Shown here: in pieces, positions 1-64,000 of the stretch
Numbering within the stretch: the first letter of the stretch is position 1
How the letters are laid out: each line of letters opens with the position of its first letter
Origin: Candidatus Nitronauta litoralis
GTDB taxonomy: Bacteria > Nitrospinota > Nitrospinia > Nitrospinales > Nitrospinaceae
Length of the DNA: 64,000 nt
Assembly (NCBI GenBank): GCA_015698285.1
Contig: CP048685.1
Location: 3,100,001 to 3,164,000, forward strand
Direction of reading: 5' to 3'
The notes under the pieces: model-generated
Database searches by the model: none
The model's input: only the letters and a program-made list of their open reading frames with translations
What the model was told of the DNA's origin: nothing
Translations under genes and position numbers: made by a program

Positions 1-2300
1 TATTTGAAGCGGTTGGACTCAATCACTCAGTGATCAACCAGTACTTCTCCGGAACCCCTTCGCGAATTGAAGGTGTCGGTATTGAAATTCTGGCGCGCGA
101 AGTGCTGGCCCGGCATCGGGCGGCATTCGAGGGACTGCGTGTACTTTCTCCCCTCATTGATGCCGGTGGTGATTATTACTGGCGGCGCGGTGAGCAGAAG
201 CACATGTTTAATCCGAAGGTTATTGGACTTCTTCAACACGCTACCCGATCCAATGACTACGTCACCTTTAAAAAGTTCTCCAAAATTTCAGATGAAGAAA
301 ACACCCGTGCCTGTACCTTGCGGGGTTTATTCACTTTTAAAGATAGTACCCCTGTACCCATTGAGGAAGTAGAACCGGTAGAAGAGATCACCAGGCGATT
401 TTGTACTGGAGCCATGTCAATCGGATCCATATCTCGTGAGGCGCATGAGACGCTGGCTATTGCCATGAACCGGCTGGGTGGAAAAAGCAATACAGGTGAA
501 GGCGGCGAGGACAGCGTTCGTTACACGCCAGATCCCAATGGGGATTCCAGACGCAGTGCGATCAAGCAGGTTGCCTCCGGTCGTTTCGGGGTAAACAGCT
601 ATTACCTGACCAATGCCGATGAATTGCAGATCAAGGTTTCGCAAGGTGCTAAACCGGGAGAGGGAGGTCAGTTACCTGGGCATAAGGTCAGCGAATACAT
701 AGCCCGAATCCGACACTCGACTCCGGGAGTCGGGTTGATCAGTCCTCCGCCTCATCATGATATTTATTCGATCGAAGATTTGCAGCAACTCATTTTCGAT
801 TTACACAATTCGAACCCCAAAGCGGAAGTCAGTGTGAAGCTGGTGGCCGAAAGTGGCGTGGGTACAATTGCCGCTGGTGTTTCCAAAGCGCGTAGTGACG
901 GTGTTCTCATTGCAGGACACGATGGCGGTACCGGAGCGTCTCCCCAGACTTCCATCAAGCATGCAGGGCTTCCTTGGGAACTGGGTTTGTCTGAAACACA
1001 ACAGGTTCTGGTGATGAATGATCTACGTGGACGCATTCGCGTACAGGTTGATGGTCAATTGAAAACAGGTAGGGATGTGGTCATCGGCGCGTTGCTGGGG
1101 GCAGACAGTTTTGGGTTTTCTACTGCACCTCTCGTCACTATGGGCTGCATTATGATGCGTAAGTGTCATCTCAATACATGTTCAGTGGGAATCGCAACCC
1201 AGGATGAAAAGCTGCGCAAGAAATTTTCCGGCGATGCCGATTACGTGGTTAATTTTTTCCGGTTCATTGCTGAAGAAGTCCGGGAAATAATGGCGCAACT
1301 GGGTTTTAGAAAATTTGATGACATCATCGGGCGTTCAGATCTCCTGAAAATGGATGCAGCAATCGGTCATTGGAAATCCCAGGGGCTTGATTTCAGCAAG
1401 ATTTTGTTCAAGCCGGAGACGCAGCCAAATGTTGCGATTCGACACGTTCAGAAGCAGGACCTGGATGCGGATATTGGACCCAATGTAATGGACCGAACGC
1501 TGATCGCTGATGCACAGGAAGCGTTGGTAGATAAAACACCTTATGCCGGAAACTATCTCATACGCAATATTGACCGCGCTGTAGGTGCGATGTTGAGTAA
1601 TGCGGTATCTCAAAGGTATGGTGAAGAAGGTCTTCCAGAAAAAACCATCCAGATGATTTTTGGTGGTTCGGCAGGACAAAGCTTTGGAGGGTTTCTCGCT
1701 CCAGGCATTTCGTTTTATTTATACGGCGACGCCAACGATTATGTCGGTAAAGGGTTATCCGGAGGACACATCGTGGTCCGCCCGGCGCTCAATTCCCCTA
1801 TCGTTCCGGAGGAAAATATCATTGCCGGCAACGTAGTCCTTTACGGGGCCATTTCCGGAAAGGCTTTCTTCCGCGGGGTGGCGGGTGAACGTTTCTGTGT
1901 CCGTAACAGCGGGGCACAAACAGTGGTCGAAGGTGTAGGGGACCATGCCTGTGAATACATGACCGGTGGGCACGTCGTGGTGCTCGGGCCAACGGGACGC
2001 AATTTTGCTGCTGGCATGAGTGGTGGTATCGCCTATGTGCTGGACGAAAACGACGAGTTTGAAATTCATTGCAACAAAGGCCTGGTTGATCTGGTCCCAC
2101 TGGAAGAGGATGATGTCGCATTGGTGACAGGGCTCGTAAAAGAGCACGTAGACCTGACCGGCAGTACGGTGGGTGAGCGTGTTCTTAAAGACTGGGATCA
2201 ACTGCAATCGAAATTCATCAAGGTGTACCCGCGGGATTTTCGGCGGGTGCTTGAGGAAAGAAAAAAACGTGAACAGGAACAAACGGCAGGAGTGAATTAA
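1..2300 (+). CDS. gltB: Glutamate synthase large subunit, C-terminal part
   Basis: Partial gene; its 5' end lies before the window and the reading frame is open from base 3. It encodes the large subunit of glutamate synthase, which makes two glutamates from glutamine and 2-oxoglutarate. The visible part holds the end of the central domain, the FMN-binding synthase domain ([12 protein letters not shown] at about 650-690, then [11 protein letters not shown]) and the C-terminal GXGXG beta-helix. The 3Fe-4S cysteines have codons at 1146, 1164 and 1179 (CIMMRKC, NTC), as the family requires. The N-terminal amidotransferase domain is not visible. The stop codon overlaps the gltD ATG by one base, so the two subunits are probably translationally coupled. 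Confidence 0.97.
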
Positions 2301-3778
2301 TGGGCGCAATACGCGGGTTTATGGAGTTCGAGCGGGAAGTGCCTAAAGGGCGTTCCATTGAAGAACGGTTGAAGGACCAGAAGGAAGTCTATCAACCGTT
2401 TCCTATAGAGAAGTACCAGGAGCAGGGGGGACGCTGCATGGATTGTGGTGTGCCTTTTTGCCAGAGCGACACAGGGTGTCCGCTTGGCAATGCGATTCCG
2501 GACTGGAACGATATGGTCTATCGCAATCGCTGGGAAGAAGCGGTGGCGCTACTCCTGAAGACCAATAACTTTCCCGAGTTCACCGGCCGGGTGTGCCCCG
2601 CTCCCTGCGAAGGGGCCTGTGTCCTTGGTATTACAGAGCCTGCAGTAACCATTCGCAACATTGAAGAGATCATTGCAGAAAAGGGTTTCGAGAACGGATG
2701 GATGGGGCCCAATCCTCCCAAGCGTCGTACAGGTAAACGAGTCGCCATTGTTGGAAGTGGTCCTGCCGGGCTTGCAGCGGCAGATCAACTCAATCACGCT
2801 GGACACGAAGTCACCGTATTCGAAAAATCCGATCGCATCGGCGGCCTGCTCATGTATGGAATCCCACATTTCAAGCTGGAAAAATCTGTGGTGCACCGGC
2901 GGATCAAGGTGATGGAAGAGGAAGGGGTATTATTCAAACCCAACTCACACATCGGGGTCGATATTCCCGCAAAAAAACTGGTAGACGATTTTGATTCGGT
3001 CATCCTGTGTTGTGGTGCTCAACGTCCACGTGACCTGCCCGTGGAAGGCCGCGATCTGGACGGCATCCATTTTGCCATGGAGTTTCTGCCACAACAGAAC
3101 AAACGCAACGAAGGCGATACTGTACCCGAAGATATCTCTATCACTGTTGAAGGAAAAAATGTTCTTATTATCGGGGGTGGTGACACGGGCTCCGACTGTC
3201 TGGGAACTTCCTTACGTCAGGGAGCAAAGAGTGTTCACCAGTTTGAACTGCTGGGCGAACCCCCGCCTGAACGTTCACCAGACAATCCCTGGCCGCAGTG
3301 GCCCAACATCAAGCGGGTCAGTTCCTCACACGAAGAAGCGGGTGGAAAAATCACACAGTACAATGTGATGACGAAGAAGTTTGTCGGGGATGAAAATGGA
3401 CGGGTTAAGCAGGTGGTGGCGTGTAAATGCCGATTTGGCGATCTCGATCCCAAAACGGGGCGGCGCGGGCTTGAAGAAGTTCCTGGCTCGGAGTTTACGA
3501 TGGATGTGGAAGCCGTGTTTCTTGCCATGGGATTCCTGGGGCCGATCCACAAAGGCCTGGTTGAAGAGCTCGGACTTGAATGCGATCAGAGGTCCAATGT
3601 TAAAGCGGATCAGAACAAGGCGACCAGTGTGCCCGGAGTGTTTGTTGCGGGAGACATGACGCGTGGTCAGTCATTGATCGTGTGGGCGATTGCGGAGGGA
3701 CGCGAAGCTGCACGTGCTGTGGACGAACACCTCATGGGCTACACCTTCCTGCCCCACAGCGAAAAACTTCACGTTTAA
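2300..3778 (+). CDS. gltD: Glutamate synthase small subunit
   Basis: 492 residues, the usual length. The beta subunit feeds NAD(P)H electrons through FAD and Fe-S clusters to GltB. The N-terminus has the cysteine pattern of the 4Fe-4S domain (CMDCGVPFC, GCPLGN, then CPAPCEGAC). The FAD Rossmann motif GSGPAGLAAADQL follows at about residue 150 and the nucleotide motif GGGDTGSDC at about 290. A C-terminal FAD signature, GVFVAGDMTRGQSL, is present. The ATG shares a base with the gltB stop. It runs towards lepB on the other strand with only 37 bases between the stops. Confidence 0.97.
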   Translation: MGAIRGFMEFEREVPKGRSIEERLKDQKEVYQPFPIEKYQEQGGRCMDCGVPFCQSDTGCPLGNAIPDWNDMVYRNRWEEAVALLLKTNNFPEFTGRVCPAPCEGACVLGITEPAVTIRNIEEIIAEKGFENGWMGPNPPKRRTGKRVAIVGSGPAGLAAADQLNHAGHEVTVFEKSDRIGGLLMYGIPHFKLEKSVVHRRIKVMEEEGVLFKPNSHIGVDIPAKKLVDDFDSVILCCGAQRPRDLPVEGRDLDGIHFAMEFLPQQNKRNEGDTVPEDISITVEGKNVLIIGGGDTGSDCLGTSLRQGAKSVHQFELLGEPPPERSPDNPWPQWPNIKRVSSSHEEAGGKITQYNVMTKKFVGDENGRVKQVVACKCRFGDLDPKTGRRGLEEVPGSEFTMDVEAVFLAMGFLGPIHKGLVEELGLECDQRSNVKADQNKATSVPGVFVAGDMTRGQSLIVWAIAEGREAARAVDEHLMGYTFLPHSEKLHV

Positions 3779-3815
3779 CTTTCTACCTTTCTTTGCTATG
3801 GCCCAGGATGAATGG

Positions 3816-4388
3816 TCATTGTTTGATGAACGTCATTTCGGGAAATGCTTTCCATATCCTTTCAGTTCGTTTGTTTCCATTCCCATCGGTTGAGCCGACA
3901 ATTCTGTCAGCTTTGGCAAATACCTTTTCGCGGCGCACAAATCCAAAATGGCGGCTGTCTTCACTCTCCAGCCGATTATCTCCGAGAACAAAATAGCTGG
4001 CCTGAGGTATAGTCACCGGACCAAAAGGATCCCTCTTATCTTCAGTCGCTTTCCTTTTTATCTTTTCCTGTCCACGTGCATAGGGTTCTTCTAAAAGTGA
4101 ACCGTTTATGTAGACCCGGTGGTTTTTAATTTCTATGGTTTCCCCTGGTAAACCAATCAGGCGTTTCACATACACTTGTGATTCGTCTTTTGGATAATCA
4201 AAGAGGATGAGGTCTCCGCGACTGGGTTCTTCAAAACGATAGACCCATTTATTGGCTGCAATCACATCTCCAATGAGGAGTGCGGGTTGCATGGAGCCTG
4301 CTGGAATTTTGTAAAACTGATAACCAAAATTCCGGAAAAGCAAAAGGGCAGTGAATACGAGAAGGAGGGAGGCGAAAAACTTTTTCAT
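3816..4388 (-). CDS. lepB: Signal peptidase I
   Basis: 190 residues, within the range of short bacterial type I signal peptidases. It cleaves signal peptides from exported proteins at the outer face of the inner membrane. One N-terminal membrane segment (about residues 4-22) is followed by the catalytic Ser32 motif PAGSMQPALL and the general-base Lys75 in YVKRLIGLPGE. Box E, GDNRLESEDSRHFGFV, is also present. A single membrane anchor and no large periplasmic insert make it smaller than the E. coli enzyme. It lies downstream of dnaJ on the same strand, but 315 bases separate them, so it probably has its own promoter. Confidence 0.95.
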   Translation of the reverse strand: MKKFFASLLLVFTALLLFRNFGYQFYKIPAGSMQPALLIGDVIAANKWVYRFEEPSRGDLILFDYPKDESQVYVKRLIGLPGETIEIKNHRVYINGSLLEEPYARGQEKIKRKATEDKRDPFGPVTIPQASYFVLGDNRLESEDSRHFGFVRREKVFAKADRIVGSTDGNGNKRTERIWKAFPEMTFIKQ

Positions 4389-4703
4389 TTGTTCCGGGGA
4401 GAAAAAACCTTGTAAAAGGCGATCTTACCGGAGTTTGTTTGGAAATCCAATGAAAATTTTAGGTTTCCTAAAGTAATAGAAATTGAAATGAACTAGCTCT
4501 CTACCCAGTTAAATTATGTCACCCTGAATTGAAGAGCGGTATGGAGGTTTACCTTGTTGGAGTGTAGGCGTTCTGGCTAAAAAGCGCTGCCGGTTTTTCC
4601 TTCGACTGGACTCAGGACAGGCTCCTGGCTCAGGGTGACAGTGAAAAGGCCAAATTCCTTTTTTAGGTGCATGGCCTCTTTGACTTTGTTGATTATAAAT
4701 GAA
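4389..4703. other. Intergenic region with a dispersed-repeat-like segment
   Basis: 315 bases between lepB and dnaJ. About 4585-4640 reads CTTCGACTGGACTCAGGACA followed by GGCTCCTGGCTCAGGGTGACA-type sequence. I recognise this phrase as a widespread intergenic repeat in many bacterial genomes, often mistranslated as a short peptide. No gene or convincing terminator was seen in the rest. Confidence 0.4.
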
Positions 4704-5789
4704 CTACAGCCCCACCAGTTTCTGGAAAAATCCTTTGACCGTTTCCTTGACAGGTTTGCCGTCAATCTCGGCGAGTTCGTGGAGCAGTTCTTTCTGCCGC
4801 TTGTTGAGTTTCTTGGGTGTTTCCACAACAAACTGGATGATCTGGTTTCCCCTACCATGACCACGTAAATTTGGAATGCCTCCACCGCGTATGGTGTGGC
4901 GATCCCCGGTCTGGGTCCCGGAGGGAACGGAAATGACTCTGGTTTCTCCATCCAGTTGCGGAACTTCTATTTCCGTACCAAGGGCGGCTTGAGAAAAGGA
5001 GATGAGGAGTCGACTGTAGATATCGTTTTCTTCGCGATGGAAAAAATCATGTTGTTTTACATGAACGATGACATAGAGGTCGCCGGGAGGAAGTCCTGCC
5101 TGTGCTCCCCCTTCACCGCGTAGCCGCAGGCGCGAGCCGTCATCGACACCGCCAGGTATATTGACCTGGATGTTTTTTGTTTCGAGTTGCAGTCCTTCAC
5201 CACGGCAGTCCGGACAGGGATACCGTAAAATCTGGCCCTGGCCTTCACATTGCGGGCAGGGGGTCGCCAGGTTGAAAAACCCCTGGGTGCGGACAACCTG
5301 ACCTGTCCCTCCACACATGGAACAGCGCTCGGGTGTGGTGCCAGGTTTGGAACAAGACCCTTTGCAGGTTTTACAGGTGACTGGTTTTTTAACTTCGACT
5401 TCCTTTTCAACACCGAATGCAGCCTCTTCAAAGGTTACCTGGACATCGGCGCGTAAATCAGCTCCGGTGCGGGCGCGTCCACCACCTCCACCAAAAAAGT
5501 CTCCGAAGATATCCCCAAAGGAAGAGAAGATATCTTCCATTCCACTAAAGGAGGGTCCGCGGCCTTTGAGACCTTCGTGCCCGTACTGATCGTATATTTG
5601 TCGTTTCTGGGAGTCCTGGAGAACCTCGTAAGCTTCCGCAGCTTCCTTAAAGTTCTCCTCTGCTTCCTTATCTCCGGGGTTTTTATCCGGATGGAATTGC
5701 ATGGCCAACTTGCGGTAGGCCTTTTTCAATTCATCATCGGATGCGGTTCGGGATACGCCTAAAACTTCGTAATAATCGCGCTGGGACAT
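4704..5789 (-). CDS. dnaJ: Chaperone protein DnaJ (Hsp40)
   Basis: 361 residues. This co-chaperone delivers clients to DnaK and stimulates its ATPase. It has a J domain with HPD in [13 protein letters not shown] (about residues 5-70), then a short Gly/Phe linker ([14 protein letters not shown]). Four zinc-finger repeats follow ([32 protein letters not shown]), then the two-part C-terminal substrate domain. The first zinc repeat ends in Cys where the family has Gly, adding a cysteine. It starts 7 bases after the grpE stop and is the last gene of dnaK-grpE-dnaJ. Confidence 0.97.
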
Positions 5790-5796
5790 GAACGCC

Positions 5797-6411
5797 TCAG
5801 TTGGAGGATTTGAGTTTTGCCACTTTCACTTTCGCTGGCTTGATGAGTTTGTCTTTGTAAAAATACCCTGGCTCAAGCGCCGCGAGTACCATACCATCTT
5901 GTGCAGGATCGTCAACTTCTTCGGTCATGAAAGCTTCATGTTGAGAGGGATCGAACGGAACATTGGCCGGAGTCAGTGTTTTTACACCTTCGGTTTCGAA
6001 TTCGTTCTTCATTTGTTTGAAGATCATCCCGACACCCTGTTTGAAGCTTTCAAGGTCACCTGTTGAATCGGCAGATTCCAGGGCGCGATTGAAATTGTCG
6101 AGAATGGGGACAAGCTTTTTAAAGAAGAGGGCACGCGCCTGATCCAGGCGGGTGTCGTTTTCCCGCTGCAACCGCTGACGAAACTCATCGGTCTCGGCAG
6201 TTTTCTGTTTGTAAGCCTGAATATATTCTTTGAGTTGGCGATCCTTTTCCTCTGCCTCTTTTTTTAACTGTTCAACATAAGATGGGAGGCGTTCCTCTGG
6301 CTCAGGTAGATTCTCTAAAACCTCGTCATCTTCATGCACCCAGTGGCGGCGATCATTTACTGTGAATTGTGATTCTTCATTATTGGCAGGTTTGGTATCT
6401 TTGTCAGTCAT
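5797..6411 (-). CDS. grpE: Nucleotide exchange factor GrpE
   Basis: 204 residues from the ATG at 6411. The frame stays open further upstream to 6504, but that extension (Pro-rich, running through a GC-rich hairpin) is not GrpE-like, so I chose MTDKDTK as the start. GrpE releases ADP from DnaK. A charged N-terminus is followed by a long coiled coil ([20 protein letters not shown]) and the C-terminal beta domain with the family motif near [14 protein letters not shown] and [15 protein letters not shown]. It lies between dnaK and dnaJ; in many bacteria grpE precedes dnaK. Confidence 0.94.
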
Positions 6412-6436
6412 AAGTCCATAAAAGGAAAAACCCGGG

Positions 6437-6464
6437 CACCGGGAGGAGGGAGGACCTCCCGGCG
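6437..6464 (-). terminator. GC-rich hairpin between dnaK and grpE
   Basis: A stem of nine pairs (CCGGGAGG with CCTCCCGG, extended by one mismatch) and an 8-base loop lies in the 142-base dnaK-grpE gap. On the transcribed strand it is followed a few bases later by CCCGGGTTTTTCC. The layout suits a leaky terminator or RNA-stabilising hairpin that would leave DnaK in excess over GrpE and DnaJ. The T-run is short, so attenuation is an inference. Confidence 0.5.
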
Positions 6465-6553
6465 CTTCGGGATGTTGGTGCACAGTTGGGGAGGGAGAAG
6501 GCAACTCCCACCCGTGGTCGACCTTGAGGTCGAATTACATCACAGAGTGAATC

Positions 6554-8482
6554 TTACTTCTTATTACTGATGTCCTCGAACTCTGCATCGACAACATCGT
6601 CCTGTTCGCCCTTGGCATCATCGGTGCTGCCTTCCGGGCCGCCGTTTTCACCAGGAGGCGTTTCTCCACCTTCCGGATTTTCCGCCTGCTGGCTGTACAT
6701 CTTTTGTGCCAGTTCATGAGAAATTGCGGTGAGCGCTTCAATCTGGGCTTTGATCGCATCCGCATCCTCACTTTGGACGTGCTTACGGGCTTCTTCAAGA
6801 GCCTCTTCGGCTTTCTTGAATTCTTCTTCGCTGATTTTTTCCTTGTTCTCCTTCACCGTCTTGTCGGTGTTGTAGATCAGGGAATCAAGCTGGTTGCGGG
6901 CATCAATCGCCTCGCGACGTTTCTTATCTTCCTCTGCATTGGCTTCAGCGTCTTTCACCATTTGTTCGATATCATTGTCGCTAAGACCCGTGTTATCGGT
7001 GATGGTGATTTTCTGCTCTTTGCCCGTTCCCTTGTCTTTTGCGGAAACGTGCAGGATGCCGTTTGCATCGATATCGAACGTGACTTCTACCTGAGGTACT
7101 CCGCGAGGTGCTGGCGGAATGCCGTCGAGGTGGAACTTACCAATTGACCGGTTGTCCTTGGCCATTTCACGTTCGCCCTGCAGAACGTTGATTTCCACGC
7201 TTGGCTGGTTGTCGGCCGCTGTGGAAAAAGTTTCCGCCTTGCGGGTCGGGATCGTGGTGTTGCGTTCGATCAGCCGGGTGGTGACCCCACCTAAGGTTTC
7301 AATACCAAGAGACAACGGAGTGACATCCAGCAAAAGGATATCTTTGACATCACCTGCCAGGACACCGGCCTGTACTGCTGCACCGAGTGCAACCACTTCA
7401 TCCGGATGCACACCACGGTGAGGCTCTTTACCGAACAGGTCTTTCACCAGTTCCTGGGCTTTCGGTACACGAGTTGATCCACCAACGAGGATGGCTTCAT
7501 TGATGCCATTAGCATCGAGACCGGCATCTTTCAGGGCCATTTCACAAGGCTTTCTACTTTTCTGAATCAGGTCATCAATCATGGACTCAAATTTGGAACG
7601 GCTAAGCTTGATCTGCATGTGCTTGGGGCCGGTTGCGTCTGCCGTAATGAAGGGCAGATTGATCTCAGTTTCCGTGGTAGAAGAAAGTTCGATCTTGGCT
7701 TTTTCAGCCGCTTCCTTAAGGCGCTGCAGGACCATTTTGTCTTTACTGAGGTCGATACCACTGTCTTTTTTGAATTCAGTGATAAGCCATTCAATAACCC
7801 GGTCATCCAGGTCGTCACCACCCAGATGAGTGTCGCCATTGGTGGCTTTAACTTCGACAACATTGTCGCCTACTTCGAGAATGGAAATATCAAAGGTACC
7901 ACCACCGAAATCGTAAACAGCAATGGTGTGATCCTTTTTCTTATCGAGGCCATAAGCCAAGGCAGAAGCGGTCGGCTCGTTGATGATCCGTTTGACGTCG
8001 AGTCCGGCAATTTTGCCTGCATCTTTGGTTGCCTGGCGCTGGGCATCGTTGAAATAAGCGGGGACTGTGATGACTGCCTCGGAAACTGTTTCACCGAGAT
8101 AGGCCTCAGCTGATTTTTTCAGCTTTTGTAGAACCATTGCCGAAATTTCAGGCGGGCTGTACTGTTTGCCTTGGATTTCTACTTTCGGGTCGTTTTTCGA
8201 ACCTTTAACCAGTTTGTAAGGTACGCGTTCTGTTTCACCCTGAATTTCATCCCAGGAACGTCCCATAAATCTTTTAATGGAAAAGATCGTATTTTCCGGA
8301 TTGGCAATCGCCTGACGTTTCGCGACCTGCCCGACTAGAATTTCACCATCTTTGGTGAACCCGACTACAGAGGGAGTTGTATTGCTGCCTTCTTCATTCA
8401 CGATGACCTTAGGCTCGTTTCCCTCCATGACGGCCACCACTGAGTTGGTGGTTCCCAGGTCAATTCCGATAATCTTTCCCAT
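6554..8482 (-). CDS. dnaK: Chaperone protein DnaK (Hsp70)
   Basis: 642 residues, full length. ATP-driven chaperone for nascent and damaged proteins. The N-terminal ATPase domain starts [13 protein letters not shown] and contains the phosphate-binding motifs [11 protein letters not shown] and [11 protein letters not shown]. The linker [14 protein letters not shown] leads to the substrate-binding domain, and the C-terminal lid ends in a Glu/Asp-rich tail. The RBS is AAAGGA, nine bases before ATG. A sigma70-type promoter lies about 115 bases upstream. No full CIRCE operator is visible, so HrcA control is not supported. Confidence 0.98.
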
Positions 8483-8594
8483 GTTGAAAATCCTTTCTTG
8501 TGATCAAAAAACAACGGCCAATTTATTAATAATTTCGATCCGAAATATTTGCCTATTTGAGTTGAAGTGCTTACACTAAAATCAGTTACAGAGT

Positions 8595-8623
8595 TAAATA
8601 AGATTCCTGTGAACAGGTGTCAA
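8595..8623 (-). promoter_or_regulatory. dnaK: Probable dnaK promoter
   Basis: On the minus strand a perfect -35 TTGACA (8623-8618) is followed by 17 bases and a -10-like TATTTA (8600-8595). The spacer contains the inverted repeat CCTGT-TC-ACAGG, a possible operator overlapping RNA polymerase. Just downstream is AGTG-TAAG-CACT, another short palindrome. Neither matches CIRCE fully. Confidence 0.5.
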
Positions 8624-8739
8624 GGTAAGGAATTGGTTCAAAATGAAAAAAATCGGGTTATCCTGATTCGGGTTTTGATTTTATAACTAATTGAAAATAT
8701 TGGGCTAAATTTCTTTTATGGATTTCCAGGGAGTACTTT

Positions 8740-9123
8740 ATGAGCTACGAAAAATCGGAGTCGAGGCAATTCAGCCGGGTTTCTTTTCGCATGGCAGCGG
8801 AACTTAAGGTTGGTGATCATGAGTTCAATAATGTGGGTATTAAGGATATCAGCATGAGTGGGATTTTCCTGGAAAGCAATTTTGAAATTGAAAAAGGTGG
8901 AAATTGTGAGATTAACTTGAAGTTGGAAGGTGTAGAGCCTCCAATCAAAATTGTTTTGCAGGGGGTTATCCAGCGGGTAGAGCCAGATGGAGTGGGTGTT
9001 AAATTTAACCAGATTCCACTTGAAAGTTATGAACACCTCAACCACATTGTTCAGTTCAACTCAAATAACCCCAGTCAATCAGAGGATGAGATCAAAAAGC
9101 ATGTTGGATTGAATCCCAGATAG
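8740..9123 (+). CDS. PilZ domain protein
   Basis: 127 residues, essentially one PilZ domain, the usual receptor for cyclic di-GMP. The two ligand motifs are present: RQFSR (RxxxR) near residue 9 and DISMSG (D/NxSxxG) near residue 40. There is no signal peptide or membrane segment. The RBS GGGAG sits seven bases before ATG. It is transcribed alone, divergent from dnaK. The partner it regulates cannot be read from its position; the window also has a GGDEF-EAL protein and a second PilZ protein. Confidence 0.88.
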   Translation: MSYEKSESRQFSRVSFRMAAELKVGDHEFNNVGIKDISMSGIFLESNFEIEKGGNCEINLKLEGVEPPIKIVLQGVIQRVEPDGVGVKFNQIPLESYEHLNHIVQFNSNNPSQSEDEIKKHVGLNPR

Positions 9124-9180
9124 CACATTACTGCAAATGGTTTTCTTTACCTTCATATAGCGCAAAAATTTATTTTAAAA

Positions 9181-9209
9181 GAGGGCCTGATGAATTACAC
9201 CAGACCCTC
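9181..9209. terminator. Bidirectional terminator between the PilZ and P460 genes
   Basis: An imperfect hairpin GAGGGCCTGAT...CCAGACCCTC lies between two convergent genes. On the minus strand it is followed by CTTTTAAAATAAATTTTT, so it best terminates the P460 transcript. Confidence 0.5.
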
Positions 9210-9331
9210 GGGTAGTTTATAGATCCGGGTTTTTTCTGTGAAAAGGGATTGCAATGCTTACTAATTATTAGAAGTGTTCTCATTTAAAGATTTCATCGAA
9301 TTCGCCCTTATTTAAATAGTTGCAGATAATA

Positions 9332-9820
9332 TTATTTCCTTGGTGCGGAAAAAATATAATCCTGTTTTTCCTGAGATTCATGACATGAAAAACAGCCAAT
9401 TCCATTGTCTTTTACAAGGCGTTCGGTCTGGCTGTTTCCTGCAAATCCTTCGAATCCCCAGCCCCCTGTTTTTTTAAAAACCGTTTTGTCTTTCTGCATG
9501 ACACCTACCAGTTTTCTCTCACCTTCCTGAATTGTCTTTCCTTCCTTTTTGTCCTGAACCAAATCGAAGACCAGAATAGAGCCATCCGGGAAAATACCTT
9601 CCTTAAATCCTTTAATAGCTATGGGATTGGCGTAAACGTGGTGCAATCCCTGAAAAGGGTTTTCAAGGGGGTGCCCTGGTTCGATAACCATAGATTTAAT
9701 GTGGCTCCACTGTTTATAACCGGTTGGAAAACTTACTTTCTGTTCGCTGGCTTGTGAATTTTGCGTCAGTGCAAGAAAAACCAACAAGACTCCTGTTATG
9801 ACCCACTTGGATGATTTCAT
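9332..9820 (-). CDS. Cytochrome P460 family protein
   Basis: 162 residues with a signal peptide (hydrophobic stretch, cleavage after QASE or QA). Cytochrome P460 proteins are periplasmic c-type hemes that oxidise hydroxylamine and NO-related compounds in nitrifiers and some other bacteria. Family features seen are FPTGYKQWSHIKSMVI, HHVYANPIAIKG, FPDGSILVFDL, TGGWGFEGF and a single C-terminal heme site CFSCH. Whether the heme-crosslinking lysine is present cannot be decided without an alignment. It is divergent from a MarR-type regulator 106 bases away, which probably controls it. Detoxification of reactive nitrogen is the likely role, by inference. Confidence 0.88.
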   Translation of the reverse strand: MKSSKWVITGVLLVFLALTQNSQASEQKVSFPTGYKQWSHIKSMVIEPGHPLENPFQGLHHVYANPIAIKGFKEGIFPDGSILVFDLVQDKKEGKTIQEGERKLVGVMQKDKTVFKKTGGWGFEGFAGNSQTERLVKDNGIGCFSCHESQEKQDYIFSAPRK

Positions 9821-9850
9821 TTTATCTCCTTTAAAAAAAAATAAACCTAA

Positions 9851-9870
9851 TAGTTTTTAGTCGAAACTAA
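9851..9870. promoter_or_regulatory. Candidate MarR operator
   Basis: Between the divergent P460 and MarR genes, overlapping palindromes occur: TAGTTT-N7-AAACTA (9851-9869) and TTAGT-CGAA-ACTAA (9857-9870). The position suits a MarR-family site controlling both genes. No experimental consensus is available for this regulator. Confidence 0.3.
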
Positions 9871-9926
9871 AATATCAGTCGCAGAATTAATTGTCAAATT
9901 ATTTTCGATTCGATACAATATGTTGC

Positions 9927-10499
9927 ATGGACGCTGAGCTTTTCTACGACTATATTGAGCGGATTTCTTCCTTTTTTCGTTCCGAAATAAGGCTGGCGGG
10001 AATTGATTACGACCTTCACCCCATACAATTAAACGCTCTGTTTTATTTACACAGGTGCAACCGTTATTCCGATACTCATCAAGGCGTTTCTGATTATTTC
10101 GGTTTGACCAAGGGCACGGTTTCCCAAACTCTAAAATCATTGGAAAGTAAGGGGCTCATTCAAAAGAAGAAGGACATGGCGGATGGCAGGGTTTTCCATT
10201 TAAAGGTGACGAGTGAGGGGATAAAAGTCATTGAAAAATTTTTGCCGACGCAAACAGGGGAGAAGGCACTAAAAAAATTGCCCGAGAGAACTCAAAAACA
10301 ACTATTAGAAAACCTGCGTTTACTTTTGCAGGCAATGCAAAAGTCCAATGCTATGCGTCCTTTTGGGATTTGTCGAAACTGTCGATTTAACCAGAAGAAA
10401 GGGGCGGGCCGGTATTTTTGCGGTTTAACAGAAGAAGCTCTCAGTCGGACTGATATAGAGCTTCTTTGCAGGGAATATGAAAACGTCGAGAATTCCTGA
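9927..10499 (+). CDS. MarR-family regulator with C-terminal cysteine cluster
   Basis: 190 residues from ATG 9927 (MDAELFYDYIE). An in-frame ATG at 9891 exists, but it adds residues unlike the family. The winged helix-turn-helix is clear (VSDYFGLTKGTVSQTLKSLESKGLIQ, wing DMADGRVFHLKVT). After the dimerisation helix the tail carries CRNC...C...C spaced over about 35 residues (FGICRNCRF, RYFCGLTEE, LLCREYEN). Such a cluster could bind Zn or an Fe-S centre and make the protein a redox or nitrogen-oxide sensor. That is inference. It probably regulates the divergent P460 gene. Confidence 0.85.
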   Translation: MDAELFYDYIERISSFFRSEIRLAGIDYDLHPIQLNALFYLHRCNRYSDTHQGVSDYFGLTKGTVSQTLKSLESKGLIQKKKDMADGRVFHLKVTSEGIKVIEKFLPTQTGEKALKKLPERTQKQLLENLRLLLQAMQKSNAMRPFGICRNCRFNQKKGAGRYFCGLTEEALSRTDIELLCREYENVENS

Positions 10500-10556
10500 A
10501 AGTTTGAGACATGATTTCAGGTTAAATTATCGTTATAAAAATTTTACAAATATATT

Positions 10557-11024
10557 TTAATTGTTTTGGTTTTTCTCAGGAAATTCGAGTAGTTGAAATT
10601 CGACCAGATCGCCCTCACATTCATAAGTCAGGCGGGTTAAAGGTTCTGTATGTGGGAACTTTAGATCGCCTGCTTCAAACGACATGACAGGGATATCGAT
10701 TGAAGAGGGTTGTGGCACCAGGTTTTTCAGGTTTCCACCAATCTGATTAGCCAGTTCCTTTAGAGTGTCTTTAATATTTTCGTTTTCAATTGCAGAGTCA
10801 CTTTCTCCAAAAAATATCCGGGAGGCTGTGTGAGTGAGTCCCGGCGCGATAGTGATTACAAACCAGCCGTTCCACCTTCCCTTGATTTGTGTTGCGCACC
10901 TTAGGTTTTTTATTTCTGTAATAGGCTGTTTAGTATTTTTCTGAGTCAGGGACAACCCAAGTGCAGTTGTCCAAACCATCTCGGCACAGTGTCGTATTTC
11001 CTTTTCCATGTATTGTGTGGGCAT
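10557..11024 (-). CDS. CheX-like chemotaxis phosphatase protein (1)
   Basis: 155 residues, resembling the CheC/CheX/FliY phosphatase fold. The helix LKELANQIGGNLKNLVP carries the E-x2-N and G-N positions typical of CheX active sites, where the Glu and Asn attack phospho-CheY. It starts four bases after the stop of a homologous gene, so the pair arose by duplication. The paralogues are only moderately alike outside this helix. They follow a CheY-like receiver and a CheR in the same orientation. Dephosphorylation of that receiver is the likely job. Confidence 0.75.
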   Translation of the reverse strand: MPTQYMEKEIRHCAEMVWTTALGLSLTQKNTKQPITEIKNLRCATQIKGRWNGWFVITIAPGLTHTASRIFFGESDSAIENENIKDTLKELANQIGGNLKNLVPQPSSIDIPVMSFEAGDLKFPHTEPLTRLTYECEGDLVEFQLLEFPEKNQNN

Positions 11025-11028
11025 TGTT

Positions 11029-11499
11029 TTAACTGGTCACGGCGCCATTAGTATCCGTTTTTTTCAATACTGAAATTGAAAAGGGTTTGTTTCCACAAGT
11101 AAACGATATTAAACAAATCAACTCACTCCCAGGTACCCGCAGATTAAAATTGGTGACTGCGACTGTAGGGAGGGAGAGGTAACAGGGTTCGGGGAACATG
11201 GCTTTGAGGTTTCCTCCGGTCATATTTGCCAATTCACCCAGGGCGTCCTGGATATCTTGCATTTTAGCTTCTGTTTCTGGAACAGAAAACATGATAGCTG
11301 CAGCCTTTCTCGCCAGGGTTGCAGGGCAATGGAGGGTGACTGTACCAGACCATTCCCCCGTAATATGAACACAACTGGCCAGGGCATTGTCCAGATGATC
11401 GGGCTCATATATTTTTTCAGATTTGGTGACATCCATTCCGAGGACGTTTTTCCAGATTACCTCTGTATACTGGGTGATATCGTCTTCAAGGTGGTCCAT
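11029..11499 (-). CDS. CheX-like chemotaxis phosphatase protein (2)
   Basis: 156 residues, paralogue of the next gene downstream. It carries the same phosphatase helix, LGELANMTGGNLKAMFPEP, followed by CYLSLPTVAV, where the sister has SSIDIPVMSF. The N-terminal half (YTEVIWKNVLGMDV) also aligns with it (HCAEMVWTTALGLSL). It starts seven bases after the cheR stop. CheX proteins act as dimers; two adjacent paralogues could form a heterodimer, which is an inference. Confidence 0.75.
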   Translation of the reverse strand: MDHLEDDITQYTEVIWKNVLGMDVTKSEKIYEPDHLDNALASCVHITGEWSGTVTLHCPATLARKAAAIMFSVPETEAKMQDIQDALGELANMTGGNLKAMFPEPCYLSLPTVAVTNFNLRVPGSELICLISFTCGNKPFSISVLKKTDTNGAVTS

Positions 11500-11506
11500 T
11501 TGTATT

Positions 11507-12331
11507 TTAACCTTTCAGGCTGTAACATCCCGATTGTGGTAGCGGGAGCCTTTCAAATGCAGGATCGATGTTCATCGTTGTTTCTGCAGCCCCCAAAAAC
11601 AGGTAACCGCTAGGCTTCAAAACTTTCTTGATTTTTCCCAGAATACTTTTTTTCATTTCCACATCAAAATAGATCAAAACATTCCTGAGAAACATGATGT
11701 CTACGGGAGGTATTGGGGGAAAAGGTTCAGAGAGGTTGATTTCACGAAACTGGACCATTTTTAATAAGTCATCCTTCACTTTCCAATCGGTGCCCACCCG
11801 TTCGAAAAATTTCACCAAAAGCATTGCAGGTAATCCACGGTTGACTTCAAGTTGTGAGTATTTACCTGTTCGACAACGGGCCAGCATTTCCCTGGATATA
11901 TCGCTGCTCATAAAGTTGATTTTCCAATTGTTTAGTTCGGGAAAATCATTTTTAAGAATCATGGCAATGGTAAAGGGTTCCTGCCCACTGGAGCTTGCAC
12001 CACACCAGATGTTCAATTCACGTTTTATTTTGTTTTTTTCCAGGATATCCGGAAGGACATGTTTTTTTAAGGCTTCAAAGGGGTGAACATCCCGGAAAAA
12101 AGAAGTTTCGTTTGTAGTGAGTGCGTCAACCACTTTGTCGGAAAGCCCGTTTCTGGACCCACCCATACGAAGTTGGCCGACAAGGCTTTGGATTGTTTCC
12201 AGGCCTTCGCTGTGAAGCAGGGGAAGCATTCTGGATTCAACCAGATATTCTTTGCCGGGTTCGAGAACGATAGCCGATCGATTAAGTACCAGTTTTCTAA
12301 TGTAATCAAAATCTGCTGATGCGATAGCCAT
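11507..12331 (-). CDS. cheR: Chemotaxis protein methyltransferase CheR
   Basis: 274 residues. It methylates glutamates of chemoreceptors using S-adenosylmethionine. An all-helical N-terminal domain (residues 1-75) precedes the SAM-binding domain. TNETSFFRDVHPFEAL is the family signature. The SAM motif reads WCGASSSGQEPFTIAM, a slightly changed form of the usual SAGCSTGEEPYS. INFMSSDIS and FLRNVLIYFD are further family motifs. It lacks the TPR extension found in the second CheR of this window. It sits between a single-domain receiver and two CheX-like genes. Confidence 0.92.
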   Translation of the reverse strand: MAIASADFDYIRKLVLNRSAIVLEPGKEYLVESRMLPLLHSEGLETIQSLVGQLRMGGSRNGLSDKVVDALTTNETSFFRDVHPFEALKKHVLPDILEKNKIKRELNIWCGASSSGQEPFTIAMILKNDFPELNNWKINFMSSDISREMLARCRTGKYSQLEVNRGLPAMLLVKFFERVGTDWKVKDDLLKMVQFREINLSEPFPPIPPVDIMFLRNVLIYFDVEMKKSILGKIKKVLKPSGYLFLGAAETTMNIDPAFERLPLPQSGCYSLKG

Positions 12332-12385
12332 AAAACCTTTGTTGGAAAATGTGGAGAGATAGAGTTTTGATTCGTAAATTAAAAA

Positions 12386-12763
12386 CTACGAAGAGTTGAC
12401 TGCTATTCCCATCAGAGTTAGTTTTTCCTGAATCATTTCCTTGGTAAATGGTTTCATTACATACTCATTGGCTCCTGCTTCAAGAGCCTTAACCACTTGA
12501 GACATTTCCGTTTCAGTTGTGACCATCATGAGCCGCATATTGTCATACTTTGAGTTTTTTCTGATTTCGCAGACAAGTTCATAGCCGTTCATTTCCGGCA
12601 TATTCCAATCGACAAGGGCGAATTCAAAAAGGTCGCTGGATTCAACGACTTGAAATGCTTCTTTGCCGTCCCCGGCTTCACTGACTTCAAAACCCATGCT
12701 GACCAGCATTTGAGTCAGAATACGCCTGATGGCTTTCGAGTCATCGACTACCAATGCACGCAC
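12386..12763 (-). CDS. CheY-like single-domain response regulator
   Basis: 125 residues, a bare receiver domain. The acidic pair (VVDDS), phospho-acceptor Asp52 (ALVDWNMPEMNG), the switch Thr (MMVTTE) and conserved Lys (YVMKPF) are all present. It has no output domain and so works by protein contact. It is first in the group receiver-cheR-cheX-cheX, with 54 bases before cheR. The CheX-like proteins are its likely phosphatases. There is no flagellar gene nearby, so the target could be pili or gliding rather than a flagellar switch. Confidence 0.88.
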   Translation of the reverse strand: MRALVVDDSKAIRRILTQMLVSMGFEVSEAGDGKEAFQVVESSDLFEFALVDWNMPEMNGYELVCEIRKNSKYDNMRLMMVTTETEMSQVVKALEAGANEYVMKPFTKEMIQEKLTLMGIAVNSS

Positions 12764-12965
12764 ATTAACCTCCCATTGTCATAAAAAAACTATTTAATTA
12801 GGTTTCCTGTAATAACACCTGATCTGATATGGTTTTGGTATTATCGGGAAACCAGAAAACCTGAATTTATTTTCTAACGTGTAATCAGGTTAAGGGGAAA
12901 AAAATTACTGTCAACGGAAAATAATTGGAACAAAAAGAGAGGAATGTAGGCGGGATAAAAACAAA

Positions 12966-13014
12966 AATCCCGCAGTTGTTACCCTGTGTAATCACAGGAG
13001 AAAACTGCGGGATT
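12966..13014 (-). terminator. Strong intrinsic terminator after the 13039-13758 gene
   Basis: A perfect 12-base stem (AATCCCGCAGTT with AACTGCGGGATT) encloses an inner hairpin CCTGTG-TAAT-CACAGG. On the minus strand it is followed by TTTTTGTTTTT. It ends the transcript of the gene just upstream. Confidence 0.85.
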
Positions 13015-13038
13015 AGGTTAAACCATTAAACTGGTATT

Positions 13039-13758
13039 TTATTCTGCGTTTTCGTCGAGACCCTGTTCGAGTTCGTTCATGAAGAGTTGCGCATTTTCCT
13101 TGGTGTCCTTAGCGCGCTCTTCTTTTCTTGCCCTGATTTCTTCAAGTTCTTCCTTGCCTTCAGGAGTTTCTGCCCAAGGTGTAAGGCCACCTTGTTTAAG
13201 TTTAATGATTGCTTGTTTGATCTTTTCGATTTTGGCTGAGTCAAAGTCGCGAATCGCAAGAAGGGCATCTTCATGACCATCATAGGCACACCATGCCTGA
13301 GTATAACAGTTGGTGTTCGCGCGGATCATCCTGAGGGTGATGTTCGCAAAATGACAGTGAACCCCGATAAAAGCACATACATGAATTTTGTTGTGCTGGA
13401 TTGTGAGGTTTGGGTGACAAGGGTTGATCACTGCTTCCGGATCAATCTTTGGGTAAATTGGGCGGTAGTCCGGCATTGGAATGATATTCATACCGGGAAC
13501 TTCCTTGACCAGGTCAAGCGCCAATGTTGCCTTATGACGTGTTTCTTCGGTCCAGCCCCAGACCAACATTGGGCCGGGAAATAGGGTCGGGTTTCTGAGG
13601 GTCAATAGTTTTTCTGCACTGATATCGTAGACCTTTTCTTCTTCAACTGGTTCGCCTTCAAGAAGGTGATGACCAGATCCTTCTTCGGGTTGAAAAATAC
13701 CCATGGCTGCTGCTGATGGCGGAAGAAAACCTGCGGGCCCTAATGGTAATTTTGGCAT
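13039..13758 (-). CDS. Protein resembling the 'CO dehydrogenase beta subunit family', probably oxidoreductase-associated
   Basis: 239 residues, no signal peptide. From memory the sequence resembles proteins annotated as carbon monoxide dehydrogenase beta subunit family, found with 2-oxoacid:ferredoxin oxidoreductases in Nitrospinota, Nitrospirota, Aquificota and anammox bacteria. A role as an accessory subunit of such a complex is inferred. The centre is rich in Cys and His (INPCHPNLTIQHNKIHVC, GVHCHFAN, TNCYTQAWC), which suggests metal or cluster contact. The C-terminal 60 residues are a charged helix. It is a single gene with a strong terminator, so its partners are elsewhere. It is not a CooS/AcsB catalytic subunit. 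Confidence 0.5.
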   Translation of the reverse strand: MPKLPLGPAGFLPPSAAAMGIFQPEEGSGHHLLEGEPVEEEKVYDISAEKLLTLRNPTLFPGPMLVWGWTEETRHKATLALDLVKEVPGMNIIPMPDYRPIYPKIDPEAVINPCHPNLTIQHNKIHVCAFIGVHCHFANITLRMIRANTNCYTQAWCAYDGHEDALLAIRDFDSAKIEKIKQAIIKLKQGGLTPWAETPEGKEELEEIRARKEERAKDTKENAQLFMNELEQGLDENAE

Positions 13759-14086
13759 TCTAAATAAACCTCCGATTAATCCAAACTTGTGATGATAATG
13801 AGCTTGTTTATATTTTAAAGGATAAAGTTAACGACGGATTTGAACCCGGTTTTGCCTTAAATACCACTTGTAGGGCAGGAAGCTAAATAAACCAAGGTTT
13901 TTAAAGAGGTTAATCCTATTATCAATTGCAGAAACTGTCAATACATAAATCCAGAATGAGGGGGCCTGGGGCCCTTATTTTTGTAAAAAAGATGTTTCGA
14001 ATTTTCTATGGTTAATACGCCTTTTCCAGGGAATGAAGGTTTAAAGGCTTAAATCTAAAGGGCTTACTTCGCGTTTTTGAGTTGTT
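13759..14086. other. Intergenic region, 328 bases
   Basis: AT-rich region presumed to carry the promoter of the 13039-13758 gene. A short GC hairpin GGGCC-TGG-GGCCC followed by TTATTTTT lies near 13963-13983 on the plus strand. No plus-strand gene precedes it, so its meaning is unclear. No gene seen. Confidence 0.35.
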
Positions 14087-14320
14087 TCACTCTCCGGGCC
14101 ATCCCCGGTCACGCATGCATTTGCTGTAATGAGCCTGGGCTCTATAGGCTTGGGGACCATTGCGCTCCATTCCATCCATGTGTGAGAGTGACCGACATTC
14201 TCTGGAGTCACGTACCATCAATGGGTCTTTCTTCTCTTTTTTAGCGGGGGCACCTGCGCAGGCAGTTAAAATTGCCGCTACCAGGGCCAAAATGGCAATC
14301 CTGAGTCTATGTTGCCCCAT
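14087..14320 (-). CDS. Small lipoprotein
   Basis: 77 residues. The signal peptide ends in a lipobox LTAC (Cys at about residue 21), so the mature protein is a lipid-anchored peptide of about 57 residues. It contains two further Cys in the pattern RECRSL...YSKCMRDRGW and the charged start KKEKKDP. The ATG directly follows the pyrE stop, so it is in that operon. I do not recognise a named family. Confidence 0.72.
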   Translation of the reverse strand: MGQHRLRIAILALVAAILTACAGAPAKKEKKDPLMVRDSRECRSLSHMDGMERNGPQAYRAQAHYSKCMRDRGWPGE

Positions 14321-14977
14321 TTATTTTTTCTTCTCCCACCATTCAAAAGGGTGGTCTTTCCATTCCATCAGGGTCTGGAGCTGCTCACTGGATAATTTTC
14401 CTGAGCTCTTCATAAAATCAAGAAGTTCCTCGAATTGAATCAGGGTATGAAGCTGGCAGTCCTTCTCATTGAACCGTTCAATAGTATCAGGAAAGCCATA
14501 CGAAAAAATCCCCATACAATGTTGAACCCGGACGCCTGCTTCGCGGAGTGCGTGCACAACTTTTAGAACGCTGCCTCCCGTTGAGATGAGATCTTCAACA
14601 ACCACCACATTTTTGCCGGGGTCCAGAGGGCCTTCGATTTGGTTTTTCATCCCATGTTCTTTGGGGGTGGGCCGGACATAAATAAGTGGGCATTGCAGTC
14701 GGTTGGCTAACGTAGTGGCGTGTGGTATGCCGGCGGTGGCTGTACCCGCGATCACATCAGTTGGTATTTTGCGGGAATCGATAATGGCTTGAAAGCCTTC
14801 CGCGACCAATTGGCGGTGGGAGCTATCACCGAGTAATAACCGATTATCATTGTAAATCGGCATTCGAGCACCGGAGGCCCAGGTGAAGGGGTTTTCCGGG
14901 GAAATTTTAATGGCTCCCAGGTCGAGGGCAATTTTGGCGAGTTGTATTGAGACGGGTGGGTCGAGTTCCGAAGGCAT
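14321..14977 (-). CDS. pyrE: Orotate phosphoribosyltransferase
   Basis: 218 residues. It converts orotate and PRPP to orotidine monophosphate in pyrimidine synthesis. The family start (ALDLGAIKISPENPFTWASG) and the PRPP loop VVVVEDLISTGGSVLK are both clear. GTATAGIPHATTLAN and the Lys-rich flexible loop YVRPTPKEHG complete the active site. It starts five bases after the lptD stop and abuts a small lipoprotein gene. Confidence 0.95.
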   Translation of the reverse strand: MPSELDPPVSIQLAKIALDLGAIKISPENPFTWASGARMPIYNDNRLLLGDSSHRQLVAEGFQAIIDSRKIPTDVIAGTATAGIPHATTLANRLQCPLIYVRPTPKEHGMKNQIEGPLDPGKNVVVVEDLISTGGSVLKVVHALREAGVRVQHCMGIFSYGFPDTIERFNEKDCQLHTLIQFEELLDFMKSSGKLSSEQLQTLMEWKDHPFEWWEKKK

Positions 14978-14982
14978 GTTTA

Positions 14983-17247
14983 TCAGAAAGAACGGTGGAT
15001 AAAGGATTCTCCTTCACTTCCGGCGATTTCGCCAAGCCCTTTAAGTGTCAGGTTGAAGAGAAACCGGGTCTCTTCCTGTCGAAGTCCGCCGTTGATGTTG
15101 AGGCGTTGGATTACATCGACAGAAACACCCCAGCATCCGCAAGGGTTATTAAACGACAAGCGTCCATTTTTTTCAAGCAGGGTTTCGTTGAACTCATCGA
15201 AGCGCGTGCTGAACTTCATGTTCCAGCCAGGTAGGAAAGAATAGTCGATTGTTCCGAGAATGGAAGCCGAGGTGTTGTGCGCCATACGTCGTTCCATGAT
15301 GACCATCAGGTTGTCTGTCGGGCGCACACCAACATCAAAGTTGACGGTCTGAACAATTCCATCATAGAGGTCAATCGTTGAATCCATGTTCACCATCAAC
15401 CAATCAAATGGACGGCTGTCCAGATCAAAGCGGAGAGATGAGAATGGTCGATTCTTATCCATCGAAGAGGTCAAGGACCGCCCAGCTTCGTTAAAGTTAT
15501 AGCTTTGACTGATTTCGAAGCGCGCGATTTGCTGGGTGTTGCTGGAGCCGTCTGTGGTGACTTTTTTCAACAGTCGCTGGGTCAGAAAGTAGGAAATCGA
15601 ATTGGTGTTTGGAATCTGATCAATCCCGTCGATTTGAAAAATCTGATTTCTGTCCAGTTCATCAATATCTGGAATATAGTCATACTGAACGCGAGGTTCG
15701 ATTACGTGTTTGATCTTAGTGTCCCCGCCATTGGAATCCAGTTGAAAAATTTTGTTGAATTTCGGACCCTCGAGGACACCACGAACGTCTATCAACTCCC
15801 GGTTGATAGAACCGTGCGATGTTGTTCCCTGAAAGGAGTCGCTGTAATAAGTATTGCGGACCCCCACCGTAGGCGTGAAGTTTAGCCATGGGAAAAGCTG
15901 GACTGGGGCAGAAAGCTGCGGATGAATATCGATCCTTTGCAGGTTGACCACTTGGTCCGTCAGAGTGCTTCCATCCAGATCGGTTACAAATGTAGTGAAA
16001 GTTGTATCCTGATTAAAGTAAATATTGGTTTTCCCTATCTCGACCGGCTGTGTCCTCCAGATGGCCTGGGGCAGGATACCGAAGGTGTCGTCGCGCCCAT
16101 CGTCTTCACTTTCTCTCAATCGCGCAAGCAGGTCGAAGGATTGATTGCCCCAGGTTTTAAACAATGTCGCCCAGGAATCGGTGCTGCGCCGTGTTCTATT
16201 TTCGGTCTGGTCTCGGAATGTTTTGTTGAAGTTGTCGCTTGAGGATAAATCCAGTTTGCCGTTCAGTGCCCATCCATAGGGTAGCTGTTGCTGGTGAAAG
16301 GCGTCGATTTTCCAGAAAAAATTTCCAGTGACATTGTCGTCAATTAACACTGCGTTAAATTGGCCCGTCGTAGTTTTACTCGGGGTATATCGGTATTCGA
16401 GTGAAGTCTCGACTCCCCGGTTTTCCATGTACCGGACTCCGATGGTGGCATCCTGATGATCGTTGATCGCCCAGAAAAAAGAATTGCCAAGAGTAAACCC
16501 GTCCAGGTTGGACTGCCCAATGCTGGGGGTCAGAAACCCTGTTTTTCTTCGGTTGTCGAGCGGTATATATCCAATGGGGATATAGCCGACAGGCATGTTA
16601 CGGATTTTGACAACACCGCCCTTGAATAATGCCCGGTCCTTGGCTTCCACGTCTGCGTCATCAACTTCAATTTTCCAGTCCGGTATTTTACCGGTACAGG
16701 TAGTCAGGCTGGCTTCCGTGATCTTGTAGTGATTTTCACTGAGCTTGGTGATTTCTTTGCCTTTTACAAAATACTTGATTCCTTTGGGGCTCCCAAGGGT
16801 GCCTTCAGCGTCGAACAACCGGCCTTTTTCTGATTTGATGTTTATCTGGGCTTTCGTTGAGCGCAGCCTCGTTCCATCTTCAGCAATCATCAACACGTGT
16901 CCAACGGCCTCACCCCTTCCGGTTTTAGGGTTCACCAGAACACGGTCCGCTTTGATAATCCGACCCTGGTAAGTGATGCGAACCCGACCCCAGGCCCTGA
17001 TTTGATTTTTTTCGGAAATCTGCTCCAGGTGATCTGCAGATATGTGGATAGGGGGCTCGGTATTTTTTTTGGTTTTGGCATCAGTCCGTGTTTTTTTTGC
17101 TTCAGGGGGAGGTGTTGGAATGGGCGCGTAGTTGTAAGGAGAGGGGAACTGGCTGCCCTGGTATCGATCCTGAGCCTGAGCCAGGTTTGCACCTAAGGCA
17201 AACACCGCGAGAAGTGCAAATAATCTAATGAAGCTTTTGATGTTCAA
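14983..17247 (-). CDS. lptD: LPS-assembly protein LptD
   Basis: 754 residues from a TTG at 17247. The frame is open further upstream into folC, but the signal peptide (NIKSFIRLFALLAVFALGANLAQA) begins right after this TTG, and GAGG lies 12 bases before it, so I take TTG as the start. The gene then overlaps folC by 23 bases. LptD inserts lipopolysaccharide into the outer membrane with LptE. The N-terminal OstA/LptA-like jellyroll spans about residues 60-180 (ISADHLEQISEKNQIRAWG). The rest is the beta barrel. Cys residues at TTCTGK and PCGCWG match positions used for disulfides in LptD proteins. Confidence 0.93.
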   Translation of the reverse strand: MNIKSFIRLFALLAVFALGANLAQAQDRYQGSQFPSPYNYAPIPTPPPEAKKTRTDAKTKKNTEPPIHISADHLEQISEKNQIRAWGRVRITYQGRIIKADRVLVNPKTGRGEAVGHVLMIAEDGTRLRSTKAQINIKSEKGRLFDAEGTLGSPKGIKYFVKGKEITKLSENHYKITEASLTTCTGKIPDWKIEVDDADVEAKDRALFKGGVVKIRNMPVGYIPIGYIPLDNRRKTGFLTPSIGQSNLDGFTLGNSFFWAINDHQDATIGVRYMENRGVETSLEYRYTPSKTTTGQFNAVLIDDNVTGNFFWKIDAFHQQQLPYGWALNGKLDLSSSDNFNKTFRDQTENRTRRSTDSWATLFKTWGNQSFDLLARLRESEDDGRDDTFGILPQAIWRTQPVEIGKTNIYFNQDTTFTTFVTDLDGSTLTDQVVNLQRIDIHPQLSAPVQLFPWLNFTPTVGVRNTYYSDSFQGTTSHGSINRELIDVRGVLEGPKFNKIFQLDSNGGDTKIKHVIEPRVQYDYIPDIDELDRNQIFQIDGIDQIPNTNSISYFLTQRLLKKVTTDGSSNTQQIARFEISQSYNFNEAGRSLTSSMDKNRPFSSLRFDLDSRPFDWLMVNMDSTIDLYDGIVQTVNFDVGVRPTDNLMVIMERRMAHNTSASILGTIDYSFLPGWNMKFSTRFDEFNETLLEKNGRLSFNNPCGCWGVSVDVIQRLNINGGLRQEETRFLFNLTLKGLGEIAGSEGESFIHRSF

Positions 17248-18517
17248 TGCTTTGCTTTGCCTCAGCGATGGTGAACACTGAACCGGTAACCAGTATGAGG
17301 TCGCGGGGCCCGGATCGATTTTTTGCTGTATGCAAAGCATATTGAATTTCGTCAATAATTTCAATAACTTTGTTGGAAATTTGTAATAATTTAAACAAAT
17401 TATGGGGGTCTGCACTGCGTTCCATCCTGGGCTGAGTGATATACACCTCATCTGCAAAACTGCCTATAATTTCAGCAATTTGTGGGAGGTCTTTGTCCTT
17501 CATGACCCCGAGGATCACTCTGGATTTTTCAAACCTAAAATGCTCCCGGATAGAATCCGTCAGTTTTTTGACAGAATCAGGATTGTGGGCACAATCCAGG
17601 AGAACTATTGGGTTTGTCTCAACGACTTCCATTCGGCCCGGCCAGTATGCATTTTTAAGACCTGATCGCAGGTAGTGTTCACTCAAAACAGCCTCTTGTG
17701 TCTTAACTGCCTGGCGTGTCGCTGCCACTGCCAAAGCAGCATTTTGTACCTGAAATTCACCCAGTAAGGGGATTTCCAGCCCCTCAAGCAACAAATCTGG
17801 ACTGCTCCAATCGAATGTTTGAACATGGCCGTTCCAGGTTCGCCCGCGAATTTTAAATTCCCGGCCCAGAAATTCGACAGGGCACCCTTTTTCCCGCGCC
17901 CAGGCCTCAATAACCTCGCAAACCTCAGGCTTATTTTTTCCAGCAAGAACTGTACCGCCGGGTTTTATGATGGCGGCTTTTTCTGCTGCGATAGCCTCCA
18001 GGTTTTGGCCCAGACTGCTTTCGTGGTCTTTGGAAATGGAAGTGATCACCGAAACCTGGGCCTTGCATAGATTGGTTGAATCCAATCTACCCCCCATTCC
18101 AACTTCAATGATATTCCATTCACATCCACTCTGGAAAAAGTGAAGAAAGGCAATAGCCGTTGCCACCTCAAAATAGGTGGCCGGGATATTTTCTTGCTCA
18201 CAAGCTTCCTTAATGCAGGTCGCAACCTGCGCCAGTTCCTCCGGCAGAATTTCCTGTCGGTTAACTTGAATTCGTTCCCGGTAATCAAGAAGGTGAGGGG
18301 AGGTGTAGAGGCCGGTTCTGTATCCGGCACTTCGTAGAATTGACTCTGTGAAGATCGCAGTAGATCCCTTCCCATTGGTACCGGCAATGTGGACTGTTGG
18401 AACCTTTAACTGTGGATTTCCTAGTGCCTTCAGCAGGCGAGAGGTATTTTCCAGACCAAGTTTGATGCCGCTTTTAATTAAATCGTCAAGGTAATCACAA
18501 GTTTGTTCGTAGTTCAT
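17225..18517 (-). CDS. folC: Bifunctional folylpolyglutamate / dihydrofolate synthase
   Basis: 430 residues from ATG 18517 (MNYEQTCDYL), which matches the usual family start. A TTG nine codons upstream is open but has no better RBS. The enzyme adds glutamates to folates. The ATP P-loop is HIAGTNGKGST. The downstream motifs YTSPHLLDYRERI, VGMGGRLDSTN and LLDCAHNPDS are typical of the Mur-ligase-like family. It heads the group folC-lptD-pyrE-lipoprotein, an unusual mixture. Confidence 0.95.
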   Translation of the reverse strand: MNYEQTCDYLDDLIKSGIKLGLENTSRLLKALGNPQLKVPTVHIAGTNGKGSTAIFTESILRSAGYRTGLYTSPHLLDYRERIQVNRQEILPEELAQVATCIKEACEQENIPATYFEVATAIAFLHFFQSGCEWNIIEVGMGGRLDSTNLCKAQVSVITSISKDHESSLGQNLEAIAAEKAAIIKPGGTVLAGKNKPEVCEVIEAWAREKGCPVEFLGREFKIRGRTWNGHVQTFDWSSPDLLLEGLEIPLLGEFQVQNAALAVAATRQAVKTQEAVLSEHYLRSGLKNAYWPGRMEVVETNPIVLLDCAHNPDSVKKLTDSIREHFRFEKSRVILGVMKDKDLPQIAEIIGSFADEVYITQPRMERSADPHNLFKLLQISNKVIEIIDEIQYALHTAKNRSGPRDLILVTGSVFTIAEAKQSIEHQKLH

Positions 18518-18649
18518 CCGGAGCCATTGTTTTTTAACTGACAAAGAAACGAAACGCTGAAGAATTCACGAGTTTAGGGCCCAAAAGGCTGCTTTATTTT
18601 CTCACTTGAGAGTATGCTGTGTAAGGTAAAATAAAATTAATTATTTTTA

Positions 18650-19183
18650 ATGAAGAATAAATTGCAAATCTTTTGGAAGGAAGTTGGATTGAATATTCCA
18701 TTGGTGAGGCTTCGGGATGTAGAAGCTTTAATAGGGAGTTCAGGTGAGGACAATGGAGATGTTCTGCCTCAGACCTACGTCGATTCTCCTATTCCTGAAG
18801 ACTGTTTCGCCATTTCTCCACAGGATATTAGTAATAAATTACCTTTCTATGGACAGGGGGTACCTGTTTTTGCAAAGCAATTTGAAACATGTGAACCCGT
18901 TGACCAAATTTTTCTACTGCGCTTCTCTCCAGAAATTCCACACTTTTGCCGAATGGTCAGATCTGAACAAAAAGCCGGTGCCGGGGAGGTGTTTCGCTCA
19001 ACTCGCCGTAAAAGTTTCATGACCCCTACACCTCTCCACATACCCACCAGTAAAGTTTCACCCATACCGGATTACACACATTCTTTTTTTTATCTTAAGT
19101 TATACGATCGGGAAAACCTTGAAGTTGTATCAACGAGCCAATCAAACCGGTTATTGCCATTAGTAAAAATTTTACCAGGTTGA
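18650..19183 (+). CDS. Hypothetical protein
   Basis: 177 residues, no signal peptide, membrane segment or recognised motif. Sequence is rich in Pro and aromatic residues (PVRLRDVEALIG region, VSPIPDYTHSFFYLKLYD at the C-terminus). The ATG lacks a clear RBS. It is divergent from folC with 132 bases between the starts. An unknown family or a lineage-specific gene is possible. Confidence 0.55.
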   Translation: MKNKLQIFWKEVGLNIPLVRLRDVEALIGSSGEDNGDVLPQTYVDSPIPEDCFAISPQDISNKLPFYGQGVPVFAKQFETCEPVDQIFLLRFSPEIPHFCRMVRSEQKAGAGEVFRSTRRKSFMTPTPLHIPTSKVSPIPDYTHSFFYLKLYDRENLEVVSTSQSNRLLPLVKILPG

Positions 19184-19247
19184 TTGGTTGGATTTGAAGT
19201 TTTGAATTTTACCTTTTCCGGATTAAAAAACAGATTTTGAGGTTTTG

Positions 19248-19892
19248 TCAGACAGGTTTCGAAATCAATGTGATCATGGCCTGATAAGTTTCTAATCCAA
19301 TAGCTGTCCAATCAAGTGAGGAAAATTCAGGTCGACTCATAGGATAGACCTTTAACAGCTTAATAAACCCTGCCTGGTCGCAATGCTGGATGATTTTTTC
19401 ATCTTGTATTTCAACAAGTCTCTGGTGCGCCGTGCTATCGATTTCCCAGACCCAGGGTGTTTCTGAAACTGAAAAAAATATATCTTCGTTGGCTCCGGGG
19501 ACTTGGCGGTTTTGCTGCAGTTGGGTCTGGTATTCCTTAAAATCTCCCCCCTTTAATATGAGCGAGAAACCCAGATAATGTCCCCACCAGAATAGGGTGC
19601 GAAAGGTGAAAAATTCTTTCTTGTTTAAAAGCTGGGGCATGTCGAGGGATAGATAGGGAAACCCCTTATGGTTTTCACCTCTGGCTATTTGCCCCTTTGT
19701 CCTATCGGCGTTTTCGGGACAGAAAGTTTTGCCATTTGAAATCAGGTTTTGCAGGGCCAGGTTCAGGGCGGTCAGTTTTTCTTCTGCTTTTTTAATGATT
19801 CCTGGTTTCTGCTGGAACAGGTCTACGGTCCTTAACATCCTTAGCTCAGTTTCATTCCAGGAGTCAGAGGGTGTGGGTTGGGGATGGCTCAA
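19248..19892 (-). CDS. Hypothetical protein at the end of the motAB operon
   Basis: 214 residues, soluble, no signal peptide. It contains a helical N-terminal half (ELRMLRTVDLFQQKPGIIKKAEEKLTAL split by gaps) and a mixed second half with FFTFRTLFWWGHYLGFSLILKG. I do not recognise the family. It begins 35 bases after the PilZ stop on the same strand and so is probably the last gene of motA-motB-pilZ. A link to motility is only positional. Confidence 0.65.
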   Translation of the reverse strand: MSHPQPTPSDSWNETELRMLRTVDLFQQKPGIIKKAEEKLTALNLALQNLISNGKTFCPENADRTKGQIARGENHKGFPYLSLDMPQLLNKKEFFTFRTLFWWGHYLGFSLILKGGDFKEYQTQLQQNRQVPGANEDIFFSVSETPWVWEIDSTAHQRLVEIQDEKIIQHCDQAGFIKLLKVYPMSRPEFSSLDWTAIGLETYQAMITLISKPV

Positions 19893-19927
19893 AATAACCT
19901 TAGGGGTGAGTGGAGGTTTGGGGGCGG

Positions 19928-20305
19928 TCAGAACCGAAGTTCTTCCTTTTGGCGTTCAAGTACGTATTTGTGAATTTTGTCTTCCATTTTCTGTTGAAGC
20001 CCAAGAAACTGACAGTGGCGAATATTTTTCCTGCCAACTCGAAGAACTTTAATTCGTGCTTCTATTTTGTCTTCGCTTACCGGCAGGGTAAAAGTTATAT
20101 CGAGTTCATCTTCGACCTTTAACTTGTCGCTGATTAATGAAAGACCGCCAGAACTGATGTCTGCAACATCATAGGAATCCTTTCCAGAATTCACAACAAT
20201 CGGGTCGAGCTCTGACGGAGAGATCCGGTAAGCCTGCCTGCTGTCCGGCGGGACTTTTATGTGTTTCAGCCCTTCTCCCTCTTCAGCCTTCTTTTTCCAG
20301 AACAA
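19928..20305 (-). CDS. PilZ domain protein coupled to motB
   Basis: 125 residues from a TTG at 20305. That TTG has a perfect AGGAGG seven bases upstream, inside the end of motB, which decides the start. The genes overlap by 23 bases. The c-di-GMP motifs RQAYR and DISSGG are present. In enterobacteria the PilZ protein YcgR brakes the motor by touching MotA; tight coupling here suggests a comparable c-di-GMP brake on the neighbouring stator. That role is an inference. Confidence 0.85.
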   Translation of the reverse strand: MFWKKKAEEGEGLKHIKVPPDSRQAYRISPSELDPIVVNSGKDSYDVADISSGGLSLISDKLKVEDELDITFTLPVSEDKIEARIKVLRVGRKNIRHCQFLGLQQKMEDKIHKYVLERQKEELRF

Positions 20306-21758
20306 TTTCAACCCTCCTGTTGATTTTGCGACCCGGCGCGCTGTCATTGTCCGCCACGGGGAAAGTGTCCGCGTAACCTGAAGCCGAGACTCGTTCTGCG
20401 GGAATATTTTTATCCAGGAAAAATCTCAGAACTGCGGCAGCTCTTGCCGCAGATAACTCCCAGTTTGTCGGAAACTTTTCCGAGTCTATTGGGACATCGT
20501 CTGTATGACCATTTATCTGGATTTTATACCCTGAATATTTTTTTGCAACCTTTACGATTTCTTCCAGAATTTCACGGCTTTTTTTCAATTCCAGATCTGC
20601 GCTGCCAGATGAAAACAAGGTTTCCCCTGGAAGTTTTAAAATTATTTTATTCTCTCCCGGGGGTGATTCGATTTCCACCTGATTCTCTAGTTGTTTGGAT
20701 AAACTCTGCATGTCTTTTTCAATTTGGTTTGGGATTAAACCCATAGCCATTTCAAGTGATTCAGGATTGTCTTTTGCCTTGATTATGCTTTGAAGCTTTT
20801 CAGGAGGGCCTCCTTCCTCGACAACATCGCGAATTTTTTCTATATCCATCTGCCCGAGAGAATAGTAAAGAATGAAAAAAGTCATGAGCAGAGTGGCCAG
20901 GTCTGCATAGGTCGTGATCCATCCGTCGGTGCTTCCATCCTCAATAGACTCCAGGAGGCTATCTTTGGATTTTTTCTTCCGGTTTAATTTTCTTTTTAAT
21001 TGTTGTGTGATTTCAATCTCAAGTTGAGCAAGTTGTCTTTGCAGCTTGGTTTTTTGCAATTTGCGCTCGCGTTCAAGGCTGCTCTCCAGCATAACTTTCT
21101 CTTTCCGAAGTTCCTCGAGATTTTCAGCCAGTATTTTAATTGCTGTTGGCGAGGCCTCTCCAGAATTTGTTGCTGCGTGTATGGCTTCTTCGTAACTCGA
21201 AATTAATTCGTCCTTTTCTTTCAAAAGTTGTTCGTAACGAACTTGGGCCTTTTCCATGCGCTCTTCAATTATCCTGGCATTTTCGCTGAGTCCAGGGTTT
21301 ATTGATGTCGATCTAGGTTCATCTCTTATACGCTTGATTTCACGAGCCAGTATTCCCTTTTCTTTTGTCAGGCGATCCCGTTCCTTTTTCTCGTGTTCCA
21401 GCTTAAGGCCCAACTGATCATTTTTTGCTTTGATCTCTTTTAGGTATTGAAGGGTTTTTAAATACCGTTCCTTTTGATTGATAGAATCTTCTGCGCTCTC
21501 CTCCGCTTCAAGATGATTGTCAGAATTTGGGTCTTTCCTGTTTTTTGAAATTTCCAATCCGCGTTTTTGGAAATAGCGGATTTCTTCTTCCTGTTCTTCA
21601 ATTTTGGCTTGCAGGGATTTGATTCGCTTTTGAGTGAATTCCTGCAGGAACTGAACCTTTTCTTCCTGTTTGATCTTTTCTACACGCACCCTGTTCAACT
21701 CCGTATTTTTTATACGGACTTGTTCCTTGAGTTGTTGGTTTTCCTGTGTTTCTTTCAT
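20283..21758 (-). CDS. motB: MotB-like stator protein with long N-terminal coiled coil
   Basis: 491 residues from ATG 21758, just after the motA stop. A longer open frame reaches 21866 inside motA but is not credible. Residues 1 to about 265 are almost wholly charged coiled coil, on the cytoplasmic side. The single membrane helix follows (TYADLATLLMTFFILYYS, about 283-301) with the proton-carrying Asp286. The OmpA-type peptidoglycan-binding domain is at about 375-490 (INGHTDDVPI, NWELSAARAAAV, GRKINRRVEI). Ordinary MotB has only about 20-50 residues before the helix, so the cytoplasmic extension is unusual. Confidence 0.88.
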   Translation of the reverse strand: MKETQENQQLKEQVRIKNTELNRVRVEKIKQEEKVQFLQEFTQKRIKSLQAKIEEQEEEIRYFQKRGLEISKNRKDPNSDNHLEAEESAEDSINQKERYLKTLQYLKEIKAKNDQLGLKLEHEKKERDRLTKEKGILAREIKRIRDEPRSTSINPGLSENARIIEERMEKAQVRYEQLLKEKDELISSYEEAIHAATNSGEASPTAIKILAENLEELRKEKVMLESSLERERKLQKTKLQRQLAQLEIEITQQLKRKLNRKKKSKDSLLESIEDGSTDGWITTYADLATLLMTFFILYYSLGQMDIEKIRDVVEEGGPPEKLQSIIKAKDNPESLEMAMGLIPNQIEKDMQSLSKQLENQVEIESPPGENKIILKLPGETLFSSGSADLELKKSREILEEIVKVAKKYSGYKIQINGHTDDVPIDSEKFPTNWELSAARAAAVLRFFLDKNIPAERVSASGYADTFPVADNDSAPGRKINRRVEIVLEKEG

Positions 21759-21762
21759 GTTT

Positions 21763-22551
21763 TTATTTAAAATTCTTACCCGTTCCTGTTCTGCTGAGGG
21801 GGCGCCGCTCGCTTTCGGGAATAAAGGCCGATAACTTGTCATAAAGAGAAAGCGGGTTGTTGTCATTCAAAATGGAAATTGCCCCTTCAAAAATTGTTTC
21901 AAGCATGATGACTTCGTTCAAGGTCCTGTCCTTTAGCTTTCCCGCGATGGGCAAAAAAATCAAGTTGGCTAAGAGAACTCCGTAAAAAGTGGTCAGTAAT
22001 GCAACGGCCATTGCGGGTCCGATGGTTTCGGGATTGGATAATCGGCTTAACATCTGGACCAGGCCAATCAGGGTTCCAATCATTCCAAATGCAGGAGAAT
22101 AAGTCGCCATCTTCCTGAAAATATCCTGGATTATCAAGTGTCGCTGCTTGAGCGATTCGATTTCAATATTAAGGGTATCCCGGATGTTGTCTTCTTTGGA
22201 ACCATCGGCAATCAGATTGCAGGCTTTTCTCAGGAAAGCATTTCCATCTTGAAATTCAATTTTCCCGATGGCAATCAGTCCCTGCCGCCTCGTCATGGTG
22301 CAAAGTTCGACCATGGTTTCTACCATATCGTTTGGGTCTCTTTTTTTTTCCCGAAACACAAAAGCGGCCGCCTTAAAGGCCCGGAGAACATCTTTTAATT
22401 GAAAAGTGACAAATGTTGCGGCAATCGTACCTCCAATAACGATCATGATTCCTGGGAGGTTCCAGAAATTGTGAATTTCTCCACCAATGAATATGGCTCC
22501 TATTATTAAAGCGATACCAAGAAGAATTCCTGAAAAGGAAGCGGAGTCCAT
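21763..22551 (-). CDS. motA: MotA-like stator protein
   Basis: 262 residues, standard MotA/TolQ/ExbB architecture with four membrane helices. Helices 1-2 are at about residues 5-50 (GIALIIGAIFIGG, GIMIVIGGTIAATFV). A cytoplasmic loop follows, then helices 3-4 at about 150-205 (YSPAFGMIGTLIGLVQML, GPAMAVALLTTFYGVLLANLIFLP). With MotB it forms an ion channel that drives rotation. No flagellar genes are visible in the window, so the driven machine is unknown. It is the first gene of motA-motB-pilZ-hypothetical. Confidence 0.9.
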   Translation of the reverse strand: MDSASFSGILLGIALIIGAIFIGGEIHNFWNLPGIMIVIGGTIAATFVTFQLKDVLRAFKAAAFVFREKKRDPNDMVETMVELCTMTRRQGLIAIGKIEFQDGNAFLRKACNLIADGSKEDNIRDTLNIEIESLKQRHLIIQDIFRKMATYSPAFGMIGTLIGLVQMLSRLSNPETIGPAMAVALLTTFYGVLLANLIFLPIAGKLKDRTLNEVIMLETIFEGAISILNDNNPLSLYDKLSAFIPESERRPLSRTGTGKNFK

Positions 22552-22709
22552 AAATTAAACCGATAAGGGTGGCGAGGTCATATCAGAAATCGCCTTTGAG
22601 TCAAAAGAATTTAATCAGGCTAAGAAATCAATTTAATATCTGTTTGCCAAAAGGGCAATAAAAACTTGATGTTGAGGAAGAATTGAAGCTGGAAGTGGGG
22701 AGACTGGCA

Positions 22710-24821
22710 TTACTCATTTTTGAGTTCAATTGAGTTTTTTAACAATGCTGTCATTTCTCTGTGGGGAATCGGTCTGCTGTAAAGGTAACCCTGAATCTGG
22801 TCGCAATTCATTTCACCCAGGAGTTTTCGTTCTTCTTCTTCCTCTACTCCTTCGGCAATAGTTTTTAATTTTAAAGTTTTGGCTAAAGTAATAATCGCTT
22901 TGACTATTGCCAGATTTCTTTGGTGTCGAAGATTATGAATAAAGGAACGATCAATTTTTAAATTATTGATGGGTAAATCTCTCAAGTAGGTCAATGATGA
23001 ATAACCTGTCCCAAAATCATCAATCGCAAGCTGTAGCCCCATATCCCGCATTTGGTTAATTCTGTTTAATGACCCTTTTGTGTCGTCAAGCAGTATGGAC
23101 TCGGTAAGTTCGAGTTCGAGTCCGGCGGGGTCAATAGCTGAAGATTTCAGGGCCTGATCCACTGTTTGCAGGATATTACTATGATTAAACTGGTAACCAG
23201 AAATATTGACAGCTACCGTGAACTCGTTGAGCCCAAGGTCCCTCCATTCCTTGATCGCCTTGCACGCTGTTTTAAGAATCCATTCCCCTAAAGGGACAAT
23301 CAGCCGACTGCTTTCCGCTACGGGAATGAATTCGCCTGGAGGGACCAGGCCTTTTTCAGGATGGTTCCAGCGTAGCAGAGCTTCAACGCCCATGATTTGA
23401 AAATTTTTGGTTGAAACTTTGGGTTGATAGTACAGAACGAATTCATCCTGCTCCAGGCCGCGATACAACGCATTCTCAATTTTTAATTGATTAGCCGCCT
23501 TGGTAAGAAGAGAGGAATTATAGAATTGATAAGTTCTTTTGCCATGTTCTTTAGCCCTGTGCATGGCAGCATCGGCTCCCATTAAAAGGGAAACCGGGTC
23601 TTTACCATCGTAAGGAAACAAGGCAATTCCAACACTTGCCCCTACCCGAACTTCTTCTTTTTCGATGGAGAAGGTTTGTTCAAAAAGACGCATCAGTTTT
23701 TTTCCCATTCTGGAAGCATCGCCTTCTTCTTTGATGTTTAGCAATATGAGAAATTCATCACCACCAAGCCTGGCGACAGTGTCCTCTTTCCTCAAACACT
23801 GAACTAATCGGTTTGCTATCAATTTCAAAAGCTCGTCACCCGCTTTTGGTCCGAGACCTTCATTTAAGGTTTTGAAATTGTCGATATCCAAAACGATGAT
23901 TGCGAACAGGGTGTCATGACGTTCTGCGTAGGCCTGGAAGAACTGAATCCGGTCATTGACCAGATTCCGGTTGGGTAGGCCCGTTAGTGAATCGTAATTA
24001 TTCTGATTTTCCCCTGTTCCATTCAGGGGCTTCGAGCCATTTTTATCCTTGAAGATTGCAATAAAAAGGGATTCCGAAGAATGTCCCATTGGCTGGATGA
24101 TGGCATCGGTAATATATTCTTCATCATTTTTCAGGTTCACAAGAGCTTGAAACTTTAGAGAGTTTTGCTTGCCTGCAATAATCTGATCCATTTGGGAAAT
24201 AAATTTTCCTTTGGATAAATCCTTTATCAAATCATAGATGGTCAAGTTTTGAATATCCATTGGGAGATATCCTAATCGCCTTACCGCAGCAGTGTTGGAG
24301 CGAACCAATCGGCCACTTGGAAAGTCAAATATCAGGATTTCACTCGGGGAACTGTCTATAATCTGATGGATTTGGGAGGATAATTGCTCTTGTGATTTGA
24401 TTTTGTGATAACCCAGAGCCAGGTCTTGAAGGTTTCCGCGGACACGCTGGCACATGGTGGTCAATACTGTTGAGAAAAAAGAGTGATGGTTGACTAAAAG
24501 TTTCTGGAAAAAGTCATTGGGTATCTCCATTAACTGACTTTCACTGGAGGCTATTATGGTTGCTGATCTGGGCTTTTCTTCGATTACAGCCATCTCTCCA
24601 AAAAACTGACCCTGCCAAATAAGGGCAATTTCCTGTCCTTCCTTATATAAGGCCAGACGTCCTGAAATGACGGCGTAAATTGTCTCACCAGGATCCCCTT
24701 CCTCGAACAAGGTCTCGTTTGCATCCAGATGAATAAGAGACGAGATTGTAATCAATTCTTCTAGAACTTCATCAGGGAGATATTGAAAGAGCTCGATTTC
24801 CTTTAGTTGGGAAACTTCCAT
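22710..24821 (-). CDS. cNMP-binding, PAS, GGDEF, EAL protein
   Basis: 703 residues, soluble. Domains in order: cyclic-nucleotide-binding domain (about 10-125; GQFFGEMAVIEEKPRSAT is the phosphate cassette), PAS (about 150-265), GGDEF (about 275-440), EAL (about 450-700). The diguanylate cyclase site is intact (RLGGDEF) and has an RxxD inhibition site five residues before it (RKED). The phosphodiesterase site also looks intact (EALLRWNHP, LELTES, DDFGTGYSS). It could make and break c-di-GMP under control of cAMP. The operon at 44164-51667 encodes a possible cAMP source, and motA-motB-pilZ follows directly downstream. Confidence 0.92.
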   Translation of the reverse strand: MEVSQLKEIELFQYLPDEVLEELITISSLIHLDANETLFEEGDPGETIYAVISGRLALYKEGQEIALIWQGQFFGEMAVIEEKPRSATIIASSESQLMEIPNDFFQKLLVNHHSFFSTVLTTMCQRVRGNLQDLALGYHKIKSQEQLSSQIHQIIDSSPSEILIFDFPSGRLVRSNTAAVRRLGYLPMDIQNLTIYDLIKDLSKGKFISQMDQIIAGKQNSLKFQALVNLKNDEEYITDAIIQPMGHSSESLFIAIFKDKNGSKPLNGTGENQNNYDSLTGLPNRNLVNDRIQFFQAYAERHDTLFAIIVLDIDNFKTLNEGLGPKAGDELLKLIANRLVQCLRKEDTVARLGGDEFLILLNIKEEGDASRMGKKLMRLFEQTFSIEKEEVRVGASVGIALFPYDGKDPVSLLMGADAAMHRAKEHGKRTYQFYNSSLLTKAANQLKIENALYRGLEQDEFVLYYQPKVSTKNFQIMGVEALLRWNHPEKGLVPPGEFIPVAESSRLIVPLGEWILKTACKAIKEWRDLGLNEFTVAVNISGYQFNHSNILQTVDQALKSSAIDPAGLELELTESILLDDTKGSLNRINQMRDMGLQLAIDDFGTGYSSLTYLRDLPINNLKIDRSFIHNLRHQRNLAIVKAIITLAKTLKLKTIAEGVEEEEERKLLGEMNCDQIQGYLYSRPIPHREMTALLKNSIELKNE

Positions 24822-25057
24822 GAGTCACGCGGAATAAAATATTTCTTTATTTTAGATTGGATTTTGATGTGATTGTATTATCGAATCTGGGTGGTTGCCA
24901 GTTAAAAATTGAAGGTATAGATACACATTGATACGAAGCAACCTTGCCAGGGAATAGAAATGATTGTTTACTTGTTTAAAAAATGAAAACCAAAACCTGA
25001 TATTTTTTTAACTAATTCAAAATGTTTTGGAAGAGATTCAATATTCTCAGAACTTTT

Positions 25058-25957
25058 TCAAGTGATGTAATAAAGGACCAGAGGGATAATAAAAATAGAG
25101 GCAAATGTTGATAAAGCCACTGTGGAGGCGACAAGTTCAGGGTCTGCCTGGTATTTTTCAGCAACCAGAGCACCGATTACTGCGCTGGGCATGACTGCCT
25201 CCAGAAGCACAACCTTTTGAGGGAGGCCTTCCAGCTTAAAAAGCCAGATACATAAAACGGCCGCCAACAGACCTCCGCCTAATCGAAATATTCCTGCCAA
25301 AAGAGGTAATTTCCATTGGCGTATTTTGACCCGTGACAACTGCATTCCCAGAACTAATAAAACAATCGGAATTGTGGCTGATTCAAGAAGTGACAAGGGT
25401 TGAATCAGGATTTCTGGAACGTCTACCTCTCCAAGGTTCATCCACATGGCGATTGCGATGGCGTAGATCACAGGTTCTTTAAAAAGCTGAAAAAAGCCTT
25501 TCTTCTCTGCAACGATCAACGAGCCAAGCGTAAAAATTCCCAGGAGGGAGGCCAGATAGAAAACCAGGGCATAGGGAAAAGCCTCTTCACCAAATGCTGA
25601 AAGTAAAATCGGGAAAGGCAGGTTAACCGAATTCATGAACATGATCGGAAGATACAAGCCTCGATGGTTCATGTCTTGCTTTTGAAAATAGAGCCAGGCC
25701 AGGACACCTGGCAATAAGAGGATGATCCAGGCGGAAAGGAAAAGGGTGTTGAGTTGACCGGCATGCAATTCCATTTGGTAAAGATGCACAAACGCAAAAG
25801 AGGGGATAAGCAGACTCATGCTGACCCCTACCAGTGTTTCAATCCCATTTTTGAATATTTTGTTAAACAGGTATCCCAAGCCTATTACGATGAACGCAGG
25901 AGTGACGTGATGGGTGACTGACAAAACACCTGACGCTATTTGGGAAAGGTCGCTCAA
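25058..25957 (-). CDS. AEC-family transporter
   Basis: About 299 residues if it begins at TTG 25957, which overlaps the stop of the upstream ATPase gene as TTGA. The frame is open further upstream within that gene, but those residues are Pro-rich and not membrane-like. The protein is very hydrophobic, with about ten membrane segments, and matches auxin efflux carrier (AEC) family proteins (FIVIGLGYLFNKIF at the start, ATIPIVLLVLGMQLS and VMPSAVIGALVAEKY near the end). AEC proteins move organic anions or amino acids. The substrate is unknown. Confidence 0.8.
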   Translation of the reverse strand: MSDLSQIASGVLSVTHHVTPAFIVIGLGYLFNKIFKNGIETLVGVSMSLLIPSFAFVHLYQMELHAGQLNTLFLSAWIILLLPGVLAWLYFQKQDMNHRGLYLPIMFMNSVNLPFPILLSAFGEEAFPYALVFYLASLLGIFTLGSLIVAEKKGFFQLFKEPVIYAIAIAMWMNLGEVDVPEILIQPLSLLESATIPIVLLVLGMQLSRVKIRQWKLPLLAGIFRLGGGLLAAVLCIWLFKLEGLPQKVVLLEAVMPSAVIGALVAEKYQADPELVASTVALSTFASIFIIPLVLYYIT

Positions 25958-26919
25958 GAATAAAGATGGCAATGGACGAAATGTCCGTCTTCGATCTGGA
26001 CCATTTGGGGAATCTGGGTCTTGCAATGGTCCCGGGCTTCCGGGCAGCGTGGATGGAAATGGCACCCGGAGGGTGGGTTCATGGGAGAAGGAACTTCCCC
26101 GGCCAAAGGGGCTCTCCTGGCACGCTCTTTAGGATTTAAATTGGGCTTGGAAGCAAGCAGTGCACGGGTATAAGGGTGTGCTGCCCCTTCATTCAGTTTT
26201 TTAGTTGTGGCCAGTTCAACCACCCGGCCAAGGTACATCACCGCCGTTCGATTCGACAAGTGCTGAACAACATTCAGATCGTGGGAGATAAACAGCAGGG
26301 TCAGGTTGAATTCTTTTTTAAGATTCATAAGCAGGTTGATTATCTGTGCCTGAATAGATACATCAAGTGCAGACACCGGTTCATCGCAGACTATATAATC
26401 CGGATTGAGTGCTAATGCTCGTGCTATTCCGACCCGCTGTCTTTGGCCACCCGAGAACTCATGGGGGTATCGATTTTTATATTGAGGGGATAATCCGACC
26501 CGGTTCATTAGTTCATCCAGTTTTTCTGAAATGTTGTCACGTGTAGCTCGACCATGCACCAGTAAGGCTTCTCCTAGAATCTGCTGTACAGTAAACCTTG
26601 GATTTAATGAACTGAAGGGATCCTGGAAAATAATCTGCATTCTTGGACGGAGCAGTTTGAGATCCTGCGGTCGAAGTTTCAGAATATCCTGTCCCTCAAA
26701 CTTTATTTCGCCTTCTGTGGGTTCAATCAATCGAAGCGTCATTCTACCCAGTGTGGTTTTCCCGCAACCGGATTCTCCGACGAGCCCAAGTATCTCCCCT
26801 TTCTCAATTGAAAGTGAAACATCGTCAACAGCTTTAACCTGGGAAACGACTTTTTGAAACAAGCCTGCATAAACAGGAAAGTATTTTTTTAGGGAGTTTA
26901 TTTCAAGAAGCGGTGTCAT
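25954..26919 (-). CDS. oppF: Peptide-type ABC transporter ATP-binding protein (OppF/DppF family)
   Basis: 321 residues. Walker A GESGCGKTT, signature SGGQRQRVGIARAL and Walker B YIVCDEPVSALDVS are complete. The C-terminal oligopeptide-transporter extension (CHFHPRCPEARDHC) is the mark of the Opp/Dpp ATPases. The ATG overlaps the stop of the sister ATPase gene by four bases. No permease or substrate-binding protein gene lies nearby, so the rest of the transporter is encoded elsewhere. The symbol marks the family, not a proven substrate. Confidence 0.9.
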   Translation of the reverse strand: MTPLLEINSLKKYFPVYAGLFQKVVSQVKAVDDVSLSIEKGEILGLVGESGCGKTTLGRMTLRLIEPTEGEIKFEGQDILKLRPQDLKLLRPRMQIIFQDPFSSLNPRFTVQQILGEALLVHGRATRDNISEKLDELMNRVGLSPQYKNRYPHEFSGGQRQRVGIARALALNPDYIVCDEPVSALDVSIQAQIINLLMNLKKEFNLTLLFISHDLNVVQHLSNRTAVMYLGRVVELATTKKLNEGAAHPYTRALLASKPNLNPKERARRAPLAGEVPSPMNPPSGCHFHPRCPEARDHCKTQIPQMVQIEDGHFVHCHLYS

Positions 26920-27914
26920 GGTGTCACCGGGTTTCCAGGAGAGGCTTGATACAACCAGCAGGCTGTACGATGTTCAGAGGATCCTCCTGGAGCAGGGAAC
27001 CAGTCTGGCGGATTCTCGGCACAGGGTTCGTGAACTTCACTACACCTGGGGTGAAAAGCGCAGCCATTGGGCAGGCGGGTGGGGTGAGGAACCATTCCCG
27101 GAATGGTTTCAAGGGGAAGCCCGACTTCTCCCTTTGGCAACGAATTTAACAACCCGCGAGTATAAGGGTGGGCCGGATTCTCAAACATAGTTTCGACGCC
27201 TCCTTCCTCAACAATCTTCCCGGAATACATGACAGCAACCCGATCTGCATATTGAGCAACGATTCCCAGATTGTGGGTGATGAGGAGAATGGCCATCCCT
27301 GTGTTTCGCCGCAATTCATCCAAGAGTTCCAATATCTGGGCTTGTACTGTAACATCCAGCGCGGTGGTGGGTTCATCTGCAATCAACAATTTGGGGTTGC
27401 AGGCAATCGCCATGGCAATCATCACCCGTTGTTTCATGCCACCAGAAAGTTCATGCGGATACTGATTGAGTCGGGTTTCAGGTGATGAGATCGCTACCTT
27501 TTTTAGCATGGAAAGGGCCTGCTCGCGCGCTTCGGACTGTGTAACATTCCGGTGTCTCAGGATGACTTCCATTATCTGGTCACCTATGGTGAAAATGGGG
27601 TTTAGTGACGTCATGGGTTCCTGGAAGATCATCCCGATGGCATTCCCGCGTATATTTTGTAAGCCTTGCTCATCTAATTTTAGCAGGTCGGTTTCTTCAA
27701 ACTCTATTCTTCCGGAAGCAAAACGGCCGGGAGGAGTGGGGATCAGGCCCATTACACTAAGGGCAGTTACAGATTTGCCACACCCTGACTCACCGACTAG
27801 GGCAAGAATTTCTCCCTGATCGAGATGGAGGTCAATATTGCGAACCGCCTGGACTACGCCATCGTCGGTATCAAAGCAGGTATTGAGGTCGCTTATTGAA
27901 AGAAGGTGGGACAT
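26916..27914 (-). CDS. oppD: Peptide-type ABC transporter ATP-binding protein (OppD/DppD family)
   Basis: 332 residues. Walker A GESGCGKSVTAL, signature LSGGMKQRVMIAMAI and Walker B LLIADEPTTALDVT are complete. The OppD-type C-terminus with CAFHPRCSEVHEPCAENPP is present. It pairs with the next gene to form the heterodimeric ATPase of a peptide importer. A 37-base gap separates it from the upstream PpiC-rhodanese gene. Permeases and binding protein are missing from the locus. Confidence 0.9.
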   Translation of the reverse strand: MSHLLSISDLNTCFDTDDGVVQAVRNIDLHLDQGEILALVGESGCGKSVTALSVMGLIPTPPGRFASGRIEFEETDLLKLDEQGLQNIRGNAIGMIFQEPMTSLNPIFTIGDQIMEVILRHRNVTQSEAREQALSMLKKVAISSPETRLNQYPHELSGGMKQRVMIAMAIACNPKLLIADEPTTALDVTVQAQILELLDELRRNTGMAILLITHNLGIVAQYADRVAVMYSGKIVEEGGVETMFENPAHPYTRGLLNSLPKGEVGLPLETIPGMVPHPTRLPNGCAFHPRCSEVHEPCAENPPDWFPAPGGSSEHRTACWLYQASPGNPVTP

Positions 27915-27952
27915 GGACTACTCATTTGGTGCCCACAAAGATTCGGGCTTAT

Positions 27953-28828
27953 TTATTGGGGAAGGTCATCGAACACATCATCGTACCGGTAGTCCTCGTC
28001 TTCTTCATCAATCTCATACCGGGGTACAGAGGGATCGATACGGTCAGCCCAGGCGTCTATTCCGCCGTCCAGGGTTTTGGCATTGTGCAGGCCTTTTTCT
28101 GCAAGATACTTTTCAAAACTGGGACCCCTGTCGCCTTTCCAGTCGATCAAGATGATTTCGTTTTCCGGCTTCAGTTTCCCCAGGATAGATTCCACTGTTT
28201 CTTTTGTTATAAACTCGGCCCCTTTGAATTTTGCGATGTCGTATTCCCAACGTTCCCGGATGTCAAGAATTCTCAGGTTGGGATCACCATCATCCATTTT
28301 GGCCTTGAGGTCTTCAGGTGAAATCAGGCTTACGGTTTGATCACCCATTTCATTGTTGAGCAAAGCCAGGATTTCCGTGACATTCTTGCTATGGGCTTCA
28401 GCAACTGAATTTACGGTTTCTCCTTCTTTGTATCCGGCTACCGGCATCCCAATTTGAAACTTCTTGAAAAGCAGCGTGTGGACTTCCGGCAATTGCTGGT
28501 TCACTTCCGTCATCAAGGTGTCACGGGTGAAGGGACCATCTGGCATGTCCAATTCAATTTCAGTGACCTTGAGAATGTGATAACCATAAGGTGAATGAAT
28601 AGGGCCAAGAATTTTCCCCACATCGTTTTCAGAGATTGCCTGCCCGATTAATCCCTGGGCATTTTCTTCAGGCATCCAGCCCAGGTCACCCTCAGCTTCT
28701 TTTGAGGGGCAAGTACTGAAACTGGCCACAGCTTCGGTAAACGAAGTTCCCTCGTCTAGAGCTTTTTTTGCCTTGACGACATCATCTACCTGTGGACTGA
28801 AAATTTGACTGACACGTACTTTGATCAT
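27953..28828 (-). CDS. PpiC-type rotamase fused to a degenerate rhodanese domain
   Basis: 291 residues, no signal peptide, so probably cytoplasmic. Residues 1-90 form a parvulin domain (FSTCPSKEAEGDLGWMPE, SPYGYHILKV). A linker of about 80 residues leads to a rhodanese-like domain (about 180-270; RILDIRERWEYDIAKFKGA, GGIDAWADRID). The active-site loop reads LIDWKGDRGPS: the catalytic Cys is missing and a Trp is in its place, so sulfur transfer is unlikely. The C-terminus is acidic. AGGAGG lies ten bases before ATG. Fusion with PPIase suggests a client-binding role. I know no named protein of this build. Confidence 0.82.
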   Translation of the reverse strand: MIKVRVSQIFSPQVDDVVKAKKALDEGTSFTEAVASFSTCPSKEAEGDLGWMPEENAQGLIGQAISENDVGKILGPIHSPYGYHILKVTEIELDMPDGPFTRDTLMTEVNQQLPEVHTLLFKKFQIGMPVAGYKEGETVNSVAEAHSKNVTEILALLNNEMGDQTVSLISPEDLKAKMDDGDPNLRILDIRERWEYDIAKFKGAEFITKETVESILGKLKPENEIILIDWKGDRGPSFEKYLAEKGLHNAKTLDGGIDAWADRIDPSVPRYEIDEEDEDYRYDDVFDDLPQ

Positions 28829-29089
28829 GCGGAAACAACCTCCTGGATATTTTCAAAGGCGACCCTGGAATTTATAAAGAGGAAGCCTATGGATTAAAAT
28901 TCAGGTAAGCATCATATAATGCCCCCGACCGGGAATCAAATCCTTTGGGTAGTGAGGGTTTTTGGAAGATCAGATACGGTGAATGAAGGGAAAGTTCCGT
29001 GATTTGTATGGAAACAATAGGAAAGGCCTCGTTGGCTTATAAAAGAGCAGTTTTGCAGGCTGGGAAATGGTGATATATTGGAATTTGTT
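28829..29089. other. Intergenic region before the tRNA
   Basis: Promoter-containing region for the PpiC-rhodanese gene (minus strand) and the leader of tRNA-Arg. No gene or repeat seen. Confidence 0.3.
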
Positions 29090-29117
29090 TTGACCAGCCT
29101 GGATATTTTTTTAAGAT
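29090..29117 (+). promoter_or_regulatory. Probable tRNA-Arg promoter
   Basis: TTGACC (29090-29095), a 16-base spacer and TAAGAT (29112-29117) lie 17 bases before the tRNA. This matches a sigma70 promoter moderately well. Confidence 0.4.
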
Positions 29118-29134
29118 AAACCAACCCAAAATAC

Positions 29135-29211
29135 GTCCCCGTAGCTCAGTTGGATAGAGCACAGGATTCCTAATCCTGGGGCCGCAGGTTCGACTCCTGC
29201 CGGGGACACCA
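29135..29211 (+). tRNA. tRNA-Arg (anticodon CCT)
   Basis: A 77-base cloverleaf with encoded CCA. The acceptor stem is GTCCCCG/CGGGGAC. The D arm is GCTC...GAGC, and the anticodon stem CAGGA/TCCTG frames the loop TTCCTAA, giving anticodon CCT (reads AGG, Arg). The T arm is GCAGG-TTCGACT-CCTGC. Confidence 0.97.
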
Positions 29212-29249
29212 TCTTGCCATGGGGCAAAGAGCAAATTTTGCTGAATGTT

Positions 29250-29495
29250 TTAGTTTGAAAAATTTTTAAAAGCAAAATAGAGCAGGGTGGGTGTCAATAT
29301 GGTCGTGTTGATTATCCCATGGGTGAATGCCGTTGTGTTCAGTCCTAAGCCTGGCCCAATCCTCCTTTCATAACAAAAGGAAAGCGATAAGCCGACTACA
29401 CCTGTAGTTAAACCCAATGTCAGGTAAATATTCTGGTAATTGAGATTGCTTGTTTGGAATAAGTATATAAACCAAAATAAGTGATGCCAGAAGCG
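29250..29495 (-). pseudogene. Relic of a membrane-protein gene
   Basis: The minus strand has 81 open codons ending in TAA at 29250 and preceded by an in-frame TAA at 29496. There is no ATG in the frame. The translation looks like the end of a membrane protein: hydrophobic segments separated by a charged turn (CYERRIGPGLGLNTT), with TILTPTLLYFAF near the end. It is probably the decayed 3' end of a lost gene. The rest of the 426-base tRNA to surface-protein gap shows nothing else. Confidence 0.35.
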
Positions 29496-29637
29496 TTAAA
29501 CAAACTCACTCCTGATGTTTTTCTGTTTAAAGTGTATCCGCTTTTGGCTTAAAGATATTTTTAAAATAGAACGATAAGAGATATATAAATCAACCAGTTG
29601 ATAGGATTTCCCCCTTTTCGGCTTTTCCGGATATCCC

Positions 29638-32600
29638 GTGTTTGGTCAAAATCGAACATATTATTTTTATGCTTTGAAACATCAATCCCTTATTTTGCTA
29701 GGGTTTATGGGGTTCTCCCTGCTTTTTTCTACCGCCCTTTTTGCAAAGCCGGGTTATTACGAGGGGCATATTGAAGCTTCCGGAAAATTTGGCTCAGAAC
29801 GGGATATAGGCCGCTTTGACTTGTTTCTTCCTTTGGCTCAATCCAAAAAATCCCTGTTTTTCGGAGATTTTCGTGGTGTCGTTGCCTCAAACTCTACTGA
29901 AGAAGGAAATTTTGGAATGGGGCTCCGTCGTATCATTCCGGGCAAAAACTTTGGTTTAGGTTCCCTGATTGCCGGGGGATACACGTTCTATGATGTAAGA
30001 AGTTCAGAGAACGACTTCACCTATCACCAGGCTACTCTGGGTTTCGAATTACTTGGCAACCGGTGGGATTTCCGCGCAAACGGTTATATTCCGTTTGGAG
30101 ACACTTCCAACATTCTATCTTCACGAAATGTGGCTCGTTTTTCGGGACCCGAAACTGCTCCGCTCTCGTTGTCTGGAACCTCGGTTCTGGCTGGGAACTT
30201 CACACGGAACGATACAGTAACCATGATGGTCGCGCGTGAACGTGCTTTAAGTGGCTTTGATATGGAAGGGGGCTATAAGTTTGACCTGACCCGTCGCCAA
30301 AGCTTATGGCTGTATGGTGGATTTTTCCAATTCAATAATGTTGAGGGTCTTCCTGATATTAATGGACCTCGACTACGTGCAGAATACCGGCTGGAGGATG
30401 TTTTTCGGGTTCGTGGCGCGCGATTGACGCTTGGAGCTGAATGGCAGGATGACGATGTTCGTGGCAGTCAGGGTGCTGGAATGATTCGAATCAGGGTTCC
30501 GTTGGAAAAGCTTCTTCCAGGGAGGAGGAGTCGCCGGACCTATAGAGACATTCGTTCCCGCATGAATGCAACCATCATCCGCGATATTGATGTTGTCACT
30601 CATGCACAGGATCTTGATGCTGCTGCTGATTCTCCCGATGCTCCCGAGATGGAGGAAGAAATTGTTCCGACCACGATTCAGGGAGGAGTCGCTACCGATC
30701 CCGCAACAGGGCAGCCATTAAATGTATATTTTGTCACCGAGAATGGAGCGGGTGACTGTACGCAGAACAATCCCTGTTCCGTCGCCAGAGCCCAGAGCGA
30801 TGGGAATTACGGCTCCGGCGACGTTCTTGTCCTTCGAAGTTCCAACGGAAACATAAAAGAAAATATTCTGCTGACACAACCACGGCAGCAGGTTGTTGGG
30901 GGCGGGAACACCGGAACGGCAGGAATCCAGTTTTCGAATGGCAGCCAACTGAACCTGAGTAACCTTGGGAGTCGACCCACTCTTGCACCTGCCACTGGCA
31001 CTGCTTTGACCATGTCCGATGGTTCCACTGCAAAGGGTTTCACCATTCATTCTGGCGCGACGGGTGTTCTGGTTAATGATGTCACCGGTACCATGAACGA
31101 TGTTGTTGTCATGGGAGGCACAGTAGGAATCTCCGTGCAGGGCTCCGGAAACCTGGTGGCAACAAGTACTACCGTTCAAAATAACGCATCCACGGCAATC
31201 CAGTTGTTGAATCACAACGGATTTGTCTCGTTCGATGGCATGGTATTAAACCCATTGGGTTCTGCCATTCAGGTGGATGGTGGATCGGGTATGTTGGCTT
31301 TTGGAGGAAACGTTACTCAAAACAATAACGCGGCCTTGTTGGAAGTACTCAATGGCCATTCAGGGTCTGCACAGTTTTCCAACGGCACCTTGTCTGGCTC
31401 CAATGGTTCGGGACTTTCTTTCAATAATGCCGATGGTTCTTATACCTTTGCTGGCACGACCACTCTATTTGGAGGTCTTGCCGGGGTTGATATTACGAAT
31501 GGATCAACAGGAACCTTTAATTTTGGAACTAACACTTCGATCAGTGAGCGTACGGCAGCAGCCTTCAATCTGGATGGAGGGACTCCGACTGTCACGTACT
31601 CCGGCACGATCAACAATGCGGTGAACGATGCGATAGCAATAGCGAACACGACGGGCGGAAGCGTAAATTTTAATAGTGCACTGGCAAATGCAATTAATGA
31701 TACAGGAAGCGGAGTTTTTCTAAATTCCAATGCGGGTTCAGTCTCGATAAGAAACGCCTTGCTTCAGGGCAGCGAAGGTATCGACATCAATGCGGGTTCA
31801 GGAAACTATTTTTTCACAGACACTAAAATTCTCCATACAACAGGGACACCGGTTGATATTGCCGGGGGGACCTCAACCCTGACATTTGAAGGCACTATTT
31901 CGCAGGCGAACAACACAGCGCTGGTAAATGTATCAGGGGGGCATGCTGCCGGTACAGTCATGTTCCGAAACGGCACACTTTCAGCATCCAATGGAACGGG
32001 TCTGCAATTCGACAATGCAGATGGGACTTATCATTTTGCGGGCACAACTACATTAAATGGTGGTGATGCTGGAATCGATATTCTGAACGGTTCAGCGGGT
32101 ACTTTCAATTTTGGGCCAGCCACATCCATCACAAGCCCTACAGGATCTGCATTCAACCTGGCGGGAGGGACCGCAAGTGTTACTTATAAAGGAAACATTA
32201 CCCAGACAGGTAACAATGCTCTGGTTTCAGTCTCTGGTGGGCATTCAACCGGAAAGGTTGTGTTTAAACTTGGAACCTTGAGTGCAACCAATGGAACAGG
32301 ATTGCAATTCGATAATGCAGATAGCACTTACCAGTTCGATGGAGCCACAACCTTAAATGGCGGAGATGCGGGAATCGACATTCTGAATGGATCAGGAGGA
32401 GCTTTTACCTTTGGTTCTGGAACTACGATTACCAACCCAACGGGTGTGGCAGTGAATATTGCCGGGGGTACTTCCAGTGTTACTTTCAGTGGGAATATTA
32501 CTCAAATAGGAAATGTGGCAACGGTCAATGTCTCGGGCGGGCATTCTGCTGGAACTGTAAGGTTTGATACAGGAACCATCAACGTTAGCAATGGCACCGG

Positions 32601-33975
32601 ACTTCAATTCGACAGCGCAAATGGCACCTATCAGTTCGAAGGGGTCACTAATTTGAATGGAGGCGATGCAGGAGTCGATATTCTAAATGGTTCTACAGGT
32701 ACCTTCACCTTTGGCTCGGGTGCCTCAATAATAAATCCTACCGGGACTGCCTTTAATGTTGCTGGGGGTTCATCAAGTGTTACCTACAGTGGAAACATCA
32801 CTCAGACAGGAAATGTCGCGACGGTAAATATTGCGGGTGGGCACTCCGGGGGAACAATCCGTTTCGATTCGGGTACCATCAATGTCACTAATGGAACTGG
32901 CCTTCAGTTTGATAATGCAGATGGCACTTATCAGTTTGAGGGAACCACGTCGCTGAACGGAGGCGATTCGGGAATAGATATCCTGAATGGATCAGGAGGT
33001 ACCTTCACATTTGGTACCGGTACAACTATAACCAATCCCACTGGAACGGCATTCAATATTGCCGGAGGAACAGCAAACGTAACTTTTGATGGGAATATCA
33101 GTCAGACCAATGCTTCGCGTCTGGTTAATATCGATGGTATGACTGGTGGGTCTGTCATCTTTCAAATTGGAAAACTGACTGGGGGAGCGGCGAGCACAGG
33201 TGTGTTGATCAATAACTCTGCGAGTAATGTCACCTTCAGCGATTTGGATCTGGGAAGCAGTGCAGGCAGGATGACAAATCAAGCGGTGAACTTGAGCGGT
33301 GCAAACACAGGGACATTTACCTTTTCCAGCCTGAACATTTTTACCAATGGTGCGACAGGTTTTGGCGCGAACAATGGAGGAACGGTCAATATCACCGGGG
33401 CTGGCAATACCATCGACACGACTTTAGGAACAGGTTTGAGCCTGATTAATACAACAATAGGAACCAGTGGGCTCACATTCGAGAGTATCAATGCCTCAAA
33501 CACCCTGGGGCAGGGAATAACTCTGGATACCACCGGAGGCCTGGGTGGTTTGACAATTACGGGAACAGGAACTGCCGGGAGCGGTGGAACACTTTCAGGA
33601 TTTGCGACCGGCTTGTTTGCCAACTCAATTCTGAGAGTTGATGTGGCTGACATGAATATTGGGGGAAGTACAGCTGATGGGGTCAATATCGCGACGGCCA
33701 ATACGGTTAATCTGTCCGGACTCAATATAACGAACAGCGCTACAGACGGGGTACTCTTGAACACTGTCAACAGCGTAACATTAAATAACCTTTCTATTGC
33801 AAACGCCGGGGACGATGCTTTTGACTTCGATGGAAACTTCACGTCAATTTCAGGAGTCGGCTCAAGTCTCACTGCGCCAATCGGGACCTCCTGTGAAACT
33901 GCTGGTGCAACCATCACCAACAATACCCTGACTTTTACGAATGCTGGTGGCACGCCAAACTCAACCTGTCCCTGA
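29638..33975 (+). CDS. Giant surface protein: inverse-autotransporter-like barrel plus beta-helix repeats
   Basis: 1445 residues from GTG 29638; a TTG twelve codons later would also leave a full signal peptide (ILLGFMGFSLLFSTALFA). Residues about 38-300 look like the outer-membrane barrel of intimin/invasin-type inverse autotransporters (FGMGLRRIIPG, GGYTFYDVRSS, GYIPFGDTSN). The rest is a right-handed beta-helix passenger. Residues about 547-1141 are six repeats of about 100 residues (GGT..VTY.GNI.Q, NGTGLQFDNADGTY, LNGGDAGIDILNGS). The last four units are exactly 300 bases. Likely an adhesin or surface filament. It stands alone. Confidence 0.8.
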   Translation: MFGQNRTYYFYALKHQSLILLGFMGFSLLFSTALFAKPGYYEGHIEASGKFGSERDIGRFDLFLPLAQSKKSLFFGDFRGVVASNSTEEGNFGMGLRRIIPGKNFGLGSLIAGGYTFYDVRSSENDFTYHQATLGFELLGNRWDFRANGYIPFGDTSNILSSRNVARFSGPETAPLSLSGTSVLAGNFTRNDTVTMMVARERALSGFDMEGGYKFDLTRRQSLWLYGGFFQFNNVEGLPDINGPRLRAEYRLEDVFRVRGARLTLGAEWQDDDVRGSQGAGMIRIRVPLEKLLPGRRSRRTYRDIRSRMNATIIRDIDVVTHAQDLDAAADSPDAPEMEEEIVPTTIQGGVATDPATGQPLNVYFVTENGAGDCTQNNPCSVARAQSDGNYGSGDVLVLRSSNGNIKENILLTQPRQQVVGGGNTGTAGIQFSNGSQLNLSNLGSRPTLAPATGTALTMSDGSTAKGFTIHSGATGVLVNDVTGTMNDVVVMGGTVGISVQGSGNLVATSTTVQNNASTAIQLLNHNGFVSFDGMVLNPLGSAIQVDGGSGMLAFGGNVTQNNNAALLEVLNGHSGSAQFSNGTLSGSNGSGLSFNNADGSYTFAGTTTLFGGLAGVDITNGSTGTFNFGTNTSISERTAAAFNLDGGTPTVTYSGTINNAVNDAIAIANTTGGSVNFNSALANAINDTGSGVFLNSNAGSVSIRNALLQGSEGIDINAGSGNYFFTDTKILHTTGTPVDIAGGTSTLTFEGTISQANNTALVNVSGGHAAGTVMFRNGTLSASNGTGLQFDNADGTYHFAGTTTLNGGDAGIDILNGSAGTFNFGPATSITSPTGSAFNLAGGTASVTYKGNITQTGNNALVSVSGGHSTGKVVFKLGTLSATNGTGLQFDNADSTYQFDGATTLNGGDAGIDILNGSGGAFTFGSGTTITNPTGVAVNIAGGTSSVTFSGNITQIGNVATVNVSGGHSAGTVRFDTGTINVSNGTGLQFDSANGTYQFEGVTNLNGGDAGVDILNGSTGTFTFGSGASIINPTGTAFNVAGGSSSVTYSGNITQTGNVATVNIAGGHSGGTIRFDSGTINVTNGTGLQFDNADGTYQFEGTTSLNGGDSGIDILNGSGGTFTFGTGTTITNPTGTAFNIAGGTANVTFDGNISQTNASRLVNIDGMTGGSVIFQIGKLTGGAASTGVLINNSASNVTFSDLDLGSSAGRMTNQAVNLSGANTGTFTFSSLNIFTNGATGFGANNGGTVNITGAGNTIDTTLGTGLSLINTTIGTSGLTFESINASNTLGQGITLDTTGGLGGLTITGTGTAGSGGTLSGFATGLFANSILRVDVADMNIGGSTADGVNIATANTVNLSGLNITNSATDGVLLNTVNSVTLNNLSIANAGDDAFDFDGNFTSISGVGSSLTAPIGTSCETAGATITNNTLTFTNAGGTPNSTCP
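31861..33060 (+). repeat. Four 300-base tandem repeats inside the surface-protein gene
   Basis: Units begin at 31861, 32161, 32461 and 32761, with a partial fifth at 33061; the spacing is exactly 300 bases each time. Earlier, more diverged units begin near 31276 and 31573 (297 and 288 bases). The equal length and high similarity of the last four indicate recent duplication or homogenisation. Confidence 0.9.
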
Positions 33976-34291
33976 TTTATAAAAATACTAAAAAGAGGCG
34001 GAATTGATAACCCGGGAGGGAAGGATGTCTTTGCAAAACCGCGATACCAACGGAGTGTTTTATCTATAGCAAATTTGATAAAAACCCACCATCGCTTGCG
34101 ACCAAAGGGAGCGCGGCGAAGGTATTTCCCCTAAGTTTTCGTGTCCCGAAGGGGTAGATCCAGAGGTTATTTCCCAGTTTCCTCTGAGTGTTGCCTGGCT
34201 GAATTGCTTCGTCGCAAAAGTTCCTCACAATGACGGACACTTTGTTCCAAAATACTCCACTTTTGCAAAGCTCTATGAGGGAGCAGCAGGG
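33976..34291. other. Intergenic region with repeat-like segments
   Basis: 316 bases between two convergent genes. Segments such as GCTTGCGACCAAAGGGAGCG and GAATTGCTTCGTCGCAAAAG followed by CACAATGACGGACAC resemble dispersed intergenic repeats common in bacterial genomes. No gene was seen. Confidence 0.4.
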
Positions 34292-34717
34292 TTAAGAATC
34301 AGTACCGTCTTCTTGTTGAAAGGGGCTTTCTTTTCGTCCTGACATGCGTTCGGAGTAGGTTTGAATTCCTTTTGAGATAACTTCGAGGAGGTTGGTCTTT
34401 GAAATGGGCTTTTTGATAAAACCGTCTGCATGGAGGCCTGACGGAATCTGTTCCTTAGAAAGACTGCTCATTAGGAGAATAAAAGGCTCCGGTGACATAT
34501 CCTGTACAGCATGCAGGACCTCAACCCCGGTCATGTGGGGCATCATGTAATCGACAATTATCAGGGAAATTTCAGGGTTGTCTTTTAAAATCTGTAAACC
34601 CTGCCGCGCTTCAGTGGCGGTGTGTATAAAATATGGGCTTCCTTCAAGATAGCGTTTGATTAACAGAAGAGTGGTTTGATCATCATCAATAAGCAAAATT
34701 TTACCAGTCAATTTCAT
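34292..34717 (-). CDS. Single-domain response regulator
   Basis: 141 residues: a receiver domain with the acidic cluster LLIDDDQ, phospho-acceptor Asp56 (LIIVDYMMPHMTG), switch Ser (LLMSSLS) and Lys (FIKKPI), then a short polar tail. It has no output domain. No kinase gene is adjacent; the hybrid CheA about 12 kb away is one possible partner. Confidence 0.88.
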   Translation of the reverse strand: MKLTGKILLIDDDQTTLLLIKRYLEGSPYFIHTATEARQGLQILKDNPEISLIIVDYMMPHMTGVEVLHAVQDMSPEPFILLMSSLSKEQIPSGLHADGFIKKPISKTNLLEVISKGIQTYSERMSGRKESPFQQEDGTDS

Positions 34718-35090
34718 AAGATTTGCCAGCTGAATAAAAGTTAATACATGAATATGATTGGCCCATGAATGATTTCAACCTGAAAGTATTTGTTTAAACA
34801 AAACATTCAGAATTGGGCCTTCAACCATCTGAAAAAGTTCAGACAATTCTATTAATTTTCACAAGTACTTTACCTTAAAACCTCAATATATTAGAAAAAA
34901 ATTTATGAGTTATGAATTAGATAATTTGTGATTTAAGGGTCATTGGAATCAGGGTAAAGGGTAGGGGGGAATTTTTATTAGTAAGTGGTTGAAATATTTT
35001 GGGATATTGCTTGCCCTGCCCGTTATTTTAATTTATCCTAAGAAAACCAACACACTAATAATTGGCAACAACTGGTGAAAGGGATGGATC
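34718..35090. other. Intergenic region, 373 bases
   Basis: AT-rich region between divergent genes; presumed to hold promoters of the receiver gene and the secreted Cys protein gene. No gene, repeat or strong promoter match was seen. Confidence 0.3.
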
Positions 35091-35438
35091 ATGATTTTAA
35101 ATAAGCGGGTTTTATTGTTGGGAATCGCATTGCTGACTCTAACCTTTATGTTTAGTTCAGTGGCCCTGGCGGATGATAGCAAGGAATTCGCCATTAAAAA
35201 CCAGCGAGTGGTGACACCGCCGATGAATGAAAATCCAAATATGACCCACTGGCTGTTTGTCAAATGTGACTATTGGGCCGGATGTTATATGCCTTGTCGT
35301 GGTACTTTGAAAGCTTGTATGAAAATTGCCCATGAAGCAAACTGGACCGTTCTTAATATTAATTCTCGCGTTGAATCCAATCATTTTGAGGCTAATAGCC
35401 TTCAAGGTCCAGTGTCGCTACCTTCAAAACCAAAATAG
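35091..35438 (+). CDS. Small secreted protein with four cysteines
   Basis: 115 residues. A signal peptide (LLLGIALLTLTFMFSSVALA) leads to a mature chain of about 85 residues with four Cys (KCDYWAGCYMPCRGTLKAC). The Cys spacing suggests two disulfides or a metal site. The RBS AAGGGATGG stands a few bases before ATG. A perfect terminator follows, so it is a single-gene transcript. Family not recognised. Confidence 0.75.
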   Translation: MILNKRVLLLGIALLTLTFMFSSVALADDSKEFAIKNQRVVTPPMNENPNMTHWLFVKCDYWAGCYMPCRGTLKACMKIAHEANWTVLNINSRVESNHFEANSLQGPVSLPSKPK

Positions 35439-35474
35439 CTTATAGTTTTTAAAAAACTGATACCGTATTTTTAT

Positions 35475-35506
35475 GGGAACCCGGAGTACCGGGTTCCCTT
35501 TTTTTT
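35475..35506 (+). terminator. Intrinsic terminator
   Basis: Perfect ten-pair stem GGGAACCCGG-AGTA-CCGGGTTCCC followed by eight T, 36 bases after the stop of the secreted Cys protein gene. Confidence 0.95.
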
Positions 35507-35537
35507 CTTCTGTACTTAATATTAAAGATAAGTTTTA

Positions 35538-36377
35538 TTAAAGTTGGCCTTGAACCATTTGGGTAAATTCTGCAGCATATTTTGGCTGGGATAGCCCCTG
35601 GCTGAATCGGCTTAATTTTTGTGCCAGATTATCAAGCCTATCCTGCGGAGTCGGGTGGGTACTCCAGAAAACGGACTCATGACCAGAACGGGAATTCAGA
35701 GTCGTCAAAAAGTTTTTTAAGCCTCCAGGATGATAACCCAGCCGATTGCTATAATCAGTACCCACTTCGTCCGCTTCATGTTCAAGTCCCTTGTCCAACC
35801 CATGGGAAAACAGGGTATCAGCAGCTTGCTCAATAATTTCATCAAACAATTCTGGGTCTGCTCCCATAGCCCCTATGGTTAGAGATCCAAGGCCTGCCAT
35901 TTTTTTATTGCGCTCAATGGTTTGCAAAGCATGACGGTGAGTTATGTGTGCAAGCTCATGACCAAGGACTCCTGCCAATTCGGCTTCGTTGTGAACTAGC
36001 TTAAGCAGTCCCTTGCTGACAAAAACGTAACCACCTGGGGTTGCAAATGCATTGGGTTCTTCAGAATTCAGTATGGCAAAGTAATATTTTATTCCCGGCC
36101 TGTCTGAAACATCGGCCAGGGCCTGGCCCAGGGTAGTGATGTACCGCTGGACCTTGTCGTTTTTATAGGGGCCACCAAAACGATTAAAAACCTGGATGGC
36201 CAGTGATCCTCCAATAGCAAGCTCCTCTTCCAGCTCTATTGGTTTCATGGATTCAACAGCCATAGCCCCGCCTTTTCCCAGACTGTAGGCTTGGTATCCT
36301 TCAATGATGGGGGCCGCGGCTGCTACGCAACCACTGCAGATAGCAAGTATTAAAAGTAATAGGGTATTTTTTTTCAT
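35538..36377 (-). CDS. M48 family metalloprotease lipoprotein
   Basis: 279 residues. A lipoprotein signal ends at CSGC. The zinc site is GHELAHITHRH, with the third ligand Glu in GLEHEADEVGTDYS, so it should be active. The family includes BepA, LoiP and YcaL, periplasmic proteases that clear misfolded outer-membrane proteins. No TPR tail like that of BepA is present, so it is closer to LoiP/YcaL. The ATG overlaps the stop of the SH3 gene upstream by four bases, so the two are co-translated. Confidence 0.9.
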   Translation of the reverse strand: MKKNTLLLLILAICSGCVAAAAPIIEGYQAYSLGKGGAMAVESMKPIELEEELAIGGSLAIQVFNRFGGPYKNDKVQRYITTLGQALADVSDRPGIKYYFAILNSEEPNAFATPGGYVFVSKGLLKLVHNEAELAGVLGHELAHITHRHALQTIERNKKMAGLGSLTIGAMGADPELFDEIIEQAADTLFSHGLDKGLEHEADEVGTDYSNRLGYHPGGLKNFLTTLNSRSGHESVFWSTHPTPQDRLDNLAQKLSRFSQGLSQPKYAAEFTQMVQGQL

Positions 36378-36880
36378 TCCTGGTATTCTCCCAGTTTACG
36401 GCTGGACAGGAATCGGTCTACCTCACTGGCAGAGACGCCGTAGTTTTCCATGTCCTTCACAGCCTGAATATCAGCTTTGGAAATACCTTTTTTCTGAGCG
36501 TGTTGTTCGGAAACAGGGCTCAATCCCCGGATACTTGAGGATGAAGAAGATTCACGTACAGCCATTTTTTCTCCTTTGAGAGAGGCAAGGTCACCTCCCT
36601 TTTCAGGGGCTGAATCTCCCAGTTTGAATTTGAACACGAACCCTTTCCTTCCTGAAGAAGTGATCACCTTATAAAACTTCCCCTGGATACCTGAAGTCTC
36701 AAGTTCCTTGCCGGCACCGACGAGTTCCACAACTTTAGAGCGGGCTGAGGCTTCTTTATAAACTTTAGTGCCCGATTTTTTCACGTAACGGGTTTCTGCC
36801 CAAATGGAATCTGGTGTCAGGGATGCCAGAAAAAATAATCCCAATGTTAATGTGAAATGATTTTTGAACGAATGTGACAT
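36374..36880 (-). CDS. Exported SH3-domain protein
   Basis: 168 residues. The signal peptide ends at SIWA. A bacterial SH3 domain follows (about 30-90; VKKSGTKVYKEASARSKVVELV, SGRKGFVFKFKLG). A Ser-rich linker (ESSSSSSIRG) and a helical tail (SKADIQAVKDMENYGVS) complete the protein. SH3b domains usually bind peptidoglycan or partner proteins. It is coupled to the M48 protease gene, so it may tether or regulate that protease at the envelope. That role is inferred. Confidence 0.8.
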   Translation of the reverse strand: MSHSFKNHFTLTLGLFFLASLTPDSIWAETRYVKKSGTKVYKEASARSKVVELVGAGKELETSGIQGKFYKVITSSGRKGFVFKFKLGDSAPEKGGDLASLKGEKMAVRESSSSSSIRGLSPVSEQHAQKKGISKADIQAVKDMENYGVSASEVDRFLSSRKLGEYQE

Positions 36881-36943
36881 ACGCTTCCTCTATGGAAAGA
36901 ATTGGAAAAGAGGACGGGGTTTTTTGAACTAAGGTATTTTAAC

Positions 36944-36971
36944 AAAAAAGGACGGGCCTTCAGGCCCGCCC
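36944..36971 (-). terminator. Intrinsic terminator after the first heme chemoreceptor gene
   Basis: On the minus strand GGGCGGGCC-TGAA-GGCCCGTCC is followed by TTTTTT. It lies 22 bases after the stop codon. One A-C mismatch in the stem. Confidence 0.88.
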
Positions 36972-36993
36972 TTAGGTGATCTTCGCATAATAA

Positions 36994-39372
36994 TCAGCAT
37001 TTAAACTGGCTGACCAGCTCTTGAAGTTCAGCTGCCATTTTGGACATTTCTGAGGCTGCAGTTTGAGTATTCGTCGCTCCTTCTGTGGTGCTCTTGGCTG
37101 CGACGGCAACACCGGATATGTTTTCGGAAATTTCCGAACTGCTACGCGCTGCTTCATTCACACTTCGACCAATTTCGTTGGTGGTCGCCGTCTGTTCTTC
37201 GACAGCGCTGGCGATTGTGCTGGAGATGTCACTGATTTTGTTGATAACGCCTGTGATTTGGCCGATTGAATCAACCGCATTTGACGTATCTTCCTGGATT
37301 GCCTGGATTTTCTGACTGATTTCCTCAGTCGCTTTGGCTGTTGCATTGGCCAGCTCTTTAACTTCGTTGGCCACAACTGCAAACCCTTTGCCTGCCTCTC
37401 CGGCCCTGGCTGCTTCGATGGTTGCATTCAAGGCAAGTAGGTTGGTTTGTTCGGCGATGGAATTGATCACCTTAATGACGTGTCCAATTTCTGCACTACT
37501 ATCACCAAGTTTGGAAACCTTTTCATTGGCAGTCTTGGCCATTTCAACAGCAGATGAGGCCACCTGGGCAGCTTGCGATGAACTCTCAGCAATTTCGCGA
37601 ATACTGGCGTTCATCTCTTCTGATGCCGCAGCCACCGCATTCATATTTTCGTTAACGGTAGTGGATGCATTGGTGACGACATCAGCCTGGGCAGAAGTCT
37701 CTTCCGCATTTCCTGACAACTGTTGACTCACTTCCGACATTTTGGAAGAGGAGTCCGTCAGGTAGTTTGAGTTTTGACCTATTCGAGCCATGCTTGTCCT
37801 CAGGGTTTTGAGGAAATTTGAAAGGCCCGCACCCATTTGTCCAATTGCATCGTTACCATTTACCATCACTTGTTTTGTCAAGTCACCACTAGCGGCAGCC
37901 TTGACGGTATCCAGCATTTGGTCTACCTTGGTTTGAAGTTCTACAGCCTGCTTCCGCTCGCGTTCTGTTATTTCTTTGCGCTCACGTGCTTGAACCAGCA
38001 TATCTCCAAGGGCGGTATGGAATTCTCCTTTCACTTCGAACTGGTCATTCTCCGTATTTCCCTGGAGGATTTCTTTTGAATGGTCCATGAAGCTTCTCAA
38101 CCCGGACATCAAACTATTGAATGATCCAAAAAGAATCCCCACCTCATCACGACTTGTTACTTCCAATTCTTCATGAGTCAGGTTTCCGTTACCAGCCTGT
38201 TCCATTGATTTGGCCATCTTTTGCATGGGTGTAATGACCATCTTGGAAAAGAATCCGGCAATTGCTATCAGGAAGGCAAGGCTAATACCTGTCGAGATAC
38301 CGACGGCATAGAAAATTTGATCCTGACTTTCCTTTGCCAACTGGGCAAATCTTGTGACGGCGGCGTCACTCGCCGTCCGTAGCTCGTTCCCAAGATTTAA
38401 AATGTCAAACTGAGCTTTTCGGTAAGGGTCTGAATTTGTTTCAGATTTGATCATCGAGTCAACAGCATTTGAAAAATTACCAAATAATCCTTCTACCCTG
38501 GTTAAATGGTTTTGAAGTTCAGGATCGTCAACCCTTTCGATTGAAGTGTATTCCGTCATTTTTAAATCCAGGGGAAATTCTCCGCCCTTTTGAACTGCCC
38601 TGAGAGTATCAACAAAAATCTTTTTTGCGTTATTAAACTCGGACATATTTGCATTCAGTTCAGATTTACCGACTCCGATGGCATTGGAATAGACCAGACG
38701 GTAGTTTCGGATTCCCAGCATATCACCTACTTTAAAATCTTTTCCTTTCATTGCAGTATGGCAACCTGCGCAGGCCTGAACTGTTGCAATATCTGCAGTA
38801 TAAAGGCCCATATAGAGTTTTCCGCTCTCCTCGTATACTTTAGAGAAGATCTTTTTGGGGTTTTTCTTTAAAAACCGGTTAGCTTCTTTGTCTAACGAGG
38901 TTGCTAATACCTGTTTGGGATTGATTGGGTCTTCTGAAATAATACTTACTGTAAAGTCCCGGCCTTCTCCGACTTTTTCATTGACCATACGTGTGAAAGT
39001 AGCAGGAAACGGAATGGCTGGATGGCCTTCATTATCGGGGTCCATACTGATCGGGAATTGGGTGGCTTTTACTGGTTTAACAACCATCTGCGTATAAGTA
39101 CCCCGCATTTTGGTTATAAAACGGTCCAAATCATTGGTCTGTTTTTCAATAGTCTTTTTTCGGCTTTGGGACATGCCATAACCCAGTACAGATTTAGACA
39201 TAGCCTGGGTCAACATTCTTTGTCGTCCGAGGGCGTTTGTTATCTTGGTGTCATCACTGGACTTCAACAGGTTTGATGTGATTGCCCACCCAGAACCAAT
39301 CAGCACTAGAAATAGAAGTGTAAAAGCTCCAAATATTTTTTTCTTTAATGAAAGATTTTTGATCATTTCCAT
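36994..39372 (-). CDS. Methyl-accepting chemotaxis protein with periplasmic c-heme domain (1)
   Basis: 792 residues. Membrane helix 1 at about 12-33, a large periplasmic sensor, helix 2 at about 353-376, HAMP, then the signalling domain to the end. The sensor resembles DUF3365/Tll0287-type heme domains ([15 protein letters not shown]) and has one c-heme site CAGCH at 201-205, so it probably senses redox state or a gas such as O2 or NO. The hairpin tip is canonical ([24 protein letters not shown]). It is transcribed alone with its own terminator. Its close relative at 40558-42993 sits with the chemosensory operon. Confidence 0.9.
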
Positions 39373-39791
39373 GGTAGCCTCATGTCCTCTTTTTCTTAAT
39401 GTTTGTTAGTCATGACCAGGAAAAATGTATAAAAAACGTGTCGAATCCCAACTGAAAAAATTCAATATAGATTTTTACCCGAAAAAATTTTCTCTCAATT
39501 GATGAAGTTAGTCTAAGGGCGTGAAATTCAAAATCAATGGAAAAATAATAAGAAATTTCAAGTTTTATTTTTATTTATAAAGATGTTTTTCTGGTTATTT
39601 GAACAGATAGATCCGTCCGTTTATTAATAAGCCCCTATGATTTGCCCTAAAAAATAAGCAAGTATAGGTTGTATAAGGGGTCCAGAATTTAAATTTTGTT
39701 ATAAAATTCCAAACAGAGGACATGGTTGTTAAATGAATTTTAACCTCTTATCTATGAGGAAAAAATCAGTTATTTAAACGTTAAGAACAGT
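39373..39791. other. Intergenic region, 419 bases
   Basis: AT-rich sequence between divergent genes. It should carry the promoters of the heme chemoreceptor (minus) and of the exported FGE-like protein (plus). No gene or clear repeat was seen. Confidence 0.3.
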
Positions 39792-40568
39792 TTGAGTTTG
39801 TATTCCCTATTTGTTGGAATTTTTCTTGTGAACGTATTTTTTGTGTCGCCTTTGTGGGCACAGGGTAAAAGTTCAGCAACATTGCTTTCGCCGTCAACCC
39901 AAATTGAATTTGTCAAAATTCCTGGAGGGTGTTTTATTATGGGAGACAATCATGGATATAAATATGAACAGCCAGAACATGAGGTGTGTGTTGATGAATT
40001 TTTTATCGGTCGTTATGAAGTTACCCAGAAGCAATGGCGTGCTTTGATGGGGCCAAACCAGGCCAGGTTTGTTGGTGATGAATTGCCCGCCCAAAGGATT
40101 TCCTGGAATGACGCTGTTGAATACATTCGTCGTTTGAATGAAAAGGAGAAAACAAACCGGTACCGACTCCCGACAGAGGCCGAATGGGAGCGGGCTGCCC
40201 GCGCGGGAACGAATACCCGATATTATTGGGGAGATGAAATCAGGAATGAATATGCCTGGTACTATGGTTCCTCGAAATTCACCGCACACCGGGTAGGAAC
40301 GGCACTTCCAAACGCTTTTGGATTATATGATATGTTGGGAAATGTCTGGGAGTGGGTGAGTGATTGGTACGATAGCAAGTATTTTAAACGAAGCCAAAAA
40401 GATAATCCGAAGGGCCCTGAATCCGGAACAATGCGAACACGTAGAGGGGGTTCCATGGCAAACCTGGCTTCTTATGTTCGCTCTGCCTCAAGGTACAGAA
40501 GCAAACCCGATAAGCGGCATTACATTTTTGGGTTCAGGCTGGCTCAGTCGGCTAATGTTACTGATTGA
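39792..40568 (+). CDS. Exported formylglycine-generating-enzyme-like (SUMF1) domain protein
   Basis: 258 residues from TTG 39792; no ATG precedes the signal peptide (VFFVSPLWAQG), so the start is uncertain. The domain is the FGE-sulfatase fold (FVKIPGGCFIMGD, RYEVTQKQW, YRLPTEAEWERAARAGT, NVWEWVSDWYD, RRGGSM). The Cys pair used by true formylglycine-generating enzymes near the C-terminus is not seen, so it is probably a binding or structural domain. It lies between two heme chemoreceptor genes and runs convergent to the second; the stops overlap. Confidence 0.82.
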   Translation: MSLYSLFVGIFLVNVFFVSPLWAQGKSSATLLSPSTQIEFVKIPGGCFIMGDNHGYKYEQPEHEVCVDEFFIGRYEVTQKQWRALMGPNQARFVGDELPAQRISWNDAVEYIRRLNEKEKTNRYRLPTEAEWERAARAGTNTRYYWGDEIRNEYAWYYGSSKFTAHRVGTALPNAFGLYDMLGNVWEWVSDWYDSKYFKRSQKDNPKGPESGTMRTRRGGSMANLASYVRSASRYRSKPDKRHYIFGFRLAQSANVTD

Positions 40569-42993
40569 TCTTGAAGCGCCCAACCAGGTTTTTTAAATGT
40601 GAGGACATCTCGGATAGCCTGTTTGTTACAGCAGATGTTTGTTTTATTGCCGCTGAAGACTGGCGGCTGCCATCAACTATTTCTTTCAGAGCAGAAAGAA
40701 CCTGTTCTGTCGCAGTCTTTTGTTGTTGGGTCGATAATGAAATCTGGGCCGCAGCATCGGCTGTGGTTTTGGCACCAGATACCAGATTTTCCAGCTCAGA
40801 TATAGTTTGAGCTGTTAACTCAGTTCCCGCCTTGATGTTTTTTGAACCCCGTTCTGAATTGACCACAAGTCGATTAATAGCTTGCTGAATTTCTTCGATT
40901 TTGTTTTCGATTTCTCCGGTTGATTCCATCACGTTATCTGCAAGACGGCGGATTTCGACTGCCACAACGCCAAATCGTTTTCCTGCCTCGCCTGCGCTGG
41001 AAGCTTCAATTGCCGCATTAAAAGCGATCAGTTTTGTTTGATCAGCGATGTTGTTGATGATTTCCATAACCTTTCCGATTTCTTCAGAGCGAGTTCCCAA
41101 TTCAACAATTTCACGAATGCTGACCTGATTGTCGTCAGATATGGTGTCCATTTTAATTTTCAGATTTTCCATTGCTTCCCTGCCCCGTTCCGATTCATGC
41201 AAGGCGTTATTCGATATTTCGGCAACTGCGTTTGCATTATCGGCCACTTGGGAAGAGGAAATGGAAAGTTCTTCAACTGTTGTTGAAATCTCTGTGACCG
41301 AAGTGGATTGTTGAGCAGCTACCGCAGCTTGATCCTGCACGGAGGCTGAAATTTCACTGGAAGAGATTGCCAGTTCATTTGCGTTATTTGAGATTTCCTG
41401 CATGCTGTCCACCAGCTTTTCAAAAAACTGAATTAACCCTTCTCCCATTTGACCGATTGGTGACTCCCCTGTTACCGTAACCTTGTGGGTCAGGTCTCCC
41501 TTGGCAGCAGCGCTTACCACTTCCAGGATACTGTTAACCTTTTTCTGGAGTTCTTCTGCCTGACGGTGGCGTTCTTCAGACATTTCCTTGAATAAACGGT
41601 CGGCTTCCTGTTTATCACGCAACTCTTTCGTCATTTGCCCAAAAGCGTGAGCAAGGTCACCTTTCATTTCATATTGTTTGGAGAGGTTGCCTGCGGCGAT
41701 GTCTTCTGCCTGATTGACTACCTCCTTCATTGTGTCGAGCAAAGTGTTATAAATATCCTGGAGGGTGCCTATCTCATCAGACGAATTCACATGAAGTTTG
41801 TCCTGAACAAAGTTTCCTTTAGAGATTTCCTTGAGTTGTGTGGAAACATTGAGGATTGGACGTACAATTTTTGCTGCGAAATAGTAATAAATTCCCATGA
41901 TAATCAGGACAGTAAGGATTATGGCACTGATGACAGTCCATCGGATTGTGACTTGATTCTGGTTCGATAGGGCAGTGTATTGAGTTACCAGATCATCGCT
42001 GAGTTTCCTCAAATCGTTAGATGACACCACAATGGATTGCTGGGCTTTTCGGTAAGGAAGTGAATTGACTTCAGAGCTCATCAGGGAATTGACGTGGTTC
42101 ACAAACTCCTTGAATTGGCGGATGACTTCCCTGATTTTATTTTGAATAACTTCATTGTCTATGGCATTGACTGCCTTAAAGTGGGTCATTGCCAGATCTT
42201 CGGGATATTCTCCTCCGTTTTTCATTGCTGAAATTGTGCGGTCGAAAACTTCTTTGGCGCGTTGATACTCTTCCAGACTCGGGTTGAGCTCCTCTTTTCC
42301 CAGGCTGATGTCTTCTGAAAACATCAGATAAAATTTCCGAATCCCCATCAACTCGCCAACCTTGAATGGTTTGCCTTTTAGAGCAGAATGGCATTCCGCA
42401 CAGGCTTTTACTGTGGCTCGATCAGATGAATAAAGCCCTATGTAAAGGCGGCTGTCTTCTTCAAATACCTTGCTGTATATTTTTTCAGGTGAGGCCGTTA
42501 GGAATTCATAAGCCTTTTTGTCCATTTCCGTTTTGAGGCCCTTTTGGGGATTGATCGGATCCTTGTTGATAATATCGATTTTATAAAACTGGTTTTCTCC
42601 AAATTTCTCATTCACCATTCGGGTGAAAGTTGCAGGGAAGGGGATCGCCGGGTGTGCTTCGGAGCTCGGGTCCATACTGATTCCAAGGTTGACCTTTTTT
42701 GCGGCGCTGACTATATCTTCGGTAAAGATCGCCCTCATTTGGGTTATATAGTGATTCAGGGATTCGACATTTTGTTCAATCGTCCGGCGCCGGCTTTTTG
42801 CCATGGCATTGCTTAAAGCGGATTTACCCATGGCCTGGCTGAGCATACGCTGACGACCAAGTGCGTTGGTGATGTCAGCATCTTCTGCCGCATTGTTCAG
42901 CGAATTGAAAATTACCGCACCTGAGACGATTACGACTGCTCCCATGACGGCAAACATGATAAAGACCTTTTGCTTGATAGAGAGATTATTCAT
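40558..42993 (-). CDS. Methyl-accepting chemotaxis protein with periplasmic c-heme domain (2)
   Basis: 811 residues, same build as the 36994-39372 receptor. Helix 1 at about 8-30, periplasmic DUF3365-like sensor with heme site CAECH (198-202), helix 2 at about 350-373, HAMP and signalling domain. Its tip differs from the first (DQTKLIAFNAAIEASSAGEAGKRF), the form I associate with non-flagellar chemosensory systems. It follows the CheW-like gene by 154 bases on the same strand and is the natural receptor for the CheA operon. Confidence 0.9.
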   Translation of the reverse strand: MNNLSIKQKVFIMFAVMGAVVIVSGAVIFNSLNNAAEDADITNALGRQRMLSQAMGKSALSNAMAKSRRRTIEQNVESLNHYITQMRAIFTEDIVSAAKKVNLGISMDPSSEAHPAIPFPATFTRMVNEKFGENQFYKIDIINKDPINPQKGLKTEMDKKAYEFLTASPEKIYSKVFEEDSRLYIGLYSSDRATVKACAECHSALKGKPFKVGELMGIRKFYLMFSEDISLGKEELNPSLEEYQRAKEVFDRTISAMKNGGEYPEDLAMTHFKAVNAIDNEVIQNKIREVIRQFKEFVNHVNSLMSSEVNSLPYRKAQQSIVVSSNDLRKLSDDLVTQYTALSNQNQVTIRWTVISAIILTVLIIMGIYYYFAAKIVRPILNVSTQLKEISKGNFVQDKLHVNSSDEIGTLQDIYNTLLDTMKEVVNQAEDIAAGNLSKQYEMKGDLAHAFGQMTKELRDKQEADRLFKEMSEERHRQAEELQKKVNSILEVVSAAAKGDLTHKVTVTGESPIGQMGEGLIQFFEKLVDSMQEISNNANELAISSSEISASVQDQAAVAAQQSTSVTEISTTVEELSISSSQVADNANAVAEISNNALHESERGREAMENLKIKMDTISDDNQVSIREIVELGTRSEEIGKVMEIINNIADQTKLIAFNAAIEASSAGEAGKRFGVVAVEIRRLADNVMESTGEIENKIEEIQQAINRLVVNSERGSKNIKAGTELTAQTISELENLVSGAKTTADAAAQISLSTQQQKTATEQVLSALKEIVDGSRQSSAAIKQTSAVTNRLSEMSSHLKNLVGRFKINQ

Positions 42994-43147
42994 CTCTTGG
43001 GGTCTCCCGGGGATGATTGAATGAAGGGTAATTCCTTGACTATTCCAGCTCTACAGGCAATAACGAATAAACTGAATGTATGATTCAGGGATTGAAAAGC
43101 CACCCTGGATGAACTCGTTCTTACTTGAATATCGGGGCCATAAATTA

Positions 43148-43585
43148 CTAATTCCATACTTCCTCTTGTTGAGACAGGCACCCGGCGGCCAGTTTGTGGC
43201 AATCGATCAGCAGGACGGGCTCTTTCTTTTCCAGGCTGATCCCCCACAGCCAGAGATGTTGTCGGACTTTTTCCACGATAAAGGGAAAAGACCTTATGGC
43301 CTCAATGGGGATATAAGCAATGTCCTGGGGTTGATCGATCTGTAAAGCTACCGTATTTCCCTGAAAATGAATGGTAATCACATGTGGGTCTTTATACACC
43401 AATGGACTGGCAGTTAATGGCATCAAACGGTCAAGCAGGAACACTTCCACGTCCGGATGTGTCCAATGGTCGCCTTCGACCAATTCATCAATCTGCTCAA
43501 GGTCAGTCGCAAACAGGGTGTCATGCATTCTAAACACCAGGGCTTGAAAACCTTCTATTTGTAATTTTTGAAGAGCTGTTGTCAT
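43148..43585 (-). CDS. CheW-like protein, divergent
   Basis: 145 residues. It starts like a CheW domain (ALVFRMHDTLFATDLEQIDELVEG), and the middle includes AYIPIEAIRSFPF and IDCHKLAAGCL. The domain is short and lacks the classic CheW hydrophobic core motifs, so it could be an adaptor that binds the receptor or CheA. It lies 19 bases after cheW and precedes the receptor gene. Confidence 0.6.
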   Translation of the reverse strand: MTTALQKLQIEGFQALVFRMHDTLFATDLEQIDELVEGDHWTHPDVEVFLLDRLMPLTASPLVYKDPHVITIHFQGNTVALQIDQPQDIAYIPIEAIRSFPFIVEKVRQHLWLWGISLEKKEPVLLIDCHKLAAGCLSQQEEVWN

Positions 43586-43604
43586 CGATTGCCTTTATAA
43601 AAAC

Positions 43605-44135
43605 TCAATCCGCATTCTTTTCTGTTATTTTTTCGAAAAGTTTACCGGCGTCAAGCAAGGTAACGTTGTGATGGCGGTATGAAAACTCTCCATCGACAAA
43701 ATAACGTATTGTGTCATTCAAGGTTGAGATAGGTTTCTGTATCGATTCTTTTGGAGCGTCCAGAACATCCTGGACCGTATCTACCAGAATACCTGACCGT
43801 ATTCCATTTTTTTCTGCAATAACAATCCGACTGTCCACACCTGTTTCTGTGGGCGGTTGCCCCATAAATAAATTTACATCTATGACAGATTGAATGTCCC
43901 CCCGGACGTTTATGATCCCAAGAATGAAAGGGGGAGTGGCGGGAACCCGGACTATTTTCAAGACGGTCAAAATTTCCTTCACGCTATCGCCATGGAGTGC
44001 ATAGTAATGACTCCCAAGGGTGAAAATAACAAGCTTGACCTTTTCCTCTTCCTTCTGAACATCAAGGGTTTGGTCCTTGCGCTTGTGGATTTCCTCAAGG
44101 ATTCGATCGCTTTTAAAATTTTCTGTTTCTTCCAT
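43605..44135 (-). CDS. cheW: CheW adaptor protein
   Basis: 176 residues from ATG 44135 (MEETENFK). The frame is open further upstream into the cyclase gene, but those residues are not CheW-like. CheW links receptors to CheA. An N-terminal charged segment (about 40 residues) leads to the CheW domain (VKLVIFTLGSHYYALHGDSVKEIL, PFILGIINVRGDIQSVIDV, GILVDTVQDVL). It lies between the cyclase and CheW-like genes in the operon. Confidence 0.92.
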   Translation of the reverse strand: MEETENFKSDRILEEIHKRKDQTLDVQKEEEKVKLVIFTLGSHYYALHGDSVKEILTVLKIVRVPATPPFILGIINVRGDIQSVIDVNLFMGQPPTETGVDSRIVIAEKNGIRSGILVDTVQDVLDAPKESIQKPISTLNDTIRYFVDGEFSYRHHNVTLLDAGKLFEKITEKNAD

Positions 44136-44163
44136 CGATTTAATTGTCGTTTTAAATTTCCAG

Positions 44164-46416
44164 TTATTTTGAACGCATTTCCCAGGCACCATCCCAATCA
44201 AAAGCCGGTGGGTTGTTTTGGAAAAACTCGGACCTTTCTCTATAAACAATTGCGGCACGATCCTGCGGATTTATTTCACTGGCACGCATAAAACAACGAA
44301 TGGCACCCTGCCAATCTCTGGATTGGTATAAGCCAAGTCCTTCCTGAAAAACCCCAAAACTTTCATCCAGACGTAGGGAACTGTTGTTATCGTAAAAACC
44401 AAGGACCTCGTAAATTATAACGGGCTTTGTCTTTCCTTTCACCTTGATCCAGTCCAATTTGCGTGTTCGATAGTTTTCCTTTAATTTTCTAAATGTATTT
44501 TCACTGATTAAAATATTGGTGCCGAAATATTTATTCAATCCTTCCAGACGGGAAGCCAGGTTGACTCCGTCTCCAATACAGGTGTAATCCATCCTTTTTT
44601 CGGATCCGATGTTTCCGGAAAGAACTTCATCTGTATTGATTCCTATTCCCATGGCTATTGGATCTTTTCCCAATTCAACCCGGCTTTTATTTAATCCTTC
44701 CAGGGAGTTCACCATGTTGATGGCTGCTTTTACCGCAAAGTCCGCATCCTGTCCACTTTTGAATGGGGCTCCAAAGACCGCAAGGATGGCATCCCCTATG
44801 TATTTATCAAGGATTCCATTGCATTGGAAAATCTGATCAACCATCACGGTGAAATATTCGTTGAGCATTGTTACTGTTTCCTTTGCTCCAAGTTTTTCTG
44901 TGATAGTGGTGAAATCCCGAATATCCGAAAATAAGATAGACGCTTCCTGTATCTGTCCCCCCAGCATGGATTGACCGCCTTCCAATAACTTGTCCGCCAG
45001 TTCTTTGGTCATATAACGCGCCAGGGTGCCTTTCACTCTTTTTTCTGTCGTGATGTCTTCAAGCACCAGCATGGTTCCGATCAGTTGCTGTTTGAAATTT
45101 TTTAGAGGAACAAATGTAAGGTTCATGGGTACTCGCTTATCCTCTTCCAGCGTGATTTCGGCATCCATGACTATGGAAGGTCGTCTGGACTTTACTACTC
45201 CATCAACCTTGTCCAGAATCCAGTGGTTTGGGCCACTGCAAAAATCGTCGAGTTTTCTGCTGATAAGTTGTTCAAGTTTTAAGTCAAGAATTCTCTGTGC
45301 AGCCGCGTTGGCAGTTATGATTCGGTAATCGCTATCCAGGGTGATTACCCCGTTGGTGAGGCTTTCCAGGACATTTTCATTGTAGTTTTTTATATTGAGG
45401 ACTTCTTCAAGCAGTCGCTCCGTCTTTTCTTCCAGCCTTAGATTATTCAGGGCGACTGCAGCTTGTGAGGCCAGTGATTGCACAACCTCGAGGTGTGAAT
45501 CAGAAAATGGAATAATTTTCCCCGTTGATAAATCCGTGGCATTGAGCAATTGTAAGACTCCCTGCACTTCGTTGAAACGATCCACCATTGGCACAACCAG
45601 CATCGACTGTGATCGGTAATTGGAAGTCCTGTCAAAATTTTTGGGTCCAGTGAAATCGAACAGCTCTGATTCATAAACATCCGGAATGTTGACCGGTTTT
45701 TTATTTATCGCGACATAACCGGAAACATTGGATTCCCTGATATCCAAGGGGGGGAACTCGATTTTCCCCCCTGACTTTCCCCCCAGGAAGACATTCAGTG
45801 TTCGGTTTTGCACAATTTTAAATTCAAGTTTTCCATTTTCTACAAGGTACAAAGTCCCAGCGTCAGCGTTGGTGAGGGATCTTCCATGGGTGATGATGAT
45901 TTCCATGAGAGAGGGGAAGTTTTTTTCAGATGAAACCGCCAACCCGATCTCGGTCATGGTTTCAACAATGGTTCCAAGTTCCTGATTTTTTTTCGTGATG
46001 TCGAGTAGGAGCTGGCGGTTTTGGTCTACGATCCGTTTTTTCTCCAGGACCTGTTCAATGGAAAGAAGGACTGTATCCTGGAGGTTCTCATCTTTTAAAA
46101 GATAATCATTGGCCCCCAGGTTGATCGCCTCTATAGCCACTGCGACTTCATTATTTCCGGACAAAACGATAATTGGAATTTCTGAGTTTTCCTCGGTGCG
46201 CAACTTGCGGATAAGTCCTAATCCATCGAGGACCGGCATGTGGATGTCGGAAATAATAACGTCCAAACCGGATTCTGAATTGATCAGGTTTATTCCTTCC
46301 TGGCCATTCTCCGCTGTAACCACCAGGTATCCTGAAGATTCGAGGATATCAGCGAGGATATCTCGAACAAAAGAGTCGTCATCGACTACAAGTATTTTGA
46401 TAGTTTGATTATTCAT
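44164..46416 (-). CDS. Receiver-GAF-PAS class III adenylate cyclase with C-terminal TPR
   Basis: 750 residues, soluble. Domains in order: receiver (1-125; phospho-Asp57 in ISDIHMP), GAF (about 150-330), PAS (about 340-450), class III cyclase (about 480-660), and a short TPR-like tail (FQEGLGLYQSRDWQGAIRCF). The two metal Asp are in LFSDIRDFT and KYIGDAILAVFG. Lys in DKYIGD and Asp in MDYTCIGD are the pair that selects ATP, so cAMP is the expected product. It overlaps cheA by four bases, so the receiver is very likely phosphorylated by that CheA. Confidence 0.92.
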   Translation of the reverse strand: MNNQTIKILVVDDDSFVRDILADILESSGYLVVTAENGQEGINLINSESGLDVIISDIHMPVLDGLGLIRKLRTEENSEIPIIVLSGNNEVAVAIEAINLGANDYLLKDENLQDTVLLSIEQVLEKKRIVDQNRQLLLDITKKNQELGTIVETMTEIGLAVSSEKNFPSLMEIIITHGRSLTNADAGTLYLVENGKLEFKIVQNRTLNVFLGGKSGGKIEFPPLDIRESNVSGYVAINKKPVNIPDVYESELFDFTGPKNFDRTSNYRSQSMLVVPMVDRFNEVQGVLQLLNATDLSTGKIIPFSDSHLEVVQSLASQAAVALNNLRLEEKTERLLEEVLNIKNYNENVLESLTNGVITLDSDYRIITANAAAQRILDLKLEQLISRKLDDFCSGPNHWILDKVDGVVKSRRPSIVMDAEITLEEDKRVPMNLTFVPLKNFKQQLIGTMLVLEDITTEKRVKGTLARYMTKELADKLLEGGQSMLGGQIQEASILFSDIRDFTTITEKLGAKETVTMLNEYFTVMVDQIFQCNGILDKYIGDAILAVFGAPFKSGQDADFAVKAAINMVNSLEGLNKSRVELGKDPIAMGIGINTDEVLSGNIGSEKRMDYTCIGDGVNLASRLEGLNKYFGTNILISENTFRKLKENYRTRKLDWIKVKGKTKPVIIYEVLGFYDNNSSLRLDESFGVFQEGLGLYQSRDWQGAIRCFMRASEINPQDRAAIVYRERSEFFQNNPPAFDWDGAWEMRSK

Positions 46417-49163
46417 TGCACCAGATTCTGGATGGCATTGGTTAACTGTTGTGGATCAAAGATCCCCTTGACAAGGTAGCCATTGGCGCCGGCATCCATG
46501 CCCCTTTGTTTGTCCGCCTCATCACTGCGAGAACTTAAAATGATTATTGGAGTGTGCCGGTACCTGTTTTCCTGACGCAATGACTCCGTCAGGGTAAAGC
46601 CGTCCATCCGGGGCATTTCGATATCGGTCAGTATCAGGTCGTACTGATTTTCCATGGCTTTTTCAAACCCTTCGACCCCATCGGCAGCGAGATCTACCTT
46701 GTAACCTTTGGCTTCAAGAATATTTTTTTCAACATGCCGCGTACTGACCGAGTCGTCTACAACCAGAATGCGGAGTTTCCCTGGCCCTGAATCGAAAGCT
46801 TTTTCCTGGAACCATTCTTCACGTGATTCACGGGCGAGGCCGAACAACCGTGTAATTTGCAGGACTAGTACGATCTCATTTTTTCCGGACAAGGTAATAC
46901 CTGAAACCAGTTCGTTGTGTTTCATGTGATCCGGCAGAGGTTTAATTTCCATATCTTCTTCCGTCACAATTTCATCAACAATCAGGCCAAGCATTTCGGT
47001 ACCCATAGCGACGATCAGGATCACCAGGTTGCTTTGGGATAATTTTTGATCAGTGAGAGCACCGTCCTCAGTGTCCAGAAGTGTTTTTAATTCAGTGACC
47101 GGGATGATCTGGTCTCTGAGCGATACGGCATACCGGTTGACCACTTCGATGAGGGAATCGGTCGGAACCCGAATAATTTCACGTATTGAATTAAGAGGGA
47201 TCGCAACCTGGGTTTCGCCAAGACTCACCAGCATAACTCTCATCACGGCTAGAGTCAGTGGAAGACGAATGAAAAAACTGGTTCCCTTGTTTTTCTTTGT
47301 TTCAATTTGAAGGGAACCCTTAAGGTGCTTGACAATGTTATCCCGAACAACATCCATCCCAACACCACGCCCCGAAACTTCAGTGACAAGCGCTGTTGTG
47401 CTGAAGCCTGGACGGAAAATCAGATTGATAATCTCTGACTCCGGCAGGTTTTGGGCGGTTTCTTCATCGTAAATTTTTTTCATCACTGCTTTTTCACGGA
47501 TTTTATCCACCGGAATCCCGGAGCCATCATCAGTTATTGTTATCAACACATGTCCGCCTTCGTAAGCCGCAGAGATGGAAATTGTCCCTGATTCCGACTT
47601 TCCCTGATCGTTACGAATATCCGGCGTTTCCAGGCCATGATCGATACTGTTGCGCACCATGTGGAGAAGTGGATCGCCAATCCTCTCTATAATTTTTTTG
47701 TCTAACTCGGTTTCACCACCTGTTATTTCAAGTTTGACCTGCTTGCCACAGGCATTGGAAATATCACGAACCAATCGTGGAAAACCATCCAGTACGGTGG
47801 AAAGGGGGAGCATCCGCATTCGCAGAACTTTTTCCCGAAGATCGTCTGTGACGAGCGATTGAAAACTCATGACATCACGAGTTTGAGATGAAAGCGCTTT
47901 CAGCTTGTCATGAATGGAACGGGCTTCATCTATAATCTCTGCAGTTTGACCGTTTAATGGGCCTTCAGGGGATTTCTGGACGGTTCCAAGTTGATCCAGG
48001 TATTTGTTAAACAGCTTGGTGACCTCATCGATATCCAGCACATTCTGCTTCATCCGAATATGGTTGGATACGATTTCTCCCATTAGCTTTACCGTGTCGT
48101 CCAGCTTGGATGTGTTGATCCGGACGGTATCACTCATGGCAGTCTTGAACATGGTTTGAGGTGTTTGGTCCTGCTTTTTTACAAGGCCACTTTCCCCGCC
48201 GTCCTCCGAATCATGAACAGCTTTCGTGAGTTGACTCGATTTAAGAGGTTTAACCTTATCTCCCCGGGCTGCCGATTCCAGCGTTTCAATGAGTGGGCGG
48301 ATGTCGGTATCAAGAGTTTTCCCCTGTGATATTTCCTCAACAAACTCAGAAATGAGATCTACCGATTTTAGAAGCAGGTCGCACAGGGGGTTATTGAATG
48401 AGAACCTATTGTTGCGAAGGGCATCCAAAACGTCCTCCACCCTGTGAGCAAGAAGTGAGATCGGTTTTAACCCGAGGATTTTGGAGGAACCTTTCAAAGT
48501 GTGGGACACACGAAAGATTTGATCTAAAATTTCCAGGTTTCCGGGTTGCGTTTCCAGATTGATCAAACCTTCGTTCAATGTGTTGATGTGTTCACGAGCT
48601 TCGTCCACAAATCGTGCAACAAATTTGCTTCGATCAAATCCCCCTGATTTTTTTTCAGTGGGGGCTTTCTTGGCTGAAACTTCATCGGGTTGAGCGGCGG
48701 TTTGTTCCTGGACCTGGGGTTGTGGCTGGGAGGGTACAGGTGGTTCTTCTGGTTTGGGGATTGCCGGAGCCGTGTATTCACCGGAAAGAGCCTGGTCGAG
48801 GTTCTCCAGGATGTTATCAATGTCCGTGGTAATGGTTTCACCACGCGCAATCTGGTTTATGAAAACATCCAGCAGGTCAGATGAACTAACAAGTAGGGAG
48901 TGGATATCCTCCGTCATGTCGAGTTCCTGTTTTTGAGAACTTCTCAGAATCTCTTCCAACTTCAGGGAAATAGCAGCAACCTGTTGGAACCCCAGGATTT
49001 TTGCTGATCCTTTAATGGTATGCGCTGTCCTTACCAGTTCATCATCGACTCTTAAATTTTCAGGGGTTTCCTTGCTGGCATCCAGTCCACGCTTCAGGGT
49101 TCCCAGGTGTTCCCGCGCTTCCTGGATGAACCTCGGTATAAATTTGGATTTGTCGAATACCAT
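46413..49163 (-). CDS. cheA: Hybrid CheA histidine kinase with two Hpt domains and C-terminal receiver
   Basis: 916 residues. Two N-terminal Hpt domains carry His48 (RTAHTIKGSAKIL) and His221 (RVSHTLKGSSKIL). Dimerisation, the ATPase (HMVRNSIDHGLE, DDGSGIP, GRGVGMDVV) and a CheW-like domain follow. A receiver at about 797-916 has phospho-Asp847 (LILTDIEMPRMDG). Hybrid CheAs of this kind (ChpA, WspE, FrzE) serve systems controlling pili, c-di-GMP or cAMP more than flagella. It starts 17 bases after the cheR stop and overlaps the cyclase gene. Confidence 0.95.
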   Translation of the reverse strand: MVFDKSKFIPRFIQEAREHLGTLKRGLDASKETPENLRVDDELVRTAHTIKGSAKILGFQQVAAISLKLEEILRSSQKQELDMTEDIHSLLVSSSDLLDVFINQIARGETITTDIDNILENLDQALSGEYTAPAIPKPEEPPVPSQPQPQVQEQTAAQPDEVSAKKAPTEKKSGGFDRSKFVARFVDEAREHINTLNEGLINLETQPGNLEILDQIFRVSHTLKGSSKILGLKPISLLAHRVEDVLDALRNNRFSFNNPLCDLLLKSVDLISEFVEEISQGKTLDTDIRPLIETLESAARGDKVKPLKSSQLTKAVHDSEDGGESGLVKKQDQTPQTMFKTAMSDTVRINTSKLDDTVKLMGEIVSNHIRMKQNVLDIDEVTKLFNKYLDQLGTVQKSPEGPLNGQTAEIIDEARSIHDKLKALSSQTRDVMSFQSLVTDDLREKVLRMRMLPLSTVLDGFPRLVRDISNACGKQVKLEITGGETELDKKIIERIGDPLLHMVRNSIDHGLETPDIRNDQGKSESGTISISAAYEGGHVLITITDDGSGIPVDKIREKAVMKKIYDEETAQNLPESEIINLIFRPGFSTTALVTEVSGRGVGMDVVRDNIVKHLKGSLQIETKKNKGTSFFIRLPLTLAVMRVMLVSLGETQVAIPLNSIREIIRVPTDSLIEVVNRYAVSLRDQIIPVTELKTLLDTEDGALTDQKLSQSNLVILIVAMGTEMLGLIVDEIVTEEDMEIKPLPDHMKHNELVSGITLSGKNEIVLVLQITRLFGLARESREEWFQEKAFDSGPGKLRILVVDDSVSTRHVEKNILEAKGYKVDLAADGVEGFEKAMENQYDLILTDIEMPRMDGFTLTESLRQENRYRHTPIIILSSRSDEADKQRGMDAGANGYLVKGIFDPQQLTNAIQNLVQ

Positions 49164-49180
49164 ATTAAAGGATATTTCCT

Positions 49181-50671
49181 TCAGTTGACCGTCAATTGAT
49201 TTAACTTGTCCCTGCAGATGCCTGCAATCTGTGACTCTGTGTATTCACTGCGAAAAACCGGTAAACCATGATTTTCAAATCCGGAATTCTCTAATAAATT
49301 AAGGGTGACATTGTATTCCCTCCGAGCCGAATCATTATCTCCGGTTTCCCGGTAACTGTCTGCCAGATGATAATGAGCCAACCAACAGGAGGGGGCCAGG
49401 TAAATTGCTTTTCTCAGGCGGTGGACCGCCTCGGGGTGATCTGTGTTTTTTTGTGATGCCAGACCCAGCAGGAGATAGGGAGCCGCAAACAGCCCATCTT
49501 TTTTAAGAGCCTGTTGGCATACCTGTTCAGTTTCCTGGGCCCTGTTCAGTTGTAACAATATAAGGGCCTTTAAACTATAGGCCGAAAGAAAATCCGGATT
49601 CTTAGTGACCAGTTCTTCTACTGTTATTAAAGCTTCTTCCCATTGTTCATCAGTTGTTAAACTCAGGGCTTTAGAAAGAGTTCTTTCTTCGTCGGATAAG
49701 TTCGGTTGAATGTTTTTGGTTTGGTTTTTATTCGTTTCTTTTAGCAGCGCCTTTTTATCTGGAAGTCTGGATAGTTTTTGAACAGGAGATCCAGAAAGGA
49801 GATCGGACGATTCCGAAGCCTCAGTTTCTTTACAAAAGTAGAATATTTCTTCTTCTCTTTTTAAAGCCAATCGCCCGGTATCATGATGTGAAATTTCGAC
49901 TGAACCTGTCACCAGATATCCACCAGGTGTTAAAAGTCGGGCGAGGTTTTGATATATCTTTTCCTGGGTTTCATTTTCGTAGTAAATGGAGACATTTCGA
50001 TAAAAAATCAGGTCGGCACCCCTGGCTTCTTCGGGATACGGCCAGTCTGCAAGATTGTGTTGCACAAAACGGACATTTTCGCGGATAGATGCTTTCAAAA
50101 CATTTCGATTTCCCGCGAACGGGCTGAAATAATTATTTAAAACTTCGGAGCCCACACCACGGAAAGAATACGCCCCATAAACAGCCATACTGGCCTTGTG
50201 CAGAACATCATGATCAATGTCCAGACCGACCACTTCAATCTGATCGGTTATTCCTTCGCCAAATACTTCAACCAATGCCAGGACCAGGGAATAGGGCTCT
50301 TCACCACTGGAACAACCGGCACTGACTATTTTGATAGGCTGGCCATAGTAGGCACGGTTCTTTAATAACTCCGGACAAATTACACGGGTAACCAGGCGGT
50401 AATGGGGGTTCTCACGGAAGAAATAAGTTTCCTTATTTGTTAAAAGGCTGATCAGGTGGGAAACTTCTTCTGGGTCTTCCTGAAAAAAGAATCGGTATTG
50501 TTCAATTCCCTTTGATTCAGTGGCCCGGATACGGGCTTCGACAGCTTCGCCAAGAAACCGGAAGAAATCAGGTTTGAAATTGAGGTGGAACCTTTTTTGG
50601 ATTCCGTTCTGAAAATGTTTCAGATCCATCCTGTTCGCCTCTGTTTCTTGCCTCATCATTTCAGATAGCAT
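49181..50671 (-). CDS. cheR: CheR methyltransferase with C-terminal TPR domain
   Basis: 496 residues. The CheR core (about 15-285) has TNKETYFFRENPHY, the SAM motif SAGCSSGEEPYS and LIFYRNVSIYY. TPR repeats fill about 330-480 (PDFLSAYSLKALILLQLNRAQE, FAAPYLLLGLA, SCWLAHYHLADSYRETGD). TPR-CheR proteins occur in alternative chemosensory systems such as Frz and Wsp. The ATG abuts the cheB stop, and cheA follows. Confidence 0.94.
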   Translation of the reverse strand: MLSEMMRQETEANRMDLKHFQNGIQKRFHLNFKPDFFRFLGEAVEARIRATESKGIEQYRFFFQEDPEEVSHLISLLTNKETYFFRENPHYRLVTRVICPELLKNRAYYGQPIKIVSAGCSSGEEPYSLVLALVEVFGEGITDQIEVVGLDIDHDVLHKASMAVYGAYSFRGVGSEVLNNYFSPFAGNRNVLKASIRENVRFVQHNLADWPYPEEARGADLIFYRNVSIYYENETQEKIYQNLARLLTPGGYLVTGSVEISHHDTGRLALKREEEIFYFCKETEASESSDLLSGSPVQKLSRLPDKKALLKETNKNQTKNIQPNLSDEERTLSKALSLTTDEQWEEALITVEELVTKNPDFLSAYSLKALILLQLNRAQETEQVCQQALKKDGLFAAPYLLLGLASQKNTDHPEAVHRLRKAIYLAPSCWLAHYHLADSYRETGDNDSARREYNVTLNLLENSGFENHGLPVFRSEYTESQIAGICRDKLNQLTVN

Positions 50672-51667
50672 TTAAAGTTTTGCCAAATACTGCCCAATTT
50701 CTTCAATGGGCAACACTTTGTCGATGCAACCCGTTTCAATTGCCTGCCGGTTCATTCCATAGACTACACTGCTGGATTCATCTTGCGCGATAGTCTGTCC
50801 CCCTTTATCCCGAATGTTTTTCATCCCGGCTACGCCATCCGTTGCCATACCCGTCAAAATAACGCCCACACTTTTCGGGCCATAGTTTTGGGCTACAGAA
50901 TTCAGGAGGACATCGCAATTAGGAGCATAACGGTCTTTCTCGCTGCGTTCTTCAAACTCAATTACTCCACCCAATCCAACTTTCATATTTTTTTCTGAAG
51001 GTGAAATGTAGATTGTATTGGCTGCCAGCCGGGTTCCCTGTTTTCCAAGTTCCAGTTTTTGCGGGCACACCTGATTCAGCCATTCCACCAGACCATCAGT
51101 AAAACCGTCCTCAATATGCTGGGCAATGACAATCGGGTGCGGAAAATTTTCTGGGAGGTGAGGGAGCATTTGCGACAAAGCTTTGGGTCCACCAGTGGAA
51201 CAGGCGATGGCAATGACTTTGGCATCACGATGATTTCCTATCACTTGCGGTTTAACAGTAGTTTTTGGCCGAATGTGCCCGATGACCCGGACTTTTGCCA
51301 GCAACCTGATCCTGGACGTCAGTTTTTCACACTTGTCAGGGTCCAGATCGTCCTTTGGGAAAACATCCAATGCTCCCCGCGAACAGGCATCAAAGGCTAC
51401 TTTGGAATCGTTGTTGCTTGAAATAACCAGGATGGGGCGGGCGCATTGTTGCATGATCTGGTCGATGGCCTCCTGGCCACTCATGACCGGCATCATCAAA
51501 TCCATGGTAACCAGATCAGGTTTAAGCTCCAGTGTTTTTTCCACACCTTCTTTGCCATTAGAGGCTATTCCGATAACCTCAATATCAGGGTCCGATTCAA
51601 TCATTTCTTTCAACATCTGCTGAGCCGTCACACTGTCTTCAACAATCAAAACACGGAACAACGCCAT
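50672..51667 (-). CDS. cheB: Chemotaxis protein-glutamate methylesterase CheB
   Basis: 331 residues. A receiver (phospho-Asp56 in TMDLMMPVMSG) is joined to the methylesterase. The catalytic triad is Ser157 (ACSTGGPKA), His184 (AQHI) and Asp277 (GMATDG). It removes methyl groups from receptors, opposing CheR. It is the first gene of the operon cheB-cheR-cheA-cyclase-cheW-cheW-like, followed by the receptor. Confidence 0.96.
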   Translation of the reverse strand: MALFRVLIVEDSVTAQQMLKEMIESDPDIEVIGIASNGKEGVEKTLELKPDLVTMDLMMPVMSGQEAIDQIMQQCARPILVISSNNDSKVAFDACSRGALDVFPKDDLDPDKCEKLTSRIRLLAKVRVIGHIRPKTTVKPQVIGNHRDAKVIAIACSTGGPKALSQMLPHLPENFPHPIVIAQHIEDGFTDGLVEWLNQVCPQKLELGKQGTRLAANTIYISPSEKNMKVGLGGVIEFEERSEKDRYAPNCDVLLNSVAQNYGPKSVGVILTGMATDGVAGMKNIRDKGGQTIAQDESSSVVYGMNRQAIETGCIDKVLPIEEIGQYLAKL

Positions 51668-51916
51668 AACTGCTACTCACCTGAATTTTGGGGATTTAAT
51701 ATCAGGTTAAGGTAACATATTTTGTTGATTTAAGCTTTATTTTTCAATTGCCTAAAGGGCTTAAGCTGTTCTGAAACGTGGTTTTCCGGGTGTGTTGAGA
51801 TATGTTAAGGTGTTTCAAAAAGATTAAGGCCCTATGCAGGGTAAAATAAAAACGTTATGTATAACTTTTGAATACATCAAGGGTTCTTCAATAAGAACTG
51901 TTAGAAGGAATAAACC

Positions 51917-52342
51917 ATGTCGACAAATCCAAGAAGGAGATTTTCACTGGACAAGGTGGAAATCGATCCCAAATTGTTAAATAGAATCCAGTCAGCCGAT
52001 GGTGACGAAACTCTCGGCGAATGGGATGGCGAAAATATTGAGGATCTGGTCAAGGAGTTGGAGCGAATCGAAGAAAGAGCCGATCCCAACTACGCCAACC
52101 TGCCGCATAATAAAAATATTCCTGAGGATCTGCGTGATCAGGTTGAAAAAGACTTGCCGATCTGGGCATGTGACCGTCAAGGTATGTGTCTGCTGGGAGA
52201 ACACGCTGACAAGATACGCAGCGTGGATCAAATCCGCAAACGCTACGACAAAAAACACGGTGGGGTGGAAGCGTTTAAAGAAAAATTACGGAAGGAACGG
52301 GAAGCCTTTGTTGAAAAATTGAAAAAGGATGCTGCTCCATGA
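51917..52342 (+). CDS. Hypothetical charged protein
   Basis: 141 residues, highly charged and mostly helical. No signal peptide or membrane segment. A conserved-looking patch with two Cys, LPIWACDRQGMCLLGEH, is followed by a Lys/Glu helix. The RBS AGAAGGA lies eight bases before ATG. It is divergent from cheB. Family not recognised. Confidence 0.7.
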   Translation: MSTNPRRRFSLDKVEIDPKLLNRIQSADGDETLGEWDGENIEDLVKELERIEERADPNYANLPHNKNIPEDLRDQVEKDLPIWACDRQGMCLLGEHADKIRSVDQIRKRYDKKHGGVEAFKEKLRKEREAFVEKLKKDAAP

Positions 52343-52409
52343 GGGAGCTTTGAATGGTGGTTTAAACCTATCCAACAGGCCAAGGTCTTTTTTATTTGTA
52401 AACTTATCC

Positions 52410-53120
52410 TTAAATAAAATACATAGCGGAAAAGCCCATACAAACAGATACTGTATGAATCCGACCGAATTGGTTCTGCTTATTTATTGCTGGTAGAAAG
52501 TCAAATAGAGCCAGATAAAGGAAAGTACCTCCCGAGGCTGCAATAGCCAATTCAAGCAGGTAGGGGTCCACTATTCCAAACATTACATAGGAAACACCTG
52601 CTCCCAAAGGTGTGATTAAGGCAAACAGAAAAATAATAAAAAGGATGGTTCTTTTTTTGAATATCCCGGCTTTAATAAACAGGCTGCTCAATATCAAAGC
52701 AACCGGGAATTTGTGAATGATGAGGGCAGCTATAACAACGATCCCGATTTCCATCTTCATGGCGGTACCCATGGCCAACCCTTCCACCAGACTGTGAAAA
52801 GATAACCCGCCTAGCGTTGATAATCCAATGGTCTGGTAGGAAATCTTTCCCGACTCCAGTGTGTTCCAGGCAAAAGTTTTTTCAAAGAAAAAAGTAATTA
52901 AAAACCCCAAGGCCAATGGGTATATCATTTCTATTCCTAAAACTGGATTCACCCTTGGGATGATATGAAATAGAACAGCCCCTAATAAACTCCCCAGACA
53001 AAAACTGATAAGGAAAAGGAATTTTCCTGGGCTCCAAAATCGAATTGTGGGAATGTATCCGCCCAGCATTGTAATGAAGAATGTGAAACCCAGGAAAGAA
53101 TAGGGTGCAGTTGTATCCAT
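52410..53120 (-). CDS. ZIP-family metal transporter
   Basis: 236 residues with about eight membrane helices. The two metal-binding helices are seen: FHSLVEGLAMG and IIHKFPVALIL, in place of the usual HNFPDG and HEIP forms. ZIP proteins bring Zn2+, Fe2+ or Mn2+ into the cytoplasm. It lies next to a short CDF transporter and a ZnuD-like receptor, which favours zinc. Start ATG at 53120. Confidence 0.85.
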   Translation of the reverse strand: MDTTAPYSFLGFTFFITMLGGYIPTIRFWSPGKFLFLISFCLGSLLGAVLFHIIPRVNPVLGIEMIYPLALGFLITFFFEKTFAWNTLESGKISYQTIGLSTLGGLSFHSLVEGLAMGTAMKMEIGIVVIAALIIHKFPVALILSSLFIKAGIFKKRTILFIIFLFALITPLGAGVSYVMFGIVDPYLLELAIAASGGTFLYLALFDFLPAINKQNQFGRIHTVSVCMGFSAMYFI

Positions 53121-53346
53121 TTATTTGGTCTTGATTCCTTTCAATATCTAAAGAGCCCCGGATATCCGAAAAATAGATTTGAAGTCAAGCGATGAATTCC
53201 AGGGCCGGAAGGATTATCTCCTTGGAGGAGGATAATTTGTCATTCCCATGTCTTTCCGGCCCCGGAAAATTGAAATAGTCGGTGGTTATTAATTCTGGAG
53301 GTAGAAACTATAATTGTGAGTAATTTCAGGATCCTTTTTAATTTGA

Positions 53347-53440
53347 GTTGCAAAATACCATGGCAAGGTTGTAAATGCAAATGAATTGCAAATAAATTGC
53401 GAATAATTTGCGTAAAATTTTGCAAGTATTTTGCAAATAA
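53347..53440. promoter_or_regulatory. Cluster of TTGCAAAT-type repeats upstream of the CDF gene
   Basis: Five or six copies of a TTGCAAAT-like word lie within 95 bases, in both orientations (GAATTGCAAATAAATTGC, GCGAATAATTTGC, TTTTGCAAGTATTTTGCAAA). It is about 115 bases before the CDF start and about 230 before the ZIP start. The same word occurs twice at 56879-56898 before the TonB receptor operon. A metalloregulator such as a Fur-family (Zur-like) protein is a candidate binder; no such gene is in the window. Confidence 0.5.
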
Positions 53441-53554
53441 TATAGAATTTTCTAAAAAATTTGTAGTTTACAGATCAGCTACTTTAAATAGATTTTTTGA
53501 ATGATTTAAAACAACCAATCAAAAAGCAAAATAATAGTTAATCAGGAGTAGCTA

Positions 53555-54193
53555 GTGAGCAGCTGTTCTTCAAATTGCGGTGAGGACTTGAATGATATCT
53601 TAAAAAATCACCGAAAGATTCTTTGGGTGGTCTTATGGGTAAACCTCGGGATGTTTTTTGTGGAGATTGCTTTTGGTTGGGTAGGTAAATCGCATGCGCT
53701 ATGGGCGGATTCGCTGGATATGCTTGGCGATGCTCTGGTCTTTGGGGCATCGATCCTGGTCTTGAAAGCAGGGGAGAAATGGAAAGCTCGTGCCGCTCTT
53801 GGAAAAGGAATTCTTATGGGAGTTTTATCTATTGGACTATTCCTCTCCGCAATTTTTCGATTTTTAGAGCCTTTAAAACCTGACCCGGAAATTATAGGAG
53901 GAGTGGGTGCGCTGGCCTTGGTGGCAAATATAATTTGTGCTTTTTGTCTGTTTCAGTATAGAAATCAGGATCTGAACATGCGATCCACGTGGCTGTGCGC
54001 CAGGAACGATATTTTAGCTAATCTGGGGGTTATTATCGCAGCCTGGGGAATCTACATGTTTCATTCGCCCTGGCCAGATATCGTTGTCGCCATCCTCATT
54101 TGTCTTTTTGTCCTGAACTCTTCAATCTCGATAATAAAAGAAGCACAAAAAGAACTATCTGAATTCAAGACTTTTTTAAAAAAGACTGCCTGA
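53555..54193 (+). CDS. Short cation diffusion facilitator (CDF) transporter
   Basis: 212 residues from GTG 53555, with AGGAG six to ten bases upstream. It has the CDF membrane core (about six helices) but no C-terminal cytoplasmic domain. The metal motifs are HALWADSLDMLGDA (HxxxD pattern) and CARNDILANLGVI (NDxxxN). The N-terminus starts with CSSNCG, a possible metal-docking site. CDF proteins export Zn2+ or similar ions. Its promoter region holds the TTGCAAAT cluster. Confidence 0.88.
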   Translation: MSSCSSNCGEDLNDILKNHRKILWVVLWVNLGMFFVEIAFGWVGKSHALWADSLDMLGDALVFGASILVLKAGEKWKARAALGKGILMGVLSIGLFLSAIFRFLEPLKPDPEIIGGVGALALVANIICAFCLFQYRNQDLNMRSTWLCARNDILANLGVIIAAWGIYMFHSPWPDIVVAILICLFVLNSSISIIKEAQKELSEFKTFLKKTA

Positions 54194-54296
54194 TTATCCT
54201 GGTTTTTGGCGAGGAAATATCAGACTGAAGTTATTTCGAAGAACCCCGGTGATTAATTTTGACCCGACACAACACTTTCAAAAGATAAATAAAAAA

Positions 54297-54346
54297 ACCT
54301 GGAAAGGTCACTCACATTTTTTTAATGTGATGTGTCCCTCCCAGGC
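54297..54346. terminator. Convergent terminator between the CDF and TonB receptor genes
   Basis: A long imperfect stem (CCTGG...CACATT-TTTTT-AATGTG...CCAGG) is flanked by A7 on the left and TTGGTTTTT on the right. It can stop transcripts from both sides. Confidence 0.6.
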
Positions 54347-54361
54347 ATTGGTTTTTAACCA

Positions 54362-56416
54362 TTAAAAATTGACGCGTACTCCCAGTTCTGCCCCGATGCC
54401 AGCTTCAGGCGCAAAGTTTCTAAGAAACGAAGTTGAGTTCCGTATATTCTGGTCCAGAAGATTGTTTCCCTTCGCAAACAGCAGAACATCCGTTCCGTGA
54501 AAATCAAGAAGATGGTAATGCGTCGCCAGGTTCAGCAGAACATAAGAGGGCGTATTTGCCTCATTGGCCCCTGGATTGTTCTGGGCTTCCCCTCGTGTCA
54601 GCCTGAGGTTGGAGCTCCATTGCCCCTTGGAATGGTCCACCTGGAACCCCCATCGCAGCGGTGGTTGCTGTGGGACATCACCCATGTTGGTCAAGCGTCC
54701 GCGGGTAAAGTCACTGAACAGGGTAAAGTCTACTGCCCCGTGATTATTGTCCATTACTGGAAATATCAAATTGGCTTCATATCCCAGGAAGTAAGCCTGG
54801 GTCTGTTGGGCTAAAACCTCCGGAGCATCGTCGACGACAGCGCCTGTCCGACCCAGAAAAATGTAATCGTCAACAAGGTTGTAGAAAAGATCAACCTCCG
54901 CAATGACCCAGTCGGCATCGAATCTGTATCCAAAATCAAAGTTGTTAGAGGTTTCTTCGGTCAGGTTTGGATTACCTCTCTCAAAAGCGCGGGTAGCTTC
55001 GTGAAATCCTGAAAAGAATAGCTCCTGAACCTGCGGTGCTCTTTGGGAGCGGGTGAAAGCGCCTCTAAAATGGTGCTGGTCGTTGGGGCTCCACGTTGCA
55101 GAAGCGGAGGCACTGACCGGGGTAAAGCTGCGATACATCATTCCAGCAAAGTCTGGATCCAAGGAAGTGTGTTCCACCCTTACCCCTGCCTTCACATTGA
55201 CTGGGCCAACATCAACAGATTCCTGACCGAAAATACCAATACTGTTTGTCCGGGTAGGAGGTGTTATAAATATGCTGTCCTCAACTGCGAGAGCGGAAAA
55301 CTTACTTGAAATGGCCTGTACCCCGAGCACTCCTGTAAAACCGGCCAAAGGTTTATGAGGAATTTCCAGACGGCCTTCATACGTATCGTTTTGAAAGAAA
55401 GCTTCCGTTTCGTTCATGGCCGTTTCCCGATGTTCGTAATCGGTGTAACTCATGCTTGTTTTGATTGCTTCGAGGAAGCTGACCGGATTGTACAATTCCC
55501 CCTTGAAGTCGATCTTGTTTTGTTCCAGTTTAACTTGAACCCGTTCACCGTCGTCAGTTCCTTCCGGCGGTATGCCATAGGCATTGTCGAGGAAGTTGCC
55601 AGAAACACCGAAAAACCCTGAATCTCCCACCAGAGAGAATCCGGCAGTTCCGCCTCTGGTCTCGGAAGCACTGTTGTCGATAAAACCGTTTGTATTCCGG
55701 GTCACCATTAAATCAGGCTCACTAACCTGGCCGCGTGCCTGATCTATAGCTAAACCTCCAACATCGACGTTCGCGTTGTTACGATAAAAACCGTCGAGAT
55801 GATAGGCAAAATAGTCTTTTCCGCCCTCTAATTTGATGGCTGTAGAGGTTTCATTGGATACGGAATTAAACTTTTGTTCAAAAGCGCCTGTGACCAGTTT
55901 TTCTGGAACCAATCGGGGAATCCTGTTGTCGATCACATTGACCACACCACCAATTGCGCCACTACCATATAAAAGTGTGGCCGGACCACGTAAAATCTCT
56001 ATCCGGTCTGCCGTTAATGGATTTACTGAAGAGGCGTGATCAGGGCTTACCTGGGATGCATCGTTTGCCCCCAGCCCGTTGTTCAACACCCGTACACGCG
56101 GCCCACTTTGTCCGCGGATTACCGGTAAACCGACACCTGGCCCAAAGGATTGGCTGTGGACACCCGGTTGCAGTTTCAGAGTTTCACCGATAGTGGAAGC
56201 GGCTTTCAACCTTAACTCCTCATCATGCAAAACTTCTACGGGTCTTGCAGAGCTGGATATGGTTTCTTCCATTGGAGTGGAAACAACGACTTCCTTAAGG
56301 TGGATTTCAAAATGCTTTTTAGGGCTTTCAGTTATTTGGTGTTTTTCTTCGGCCCAGACGTGAGAAGTTAAAAGAGCCATACTTAAGCAAACTATTAATG
56401 TAATGTAAGGTCGCAT
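54362..56416 (-). CDS. ZnuD-like TonB-dependent receptor
   Basis: 684 residues from ATG 56416 (MRPYITLI); the frame is open to 56488 but those residues precede the signal peptide (ending HVWA). TonB box EVVVSTP, a plug domain and a 22-strand barrel follow. Plug segments VRVLNNGLGANDASQVSPDHA, SVNPLTADRIEILRGPATLL and NVIDNRIP match ZnuD-type zinc receptors as I recall them. The C-terminus ends in F (GVRVNF). The neighbouring ZIP and CDF genes support zinc as the substrate. Confidence 0.88.
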   Translation of the reverse strand: MRPYITLIVCLSMALLTSHVWAEEKHQITESPKKHFEIHLKEVVVSTPMEETISSSARPVEVLHDEELRLKAASTIGETLKLQPGVHSQSFGPGVGLPVIRGQSGPRVRVLNNGLGANDASQVSPDHASSVNPLTADRIEILRGPATLLYGSGAIGGVVNVIDNRIPRLVPEKLVTGAFEQKFNSVSNETSTAIKLEGGKDYFAYHLDGFYRNNANVDVGGLAIDQARGQVSEPDLMVTRNTNGFIDNSASETRGGTAGFSLVGDSGFFGVSGNFLDNAYGIPPEGTDDGERVQVKLEQNKIDFKGELYNPVSFLEAIKTSMSYTDYEHRETAMNETEAFFQNDTYEGRLEIPHKPLAGFTGVLGVQAISSKFSALAVEDSIFITPPTRTNSIGIFGQESVDVGPVNVKAGVRVEHTSLDPDFAGMMYRSFTPVSASASATWSPNDQHHFRGAFTRSQRAPQVQELFFSGFHEATRAFERGNPNLTEETSNNFDFGYRFDADWVIAEVDLFYNLVDDYIFLGRTGAVVDDAPEVLAQQTQAYFLGYEANLIFPVMDNNHGAVDFTLFSDFTRGRLTNMGDVPQQPPLRWGFQVDHSKGQWSSNLRLTRGEAQNNPGANEANTPSYVLLNLATHYHLLDFHGTDVLLFAKGNNLLDQNIRNSTSFLRNFAPEAGIGAELGVRVNF

Positions 56417-56534
56417 AATCCATTCCGTTGAAGGAGTTTCGGCGTAAAAATAGAAACTCGTATTGGACTCCAGGCGGAAATGCCCCAAAGGAATCCGATA
56501 ATGTTAATTAGTTTTCAGGAGTTAGAACTAGAGT

Positions 56535-56843
56535 TCAACGGAAGGAGGGAGGACTTCTACTATTGAAGGTCTTTAGGAATCTCGCCGGGATCGTTCCCAG
56601 AGCAGGGAGTTGCCAGACAATGATTCGAAAATCTACTGAAGTGTCCGGAGTCTGAACTTCCAGGCTGACATTGGATTGGGTCCAGTTACAGGGAGCACAA
56701 TCCGATTCCGCATGGAACGGGTCCCAGTCGTGATCGTGCAGAATAGGGGAGAAAAGGGTCATCACCCCAAAGCACAAAGCGATGCAAAGCGCCCAGGCTT
56801 GACCGGAACCGGTCGGTAATCTGAATTGGGACTGCGTTTTCAA
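56535..56843 (-). CDS. Small exported or membrane protein with His/Asp/Cys motif
   Basis: 102 residues. One hydrophobic segment (WALCIALCFGVMTLFSPIL, about 17-35) is followed by HDHDWDPFHAESDCAPC, a likely metal-binding patch. The layout recalls DUF2946-type proteins that accompany metal-related TonB receptors. It precedes the ZnuD-like gene by 118 bases on the same strand. Its promoter region has the TTGCAAAT pair. Confidence 0.7.
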   Translation of the reverse strand: MKTQSQFRLPTGSGQAWALCIALCFGVMTLFSPILHDHDWDPFHAESDCAPCNWTQSNVSLEVQTPDTSVDFRIIVWQLPALGTIPARFLKTFNSRSPPSFR

Positions 56844-56878
56844 GGACCACTCCGCTTGATCTTATCTGCATCTTTTAG

Positions 56879-56898
56879 TTGCAAATCAGTTGCAAATG
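56879..56898. promoter_or_regulatory. TTGCAAAT direct repeat before the receptor operon
   Basis: TTGCAAAT occurs twice, 11 bases apart, 36 bases upstream of the small His/Cys gene. It is the same word as the 53347-53440 cluster, so both promoters may share one regulator. Confidence 0.45.
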
Positions 56899-56988
56899 CG
56901 GATAGAGAATTCCATAAATACGCAATTCTGTCAAGCTTTTTGGATTTTGGTGGGGTTTAGAGTAGGATTTGGGAGAGGGAGCGGGGTA

Positions 56989-57013
56989 CCCCTTCCCTGT
57001 TTAAGGGAAGGGG
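56989..57013. repeat. Perfect 10-base-pair hairpin
   Basis: CCCCTTCCCT-GTTTA-AGGGAAGGGG. No T-run follows on the plus strand. It is probably an intergenic palindromic repeat rather than a terminator. A second GGGGTACCCC palindrome overlaps its left end. Confidence 0.5.
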
Positions 57014-57077
57014 CTTTAGACTTAGCCCCTCGAAGGAGATCTACTACGGTCCCTGGCGGGAAAAACAGTAAAACGCT

Positions 57078-57278
57078 TTAATCTTCAGAGAAATACGACT
57101 GATCGTACATCGGTTCGTATACTTCTTCTTTTTTCGGACGGCGGCCTTTGGGGTTGATTTGTATATTAGTTCTGACCGCTTCGTTGAATTCGTTCCAATA
57201 GCGCTCACTCAGCTTTTCGCTGGAAATCTCTTTTTTGAATTTGCCGTTGGACTTGAAAATTTTCACCGGATAGAACAT
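57078..57278 (-). CDS. Small hypothetical protein
   Basis: 66 residues from ATG 57278, which has GGAGG five bases upstream; an ATG four codons earlier overlaps that site. Basic and charged (FYPVKIFKSNGKFKKEIS, NPKGRRPKKEEVYEP). No signal peptide or recognised motif. Confidence 0.68.
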   Translation of the reverse strand: MFYPVKIFKSNGKFKKEISSEKLSERYWNEFNEAVRTNIQINPKGRRPKKEEVYEPMYDQSYFSED

Positions 57279-57333
57279 ATCAACCTCCATCTCATTGCTG
57301 GCCGGGTTTGCCTTTTTTATCCGACCAGGGTGT

Positions 57334-57397
57334 TTGATTAGCAGCTCAAATCCCAGGTTAACTTTGAGCCTCTGTCCTCAGTGGACCCGCTAATCAA
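57334..57397. other. Nested inverted repeat in a divergent intergenic region
   Basis: Outer arms TTGATTAGC (57334-57342) and GCTAATCAA (57389-57397) are perfect. Inside, GCTCAAA (57344-57350) and TTTGAGC (57363-57369) are also perfect. The whole could fold as a two-tier stem-loop or serve as paired operator sites between the small basic protein gene and the ankyrin gene. Confidence 0.45.
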
Positions 57398-57497
57398 GCG
57401 TCCCCAATCCGAGGTTACGGGTATATAATAGAAGCCAAGTATTAATCCTTCGTTAAACCTGCATTAATATTTTTTAATGATTCCATGAGGATAGAAC

Positions 57498-58637
57498 GTG
57501 TCTAATCAGGTAACTCTTTTAAAGTTGGTAGTTTGTGCGGGTCTTGTGGTATTGGGCCCCCAGGCCGTTTTTGGCTCCAATATTAATAAACCAGTTAAAT
57601 TGGCCAATTTTGATGGTAATGTATTAATGGCTAAAAATCCGGGTTCCGGGCATAGCAAGAAGGATGCACAACCAACCACAGGAAGCAAAGCCTGGGAGAA
57701 GGATGTGGCCCATCATCTGGACTTGTTTAAACTCCAGATGGAGGATGGGCAGGATATCCTGATGGATGAGGATCCGGACGAAATTGCCAAATGGATCACG
57801 GCTGTTCAGGAAAACCTGGGAAAGTATGATGAACTGCTGGCTGTAATGGACAACCCACGCCGAGTGGAACGTTATCAGGCGAAACTGTTTTCCCACGCCA
57901 TTTTTGAAGGCCATGTTGAAATAGTAGACCTCCTCCTGGCGAGAAAGTATCCCGTCAGTGCGCGCACGGATGCCGGGGAAACACCCCTTATGCTCGCCGC
58001 AGCACAGGGCAATATTCCAATCATGAAAAAGTTGATCGATAAAGGCGCGTCACCAAAAGAGGCGAGCATGACGGAGTCCGTATTGTCCCTTGCTATTTCC
58101 AGCGGCGGACCAAAAGCCCTATCTATTTTGCTGGAAGCGGGTGCAGATCCTAATGCTGGTTTCCCTCATGGACGAACCCCTATGTTTGTCGTGGTTCGTG
58201 AGGGCAACAAAAAGGCTTTCGATATATTGATCGCAGTTGAGGGAATCAAACTCGATGCGCAGTCTCGATTTGGATGGACACCGTTGATGGAAGCCGTGGC
58301 ACACGGTCAGGACGAAATGGTAAAATCGCTTCTGGAGAATAATGTGGACGTCGATCAAAAAGATGTGGAGGGCAATACCGCATTGATGATCGCTGCAAGG
58401 GGAGGGCGGGCGGTGAGTGTCCAGCACCTTCTTGAGTATAAAGCAGATGTGAATGCGCGCAATGTAAGAGGGATGACTCCGCTCATGTGGGCGGTCACCC
58501 GTCCGGACAATGGCGAGATCATAAGCGCGCTACTCGGCATGGGGGCGGATATTAAAGACAAAACCGCAGAAGGCCAGACCGTTGCCTCCCTCGCCACCGC
58601 AAATGGGAATGAAAAATATGCGCCGTTGCTTAGGTGA
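57498..58637 (+). CDS. Exported ankyrin-repeat protein
   Basis: 379 residues from GTG 57498, with GAGGA eight bases upstream. The signal peptide ends near AVFG. A linker of about 100 residues is followed by ankyrin repeats (about 130-379; DAGETPLMLAAAQGNIPIMKKLIDKGA, FGWTPLMEAVAHGQDEMVKSL, EGNTALMIAARGGRAVSVQHLL). Ankyrins bind partner proteins. Alone, with a structured region upstream. No enzyme domain is seen. Confidence 0.88.
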   Translation: MSNQVTLLKLVVCAGLVVLGPQAVFGSNINKPVKLANFDGNVLMAKNPGSGHSKKDAQPTTGSKAWEKDVAHHLDLFKLQMEDGQDILMDEDPDEIAKWITAVQENLGKYDELLAVMDNPRRVERYQAKLFSHAIFEGHVEIVDLLLARKYPVSARTDAGETPLMLAAAQGNIPIMKKLIDKGASPKEASMTESVLSLAISSGGPKALSILLEAGADPNAGFPHGRTPMFVVVREGNKKAFDILIAVEGIKLDAQSRFGWTPLMEAVAHGQDEMVKSLLENNVDVDQKDVEGNTALMIAARGGRAVSVQHLLEYKADVNARNVRGMTPLMWAVTRPDNGEIISALLGMGADIKDKTAEGQTVASLATANGNEKYAPLLR

Positions 58638-58798
58638 TTAGTGATATCAATAATTTTTTCGTTTGTTGCTATTTCTTCTGGGGTTTGGATTATCCGTGGG
58701 ACCCACAGCAAAAATAATGGTGGGTAGATCCTGATAAATTTTCAAAAAATATTTTTTAGCCCTCTCAATATATTGGAAAAAAAATTGTTGGGGCTCAG

Positions 58799-58882
58799 AT
58801 GTTAATCATTGGAAATTATATTGGTGGGGTAATAGCAGTTTTAGCAGGCTTGGCGGTGTTATTGTGGGAATATTTTTTATAA
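58799..58882 (+). CDS. Putative 27-residue single-helix membrane peptide
   Basis: ATG 58799 to TAA 58882 encodes a peptide of 27 residues, MLIIGNYIGGVIAVLAGLAV then LLWEYFL. It is one membrane helix with polar caps. A G-rich stretch (TTGGGG) lies a few bases before the ATG. It sits in a gap of 275 bases between two larger genes. Small bioenergetic-complex subunits look like this, but no complex is nearby. Confidence 0.35.
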   Translation: MLIIGNYIGGVIAVLAGLAVLLWEYFL

Positions 58883-58912
58883 AGGGTTTAGGCAATTGAA
58901 CTGGATGGTTAT

Positions 58913-60070
58913 TTAAGTTGTTCGCTCCAAATGAAACATAAAAATATCGTCTTCGAAGTCATCATGCTTGAAGGTAGTCAGTTCATCCAACAGGTGTTTG
59001 TTGAATCTTTCCGGTGGTAGTCCAGCGTGTTCCTGAATCAAACCCTGTAACCGGTCATAGCCAAACAATTCTCCTTCCGGCCCCTTTGTTTCAGTTACGC
59101 CGTCTGTGAATAAAAAGATCCGGGCCTGTGGCGAAAGTGTGATCTCATCCTGAATCGGGGCTTCGCCGCGGTTTACGGGAATTCCCAGGAGAGTGGTTTG
59201 GGCCTCCATCAAGTCGATTTTATTTTCTTCAGGATTAAAAACGATTTGAGGAAGATGCCCATAGTTAGAATACGCGAGTCGTCCCGAACCAAATTCCAGC
59301 GCACCGCAAAACGCACTCAGGTACATCTGCGTACCGCGAAACTGGTGCTCGATAAATGATTCCAACGTCTTCATTATATCTCCCGGTTCTTTATTCTTGC
59401 TGGCCTGTCGTTTAAATTCCGAGTCCACACGATTTACAAGGAGTGCTGCCGGAACGCCATGACCGGTAACATCACTGATGATGAACAGCAACCGGTTGTC
59501 ATGAAGAAAATAACTGGCGTAATCTCCTCCCATGCTTGAAACAGGACGATAAGTCAGAGCGAGATCCAGTTGGTCAGTTTTGAGGTTCTTCGGAATGAGG
59601 GTTTCGTGAACGCGGGTTGCGACTTCCAGTTCCCTTTCCAGCAAAATATGCTGTCGGTGTAACTCTTCTTCCATTTTGACGCGGTCGGTGATGTCTCTGG
59701 CTATTCCGATAAACCCCGCGAAGATGCCATCCTCCTTGTAAGCCTGTTCTTTGATTTCGACCCAAATGAGTTTGCCGTTCGGGTGGTTGTACCGGATACG
59801 ATAGGGTGGAACGGGTTTCCCCGCACGGGCCAACTGGATCGCATTTTCAATGGCAGCGAGGTTTTCTGGAATGGACCGGACATAGGCGTTGGCGTTTTCA
59901 ATCCAGTCAGGGACGGTACGTCCGGTCAGCTTTTCTACTGATGGGGATACATACTTCAGCATTCCATCCGTGTCGACTTTGTAAATGACATCCAGGGAAT
60001 GGTGGACCAGTAACTGAAGTTCCTTTATCTGCTCGTTCAGGTCAGCAACTTGTTCGGAGAAATTTTGCAA
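58913..60070 (-). CDS. PAS-PP2C (SpoIIE/RsbU-type) phosphatase
   Basis: 385 residues, soluble. An N-terminal helix leads to a PAS domain (about 20-135; SLDVIYKVDTDGMLKYVSPS, ARDITDRVKMEEE). A short coiled coil joins it to the PP2C phosphatase. Metal Asp residues are in SMGGDYASYF, FIISDVTGHGVPAAL and LFTDGVTET. Such proteins dephosphorylate anti-anti-sigma factors in partner-switching cascades. No anti-sigma or antagonist gene is in the window. Confidence 0.92.
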   Translation of the reverse strand: MQNFSEQVADLNEQIKELQLLVHHSLDVIYKVDTDGMLKYVSPSVEKLTGRTVPDWIENANAYVRSIPENLAAIENAIQLARAGKPVPPYRIRYNHPNGKLIWVEIKEQAYKEDGIFAGFIGIARDITDRVKMEEELHRQHILLERELEVATRVHETLIPKNLKTDQLDLALTYRPVSSMGGDYASYFLHDNRLLFIISDVTGHGVPAALLVNRVDSEFKRQASKNKEPGDIMKTLESFIEHQFRGTQMYLSAFCGALEFGSGRLAYSNYGHLPQIVFNPEENKIDLMEAQTTLLGIPVNRGEAPIQDEITLSPQARIFLFTDGVTETKGPEGELFGYDRLQGLIQEHAGLPPERFNKHLLDELTTFKHDDFEDDIFMFHLERTT

Positions 60071-60113
60071 GGCCTCTGCCTCCCAAAAAAGAGGAGCGAG
60101 ATGAGTCGGGAAA

Positions 60114-61292
60114 TTATGAAGGGGGACTCATTTTTTCATAAATTGTTTTTGCTAGCGCAGTATATCCATCTTTATTGTAATGTTTCCAGTCTTTTGGTCC
60201 GTGAAAAATCTGTTTTCTGCCGAGTGCACGCAAAGCGGGACGGGCATCTATAAAACGCGCGTCTTCCTGCTTGCTTATGGTGCGGATCATTGTCGCGATT
60301 TCTTCGCTACGCTGTCTCACAAGATATGATGGATAGTTGCTTTCGCGTCCGCTGTCATATATCTGGATGCTGACGTAAGGCGATACCACTTCGTAGCAAG
60401 ACAGGACTGAAGGCAGATACACCACGGTGACCGGAATTCCATTGAAATGTTCACGCATGTATTTCAGGGATTGTTCGAATACCGCTGTCGTCAAGTGGAT
60501 TTCTCCCTGTGTGAGCTCCAGGGCGGGTGATTGGAGCCCATCGGGAATTGGAACCTGCCTGCCATTTAAGAGGATACGGTTGATTTTTCCTGCACCCGGA
60601 GAAATACTTTCGGGAGCAATCAATGTACTCTTCTTGTTTTCGAAGGAATCGATCGTTCGTCTTAAAAATTCCGTGAAAAATAAGGTCTCTTTCCAGTCTT
60701 CCTTCTGATCTGTTTCTGAGCGAATGACTTCGCTTTTAATGAATCTTCGGAAATAAGTTTCGTCATAAACCCTGGATGGATCGTAGTCGCGGTTTATAAA
60801 ACGCTTTTTGAGGTCTTCAAGATTGTCATTGAGGTCGTTGCCTTCATAAAAATAGACCAGAATTTCTTCCGGGTTAGGCATGGGGCCCAGCCGGGATTGA
60901 CGGATATAATTGAGCCAGTTGATAGGGTTGCCCACTAACCCGGACAAGCTGCCTGATCCCGATTTTCCAAAGGTGATGATATTGTGTCCAGTGAGATCGT
61001 GAAGCACATGAGCGGAATGATGGGGTAAATTGCGGTTGGGGTTGGCATCCAGCAGCCAATCACCATACCCTTGCGAATAGGAATCGCCAAAAAGCGCAAT
61101 GTATTTTTTGGGAATCACCTCATCTTTGGAGCTTTGGGTTAGAATTCGAATATCCTCTTTAACTGCAAAGTGAAGCTTCAGCGGTATCTTGTCCATGAAC
61201 TTGGGAAACAGGACAAACTCCAACAGGCCGTAACCTGCGGCTAAACTGAACAGGAGGAGCAGAAAATTTTGAATCAGTTTTTTAAATGTCAT
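60114..61292 (-). CDS. Membrane-anchored SGNH-like hydrolase
   Basis: 392 residues. One N-terminal membrane helix (about 8-25) anchors a large outer domain. SGNH blocks are visible: the nucleophile block FGDSYSQGYG, YEGNDLND, and the C-terminal DWKHYNKDGY with Asp and His. The family acts on acyl or acetyl groups of lipids or polysaccharides. Substrate unknown; no glycan genes are adjacent. Confidence 0.8.
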   Translation of the reverse strand: MTFKKLIQNFLLLLFSLAAGYGLLEFVLFPKFMDKIPLKLHFAVKEDIRILTQSSKDEVIPKKYIALFGDSYSQGYGDWLLDANPNRNLPHHSAHVLHDLTGHNIITFGKSGSGSLSGLVGNPINWLNYIRQSRLGPMPNPEEILVYFYEGNDLNDNLEDLKKRFINRDYDPSRVYDETYFRRFIKSEVIRSETDQKEDWKETLFFTEFLRRTIDSFENKKSTLIAPESISPGAGKINRILLNGRQVPIPDGLQSPALELTQGEIHLTTAVFEQSLKYMREHFNGIPVTVVYLPSVLSCYEVVSPYVSIQIYDSGRESNYPSYLVRQRSEEIATMIRTISKQEDARFIDARPALRALGRKQIFHGPKDWKHYNKDGYTALAKTIYEKMSPPS

Positions 61293-61441
61293 TCAATTTT
61301 AAGGTGATCGTCAACACGATGGCCTATGCGGAGCATATAGTTTTGGGGATTGCCCCTGCCACTGGGTTAGTCGGAAGGAGAAACGAAGGTATTACATTAA
61401 CATAAAAAGAATAGGGGATTTAAGGGAATGGGAGGCTCTGT

Positions 61442-62344
61442 ATGAAAAAAATCGGGTATATCGGCCTTGGAATCATGGGGGCGTCGATGGCGCGTAATCT
61501 GCTTTGTGAGGGTTTTGAGGTTATTGTTTGGAACAGAACAGAGTCTCGGGCGGATGTGCTGCTAAATGATGGAGCTAAGTGGGCCAAATCTCCAGAGGCT
61601 TTGGCAGACCAGGTGGAATTGATTTGTGTGAACGTTACCGATACCCCGGATGTTGAGGCTGTGTTATTTGGTGCTGGAGGAATAGCAGGGCGGTCAGGCA
61701 GCTCACCTTTAGTGGTAGTGGATCATTCAACCATAAGCCCGGAAGCGACCCGGGGGTTTGCCAGGCGATTGAAAGATAGGAAAATAGATTTTCTTGATGC
61801 CCCAGTAACCGGTGGAGATATCGGTGCTCGGGATGCAACACTCTCCATTATGGTCGGTGGTGAGGAACCCGTCTTTATGCGTAGCTTGCCAGTTTTAAAG
61901 GCGGTTGGAAAAAAAATCACTTATGTTGGAGAAAATGGAGCAGGGCAGTTGTGTAAGGCTTGTAACCAGATAATGGGGGCGCTGAATCTGTTAGGAGTTT
62001 GTGAAGCGATGGCTCTGGCACAAAAAGGCGGGCTGGCTTTAAACAAGATGCTGGAGGTCACCGGCGCAGGCGCGGCGGGATCCTGGGCACTGGATAATCT
62101 GGGAAAACAGATTGCCGAAGGTGATATGGAGCCCGGTTTTATGGTTGACCTCATGCGAAAAGATCTGACTATTGTACAAAAAGAGGCGGCTGGTCTTGAT
62201 CTCCCTTTATTGGGAGCTGGCATGGTGGAGCGTTTATTTCAGGCGGCCTCTGAAATGGGACATGGCCAAAAGGGGACCCAGGCCTTGAGCCGGGTGGTGG
62301 AGGCCACCGGAAAATTTAAGTTTGGAGAACGTCCAGGAGAGTAA
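61442..62344 (+). CDS. Beta-hydroxyacid dehydrogenase, NAD(P)-dependent
   Basis: 300 residues. The N-terminal Rossmann motif is GYIGLGIMGASMARNLL. The substrate loop DAPVTGGDIGARDATLSIMVGG and catalytic Lys in GAGQLCKACNQI are typical of 3-hydroxyisobutyrate, tartronate-semialdehyde and related glyoxylate/succinic-semialdehyde reductases. The NAD or NADP preference and substrate cannot be fixed here. It stands alone between the SGNH gene and a small gene. Confidence 0.92.
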   Translation: MKKIGYIGLGIMGASMARNLLCEGFEVIVWNRTESRADVLLNDGAKWAKSPEALADQVELICVNVTDTPDVEAVLFGAGGIAGRSGSSPLVVVDHSTISPEATRGFARRLKDRKIDFLDAPVTGGDIGARDATLSIMVGGEEPVFMRSLPVLKAVGKKITYVGENGAGQLCKACNQIMGALNLLGVCEAMALAQKGGLALNKMLEVTGAGAAGSWALDNLGKQIAEGDMEPGFMVDLMRKDLTIVQKEAAGLDLPLLGAGMVERLFQAASEMGHGQKGTQALSRVVEATGKFKFGERPGE

Positions 62345-62400
62345 TAAAGAGGTTTTTGGGGAAAAATAAAACTTTTTTGATTACTTTGAATCTAAAGTGT

Positions 62401-62607
62401 ATGGATAACTCTAAAGACGACATTCCCGATTTACTTGAATCGCTTCTGGTGGATGGTCGTTTCCTGCCAACGTACCCATTCGACCTGAACCAATCTCTCA
62501 AGATTCGCGATGGGTTGAAGGACAGAGATACGTCTTCCATTTCCCGGCATGTTCTTCAGGAATTGCAAATTAAAAGCCTGAAAAGCCGCGAAATCTGTCT
62601 GAACTGA
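62401..62607 (+). CDS. Small hypothetical protein
   Basis: 68 residues from ATG 62401; an in-frame TTG at 62356 is an alternative start, and neither has a good RBS. Acidic N-terminus (DNSKDDIPDLLESLL) with a helical end. It is 56 bases after the dehydrogenase on the same strand and convergent with the repressor gene. Family not recognised. Confidence 0.45.
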   Translation: MDNSKDDIPDLLESLLVDGRFLPTYPFDLNQSLKIRDGLKDRDTSSISRHVLQELQIKSLKSREICLN

Positions 62608-62620
62608 CCCCTCCAAACGA

Positions 62621-63313
62621 CTACAGACGCCTTCCAACCCAAACGATGCGGCCGATAAGGTCGAGTTGTTTTTCTTTTTCCCGTGGAATTTTTTCTTCAG
62701 GGGCTGCCCCGGTCTTGTCCCCGCGAATTGTCAATCCTCCTTCGAGGCGGCGTTCCACCCGCCTGACATAAAGCCCGCCGTCAATATGGATTAGGAAAAT
62801 ACCATCCTCACGTTTTTTTTCAGGGGACCGATCGACCAGCAGGAGGTCATCCGCTTTAATGGTGGGTTCCATAGCGTCACCAGTGCACCGAATTAACAGT
62901 AGTTGATCGGGGACGGATCGCAGTTCCTGAACAACCCAATCCCGTTTGAAGGCAAGATGATCAACCACCTGACTGGATTGAATCGAGGCGCCATTTGACA
63001 AGAGCCCGAGGTCATATTGGGGAACAAAGACGAATCCTCCTGTATCTTTCCGAACTGTAGAGGCAGGCTCCTGTTTAAGGGCAGGTGATTCACCCCCGGT
63101 TAACAGCCAACCTGGGTCGCATTCCAGAATTCTGGCCAAGTTCAAGAGAGTATCAACCGTGGGAACCCGCTTGCCGGATTCATAGTGGTTCATCGTCGGC
63201 TCGGAAATTCCTGCAAGTTCAGATAATTTTTTCTGCGTGAACCCCTTGTTTTTACGAAAAAAAACTAATCTATCGTTTAGTTTATTGTGTTCTTTAATGT
63301 TTATTGTTGACAT
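62621..63313 (-). CDS. XRE/S24-type repressor with inactive protease domain
   Basis: 230 residues. A helix-turn-helix of the XRE type (about 13-66; FTQKKLSELAGISEPTMNHYESGKR) is joined to an S24 peptidase-like domain (about 95-220). The nucleophile block reads CTGDAMEPTI: Ser is replaced by Ala147. The Lys block reads LYVRRVERR: Arg stands where the catalytic Lys should be. No Ala-Gly cleavage site is evident (LLSNGAS). It therefore cannot self-cleave like LexA or cI and must be controlled another way. It resembles prophage or pyocin (PrtR-like) regulators. A small gene is divergent from it. Confidence 0.9.
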   Translation of the reverse strand: MSTINIKEHNKLNDRLVFFRKNKGFTQKKLSELAGISEPTMNHYESGKRVPTVDTLLNLARILECDPGWLLTGGESPALKQEPASTVRKDTGGFVFVPQYDLGLLSNGASIQSSQVVDHLAFKRDWVVQELRSVPDQLLLIRCTGDAMEPTIKADDLLLVDRSPEKKREDGIFLIHIDGGLYVRRVERRLEGGLTIRGDKTGAAPEEKIPREKEKQLDLIGRIVWVGRRL

Positions 63314-63317
63314 TTGC

Positions 63318-63387
63318 TTAATAATTTTTTAGATTATTTTTAAAAATTAAATATACCACAAGTTTTTTTGAATTTGTACTTAATAAT
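63318..63387. promoter_or_regulatory. Repressor operator region
   Basis: Between the repressor and the small divergent gene the word CTTAATAAT occurs twice (63318-63326 and 63379-63387), 61 bases apart, in an AT-rich background. This suits a repressor that controls its own promoter and the divergent one. Sites are proposed, not shown. Confidence 0.35.
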
Positions 63388-63440
63388 GCGAAGGAGCCTG
63401 GGGGGCAATCCACCGCCGTCTTTTAATATGGGGGTACCTT

Positions 63441-63617
63441 ATGGGGAACGATCAAGAGCTGGACCAGGATATTGTAATGAAATTACTAAATGAAACTTGT
63501 AATGAGATGGCAAAAACAATTCGCATACAGCAGAAAGAGATTCGGAGACTTCGTCGAGAATGCGGGGAAGGTGTTGAAAGGATTGAGGAAGAGCCTAAAA
63601 AATTCCGTGTAAATTGA
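63441..63617 (+). CDS. Small charged protein divergent from the repressor
   Basis: 58 residues from ATG 63441; GGGGG lies six bases upstream. It is almost entirely helical with a Glu/Gln start and a basic stretch RIQQKEIRRLRREC in the middle, typical of a small coiled-coil regulator. Family not recognised. It is probably under control of the divergent repressor. Confidence 0.5.
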   Translation: MGNDQELDQDIVMKLLNETCNEMAKTIRIQQKEIRRLRRECGEGVERIEEEPKKFRVN

Positions 63618-63672
63618 AGGTGTCCCGTGTAAACTGACTTCAAAAATTTTGTCTAAACCGGAGGAAAAAACC

Positions 63673-64000
63673 ATGGAGCTCAAAACATTATCAGGCAGCA
63701 CCATTCTGATTTTGAGTTTACTGGCGACGCCAGGATTGAGCATGACTTCTGATAGTTCATTTATGAACCATTCGGAGCAGTCCATTGCAGGGGATGACTT
63801 GCTTGCAAAAGAAATAGATATCCATTTGGAAAAAAAAACAAAGCCGAAAAAGGATGAACCAGGCATTCAAATGGAAAAGAAAATGCCAGAATCTCCCCGG
63901 GCTGAGCCGGAAGAGGAGTTTGAAGATGATCCTTTTGCTTCAGGGGAAAAAGAGGACAAGGCCGAAAAAGATGAGGATAATCTGGAAGGGGTCAATCGTG
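63673..64000 (+). CDS. Exported protein, N-terminal part (possibly MlaA-like)
   Basis: Cut by the end of the window; 109 residues visible from ATG 63673, with GGAGG eight bases upstream. A signal peptide (LSGSTILILSLLATPGLS) is followed by a Lys/Glu-rich region. The last residues read DNLEGVNR after DPFAS. In MlaA/VacJ phospholipid-transport proteins a D-PLEGFNR-type segment starts the folded domain, so MlaA is possible; no Cys lipobox is evident, and only the continuation would settle it. Confidence 0.5.
   Translation, partial: MELKTLSGSTILILSLLATPGLSMTSDSSFMNHSEQSIAGDDLLAKEIDIHLEKKTKPKKDEPGIQMEKKMPESPRAEPEEEFEDDPFASGEKEDKAEKDEDNLEGVNR

Follow-up and report, generated by a model that had tools for sequence, protein, structure and literature searches.

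Chemosensory operon of Candidatus Nitronauta litoralis with a predicted receiver-controlled class III adenylate cyclase and a putative c-type heme receptor

Introduction

The Wsp system of Pseudomonas (WspA–F and WspR) combines a hybrid CheA, a CheR–TPR protein, CheB, two CheW proteins, a receptor, and a receiver–cyclase output, all of which have counterparts in the locus described here. Its receptor WspA responds to surface contact, not to heme ligands. The Pil-Chp system of Pseudomonas aeruginosa is a chemosensory system that raises cAMP, the messenger proposed below for our locus; the cyclase on which it acts, CyaB, is a separate protein and lacks a receiver. To our knowledge, no characterised chemosensory system has its own cAMP-making cyclase.

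Fusions of a receiver with a mononucleotidyl cyclase were catalogued in 2012 among response regulators of cheR–TPR clusters (Fig. 7 of PMC3447774); CheR fused to TPR is described as typical of ACF-type clusters in the available part of the same source. On the input side, sensors of the sCache_heme family (PF11845/Tll0287), with a CxxCH motif and a periplasmic position in an MCP, are the closest described relatives of the receptor analyzed here (available parts of PMC12889525 and PMC8396549).

Results

Gene Organization

The host is a marine member of the Nitrospinaceae. The window, i.e., the whole analyzed stretch of 64,000 nucleotides of contig CP048685.1, contains the following genes (REC, receiver):

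50672..51667, minus strand, cheB: REC and methylesterase; Ser157, His184, and Asp277 conserved
49181..50671, minus strand, cheR–TPR methyltransferase: PF01739 and TPR_16 matches
46413..49163, minus strand, hybrid cheA: Hpt1 (His48), Hpt2 (His221), H-kinase_dim, HATPase, CheW, C-terminal REC (Asp847)
44164..46416, minus strand, REC–GAF–PAS–class III adenylate cyclase, 750 aa
43605..44135, minus strand, cheW: ATG start is Met42 of the longer ORF 43605–44258
43148..43585, minus strand, degenerate CheW-like protein: CheW profile 30.1 bits, cut-off 23.5
40558..42993, minus strand, MCP1: PilJ-like N-terminal helix, periplasmic sCache_heme (PF11845), two HAMP stretches, MCP signalling domain, unusual tip
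36994..39372, minus strand, MCP2: sCache_heme sensor like that of MCP1, CAGCH; canonical receptor tip

The preliminary description of this DNA had listed a chemosensory operon on one strand, and every frame of it was recovered in the same place and order, with the same domains; its intergenic gaps also agree with the gene coordinates. The latter give no gap for cheB/cheR, 17 bases for cheR/cheA, an overlap of 4 for cheA/cyclase, and gaps of 28 for cyclase/cheW (with Met42 as the cheW start), 19 for cheW/cheW-like, and 154 for cheW-like/MCP1. The cheW start was set at Met42 as the one supported by orthologs; the longer GTG ORF runs into the cyclase gene. Promoter and terminator scans gave scores at or below chance.

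Both the ORFs and the domain matches show that the cluster has no cheY, as had been noted earlier, and the cyclase receiver is its sole response regulator apart from CheB. A multidomain response regulator in place of a lone CheY and the CheR–TPR fusion are features of the ACF type.

Cyclase

The domains of the cyclase are:

46075..46395, minus strand, receiver, residues 8–114; codon of the phospho-acceptor Asp57 at 46246–46248
45448..45909, minus strand, GAF, residues 170–323
45037..45369, minus strand, PAS, residues 350–460
44422..44955, minus strand, class III catalytic domain (PF00211, Guanylate_cyc); class III residues complete

The receiver, previously described as complete with Asp57, indeed has Asp12, Asp13, Asp57, Ser86, and Lys108, all invariant in seven orthologs. 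Alignment with P. aeruginosa CyaB (the PDB relatives are CyaB1 and P. aeruginosa CyaB and CyaC) yields a catalytic set of Asp498 and Asp542 for metal, Lys538 and Thr612 for purine, and Asn619 and Arg623 for the transition state, again invariant in the seven orthologs. By these residues the protein classifies as a class III adenylate cyclase of the Lys/Thr subtype, as CyaB1 and CyaC, with a pair predicted to select ATP. A short C-terminal tail is common to this and other Nitrospinota cyclases. The GAF domain was considered as a cyclic-nucleotide-binding (NKFDE) domain and rejected, the motif being incomplete by inspection.

CheA and Phosphotransfer

Phospho-acceptor and catalytic residues of CheA and CheB are conserved in the alignment of seven genomes. 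In the alignment of cyclase-linked CheAs, the Hpt1 histidine is seen in this genus only, and the Hpt2 histidine in all relatives examined. In the CheA tree, the cyclase-linked proteins group in a single clade (support 94/92). It lies within a larger one, supported at 100/100 and shared with CheAs linked to HD-GYP, protein-kinase, and GGDEF outputs; a Halomonas cluster 2-type CheA, itself a long branch, also belongs there. As far as residues and domains can tell, the operon appears designed for control of the class III adenylate cyclase by CheA via the cyclase receiver.

The C-terminal REC of CheA is intact (Asp847), and this REC or CheB might instead be the main phosphate acceptor, with the cyclase receiver signalling unphosphorylated or acting as a sink. 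Wsp has the same layout, with the hybrid CheA WspE phosphorylating a separate REC–GGDEF protein, WspR, which argues against such an assignment, and we consider it very unlikely.

Conservation and Output Exchange in Nitrospinota

Among 77 Nitrospinota genomes, we found seven full-length cyclase orthologs, this one included, in three families. A scan of genome contigs gave orthologs in Nitrospina sp. HKST-UBA01 and Nitrospinaceae OFTM7 (apparently already counted) and two distant matches. All seven full-length orthologs lie in the same che cluster, none being unlinked from cheA; as the same set recurs with all six others across three families, it is not a chance association. Two arrangements are observed, cheB-R-A-AC-W-W2-MCP and W-W2-MCP-B-R-A-AC; since the linkage holds in both, the genes have stayed together despite being rearranged. 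What the sequence shows directly is the gene order, the domains, the intactness of the active residues, the conserved linkage, and a distinct receptor class.

The same chassis is also found in Nitrospinota with HD-GYP or protein-kinase outputs, and the REC–GAF front is fused to other effector domains beside the same kind of cheA in relatives. As the effector is swapped while the che genes stay, the effector of the REC–GAF regulator is likely the output of the pathway.

One could also suppose that the cyclase is driven mainly by GAF and PAS or by another kinase, its place in the che operon reflecting co-expression and not phosphotransfer. GAF–GAF–PAS cyclases without a receiver do occur in one of the Nitrospinota families, hence REC is not a requirement for the catalytic module to work; however, the invariance of the receiver residues in the seven orthologs, CheB as the only other response regulator in the cluster, and the sister systems that keep the che genes but have another effector domain behind REC–GAF make this explanation improbable, and control through the receiver is preferred here.

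Putative Heme Receptor

The attachment motif expected from the preliminary description is present in MCP1:

42388..42402, minus strand, CAECH c-type heme attachment motif of MCP1, residues 198–202

CxxCH is found in all seven MCP1 orthologs. PF11845 matches MCP1 with a modest 33.3 bits (cut-off 24.1) and one ortholog with only 27. The sensor profile compared with PDB sequences gave just weak PilJ matches (E 0.002) and did not reach known heme-Cache entries; a model of the sensor structure from a five-sequence alignment has mean pLDDT 53.6, too low for judging a Cache fold with a CxxCH insert between strands 3 and 4.

The tip of MCP1, QTKLIAFNAAIEASSAGEAGKRF, is identical in seven of seven MCP1 proteins, and the other three MCPs of the genome carry the canonical tip; this difference implies a separate receptor array, and MCP2 probably feeds another one.

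The earlier proposal that the system would read "redox state or a gas" may be narrowed to NO or redox, since the sensor belongs to PF11845/sCache_heme, a family with an NO-binding signalling member (PMC12889525, available part). The latter binds NO stably, releases it slowly, and forms no stable O2 complex; it lacks an axial Cys, and so does the MCP1 sensor. MCP1 has no cysteine beyond the CxxCH pair, as would be expected of this NO-binding group. The pathway may also operate as proposed with a receptor that reads redox potential, through heme oxidation state and methionine ligand exchange, in place of NO. The sensor alignment has several invariant Met residues, and the same-family Geobacter sensors GSU0582 and GSU0935 respond to redox with changes of spin state and ligation; Geobacter members also bind CO (PMC8396549, available part). 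Given the NO kinetics and the missing axial Cys of the signalling-linked member, an exclusively redox input seems rather unlikely, albeit worth keeping in mind. The two inputs to MCP1 are not mutually exclusive.

Discussion

In the pathway that we infer, comprising phosphotransfer, the direction of regulation, the ligand, and the downstream effect, MCP1, a membrane receptor whose periplasmic Cache domain would hold a c-type heme, would sense nitric oxide and/or redox state and, by way of a dedicated CheW and the hybrid CheA, set CheA autophosphorylation. The phosphoryl group would pass from CheA to REC of the REC–GAF–PAS cyclase, and this would switch the dimeric class III enzyme, changing cAMP; phosphorylation could inhibit the cyclase instead of activating it. 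CheR–TPR and CheB would provide adaptation by tuning receptor methylation, the CheA receiver is probably a phosphate sink or relay, and a second input may enter through GAF and PAS. Several cNMP-binding proteins of the genome would read cAMP; cAMP-type phosphate-binding cassettes (FGE...R) are seen in ten of ten cNMP-binding loci inspected. We regard as probable, judging by genes and residues, a Wsp-like pathway of the ACF (alternative cellular functions) kind, in which a heme receptor senses NO and/or redox and CheA determines cAMP by phosphorylating the cyclase, an enzyme thus taking the place of a flagellar switch as the output. The narrower version, with NO sensed via periplasmic heme and answered as cAMP by CheA, kept in Nitrospinales and with an exchangeable output (cAMP, c-di-GMP hydrolysis, protein kinase), is offered tentatively, at somewhat below even chances.

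If the system is read correctly, cAMP signalling here would gain methylation-based adaptation and array cooperativity, and would be linked to NO or redox, natural cues for a nitrite-living organism. Because the sister operons join one and the same REC–GAF front to different effectors, the way in which a chemosensory array changes its output becomes testable. As a separate observation, two molybdopterin frames of 1157–1159 codons have the size of nitrite oxidoreductase, but their family profile match is below the cut-off.

Comparison with known systems shows what is new. The preliminary description held that the operons of known relatives do not encode a receiver fused to a cyclase; this was too strong, as counterexamples are given in PMC3447774 (available part) and PMC5907407. 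Hence, of its overall interpretation, the CheA–cyclase design and the c-type heme site stand, by sequence, and the novelty of the receiver–cyclase fusion in an operon does not. What our locus has in common with the category of PMC3447774 is the fusion of a receiver with a nucleotidyl cyclase domain (cd07302) within a cluster of the ACF type; in the available part of that source it is listed as a category only, without study.

Halomonas titanicae KHS3 cluster 2 has the order cheB–cheR–hybrid cheA–(cheY)–cyclase regulator–cheW–degenerate cheW and a long receptor; the degenerate CheW-like protein is the positional counterpart of its "CheW3" (PMC5907407). Against the Halomonas sp. PA16-9 cluster, identities are 38% for CheA (over 751 aa), 45% for CheB, and 42% for the signalling region of the MCP; the tip of the receptor there, QTKLIAFNAALEASSAGE, is nearly the same as in MCP1. 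The locus has the gene set and order, the degenerate second CheW, and the receptor tip QTKLIAFNA of the Halomonas cluster 2 type. The output there is an Hpt–REC–REC–GGDEF diguanylate cyclase with cheY, whereas here it is REC–GAF–PAS–PF00211 without cheY; the receptor examined in Halomonas matches dCache weakly, and MCP1 has a heme sCache.

A PF11845 protein beside a phosphorelay ending in a receiver–cyclase is also seen in the S. meliloti pSymA cluster (hybrid kinase, REC, HisKA–REC–class III cyclase), with an ordinary histidine kinase, however, and no chemosensory proteins. Among REC-cyclases of rhizobial plasmids, an annotated chemosensory gene was found in none of three regions inspected, and histidine kinases in both domain-scanned regions. 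For the sCache_heme sensors, the available parts of PMC12889525 and PMC8396549 report no cAMP output, unlike that proposed here. In Wsp, the GGDEF domain of WspR makes c-di-GMP and the gene order differs; the cluster described here has no GGDEF. The operon would act in the manner of Wsp without being a Wsp system, and its design is a conserved variation on a modular class that is already known, rather than a system of a new kind.

Operon Structure and Conservation

ORFs and domain profiles bear out the seven genes and the domain content that the preliminary description assigned to the chemosensory operon in the single-contig, 3.92-Mb genome of Candidatus Nitronauta litoralis, of which the window covers positions 3100001–3164000:

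40558–51667, minus strand: chemosensory operon (cheB, cheR-TPR, hybrid cheA, REC-GAF-PAS-class III cyclase, cheW, degenerate cheW [W2], and the receptor gene MCP1)
36994–39372: neighbouring receptor gene, MCP2
22710–24821: cNMP_binding-PAS-GGDEF-EAL protein

The cheW gene most likely occupies 43605–44135, starting at Met42 of a longer ORF, since its orthologs begin at that point. Alignment shows the catalytic residues of CheB and both histidines of the two Hpt domains claimed for CheA; among the aligned kinases, the Hpt1 histidine is seen in this genus alone, that of Hpt2 in every related kinase examined. A formylglycine-generating-enzyme-like gene (39792–40568) converges on MCP1, overlapping its 3′ end by 11 bases; a similar gene adjoins MCP1 in another Nitrospinota genome (G010).

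Full-length cyclase orthologs are found in 7 of 77 Nitrospinota genomes (54–100% identity; three families of the order), the nearest named relatives being Nitrospinaceae OFTM7 (87%) and Nitrospina sp. HKST-UBA01 (81%). All seven are clustered with cheB, cheR, cheA, cheW, degenerate cheW, and MCP1, in the order cheB-R-A-AC-W-W2-MCP or W-W2-MCP-B-R-A-AC; hence, the outcome that would have refuted the preliminary description, a cyclase unlinked to cheA in all relatives, does not occur, and the operon is real and conserved. Related receiverless cyclases (GAF-GAF-PAS-cyclase, 41–42% identity) occur in family f4; for the single example with substantial flanking sequence, no che gene is seen on the 13-kb contig.

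Cyclase

Domains of the cyclase, from domain profiles
Receiver: residues 8–114
GAF: residues 170–323
PAS: residues 350–460
Catalytic domain: residues 488–665

The receiver is complete, as claimed: Asp12, Asp13, Asp57, Ser86, and Lys108 are invariant in the alignment of seven genomes, as are Asp498/Asp542 (metal), Lys538/Thr612 (purine), and Asn619/Arg623 of the catalytic domain. In the CyaB1/CyaC subtype a Lys and a Thr together select ATP, so an adenylate cyclase is expected, not a guanylate cyclase; Pseudomonas aeruginosa CyaB also has Thr at the position of Thr612. Bicarbonate, to which certain members of the subtype respond, is a possible additional input.

Receptor and Arrays

The host belongs to the Nitrospinaceae (phylum Nitrospinota), known as a family of marine nitrite oxidisers. 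The MCP1 N-terminus is PilJ-like, slightly under the Pfam cut-off, and its match to PF11845 exceeds the family cut-off. The claimed CxxCH heme site is there (CAECH, residues 198–202), and MCP1 has no further cysteines. A 2026 preprint describes PF11845 as sCache_heme, with CxxCH in 99%, and reports a signalling-linked member lacking the axial Cys that stably binds NO but not O2 (PMC12889525); for Geobacter receptors of the family, heme changes tied to redox are reported, as is binding of CO and NO (PMC8396549). NO is a sensible cue for a nitrogen-cycle organism; the choice between NO and redox state as the MCP1 input is one that we infer. The genome has six PF11845 matches, and a single 373-codon frame (L129/L130, G000:C1:3683474-3684445) carries a tandem pair of PF11845 domains. 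A chemoreceptor with a C-terminal hemerythrin domain (L110:5621-7510) is likely a further O2/redox receptor of the genome.

Seven MCP1 orthologs share one and the same signalling tip, QTKLIAFNAAIEASSAGEAGKRF, and that of the Halomonas cluster 2-type receptor, QTKLIAFNAALEASSAGESGRRF, is nearly the same. The other three receptors of the genome, including MCP2, have the canonical 18-residue tip, unlike MCP1. This distinct, conserved tip argues for MCP1 as the dedicated receptor of a separate array. MCP2 combines the same sensor family with the canonical tip, which suggests that the same type of signal may also enter another array. The genome has one further CheA, in a second cluster, and a FliG gene.

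Proposed Pathway and cAMP Readers

In the best-supported pathway, every biochemical step of which we infer, a heme ligand or redox change would alter MCP1 and thereby CheA activity; CheA~P would pass the phosphoryl group to cyclase Asp57; the state of the receiver would reach the catalytic dimer via GAF and PAS, shifting the cAMP level; and CheR/CheB would adapt the receptor.

There are 15 cNMP-binding matches in the genome, and all ten loci inspected have the canonical FGE...R phosphate-binding cassette, pointing to possible cAMP readers. One of the ten, the GGDEF-EAL protein at 22710–24821, may be a cAMP-controlled c-di-GMP enzyme, making cross-talk from cAMP to c-di-GMP conceivable. A stand-alone cNMP-binding domain protein (L068, G000:C1:617944-618198), at a locus where the other open frames resemble PilT- and PilC-type pilus proteins by eye, is a candidate link between cAMP and type IV pili.

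Output Swapping

In the maximum-likelihood CheA tree, the seven cyclase-linked kinases form one group (94/92), nested in a 100/100 clade with HD-GYP-, kinase-, and GGDEF-linked CheAs; Halomonas forms a long branch whose exact position is unsure. In genome G009, a REC-GAF front is joined to an HD-GYP domain adjoining a same-clade CheA (L053:9202-11166), a second output that probably degrades c-di-GMP; this locus (G009:C20, L053:6854-11166) coexists with the cyclase version. In genome G003, the cluster cheR-cheA-cheW-cheW2-regulator, also with a same-clade CheA, ends in a REC-GAF-Ser/Thr protein kinase (L101:5720-7762, G003:C219), and its output would be a protein kinase. More distant CheA clusters of the phylum have REC-GGDEF or REC-HD regulators. 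On the simplest reading, the cyclase output was gained once, in an ancestor within Nitrospinales, onto an older chassis.

Comparison With Known Systems

The receiver-cyclase fusion, which the preliminary description did not know from related systems, is not in itself new, since REC-mononucleotidyl cyclase fusions in cheR-TPR clusters are catalogued in PMC3447774; full-text searches of open-licence papers turned up no functional study of such a system. Among known systems, Halomonas titanicae cluster 2 (PMC5907407) comes closest overall, sharing the gene order and the degenerate CheW but not the class III cyclase output; the receptor tip of the Halomonas sp. PA16-9 locus is nearly that of MCP1. 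Wsp is a functional analogue, with a receiver-cyclase output, but its product is c-di-GMP. A two-component parallel is found on Sinorhizobium meliloti pSymA (L121:3569-9038), where a PF11845 protein, a hybrid histidine kinase, a REC protein, and a HisKA-REC-class III cyclase are adjacent, which suggests that receiver-cyclase outputs have become coupled to heme-Cache inputs on more than one occasion. Our reading of the operon is well founded and testable. The fusion principle is already catalogued and the chassis described, and what appears new is a class III cyclase output with a heme receptor on a Halomonas cluster 2/Wsp-like chassis of this modular class.

Follow-up and report, generated by a model that had tools for sequence, protein, structure and literature searches.

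A TTGCAA-N5-TTGCAA palindrome as predicted operator of a Zur-like repressor in Nitrospinota and other phyla

Palindromes of the form TTGCAA-N5-TTGCAA in the genome of Candidatus Nitronauta litoralis are likely to be the operators of a Zur-like repressor, for which the best candidate is L008, the last gene of a box-headed operon in a zinc-limitation island. The starting point is a window of 64,000 nucleotides (C1:3100001-3164000, part of the single 3.92-Mb contig of this source genome, G000), in which a sequence-only reading had suggested that a shared motif may be the box of an unlisted zinc regulator. This suggestion is supported by the restriction of the box to metal-gene promoters, by the Fur-family gene of the island and by recurrence in other phyla. 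The boxes, this restriction, the zinc-gene content of the operons, the island regulator and the conservation of regulator plus box across phyla are all computed from the genomes, and what we infer from them is that zinc is the signal, that the regulator binds directly and represses, and which of the paralogues, L008 type or L007 type, is at work in the window. In the proposed mechanism, dimers of the zinc-bound repressor would occupy the 17-bp box and, as long as zinc is present, would keep the ZIP, CDF and small His/Cys-receptor genes of the window silent along with the COG0523-hisI2-pyrC2-folE2-ZIP-ZnuD island. A fall in zinc would release the repressor, and the uptake systems, the zinc-sparing enzymes and the regulator itself would be made.

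Four genes lie together at 52410-56898 of the window, a grouping from the earlier reading on which open reading frames and domain matches agree. The ZIP-family metal transporter (236 aa, minus strand, 52410..53120; Pfam Zip, 74.2 bits) is 48% identical to the ZIP protein of the zinc island, and a short CDF-family protein (212 aa, 53555..54193; Pfam Cation_efflux, 91.6 bits) is encoded on the plus strand. The ZnuD-like TonB-dependent receptor (minus strand, 54362..56418), recognised by its open reading frame, Pfam and NCBIfam, scores 372.7 bits with the NCBIfam ZnuD model, which is under the cut-off of 950. The first gene of its operon (minus strand, 56535..56843) encodes a small His/Cys-rich protein which had no match in the Pfam search and has two paralogues within the zinc island.

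A cluster of boxes at 53375-53436 lies in the gap from which the ZIP and CDF genes diverge and could, because of this position, serve both. Closest to the ZIP gene is a single TTGCAA half-site (plus strand, 53348..53353, seen in the sequence), beyond which lie two boxes with one mismatch each to the paired word (53375..53391 and 53386..53402, overlapping at 11-bp spacing and found by pair search and weight matrix), the degenerate box TTGCGAATAATTTGCGT (53397..53413; matrix and refined-box search) and the exact box TTGCAAGTATTTTGCAA (53420..53436; exact-pair and refined-box searches), so that the box starts at 53375, 53386, 53397 and 53420 follow in steps of 11, 11 and 23. The last of these overlaps a sigma70-like pattern at 53420-53448 that points at the CDF gene (a pattern match only), and four such patterns were counted against a shuffle mean of 1.8. 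One more exact box, TTGCAAATCAGTTGCAA (56879..56895; exact-pair search), stands 36 bp upstream of the small His/Cys start codon; the search of 56780-57000 for promoter-like patterns found none. The motif words thus cluster before the CDF gene and recur before the receptor operon, as had been noted from the letters alone, but they are not confined to these two places, as three single copies of TTGCAAAT occur elsewhere in the window (18662, 36041 and 62563).

The single 8-mer TTGCAAAT, with seven exact copies in the window, was dropped as the specific unit: words within one mismatch of it number 105 in the window against a shuffle mean of 119, which is chance level. What exceeds chance is the paired word TTGCAA-N5-TTGCAA, a Fur-type palindrome with five exact copies in 3.92 Mb and none for the reversed control. 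A loose pair search allowing up to two mismatches (277 against 182 in the control) was too noisy to interpret. The refined palindrome WTGCRARNNNYTYGCAW has eight exact matches genome-wide, all eight in four metal-gene promoters: three at the island head, two at the island COG0523 operon, one in the ZIP/CDF gap of the window and two at a TonB receptor elsewhere. This shows that the paired box is not, as the sequence-only reading had considered for its motif, common across intergenic regions. With up to one mismatch, WTGCRARNNNYTYGCAW is found 53 times genome-wide against 19 for the reversed control. A weight matrix trained on seven sites, all outside the window, puts the five window boxes on top (24.4 to 15.3), the next-best place reaching 9.0 once a shifted overlap at 13.8 is left aside.

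A scan of the genome and of relatives placed the motif upstream of other zinc genes, namely a COG0523-WD40-hisI2-pyrC2-folE2 island in the source genome and zinc genes in other phyla. The island lies at about 2.574-2.600 Mb, comprises the loci L009 and L034 and is divided by its boxes into two divergent arms, with the regulator gene in the left one. This arm consists of a TonB receptor of siderophore type (TIGR01783, 217 bits, slightly under the cut-off of 223.5), PepSY_TM, a NifU-like gene and, as the last gene, the Fur-family gene L008. The right arm opens with DUF7676, DUF418, a second box pair, unknown genes and COG0523 (cobW), and continues with two WD40 proteins, MerC, HisI, a PyrC-type dihydroorotase and FolE2, the last two of which pass their NCBIfam cut-offs. 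Paralogues of the window ZIP, small His/Cys protein, ZnuD receptor and short CDF (49% identity) come next, and the arm ends with a DUF3299-like reference gene (named by eye), a ZrgA-like protein (107 bits, cut-off 185), an ABC ATPase and a permease. No box of their own was found before the island ZnuD (L143), ZIP, CDF and small His/Cys genes, which are therefore read as part of the long island. ZrgA and FolE2 are markers of zinc limitation. COG0523 together with WD40 proteins and with PyrC and HisI paralogues marks predicted Zur regulons (PMC2770081). Among the boxed operons examined in the source genome, neither nickel-transport nor SOD genes were recognised; the boxed L010 receptor was classified by Pfam only.

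Three genes of the source genome encode FUR proteins: L006, a classical Fur (140 bits); L008 in the island (genome 2574212-2574649, L009:4213-4650), at a distance of about 580 kb to the window boxes; and L007 elsewhere, which shares 59% identity with L008. The FUR domain of the candidate regulator is clear (PF01475, 75.7 bits, cut-off 23.1), while L008 and L007 fall below every listed NCBIfam cut-off, Fur and PerR included, and the curated Zur model PRK11639 gives the candidate 25.3 bits against a cut-off of 167. All 46 aligned family members share HHH95-97, C103 and C139, and each of C100, C112, H131 and C142 is conserved in at least 90% of them. The cysteines C100, C103, C139 and C142 fit a structural Cys2+Cys2 zinc site, and we infer from residue conservation only that Cys112 and the histidines may form a zinc-type sensing site. 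The model of the G017 orthologue (pLDDT 89.7) matches Fur, PerR, Mur and Zur structures alike in Foldseek, and the regulator profile scores PerR at 74.6, MtZur at 65.8, ScZur at 60.4 and EcZur at 27.7 bits, with only 52.2 bits for chain 3eyy, which we take to be Nur of Streptomyces coelicolor. As sequence and fold are no nearer to Zur than to PerR or Fur, and the score lies under the curated cut-off, the protein is called Zur-like by role and is kept apart from the curated Zur family.

Members of the L008 subfamily are also encoded in Bacteriovoracaceae, Verrucomicrobia, Uabimicrobium and others, where a box often lies just upstream and zinc genes adjoin. The best 80 of 244 relatives from a scan of named genomes contain 25 copies of the core TGCRARNNNYTYGCA, where shuffling within 200-bp blocks, which keeps base content only and not dinucleotides, predicts 0.7; four of the 25 lie in the three Nitrospinota loci among the 80, and two in L184 (filed under Thaumarchaeota, Nitrospina-like). 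Counted over 64 loci, after leaving out the 16 of 80 in which the regulator open reading frame was not caught, TGCAA-N5-TTGCA has 15 copies in the 20,160 bp upstream of the regulator and 15 in 1,007,206 bp outside this stretch. At up to one mismatch, 18 of these 64 loci have an upstream box and none has the reversed word; the 46 whose upstream stretch lacks a box at this threshold include G058 and G017, in which the box precedes the upstream nifU-like gene. Neighbours were compiled for 28 of the 80 loci, picked mostly for having boxes, and include, for Bacteriovoracaceae, ZrgA/DUF3299/ABC/permease operons, and further type-B L31, L28 and S14 at L208, type-B L31 and COG0523 at L217, ZnuA/AztC-type genes at L223 and L251, a ZupT-like ZIP at L244, a ZnuD-like receptor at L192 and COG0523 at L191. 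Control of ribosomal protein paralogues by Zur has been described (PMC3788343). The findings in other phyla are the strongest support for zinc as the metal; against it stand the 46 loci lacking a box and the selective choice of loci for the neighbour list.

Within the phylum, homologues of L008/L007 with at least 50% identity are present in six of the 77 Nitrospinota genomes compared (source genome included): two in G000, two in G017, and others in G058, G033, G010 and G009 (a fragment, 72%). The divergent order of regulator and nifU, strong boxes and the unknown gene u12152 is kept in G058, G017 and G033, with COG0523 (CobW) following u12152 in G017 and G033. Since the source genome has three Fur-family genes and paralogues can share boxes, the window boxes might be read by classical Fur (L006) or by L007 instead of L008; the L007-type gene of G017 also has boxes upstream. 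This is rather improbable, given that L007 of the source genome has no box upstream, that G010, with its L007-type regulator, has none in its zinc locus, and that genomes with other Fur genes and no L008-type gene lack strong boxes at CDF and ZnuD, a variant box in G046 apart. Against the operator reading itself stands that two genomes of the same genus, G010 and G011, carry the receptor gene unboxed, though G010 has the L007-type regulator. Among 30 CDF and 16 ZnuD loci, boxes scoring above 20 are found only in G000, G033 and G009, which are genomes with a close regulator; the variant box of G046 (15.1, two copies) lies next to a Fur gene of another kind. A reading of the words as chance repeats in AT-rich sequence or as general promoter components is hardly credible: it would suit the chance-level counts of single 8-mers and the exact pairs that occasionally turn up in regulator-less relatives, mostly inside genes, but not the count and placement of pairs in the source genome, the window-independent matrix or the cross-phylum conservation against the reversed control. 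Exact pairs in G036 and G038 were discarded as chance matches inside a coding gene, and the other exact pairs inspected in relatives are mostly inside open reading frames. Exact refined boxes number 70 in the 77 genomes (summed rows), with the reversed control summing to 25. The six regulator genomes hold 20 of them, 14 at regulator, zinc or TonB promoters by position (G000 8/8, G017 2/2, G058 2/3, G033 2/5, G009 0/2; G010 has no exact box), and the other 71 genomes hold 50, or about 0.7 each.

The sensed metal has to be considered separately, as a nickel- or iron/manganese-sensing Fur relative (of Nur, Mur or Fur type) might read the box in a locus that moves those metals. The box may resemble the rhizobial Mur operator. 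The published Nur-box consensus of S. coelicolor, tTGCaa-N5-ttGCAA, has the same geometry with its 5-bp spacer (PMC3919588), and one boxed operon of the source genome combines a siderophore-type receptor with a PepSY_TM protein, which makes iron, or a zincophore, possible. An assignment to these metals is nevertheless unlikely in view of the zinc-limitation markers that adjoin in the source genome and in other phyla, among them COG0523-WD40, the HisI, PyrC and FolE2 paralogues, ZrgA, ZnuD, type-B L31, L28, S14 and ZnuA/AztC (PMC2770081, PMC3788343); unlike in the Nur system, the boxed genes are of zinc type and not SOD or nickel genes. With Zur of E. coli, M. tuberculosis and S. coelicolor the present system shares the Fur superfamily, structural Cys pairs and, as predicted here, operators before genes for zinc uptake, COG0523, zinc-free paralogues and ribosomal protein paralogues. 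The candidate differs from Zur in its sequence, as set out above, and the box differs from the Zur motif TRWNAYRWTATAWYRTNWCA quoted in PMC6103462; the excerpt of PMC3251581 gives no box sequence for comparison. The best reading overall is a Zur-like repressor with a box of Nur geometry.

COG0523 subfamily 5 is partly predicted to be Zur-regulated and clusters with WD40 proteins and znuABC; the Zur sites reported for it, as excerpted, are mainly in Firmicutes, alpha-, beta- and gamma-proteobacteria and cyanobacteria, and not in Nitrospinota or with the present box (PMC2770081). Zur sites in Nitrospinota, Bacteriovoracaceae or Verrucomicrobia are not named in the excerpt of that survey. A search of the open literature, outside which most subscription papers fall, turned up neither a Zur-type regulator with a TTGCAA-N5-TTGCAA box nor any account of how Nitrospinota regulate zinc, nor a fusion of ZnuB with CDF. 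For the nitrite-oxidising Nitrospinota, for Bacteriovoracaceae, Verrucomicrobia and others, the present results propose an operator code together with a candidate for the zinc regulator, so that the zinc regulons of these groups become searchable.

The description of the short CDF protein as an exporter, part of the sequence-only reading, has become doubtful, since 18 of 30 Nitrospinota short-CDF loci have the gene fused to ZnuB (six) or adjoining ZnuB behind ZnuC (12); ZnuB and ZnuC were named by eye and by mutual similarity, not by a family model. One further Nitrospinota short CDF is fused to MerC. The protein carries the site motifs DSLDMLGD and WLCARND, and W-x-C-x-R-N-D is kept in 29 of the 30 loci, no open reading frame having been caught in the remaining one. 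Against the exporter equivalogs of NCBIfam the window protein reaches 49.1 bits for ZitB (cut-off 408) and 25.1 for FieF (cut-off 447), and the only cut-off it exceeds is that of the CDF superfamily model (100.8 against 82.35). Because of the fusion to a zinc importer permease, the subfamily probably serves zinc import or delivery and not efflux, which would place it on the import side of the zinc response. In S. coelicolor, Zur activates the CDF exporter gene zitB through upstream oligomers, with extended Zur contacts upstream of the gene (PMC5472717), and Zur acts in both import and export in Pseudomonas (PMC9827704). Given the zitB precedent, activation stays a rival at the window CDF promoter; here, unlike at zitB, the box at 53420 overlaps a promoter-like pattern, which is weak evidence, and the CDF subfamily is tied to ZnuB import genes, so that repression is the simpler reading.

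A candidate structured RNA, R1, with a 13-bp stem and the invariant loop CCTCCTCCA-GG-GAT, occupies part of the ZIP leader (minus strand, 53192..53272), with the boxes on one side of it and the ZIP start on the other. Copies are found between the island boxes and the TonB gene (minus strand, L009:9172-9246) and beside the boxes of G017 (minus strand, L089:16698-16774), where the next gene starts about 560 bp beyond. All 13 stem pairs are kept in the three aligned sequences, with two double and four one-sided compensations, and the four one-sided changes give G-U pairs only on the strand reading away from the boxes; the shuffle control for covariation, limited to three sequences, is weak (52 of 500), and single-sequence folds give z values of -3.0 and -2.1 for two of the three. 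A loose hairpin pattern run on the 77 genomes gave mostly unrelated matches and was superseded by a covariance model, which finds only the three places it was built from, the window copy among them with 94.9 bits. In the 31 of 80 other-phylum loci searched, the only match (L183) is G017 itself, and Rfam 15 at gathering score yields only tRNAs on the window, L009, L010, L034 and L011, with no riboswitch and no R1 family. R1 may tentatively be regarded as a new RNA of the zinc regulon, transcribed away from the boxes on release of the repressor and forming the leader of the ZIP and receptor mRNAs, and in G017, with no gene within about 560 bp, as a zinc-shortage small RNA that would silence zinc-using or other mRNAs as a counterpart of iron-sparing small RNAs. 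Its function is a guess, and as a candidate RNA element of the zinc response R1 is open to experimental test. S. coelicolor has a known Nur-dependent small RNA whose pairing reaches as far as a ribosome-binding site (PMC3919588). The CCUCCUCC stretch of R1 is complementary to AGGAGG ribosome-binding sites (anti-Shine-Dalgarno-like), and part of it is paired in the single-sequence folds.

The regulator of the zinc island is seemingly truncated at its N-terminus in one Nitrospinota genome (G009, L093:18198-18479), where the ORF of 93 aa shows 70% identity across 87 aa, and boxes are still present near it despite this apparent truncation. A Nitrospina-like zinc island with unchanged gene order and a regulator that is 70% identical is borne by PAAH01000007.1 (L184), a contig assigned to a Thaumarchaeota MAG, a filing that is probably a binning error.

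Genome G017 carries a second zinc-type locus (L095:9240-14666), in which the Fur-family gene is a more distant relative (35% to the paralogue L007) accompanied by COG0523 and HisI-like genes, with the boxes TTGCAACTAAATTGCAA and ATGCAATTTAATTGCAA. A variant box of the type TGCAACA-N3-GTTGCA lies upstream of a ZnuD-like receptor of G046 (L141:1243-1293), which adjoins another Fur gene, and intergenic TTGCAACA pairs resembling it occur in G007 (L036:1501) and G008 (L037:1501). These variants possibly represent the shifted code of a sister regulator.

The zinc ABC permease ZnuB, named by eye, and the short CDF are fused in single ORFs of 481-482 aa in six Nitrospinota genomes (L102 in G063, L103 in G066, L105 in G065, L106 in G058, L107 in G059 and L114 in G064), while MerC, not ZnuB, is the fusion partner in G017 (L099).

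Degenerate insertion-sequence remnants of similar appearance adjoin two box-controlled loci, the zinc island (L009:3640-4100) and the TonB receptor locus (L010:9430-9800), which hints that these loci moved with mobile elements. Two plus-strand terminator-like stems (window 53217-53231 and 53103-53118) lie within or next to the ZIP/CDF gap, one of them contained in the candidate RNA hairpin R1.
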